Source of the DNA: Nitrospinae bacterium RIFCSPLOWO2_12_FULL_45_22
GTDB lineage: Bacteria; 2-12-FULL-45-22
Direction of reading: 5' to 3'
DNA: 8,497 bases
Assembly: GCA_001803565.1 (NCBI GenBank)
Contig: MHDQ01000228.1
Span: forward strand, 1 to 8,497
Position 1 is the first letter of the stretch; every line of letters starts with the position of its first letter. The notes beneath the pieces were generated by a model. The model saw only the letters and a list, made by a program, of their open reading frames with translations, was not told where the DNA came from and searched no databases. The translations under genes were made by a program, and so were the position numbers. This document shows, in pieces, positions 1 to 8,497 of this stretch.

Positions 1-57
1 ATCGGCCAGGTATGCAATGAATTAAATATCAGACTTGTGGGGTGTCAGTTAGGTTGT

Positions 58-85
58 TTCTAATACCTGCCAGGGGCGTGGTTCA
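58..85. repeat. 28-bp direct repeat, left copy (radical SAM gene 3' end)
   Basis: Bases 58-85 match 3567-3594 exactly, in the same orientation. The similarity continues on the left with 2 mismatches in a further 7 bases (51-57 against 3560-3566). Read on the minus strand in the phase of the radical SAM gene, this copy encodes EPRPWQVLETT and then a stop, against EPRPWQVLEANLES and a stop at the intact gene. It therefore looks like a second, slightly different 3' end of that gene. The right edge of the match (85/86) is where an antitoxin relic is cut. I infer a boundary of the accessory segment, either an att-like site or a duplication scar. Confidence 0.75.
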
Positions 86-196
86 CTTCCCGGACTGGAA
101 CTCAAAGCTGGACAGAAGATTCTCGACCAGCTCGGCACGCTCCACCGGTGGCAGTTCCAACGCCTCAGCAAGAATGCGCTCTCCATGTTTTTACAT
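83..196 (-). pseudogene. Broken short antitoxin of the addiction-module (TIGR02574-like) type
   Basis: The minus strand from 190 to 83 reads KHGERILAEALELPPVERAE and continues LVENLLSSFEFQSGK before a stop. This matches my memory of the N-terminal half of the roughly 70-residue addiction-module component family that usually pairs with a RelE/ParE toxin. It is broken at both ends. The only nearby ATG (194-196) is followed at once by TAA (191-193); one extra A in the A run just after it would explain the lost frame. The C-terminal half is missing because the coding sequence runs into the 28-bp repeat, whose first bases (TGA) supply the stop. An AGGAGG-like ribosome site lies upstream at about 205-213. 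No partner toxin is visible. The family call rests on remembered similarity. Confidence 0.6.
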
Positions 197-237
197 ATGT
201 CACCACCCCTCCTTTATGTTGATGATCCGATTGTATT

Positions 238-392
238 TTAGCACACTCTGGAGGCGTTTTCTAATTCTTCCTTTCCTCGACTGATTTACCTTGAAAGGTA
301 ATTACATCGCGTAGATTAATGACCTCGCCGTGAAAGATGCCTGCCTCATCACCAAACTCGACTTTTGCAATGTATCCTTTATATCCCATCAT
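238..392 (-). pseudogene. hicB: Truncated, frameshifted HicB-type antitoxin
   Basis: The ATG at 390-392 opens a frame reading MMGYKGYIAKVEFGDEAGIF and then HGEVINLRDVITFQGKSVEE, which is the characteristic HicB N-terminal partial RNase H-like fold. After SVEE the frame slips to RKN and a stop at 261-263. In another phase the expected ELENA follows (about 256-270), ending at TAA (238-240). About 45 residues of a usual 100-plus remain, and the C-terminal DNA-binding part is gone. The start overlaps the hicA stop as ATGA (389-392), the usual translational coupling of this operon. HicB normally neutralises HicA and represses the operon; this relic could at most retain the toxin-binding part. Confidence 0.75.
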
Positions 393-636
393 GGCGTTAC
401 CCCTACTTCTTGCAAAAATCTGCGAACCGATTTTACTGTGCCTTTATCAGCTTCCTTTTGTGGATGCGGTCGATGAAACACAGCCCTGACACCCTGCAAA
501 GCAACTCGAACCCTTGAGCCTCAGAAATTTCTGCGCCCACTGCTTTGAACAATGCTTCAATATCTTTCCAGGCAATGTTGGTCCGCATTGGTTCTTCAAA
601 GATCGCTTCCAAGATTTTTCTGTGTTTCTTTTTCAC
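389..636 (-). pseudogene. hicA: Frameshifted HicA-type toxin
   Basis: From a GTG start at 634-636 the frame reads MKKKHRKILEAIFEEPMRTN and then IAWKDIEALFKAVGAEISEA, typical of the HicA mRNA interferase group that precedes hicB. Around 502-507 the phase slips. The open frame continues as unrelated residues to a stop at 433, while the neighbouring phase reads VALQGVRAVFHRPHP, then QKEADKGTVKSVRRFLQEVG and VTP, ending with TGA at 389-391. Restoring one base (for example GAGTTG to GAGGTTG) rebuilds an 83-codon gene of normal length whose stop overlaps the hicB start. The His-containing FHRPHP segment, expected to be needed for activity, lies after the break, so the toxin is probably dead unless the shift is a sequencing error. 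No strong ribosome site is seen. Confidence 0.8.
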
Positions 637-706
637 AGAGCAATAGTGCTACATTATGATACCATTTTCAAGAAATTTTACTGAAAACCGGGTCTTTTGC
701 ACATTT

Positions 707-777
707 GCCACCTAACGGTGGCGCTCAGCGGGCGGCGCGGCTTTTTGCGACAGTCCACTGGAGCGACTGGTTATGGC
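707..777 (-). other. attC-like integron recombination site (cassette end A)
   Basis: Read on the minus strand, the site runs from a CCATAAC box (770-776) to a GTTAGGT box (710-716); the latter fits the attC R' consensus GTTRRRY. Inside, CGCTCCAGTGG (755-765) pairs with CCGCTGAGCG (722-731), with one G-T pair and one extra base in the 5' arm, as expected of the extrahelical base of attC. The unpaired spacers are 4 and 5 bases. The TAA stop of the nucleotidyltransferase (771-773) lies inside the left box, which is common for cassette genes. The bases GCCACCTAACGGTGGC (707-722) can also form their own small hairpin. A covariance-model search was not possible here. Confidence 0.65.
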
Positions 778-1220
778 AGATGCTGTAAATCTTCTAAGTC
801 TTTGTGTCTACCACACGCTCTTTTGTTTGCCTTAAGATCATCTAAGGCAATAAAGTTCACCGGAATGCCGTCGATCTCTATTATTTCTCGACGTGTATAG
901 CATTGGTGGAAATCTATGCCAGAGGCTGTCGTTATCACTTCGATCCGGACTGGAGGAACGCCCATCCGGATGACCCTACCCTTTTCAGTGAAAAGGTCCT
1001 TCGTCACCTCTCGTTCCAACATCCCGAAATCGCGAAGTGTTTTTGCCGTCTTCTCGGCGTTCGCCTCACTCACGGCAATCCAAATGTCCAGGTCCCCTGT
1101 TGCGCGCGGGTAACCATGGTAGCCGACCGCATAACCGTCTACAACAAGGTACTCAACATCGTGAGAGTTCAGCAGTCTCAAGAAGTCTCTGAAGTCTGGA
1201 TGTAGTTCGATATGAGCCAT
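771..1220 (-). CDS. Small nucleotidyltransferase-fold protein
   Basis: This 149-residue protein belongs, from memory, to a common family of stand-alone nucleotidyltransferases of the AbiEii/DUF6036 type. Features are the N-terminal LHPDFRDFLRLLNSHDVEYL, the helix-strand segment VVDGYAVGYHG (26-36), the metal-binding pair in TGDLDIWI (Asp43, Asp45), a third acidic position in VRIEV (Glu94) and the C-terminal KRACGRHKDLEDLQHLP. These proteins would transfer a nucleotide to an unknown target. The first Gly of the hG[GS] motif is replaced by Asp28 (usually VGGYAV), which may impair activity. The ATG start (1218-1220) lies 68 bases inside the preceding small gene. It ends within an attC-like site, so I read it as part of a gene cassette. 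No toxin-antitoxin partner of known type is evident. Confidence 0.85.
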   Translation of the reverse strand: MAHIELHPDFRDFLRLLNSHDVEYLVVDGYAVGYHGYPRATGDLDIWIAVSEANAEKTAKTLRDFGMLEREVTKDLFTEKGRVIRMGVPPVRIEVITTASGIDFHQCYTRREIIEIDGIPVNFIALDDLKANKRACGRHKDLEDLQHLP

Positions 1221-1362
1221 ACACCATCCGTCGATTAAACTCGATAGCGTTCAAGCGTTCAACCGCGCTTCGGGATAACCAGTACCGTTTCTCTTCCGTG
1301 ATGTCATCAAAGGAGGAGACCGTAAGCCGTGACTTATCGAGACGAGGCATCTTACCGTCCAT
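1153..1362 (-). CDS. Small conserved-type protein preceding the nucleotidyltransferase
   Basis: This 69-residue basic protein starts at ATG 1360-1362, with AGGAG (1371-1375) eight bases upstream. The middle, EEKRYWLSRSAVERLNAIEF followed by NRRMVYGSYRTTSRLQRLLE, resembles the short proteins often found just upstream of this nucleotidyltransferase type; their function is not known to me. It may be a partner or antitoxin-like subunit, but that is inference from pairing only. The stop lies 68 bases inside the downstream gene, so two phases are read from the same DNA between 1153 and 1220. No signal peptide, membrane segment or recognisable DNA-binding fold is seen. Confidence 0.65.
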   Translation of the reverse strand: MDGKMPRLDKSRLTVSSFDDITEEKRYWLSRSAVERLNAIEFNRRMVYGSYRTTSRLQRLLETAELSRC

Positions 1363-1388
1363 ATCTCATTCTCCTGATGATCTTATTG

Positions 1389-1476
1389 CCATAACGTAGA
1401 AATCAGGCGCGGGCCAAAAAGCTAGCCCGAAAGGCCGCCGCGCTTATTCACGTCGCCGGAATTGATTGGTTATCCC
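1389..1476 (-). other. attC-like integron recombination site (cassette end B)
   Basis: On the minus strand a GGGATAAC box (1469-1476) begins two bases after the TGA of the 177-residue gene, and a GTTATGG box (1389-1395) closes the site. AATTCCGGCG (1454-1463) pairs with the complement of AATCAGGCG (1401-1409), with one extra base in the 5' arm, one G-T pair and one mismatch. The spacers next to the boxes are five bases on each side. The centre holds a GC-rich stem-loop (GCGCGG at 1407-1412 against CCGCGC at about 1437-1443). Its size, about 88 bp, is within the attC range. The inner pairing is weaker than at sites A and C. Confidence 0.5.
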
Positions 1477-1477
1477 T

Positions 1478-2011
1478 TCAATTTGTTTCAACGATGTAAT
1501 CACTTTTTTTCTCGTTCCAAGTCATCTTCATTGATGATGGATAATCATTTGCAACCAGCTCAAATATATTGATTATCTCTTTGATGGGGATTCGGTAAAT
1601 GGTTTTATCTCGTTCAAAATCTGAGCAAGCATATACTCCTCCCCAATTTCTATCTTTTTCTCGATAAGCAAAAATTGTACAGCTATGAATAAGTTGATTA
1701 GCCAAAAAGACGATGTTCTTGGTTACGTTTTTTTCTTCTGTTAAATCATATACTTCGTCTATATCCCACTGATTAAATTTGGTGATTCTTTTGCCAGTAG
1801 GAGTGTAACAAAATACTGAAGCCCTATATTCTTGTGATTTTCTTGATACCTTATGAGTCTCAAGGAGTTTCCGAATACAAAAGAACGAAACAATCAACTC
1901 TTTTTCAAAATTGACTACTATCCTTTCACTCCAACGCTTAGGTTTCTTTACAGGTCTTAAGCGTTTTGCATGAATCAATAGATCTTCTTTCCAGTAGCAA
2001 GATTCAATCAT
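1478..2011 (-). CDS. Hypothetical protein, probable gene-cassette ORF
   Basis: I do not recognise this 177-residue protein. It begins MIESCYWKEDLLIHAKRLRP, is rich in Lys, Glu, Ile and Tyr, and has no signal peptide, no long hydrophobic segment and no Cys-rich motif. Segments such as WDIDEVYDL (82-90), LANQLIHSCTIFAYRE (103-118) and CSDFERDKTIYRIPI (129-143) suggest a compact soluble alpha/beta protein. The gene is clearly more AT-rich than the division genes to the right, consistent with recent arrival. It fills the space between two attC-like sites, with the ATG (2009-2011) only 8 bases past the upstream GTTATCC box and the TGA two bases before the downstream box. No ribosome site or promoter of its own is visible, which is usual for integron cassette genes. 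Confidence 0.8.
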   Translation of the reverse strand: MIESCYWKEDLLIHAKRLRPVKKPKRWSERIVVNFEKELIVSFFCIRKLLETHKVSRKSQEYRASVFCYTPTGKRITKFNQWDIDEVYDLTEEKNVTKNIVFLANQLIHSCTIFAYREKDRNWGGVYACSDFERDKTIYRIPIKEIINIFELVANDYPSSMKMTWNEKKSDYIVETN

Positions 2012-2019
2012 TTATTTTG

Positions 2020-2077
2020 GGATAACGCCGGCCTTCAGCGGCGCTTTCTAGCGTCTGCTGCAAGGCGTTGTTATCTG
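2020..2077 (-). other. attC-like integron recombination site (cassette end C)
   Basis: This is the clearest of the sites. On the minus strand GATAAC (2070-2075) and GTTATC (2021-2026) are perfect complements. Inside, GCCTTGCAGC (2057-2066) pairs with GCTGAAGGC (2031-2039) perfectly except for one extra base in the 5' arm (position 2061), matching the extrahelical base of attC. The unpaired spacers are 3 and 4 bases. The centre (2040-2056) forms a small CGCT/AGCG hairpin. It lies 4 bases after the vapC stop and 8 bases before the start of the next gene, as between two cassettes. Confidence 0.7.
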
Positions 2078-2081
2078 ACTG

Positions 2082-2444
2082 TTACTTATTGAAGCCCAGA
2101 CCCAGTTTTGAAGAAACTTCATCCAGTTTTTTGTCAAGAGTCCATATTGGAACTCCTGTTAATACTGCCGACGCAATCAGGTGGACATCAATATAGCCTA
2201 ATCCCTTCCCCATAAGTTTATTACTCTCTATAAATTGCATAATTTCTTCATGTTCTGCCTGGGTCGCCATGGGAAGTGCTTGAAGAAGTGAAAGTATTTC
2301 AGATCTATTATCGAGATTCCCACAAGCCAGTTCACCAACTATAAATGGATGACAAATAACATCTCCATCATTTAATAATCTCTCAAGCTTTGTATTGCCC
2401 TCCCGCAGATGGGATACCCATACCGAAGTATCAACAATAACCAT
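2082..2444 (-). CDS. vapC: VapC-type PIN-domain ribonuclease toxin
   Basis: This 120-residue PIN-domain toxin is a metal-dependent RNase that inhibits translation when free of its antitoxin. The four acidic PIN residues are visible: Asp5 in VIVDTSVW, Glu38 in VGELACG, Asp86 in GYIDVHLIASA and Asp104 in TLDKKL. Length and the N- and C-terminal parts are normal, so the toxin should be active. It starts with ATG (2442-2444) one base after the vapB stop, so translation is coupled. The gene order antitoxin then toxin is the usual vapBC arrangement. The known cellular targets of VapC (initiator tRNA and others) differ between family members and cannot be read from the sequence. The stop is followed within 4 bases by an attC-like site, suggesting it is the last gene of a mobile cassette. 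Confidence 0.93.
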   Translation of the reverse strand: MVIVDTSVWVSHLREGNTKLERLLNDGDVICHPFIVGELACGNLDNRSEILSLLQALPMATQAEHEEIMQFIESNKLMGKGLGYIDVHLIASAVLTGVPIWTLDKKLDEVSSKLGLGFNK

Positions 2445-2445
2445 T

Positions 2446-2643
2446 TTATCGGCTTTCTGTTCTTCTGCGAGGTATCATTCTCAATTTCTTTTCGGTTCCC
2501 CCTAATCTGGCAAGTCTCTTACTGCTTTCCCTCGCAATCAAGGCTTCCAGGCCACGCTTGACTAAAGTCGTCTTTTCCTTAATGCCAGTCAATTTTGACG
2601 CCTTATCAATCAATTTGTCCTCTATATTTAATGTTGTCCTCAT
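2446..2643 (-). CDS. vapB: VapB-type antitoxin
   Basis: This 65-residue protein begins MRTTLNIEDKLIDKASKLTG, the short beta strand and helix of the VapB (ribbon-helix-helix-like, pfam09957-type) antitoxin family that binds DNA as a dimer and represses its own operon. The basic C-terminal tail is the part expected to wrap around VapC. The start is ATG at 2641-2643 with GAGGTG (2651-2656) seven bases upstream. It is followed directly by vapC. A promoter and three ACATAY repeats upstream (2661-2710) fit autoregulation by the VapBC complex. Confidence 0.88.
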   Translation of the reverse strand: MRTTLNIEDKLIDKASKLTGIKEKTTLVKRGLEALIARESSKRLARLGGTEKKLRMIPRRRTESR

Positions 2644-2660
2644 CGTTTTTCACCTCAATT

Positions 2661-2710
2661 ATATGTAATATTGTATGTATAAGTATGTTTTAATAAAGCA
2701 TATTTGTCAA
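2661..2710 (-). promoter_or_regulatory. vapBC promoter with repeated operator-like hexamers
   Basis: On the minus strand TTGACA (2705-2710) is a consensus -35 box, and CATACT (2682-2687) lies 17 bases downstream as a 4/6 match to the -10 box. From the -10 towards vapB, three hexamers occur in direct orientation: ACATAC (2683-2688), ACATAC (2673-2678) and ACATAT (2661-2666), with starts 10 and 12 bases apart. They are roughly one helical turn apart, so they could be an operator bound on one DNA face by VapB or VapBC. The -35 box lies 19 bases past the higA stop, so vapBC is an independent unit. Confidence 0.6.
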
Positions 2711-2728
2711 GTAACATCTGGGTTCATT

Positions 2729-3034
2729 CTAAACAGCAGCGGCATAAACGTGTACTTCTTTGTTCAGCCTGTCGTCTAATTTGTCTTTTTCAGTTTCAAG
2801 GTTATACCGTGCTTGTAAATTTATCCAGAATCGTTCTGAAAGACCAAAATAACGTGATAACCTCAGGGCAGTGTTAGGAGTAATAGAACGTTTGCCTTGT
2901 ACGATTTCGTTGATACGTCTTGCCGGTACACTAATATCCTTAGCTAATTTATACTGGCTAATCTCCATAGGTTTCAGAAACTCTTCCATGAGGATTTCAC
3001 CCGGATGAATTGGCTGTAGTTTTTGTTTGGTCAT
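2729..3034 (-). CDS. higA: HigA-type antitoxin with HTH domain
   Basis: This 101-residue protein is an antitoxin of the HigA/VapI group, which binds and silences HigB and represses the operon. Visible marks are the N-terminal HPGEILMEEFLKPM (10-23), the Xre-type helix-turn-helix around 26-50 (SQYKLAKDISVPARRINEIV followed by QGKRS) and the FWINLQARYNLE segment (69-80) typical of the group. Length is normal. The ATG (3032-3034) is preceded by AGGAGGAG (3038-3045), which overlaps the higB stop, so translation of the two genes is probably coupled. The toxin-first order is the hallmark of higBA. The 8-bp inverted repeat in the operon promoter (3344-3369) is the likely binding site. Confidence 0.93.
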   Translation of the reverse strand: MTKQKLQPIHPGEILMEEFLKPMEISQYKLAKDISVPARRINEIVQGKRSITPNTALRLSRYFGLSERFWINLQARYNLETEKDKLDDRLNKEVHVYAAAV

Positions 3035-3043
3035 ATGCTCCTC

Positions 3044-3325
3044 CTAATGATAGTCAACTATTTCTACGTTGTAAGCATCCCCATCACGCCATTCAAAACA
3101 TATGCGCCACTGTTTGTTGATGCGAATGCTATACTGTCCTTTTCTATCACCCGATAGCTTTTTAAGGTGATTAGATGGTGGTATACGTAAATCTTGAAGC
3201 ACCTCCGTTGCATCCAAAATCTCAAGTTTCCGTCGAGCAATTTGTTGGATACTCTGTTGGAACTTCCGAGATATTTCGCGATTAAATAGCTTTTCAGTTT
3301 CCGTGCTCGCAAAACTTTTTATCAT
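3044..3325 (-). CDS. higB: HigB-type (RelE-fold) mRNA interferase toxin
   Basis: This 93-residue toxin of the RelE superfamily (killer-protein, Rts1 HigB type) cuts mRNA on the ribosome. Diagnostic parts are MIKSFASTETEKLF at the start, SNHLKKLSGDRKGQYSIRIN (51-70), KQWRICFEWRDGDAYNVEI and the terminal DYH (91-93); the basic residues Arg61, Lys62, Arg68 and Arg74 line the expected active-site face. I chose the ATG at 3323-3325 rather than the in-frame TTG three bases upstream, because family members begin MIKSF and because the predicted transcript starts at or next to that ATG. No ribosome site precedes it. It is followed by higA after 9 bases. Confidence 0.92.
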   Translation of the reverse strand: MIKSFASTETEKLFNREISRKFQQSIQQIARRKLEILDATEVLQDLRIPPSNHLKKLSGDRKGQYSIRINKQWRICFEWRDGDAYNVEIVDYH

Positions 3326-3333
3326 CAAAAGTA

Positions 3334-3369
3334 ATAATATCGCATGCCGTTAATAATGTCAAACGGCAT
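3334..3369 (-). promoter_or_regulatory. higBA promoter overlapped by an inverted-repeat operator
   Basis: On the minus strand TTGACA (3357-3362), a 17-base spacer and TATTAT (3334-3339) form a near-consensus sigma-70 promoter. A perfect inverted repeat, ATGCCGTT (3362-3369) and AACGGCAT (3344-3351) with a 10-base centre, brackets the -35 box and overlaps the spacer. Binding there by HigA, alone or with HigB, would block RNA polymerase. The -10 box ends only 8 bases before the A of the higB ATG, so the transcript would be leaderless or nearly so. Confidence 0.75.
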
Positions 3370-3374
3370 CAGAC

Positions 3375-3453
3375 ACATAACGTATGCGTCACTGATGAGT
3401 GCCACCGAACAATAATCAAATGCCTAAAACCATAATGGCGATAACGGTTATGA
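3375..3453. other. Possible attC-like site upstream of higBA
   Basis: CATAAC (3376-3381) and GTTATG (3447-3452) are perfect complements about 77 bp apart. Inside, CGTCACTGATG (3386-3396) can pair with CATAATGGCG (3431-3440), with two G-T pairs and one extra base. The layout resembles attC, but the extra base lies in the plus-strand 5' arm, the opposite of the other three sites, and the inner pairing is weak. If real in minus orientation, it would mark the upstream border of a cassette holding higBA and vapBC. Confidence 0.35.
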
Positions 3454-3548
3454 GGTAAAGGCAAAAAATGCGGGATTCCAGAGGAATATAATCTCTTTTT
3501 TCATAGAGGTAGATTATCATATATCATCAGCTTGCTCAGGCCCGTGAT

Positions 3549-5198
3549 TTAGCTCTCTAAGTTTGCTTCTAATACCTGCCAGGGGCGTGGTTCATGCTCA
3601 TCCCGTTGGCGGTACACGTAATATTCAGGATTGATATTGGTTTCTTTGATGGCCTGGGGCCAGTTCCCCTCGAGACGGTGAGCAGCATATAGAAGATTCC
3701 CTACTAAACGGTCACCCCGGGCTAATAGGGCCTGGATAAAAGACCATTTGGGTAGGTCATGGATGACAGAGACATTGTCCATCTTCACTAAATCTTGTTT
3801 TATATATTTGATCTTGGCCTTGAGAGACCCTATAGTATCCATACCTACCAATTGAAAAGGGGTAAGGGGTTTAGGGACAAAAGGTGTGAGACTCAGGGTG
3901 ATATTGCCAGCAAACTTACGGGTCTTAAAGGTCTTCTGGCCGATATGTTTGATCTTCCTGGCCAGTTGCCCTATAGCGGCAATATCCTCCTGGGTTTCCG
4001 TAGGCAAGCCGATAAGGAAATAGAGCTTAAGATGAGTAATACCGGCATTAAAGGCCAGGGCTATACCTTCTAATATCTCTTCGTCCGAGATATCTTTATT
4101 GATAACCTTCCTAAGCCTCTCTGTGCCGGCTTCTGGTGCCAGGGCAATGGTCTTTTGGCCACCGGAGGCCAAAAGGGTCAGGAGTGGAGCCGATATTTTA
4201 TCAATCCGCAGAGAAGGGGCTGATATCTCTCCCCCCAGGGATATAATCTCCTGGCAGAGACTTAATAAGTCCGGGAAGCTGGTCAGGTCTGGGCTGATGA
4301 GACCTATCCTTTTAGTATACTGTAATCCCTTTTTTACCTGGCTTAGGATAGTTTCTGCCGCATAGAACCGGACGGGCTTATAAAGGGAGCCGCTCAGACA
4401 GAACCGGCATTTCCTGGTGCACCCCCGCCCTATTTCTACTAGAAAGATATCAGAAAATTCTGTATTAGGGGTAATGATCTGGCTGGAGGTAGGGGATTGG
4501 TCTACATTCTTCAGCCATTGCCTCTCTACTCGGCCTGGCATAGCGGGTGACGGTTCCGATCCACAAAAAAGGTTTCCCTCTTTATACTTTACCGAGTAGC
4601 CGGCCGGGTAATAGACCCCGGGTAAGCAAGCCAGATTATGGGTTAGGGCTCTCCTGTCTATGCCCCACCCTCCTGCGTTCCCTCGCAGACAGTTTAATAC
4701 CTCTGGCATTAATGCTTCCCCTTCACCGATAAGGAAAAGGTCTATAAAATCTGCCAGGGGCTCAGGATTAGTCATGGCGCAAATACCGCCGGCGATAACC
4801 AGGGGATGCGAGTTATCTCTTTGGTGGCTGAAGAGGGGTATCTGGGTCAATTCCAGAATCTTTAATACCTGGAGATAATCGAGCTCAAAGGATAAAGAAA
4901 AGGCCAGGATATGAAACTCTTTCAGGGGAGTTTGGGATTCGAGGGAGAATAAAGGGATATGCTGCTGTTCATAGAGAGGAATGTCTCCTGGGTCAGGCAA
5001 AAAGCCCCGCTCACACAGGATATCATTATCCTGATTCAAGAGGCTATAGACCTTTTGAAATCCTAGATTGGACATCCCAATATAGTAAGTATTGGGATAG
5101 ATCAGGGCGATAGAAAGCTTCCCGCCAAAGGATTTCTTTATGCTCCCTTTTTCCTGGGCGAGGATTTCCCTCGCCTTTTTATAGAGTTTCCAGGACAT
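3549..5198 (-). CDS. B12-binding-type radical SAM protein (TIGR03960-like)
   Basis: This 549-residue protein has two parts. Residues 1-240 resemble the degenerate cobalamin-binding N-terminal domain (YPNTYYIGMSNLGFQKVY at 34-51, SLSFELDYLQVLKI at 101-114, VIAGGICAMTNPEPLADF at 134-151, LFLIGEGE at 154-161). Residues 250-480 form the radical SAM core, with the CxxxCxxC cluster motif in GRGCTRKCRFC (Cys260, Cys264, Cys267), APEAGTERLRKVI (354-366) and LYFLIGLPTET (392-402). It should bind a 4Fe-4S cluster and S-adenosylmethionine in the cytoplasm; the substrate is unknown. The ATG lies 10 bases after the ftsZ stop, so the gene is probably in the same operon. As I recall, relatives continue past the PW motif with a Cys-containing tail, whereas this one stops shortly after RPWQVLE, so the end may be shortened or exchanged. 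Its last codons form the 28-bp repeat. Confidence 0.88.
   Translation of the reverse strand: MSWKLYKKAREILAQEKGSIKKSFGGKLSIALIYPNTYYIGMSNLGFQKVYSLLNQDNDILCERGFLPDPGDIPLYEQQHIPLFSLESQTPLKEFHILAFSLSFELDYLQVLKILELTQIPLFSHQRDNSHPLVIAGGICAMTNPEPLADFIDLFLIGEGEALMPEVLNCLRGNAGGWGIDRRALTHNLACLPGVYYPAGYSVKYKEGNLFCGSEPSPAMPGRVERQWLKNVDQSPTSSQIITPNTEFSDIFLVEIGRGCTRKCRFCLSGSLYKPVRFYAAETILSQVKKGLQYTKRIGLISPDLTSFPDLLSLCQEIISLGGEISAPSLRIDKISAPLLTLLASGGQKTIALAPEAGTERLRKVINKDISDEEILEGIALAFNAGITHLKLYFLIGLPTETQEDIAAIGQLARKIKHIGQKTFKTRKFAGNITLSLTPFVPKPLTPFQLVGMDTIGSLKAKIKYIKQDLVKMDNVSVIHDLPKWSFIQALLARGDRLVGNLLYAAHRLEGNWPQAIKETNINPEYYVYRQRDEHEPRPWQVLEANLES
3567..3594. repeat. 28-bp direct repeat, right copy (inside radical SAM gene 3' end)
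   Basis: This copy is identical to 58-85 and encodes, on the minus strand, the residues around EPRPWQVLE near the radical SAM C-terminus. The gene then ends with its own codons (ANLES and stop at 3549), which differ from those following the left copy. The two copies enclose about 3.5 kb holding all the toxin-antitoxin and cassette genes. No integrase or transposase is present between them. Confidence 0.75.
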
Positions 5199-5208
5199 AA
5201 GCCCATCA

Positions 5209-6348
5209 TCAGTCCGCCTTTCGCCTCAAGAATGCCGGCACATCCAGGTTCTTTTCTTCCAAACCGGGCTGCTGATAGCGGGGAGGGGCGGTTGGTGCAC
5301 CTTTGCGGACATTACTGTCTACTCTAATATCGGTATCCCCTCTGGCCGGCATTGGCCGTAATTTTAGCCGGGGCTCTTCCGCGGCTTTTTTGCCACTGCC
5401 AAACCCTGTGGCAATGACCGTTACCCTTACCTCTTCTCCCATACTCTCATCTATTACCGAACCAAAGATTATATGGGCCTCTTCATGGGCGGTTTCATAG
5501 ATCAAGGAGGTGGCCTCATTTATCTCGTATAGGGTAAGGTCTGCCCCGCCACTAATATTTATCAGCACGCCGGTAGCACCTTCGATGGAGGACTCTTCCA
5601 GGAGTGGGCTGGCTACGGCTTTTTGGGCGGCCTCTATTGCTCGGTTCTCACCCCGGGATGAACCAGTGCCCATAAGGGCCATGCCGGTTTCAGACATAAT
5701 AGTCTTTACATCGGCAAAGTCTACATTTATCAAACCAGGCACGATGATGATATCAGAAATACCTTTGACGGCTTGCTTCAGGACATCATCGGCCAGCTTG
5801 AAGGCATCCCGGAAACTGGTCTTTCTCTCTACTATATTCAAGAGTCTCTGGTTAGGGATGGTAATGAGGGTATCTACCCGCTCCTTTAGTTCTTTCCATC
5901 CTATTTCGGCTTGGATAGCTCTCCTCTTCCCTTCAAAGACAAAAGGCTTGGTTACTACCCCAACGGTCAGTGCCCCTTTTTGCTTAGCTACTTCTGCTAT
6001 TATCGGAGCCCCGCCGGTACCGGTCCCCCCACCTAGCCCGGCAGTAATAAAGACCATATCCGCGCCTTCCAAGAGCTCACTAAACTTGTCTGCATCTTCC
6101 AGGACAGCCCTGCGGCCAATGTCTGGGTCGGCGCCAGCCCCTAACCCTTTAGTGAGCGTGGCCCCAATCTGGATCTTTATGGGGGCCAGGGAATTGCTTA
6201 GGGCCTGGGCATCGGTATTGGCCGCTATGAATTCTACTCCTTCTAGACCAGCAGAAATCATAGTATTGATGGCATTACCACCACCACCGCCGATCCCTAT
6301 AACTTTGATTTTAGCCAGATGATTATCTTCTGCAAATTGTAACACCAC
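5209..6348 (-). CDS. ftsZ: Cell division protein FtsZ
   Basis: This 379-residue tubulin-like GTPase polymerises into the Z ring at midcell. Key parts are the nucleotide-binding [13 protein letters not shown] (18-30), the tubulin signature [12 protein letters not shown] (104-115), the T7 synergy loop NVDFADV (208-214, with Asp210 and Asp213 acting on GTP of the next subunit), a variable linker from about 322 to 366, and the C-terminal peptide LDVPAFLRR (368-376), which binds FtsA. All are intact and length is normal. Two GTG codons lie together (6346-6348 and 6343-6345); I keep the first, behind a purine-rich ribosome site (6355-6364). The gene follows ftsA after an 87-bp spacer containing heptad repeats and precedes the radical SAM gene by 10 bases. 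Confidence 0.98.
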
Positions 6349-6368
6349 CCTTTTCCCCTCCCTTAATG

Positions 6369-6430
6369 ATTAGGTCATTGGTTACTGGTTATTGGTCATT
6401 GGTAAACACTAATGACCAGTGGCTAATGAT
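6369..6430. repeat. Heptad tandem repeat forming a hairpin, ftsA-ftsZ spacer
   Basis: Four 7-bp units lie in tandem: TCATTGG (6375-6381), TTACTGG (6382-6388), TTATTGG (6389-6395) and TCATTGG (6396-6402). ATTGGTCATTGGT (6391-6403) then faces ACTAATGACCAGT (6408-6420) across a 4-base loop; the two differences are transitions, so the RNA stem could keep G-U pairs on one strand. The pattern is shared with the ftsQ-ftsA spacer. No T run follows on the minus strand, so it is not a clear terminator. Confidence 0.75.
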
Positions 6431-6435
6431 TTTTC

Positions 6436-7668
6436 TTAAAAGAAGTCTGTTAACCATTCTTTCATTTTTAGCACGGTCTTATGGAAAAAGTTATGCCCAT
6501 TGTCCTTGCTCCCCTTGACAGAGAAAAAGTCTTTTGACCCATAAAGTACCAGCCCTACTGCCGTGGCATAGATCGGGCTCCTGACTATATCTGCTAGCCC
6601 TTTGATACCGATGGGTATGCCCCGGTGGACGGGCAGTTCAAATATCTCTTCCGCTAACTCTGTCATCCCTTCCATAATGGTGCTTCCCCCGGTAATCACT
6701 ATGCCGGAAGCCAATAAATCCTTACAGCCACTCCTTATTAGCTCCTGGTCTACCAGGCGATAAATTTCCTCTACCCGGGGTTCTATTATCTCGCTCAGTA
6801 CTTTACGGGAAAGCATCCTGCTATCCCGGCCTCCTACACTAGGGACTTGTATCTCTCCGTCTTCTCTGACCAGTGCAGAATAGGCAACCCCATAGTCCCT
6901 CTTTAATTTCTCCGCCTCCAGGGGAGGTGTCCTTAACCCAATAGCAATATCGTTAGTGATATGACTCCCCCCTACATCCAGGACCGCCGTATGTCTTATG
7001 CTCCCTTGCCTAAATACCGCTATATCAGTGGTCCCACCACCAATATCTACCAGGGCTACCCCTAACTCTTTCTCATCCGGAGTTAAGGTAGCTTCTCCCG
7101 ATGCCAGGGGTTCCAAAACTATCGTCTTAACTTCTAGCCCAGCTAGATTTACACACTTAACGATATTCGTAGCGGCACTCGAGGCACCGGTAACAATATG
7201 CACCGCCCCTTCTAACCTAATACCTGATAATCCTAAAGGCTCTCTGATGCCATCTTGACCATCTATAGTAAACTCTTGCGGCAAGACATGGAGCACCCTC
7301 CGGTCCATAGGTACGGCCACGGCCTTAGCAGCATCAATAACCCTATCTATATCCACCCGGCTTACCTCTTTGCTCTTTACTGCTACAATACCCTGGCTGT
7401 TTATGCCTTTGATATGAGCCCCGGCAATGCCAGCATATACTGAATCAATCTCTATCCCAGCCATCAATTCTGCTTCTTTAACGGCATTCCGAATGGACTC
7501 TACTGTACTTTCAATATTGACCACCATCCCTTTCCTTAATCCCTTTGAGGGATATTTGCCAATACCAATTATTTCCATCTGGCCATCAACGCCGCGATCG
7601 GCTATGATAGCGCAAATCTTAGTGGTGCCGATGTCCAAACCAACAATTGTATTTTCCTTCCTGGCCAT
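6436..7668 (-). CDS. ftsA: Cell division protein FtsA
   Basis: This 410-residue actin-like ATPase tethers FtsZ to the inner membrane and recruits later division proteins. Visible elements are the phosphate-1 loop GLDIGTTKICAII (10-22), the family-specific 1C domain (about 85-165), phosphate-2 VDIGGGTTDIAV (207-218) and the adenosine motif VITGGSTIMEG (324-334). The C-terminal stretch FHKTVLKMKEWLTDFF (395-410) is the amphipathic membrane-targeting helix. Length is normal. The ATG (7666-7668) is fixed by a full anti-SD match AGGAGGTGA (7676-7684) seven bases upstream, stronger than the site before ftsZ. It lies 93 bp after ftsQ and 87 bp before ftsZ; both spacers contain heptad repeats. Confidence 0.98.
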   Translation of the reverse strand: MARKENTIVGLDIGTTKICAIIADRGVDGQMEIIGIGKYPSKGLRKGMVVNIESTVESIRNAVKEAELMAGIEIDSVYAGIAGAHIKGINSQGIVAVKSKEVSRVDIDRVIDAAKAVAVPMDRRVLHVLPQEFTIDGQDGIREPLGLSGIRLEGAVHIVTGASSAATNIVKCVNLAGLEVKTIVLEPLASGEATLTPDEKELGVALVDIGGGTTDIAVFRQGSIRHTAVLDVGGSHITNDIAIGLRTPPLEAEKLKRDYGVAYSALVREDGEIQVPSVGGRDSRMLSRKVLSEIIEPRVEEIYRLVDQELIRSGCKDLLASGIVITGGSTIMEGMTELAEEIFELPVHRGIPIGIKGLADIVRSPIYATAVGLVLYGSKDFFSVKGSKDNGHNFFHKTVLKMKEWLTDFF

Positions 7669-7698
7669 TTTTTCCTCACCTCCTCTCCCGGGTTTAAA

Positions 7699-7762
7699 TT
7701 AGTCATTAGTCACTGGTCATTTGTTTTTTTTACCAATTACCAATGACTAATGACCAATGACC
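7699..7762. repeat. Heptad tandem repeats in inverted arms, ftsQ-ftsA spacer
   Basis: The left arm holds TTAGTCA, TTAGTCA and CTGGTCA in tandem (7699-7719). The right arm holds the inverted family ACCAATT, ACCAATG, ACTAATG and ACCAATG (7732-7759). A T-rich loop (7722-7730) separates them, so the whole can fold into an imperfect stem of roughly 25 bp. The same 7-bp consensus occurs in the ftsA-ftsZ spacer. The last bases overlap the ftsQ stop codon. It resembles the short tandemly repeated heptamers described in cyanobacteria, though I do not claim descent. Confidence 0.75.
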
Positions 7763-8497
7763 TAAATATGAGGTTTTACGATTACCAAATCCCTAAAAGA
7801 AAGGTCTATATAAGCTATCCCTTTTCCTTCCCGCTCTATGAAGGGTGAGATAGCGTGAAGATAAGATAGATTTTGTTTTAGCTGGCTAAAGGACAATCTA
7901 ATTTCTGTGTGTATGGCCTTTAGAAATACTACTGGCCGCTCTATCTGAGATAGATCCAATCTAGCAATCCCCCTGGTAGCTATCCAGGGCGAGGCATTGA
8001 GGGCGATTAATAACTCTGCCCCTTTCTTGAGCCTGGCTTTTGTCCCTTCCTGTTCCCCTACGCCAGTTATTAAGGGCAATTGAAGCCCTCCAGTGCCTTT
8101 GAGAGGGGTAAGGATCTGGCCATCCTGGGCAACCAACATTCTCGTCCTAGAGACCGAGTTCTGTGCCGGTTTGTAGGGATGGGACTCTGTGCCCATCCTT
8201 GGGCGGCCAGAGACGACCGCCCCTACTGGCTCTCTCTCTACTATAGAAACAGTTAGCCTGTCAGGCAATACCCGTCTTATAACACCATCTCTTACCCAGG
8301 GATGGAGCACGAGCCTCTGATTCAAGCCCTTTACATCCAGGCTAAAGATGTTTACGCTGGCATTTAACCCTAAAAACTTTTGCACGGCCTCTTTATCCAG
8401 GTATTTGTTGCCCTCAATTTCTATCTGGGTAAGGTTGAAATAAGGAGAGGAGGTTAGATAATGGTAAAGGTAGTTGATACTTGCCCCTAAGCAACCA
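7762..8497 (-). CDS. ftsQ: Cell division protein FtsQ (5' end beyond window)
   Basis: The frame is open to the window edge, giving 244 residues of the C-terminal part. FtsQ (DivIB) is a bitopic inner-membrane protein that links early and late division proteins through its periplasmic domain. The readable start, LGASINYLYHYLTSSPYFNL, would be the end of the membrane segment and the entry to the POTRA domain (TQIEIEGNKYLDKEAVQKFL and on to LPDRLTVSIVEREP). The beta domain follows (MLVAQDGQILTPL, LPLITGV, then IHTEIRLSF). The 18 residues VGAVVSGRPRMGTESHPY, directly after EREP, are encoded exactly by a palindromic element and are absent from the FtsQ pattern I know. The true start lies outside the window; the GTG at 8383-8385 is internal. 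Confidence 0.92.
   Translation of the reverse strand, partial: GCLGASINYLYHYLTSSPYFNLTQIEIEGNKYLDKEAVQKFLGLNASVNIFSLDVKGLNQRLVLHPWVRDGVIRRVLPDRLTVSIVEREPVGAVVSGRPRMGTESHPYKPAQNSVSRTRMLVAQDGQILTPLKGTGGLQLPLITGVGEQEGTKARLKKGAELLIALNASPWIATRGIARLDLSQIERPVVFLKAIHTEIRLSFSQLKQNLSYLHAISPFIEREGKGIAYIDLSFRDLVIVKPHI
8173..8226. repeat. 54-bp two-hairpin palindromic element inserted in frame in ftsQ
   Basis: On the plus strand the element opens with GTAGGG (8173-8178) and closes with CCCTAC (8221-8226), which are complementary. Between them lie two hairpins: GGATGGG/CCCATCC (8177-8183 with 8192-8198) and GGGCGG/CCGCCC (8201-8206 with 8217-8222). Together these can form a cruciform-like three-way fold. 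Its borders fall exactly on ftsQ codon borders, giving 18 codons without a stop. It looks like a REP/MITE-type repeat captured as coding sequence. Confidence 0.7.

Follow-up and report, generated by a model that had tools for sequence, protein, structure and literature searches.

Three gaps between minus-strand genes beside ftsZ resemble the attC recombination sites of integrons, which raises the question of whether the genes between them form a run of captured cassettes and, if so, where the integrase is. The window analyzed here is an entire contig (C228; 8,497 nt) from a 3.67-Mb genome in 321 contigs that is 85% complete. A cassette consists of one gene, or a pair of genes, with an attC site behind it. 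The bottom strand of an attC site folds into a hairpin that the integron integrase (IntI) cuts between G and TT (G/TT), which allows cassettes to enter or leave as circles. With the crossover at G/TT in the R' box, an integrated cassette starts with the rest of its own R' and ends with its own R''. The start of a cassette must complement its own R'', and the R'' and R' within one in-array site stem from different cassettes.

All three gaps (sites A, B and C) show the attC consensus of RYYYAAC...GTTRRRY boxes and inner arms with an extrahelical base, departing from it at some outer R/Y positions and by one arm mismatch in B (Table 1). The inner arms are CGCTC(C)AGTGG / CCGCT-GAGCG in A, AAT(T)CCGGCG / CGCCTGATT in B (1 mismatch) and CCTT(G)CAGC / GCTG-AAGG in C. 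As the original prediction had it, the sites lie close behind gene stops: 5 bases from the VapC stop (2082) for C, 2 bases from the stop of a 177-aa ORF (1478) for B, and with the stop of a nucleotidyltransferase (NTase)-like gene inside the R'' box for A. Such positions would also suit ordinary terminators between genes, or palindromic repeats that merely resemble attC, and folding points partly in that direction. By DNA folding alone, only site C exceeded shuffles in stability, and by a wide margin (z -4.1); A (z -0.8) and B (z -0.5) were no more stable than shuffles.

Table 1 Features of the window. Positions refer to the 8,497-nt contig.
Feature	Position	Strand	Description
Inverse core ACCTAAC predicted for cassette 4	48..54	-	Exact match to prediction from GTTAGGT
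35-nt direct repeat, left copy	51..85		33/35 to 3560-3594
Decayed cassette 4	86..715	-	HicA, truncated HicB, addiction-module antitoxin fragment (frames read)
attC site A	710..776	-	R'' CCATAAC 776-770, R' GTTAGGT 716-710
Cassette 3 (679 bp) with site A	716..1394	-	Both ends at G/TT junctions, 4/4
NTase-like 149-aa ORF	771..1220	-	Cassette 3
69-aa ORF	1153..1362	-	Cassette 3
attC site B	1389..1475	-	R'' GGATAAC, R' GTTATGG
Cassette 2 (631 bp) with site B	1395..2025	-	Both ends at G/TT junctions, 4/4
177-aa ORF	1478..2011	-	Cassette 2
attC site C	2020..2076	-	R'' AGATAAC, R' GTTATCC
Cassette 1 (1355 bp) with site C	2026..3380	-	HigB, HigA, VapB, VapC (family matches)
VapC	2082..2444	-	Cassette 1
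VapB	2446..2643	-	Cassette 1
HigA	2729..3034	-	Cassette 1
HigB	3044..3328	-	Cassette 1
ftsQ, ftsA, ftsZ, TIGR03960-like B12/radical SAM (rSAM) gene	3549..8385	-	Pfam and NCBIfam; no integrase
35-nt direct repeat, right copy	3560..3594		Inside rSAM gene 3' end

We searched for attC with a structural scan of our own (threshold 23), run on the integrase-bearing contigs and the window. It detected canonical attC arrays on the integrase contigs, and in the window it picked up A (score 23.8) and C. Shuffling the window 1000 times with dinucleotides preserved gave 0.038 hits per window, and two hits on one strand in none of the shuffles. Two covariance models were built from attC sites taken from other contigs of this genome: R1 from 11 sites, and R2 from 37 sites, none of them from the window. 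Because MAFFT alignment of the full-length sites put the arms out of register, R1 was built on sites cut down to 27+27 bases, and R2 on a realignment made with the model. R1 matched A (31.4 bits) and C (29.9 bits) in the window and missed B. R2 gave exactly three matches there, all on the minus strand and at the three positions originally proposed: A at 40.3 bits (E 1.8e-8), B at 26.6 bits (E 4.3e-5) and C at 34.1 bits (E 6.2e-7), with the next best at E 0.6. Across other genomes, R2 had no hits in 30 of 41. Two distant genomes in the list of relatives are also attC-rich by R2 (G002 with 27 hits and G032 with 10). Rfam had nothing at the three attC positions, and its microRNA matches in the window fell below the gathering score and were dismissed as chance. 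Inner-arm pairing is partly built into these models, since the training sites were first picked by an attC-shaped scan. The inner-arm pairs of the 37 R2 sites also carry many two-sided changes, which alone are not independent evidence because the sites were chosen by pairing.

Complementarity between a cassette start and its own R'' opposes this bias, as the scan rewarded pairing within a site. We compared the 4 variable bases in 33 consecutive site pairs genome-wide. Start and own R'' agreed at 4/4 in 20 of the 33 cassettes, as against 1 of 33 for R'' and R' within a site. Shuffling the start/R'' pairing gave an average of 1.65, and 20 was reached in 0 of 10,000 shuffles. In the window, the two cassettes with both ends defined (631 and 679 bp) begin at G/TTRRRY and match at 4/4: the R'' of site A complements its own cassette start GTTATGG, and that of site B its own start GTTATCC. 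The start of cassette 1 is complementary to the R'' of site C at 3/4 bases. The same rule, applied to integrase-bearing contig C243, predicted the start GTTAGTG. The only copy of this motif, at 2408, falls between intI and the first cassette, the place where attI has to lie, and is a predicted attI crossover; on C304, a second such contig, the rule found no first-cassette start.

This complementarity across neighboring sites refutes terminators or palindromic repeats in practice. Both covariance models also match specifically, and homologous attC sites accompany different genes elsewhere in the genome (79% identity over 81 nt between B and an attC at C140 7771-7860; 76% between C and an attC at C261 1575-1638). 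We therefore regard a terminator origin as extremely improbable. The three gaps are genuine integron attC sites, and the box and arm layout, the covariance matches and the start-to-R'' complementarity all uphold the prediction of three minus-strand sites.

The cassettes they delimit are 1355, 631 and 679 bp long, close to the sizes first estimated, and the captured genes in the row are mostly toxin-antitoxin modules. A HigBA pair also forms a bounded cassette on C243, an integron of the same genome. When this pair is aligned with the window HigBA, similarity starts at CGTTATG, where the C243 cassette begins, and nothing upstream is clearly homologous. Because the homology stops there, we place the array start at G/TTATGT (3381/3380), where it meets a stretch of approximately 170 non-cassette bases next to rSAM. 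VapBC comes after HigBA with no attC between them, so cassette 1 may be two cassettes fused through loss of the HigBA attC. The 177-aa ORF has distant homologues on a few plasmids and none in 59 other genomes; a Pfam match to Minor_capsid_1 was below its cut-off and was dismissed. Homologues of the NTase occur in 22 of 60 genomes, and the name nucleotidyltransferase is a reading of the sequence, as there is no Pfam match.

Beyond site A lies a decayed fourth cassette. Its HicA is frameshifted (about 390-636) and matches HicA_toxin (PF07927) at 1.9e-12 when the two frames are joined, and its antitoxin fragment matches Unstab_antitox (PF09720) at 5.8e-4, below the cut-off of that family. The ACCTAAC predicted for this cassette is found just before the contig end, with a chance of approximately 0.04 in that stretch, and is possibly the start of a fourth attC that is truncated there. 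The remaining bases at this end had no covariance match as attC (R2).

No intI was detected on C228 with TIGR02249, and a search between rSAM and HigBA found no attC or attI-like structure. The closest matches of rSAM (57%) and FtsZ (66%) come from the sole order-level relative in the comparison set, so the contig belongs to this lineage; in the FtsZ tree, the window groups with that relative (97/96). A repeat rich in AATGACC/GGTCATT flanks ftsA as inverted copies (6370-6429 and 7703-7765), and a similar copy is present at C115:284-342.

Elsewhere in the genome, two full intI scored above the TIGR02249 curated cut-off (467 bits on C243, 439 bits on C304), and TIGR02249 also matched intI fragments on many other contigs; control genomes match it only below the cut-off. 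The IntI of C304 matches the Vibrio IntI structure 2A3V at 2.5e-85. Two intI copies (C136:20148-20653 and C317:8631-9136) lack the same internal segment (profile positions ~125-268) and show 83% identity over 596 nt; they represent a duplicated or jointly decayed integrase. Four contigs (C287, C95, C106 and C7) carry the C-terminal part of intI only, which suggests that this one genome contains several integrons that have decayed or are broken up between contigs. R2 detected at least 74 attC sites (E up to 0.1) on 36 contigs, a lower bound because only part of the candidates were scored. The statement that no integrase is in view thus holds for C228 but not for the genome, where both intI and further attC were found. 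With two full intI, the intI fragments and attC on about 36 contigs, the ftsZ site is one of many and not special within this genome, which refines the initial suggestion that such a setting would be unusual.

The window has at least two attC sites within 4 kb (spacing 631-679 bp) and no intI nearby. A complete integron would have intI and an adjacent attI upstream of the array, where we find rSAM-ftsZ-ftsA-ftsQ. With no integrase on the contig and the rSAM-ftsZ operon on the attI side, the locus is almost certainly a true integron cassette run without its own integrase (CALIN, a cluster of attC lacking an integrase). The contig breaks at position 1, inside the possible fourth attC, and attC arrays cause assembly breaks (PMC9024848), which would fit the far part of a complete integron with intI just past the contig end. 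However, the canonical layout places attI and intI upstream of the first cassette, which here is the operon side without an integrase, and the array would have to be inverted or rearranged. We consider such a simple assembly cut improbable.

According to published work (PMC8618304), a CALIN can form when an IntI encoded elsewhere inserts cassettes off target, when intI is lost, or through rearrangement. The first cassette junction abuts non-attC DNA beside rSAM directly, and this clean junction favors off-target insertion or intI loss. The array may have reached rSAM-ftsZ by off-target IntI insertion at a non-attI site, or may be an intI-less integron remnant, and the IntI of the genome would act on it in trans. 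As proposed for Vibrio superintegrons, the toxin-antitoxin modules would probably resist loss of the block.

The 3.5-kb cassette block lies between the two copies of a 35-nt direct repeat that occurs nowhere else in the genome. One copy is the 3' end of rSAM, suggesting a further insertion or rearrangement. The rSAM protein ends at the repeat (3549-3590), earlier than two homologues (L107 and L108), and the insertion may have changed its C-terminus. The flanking repeats, and an antitoxin gene that is cut at the left copy, would fit arrival of the block as one unit (an integrative element or captured fragment) with the cassettes as passengers. Yet the block contains no recombinase, no empty site is known (the sole kin contig, from the order-level relative, ends inside rSAM), and the left repeat sits at the edge of the contig and may be an assembly artefact. 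We regard one-unit arrival as possible though rather unlikely; it concerns origin and is compatible with true cassettes. A more specific version, a discrete mobile cassette island that inserts in the rSAM 3' end downstream of ftsZ, rebuilds that end and leaves the 35-nt repeat, is highly doubtful.

Compared with the CALIN class of IntegronFinder, which is likewise defined by at least two attC within 4 kb in one orientation with no intI nearby, the window differs in nothing essential, apart from adjoining the rSAM-ftsZ operon and having the 35-nt flanking repeat. CALINs are common in genomes and MAGs (PMC9024848, PMC9668308), and in RefSeq they are about as common as complete integrons (2961 vs 2760; PMC9024848). 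Cassettes that encode toxin-antitoxin modules are typical (PMC8618304, PMC11023631), and 107 attC on >18 contigs have been reported from one MAG (PMC9668308). The window array is therefore correctly identified but ordinary in kind. Like the Vibrio superintegron, a sedentary chromosomal integron, it carries toxin-antitoxin modules in the form of separately bounded cassettes (PMC11023631), but here the attC sites are diverse (54-128 nt), scattered over about 36 contigs and not seen as one array. IntI can insert cassettes in trans at attG or other non-attI sites, according to Loot et al. 2024 as cited in PMC11023631. The first window cassette similarly starts at G/TT joined to non-attC DNA, and this junction is at most a candidate attG.

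A CALIN first spotted from raw sequence alone is now confirmed in an undescribed bacterial lineage. Complementarity between a cassette start and its own attC makes cassettes testable even where no integrase lies close by and no published model is used. With its two full intI, many intI fragments and approximately 74 attC on 36 contigs, this genome is a useful case for studying the dispersal of cassettes from an integron.
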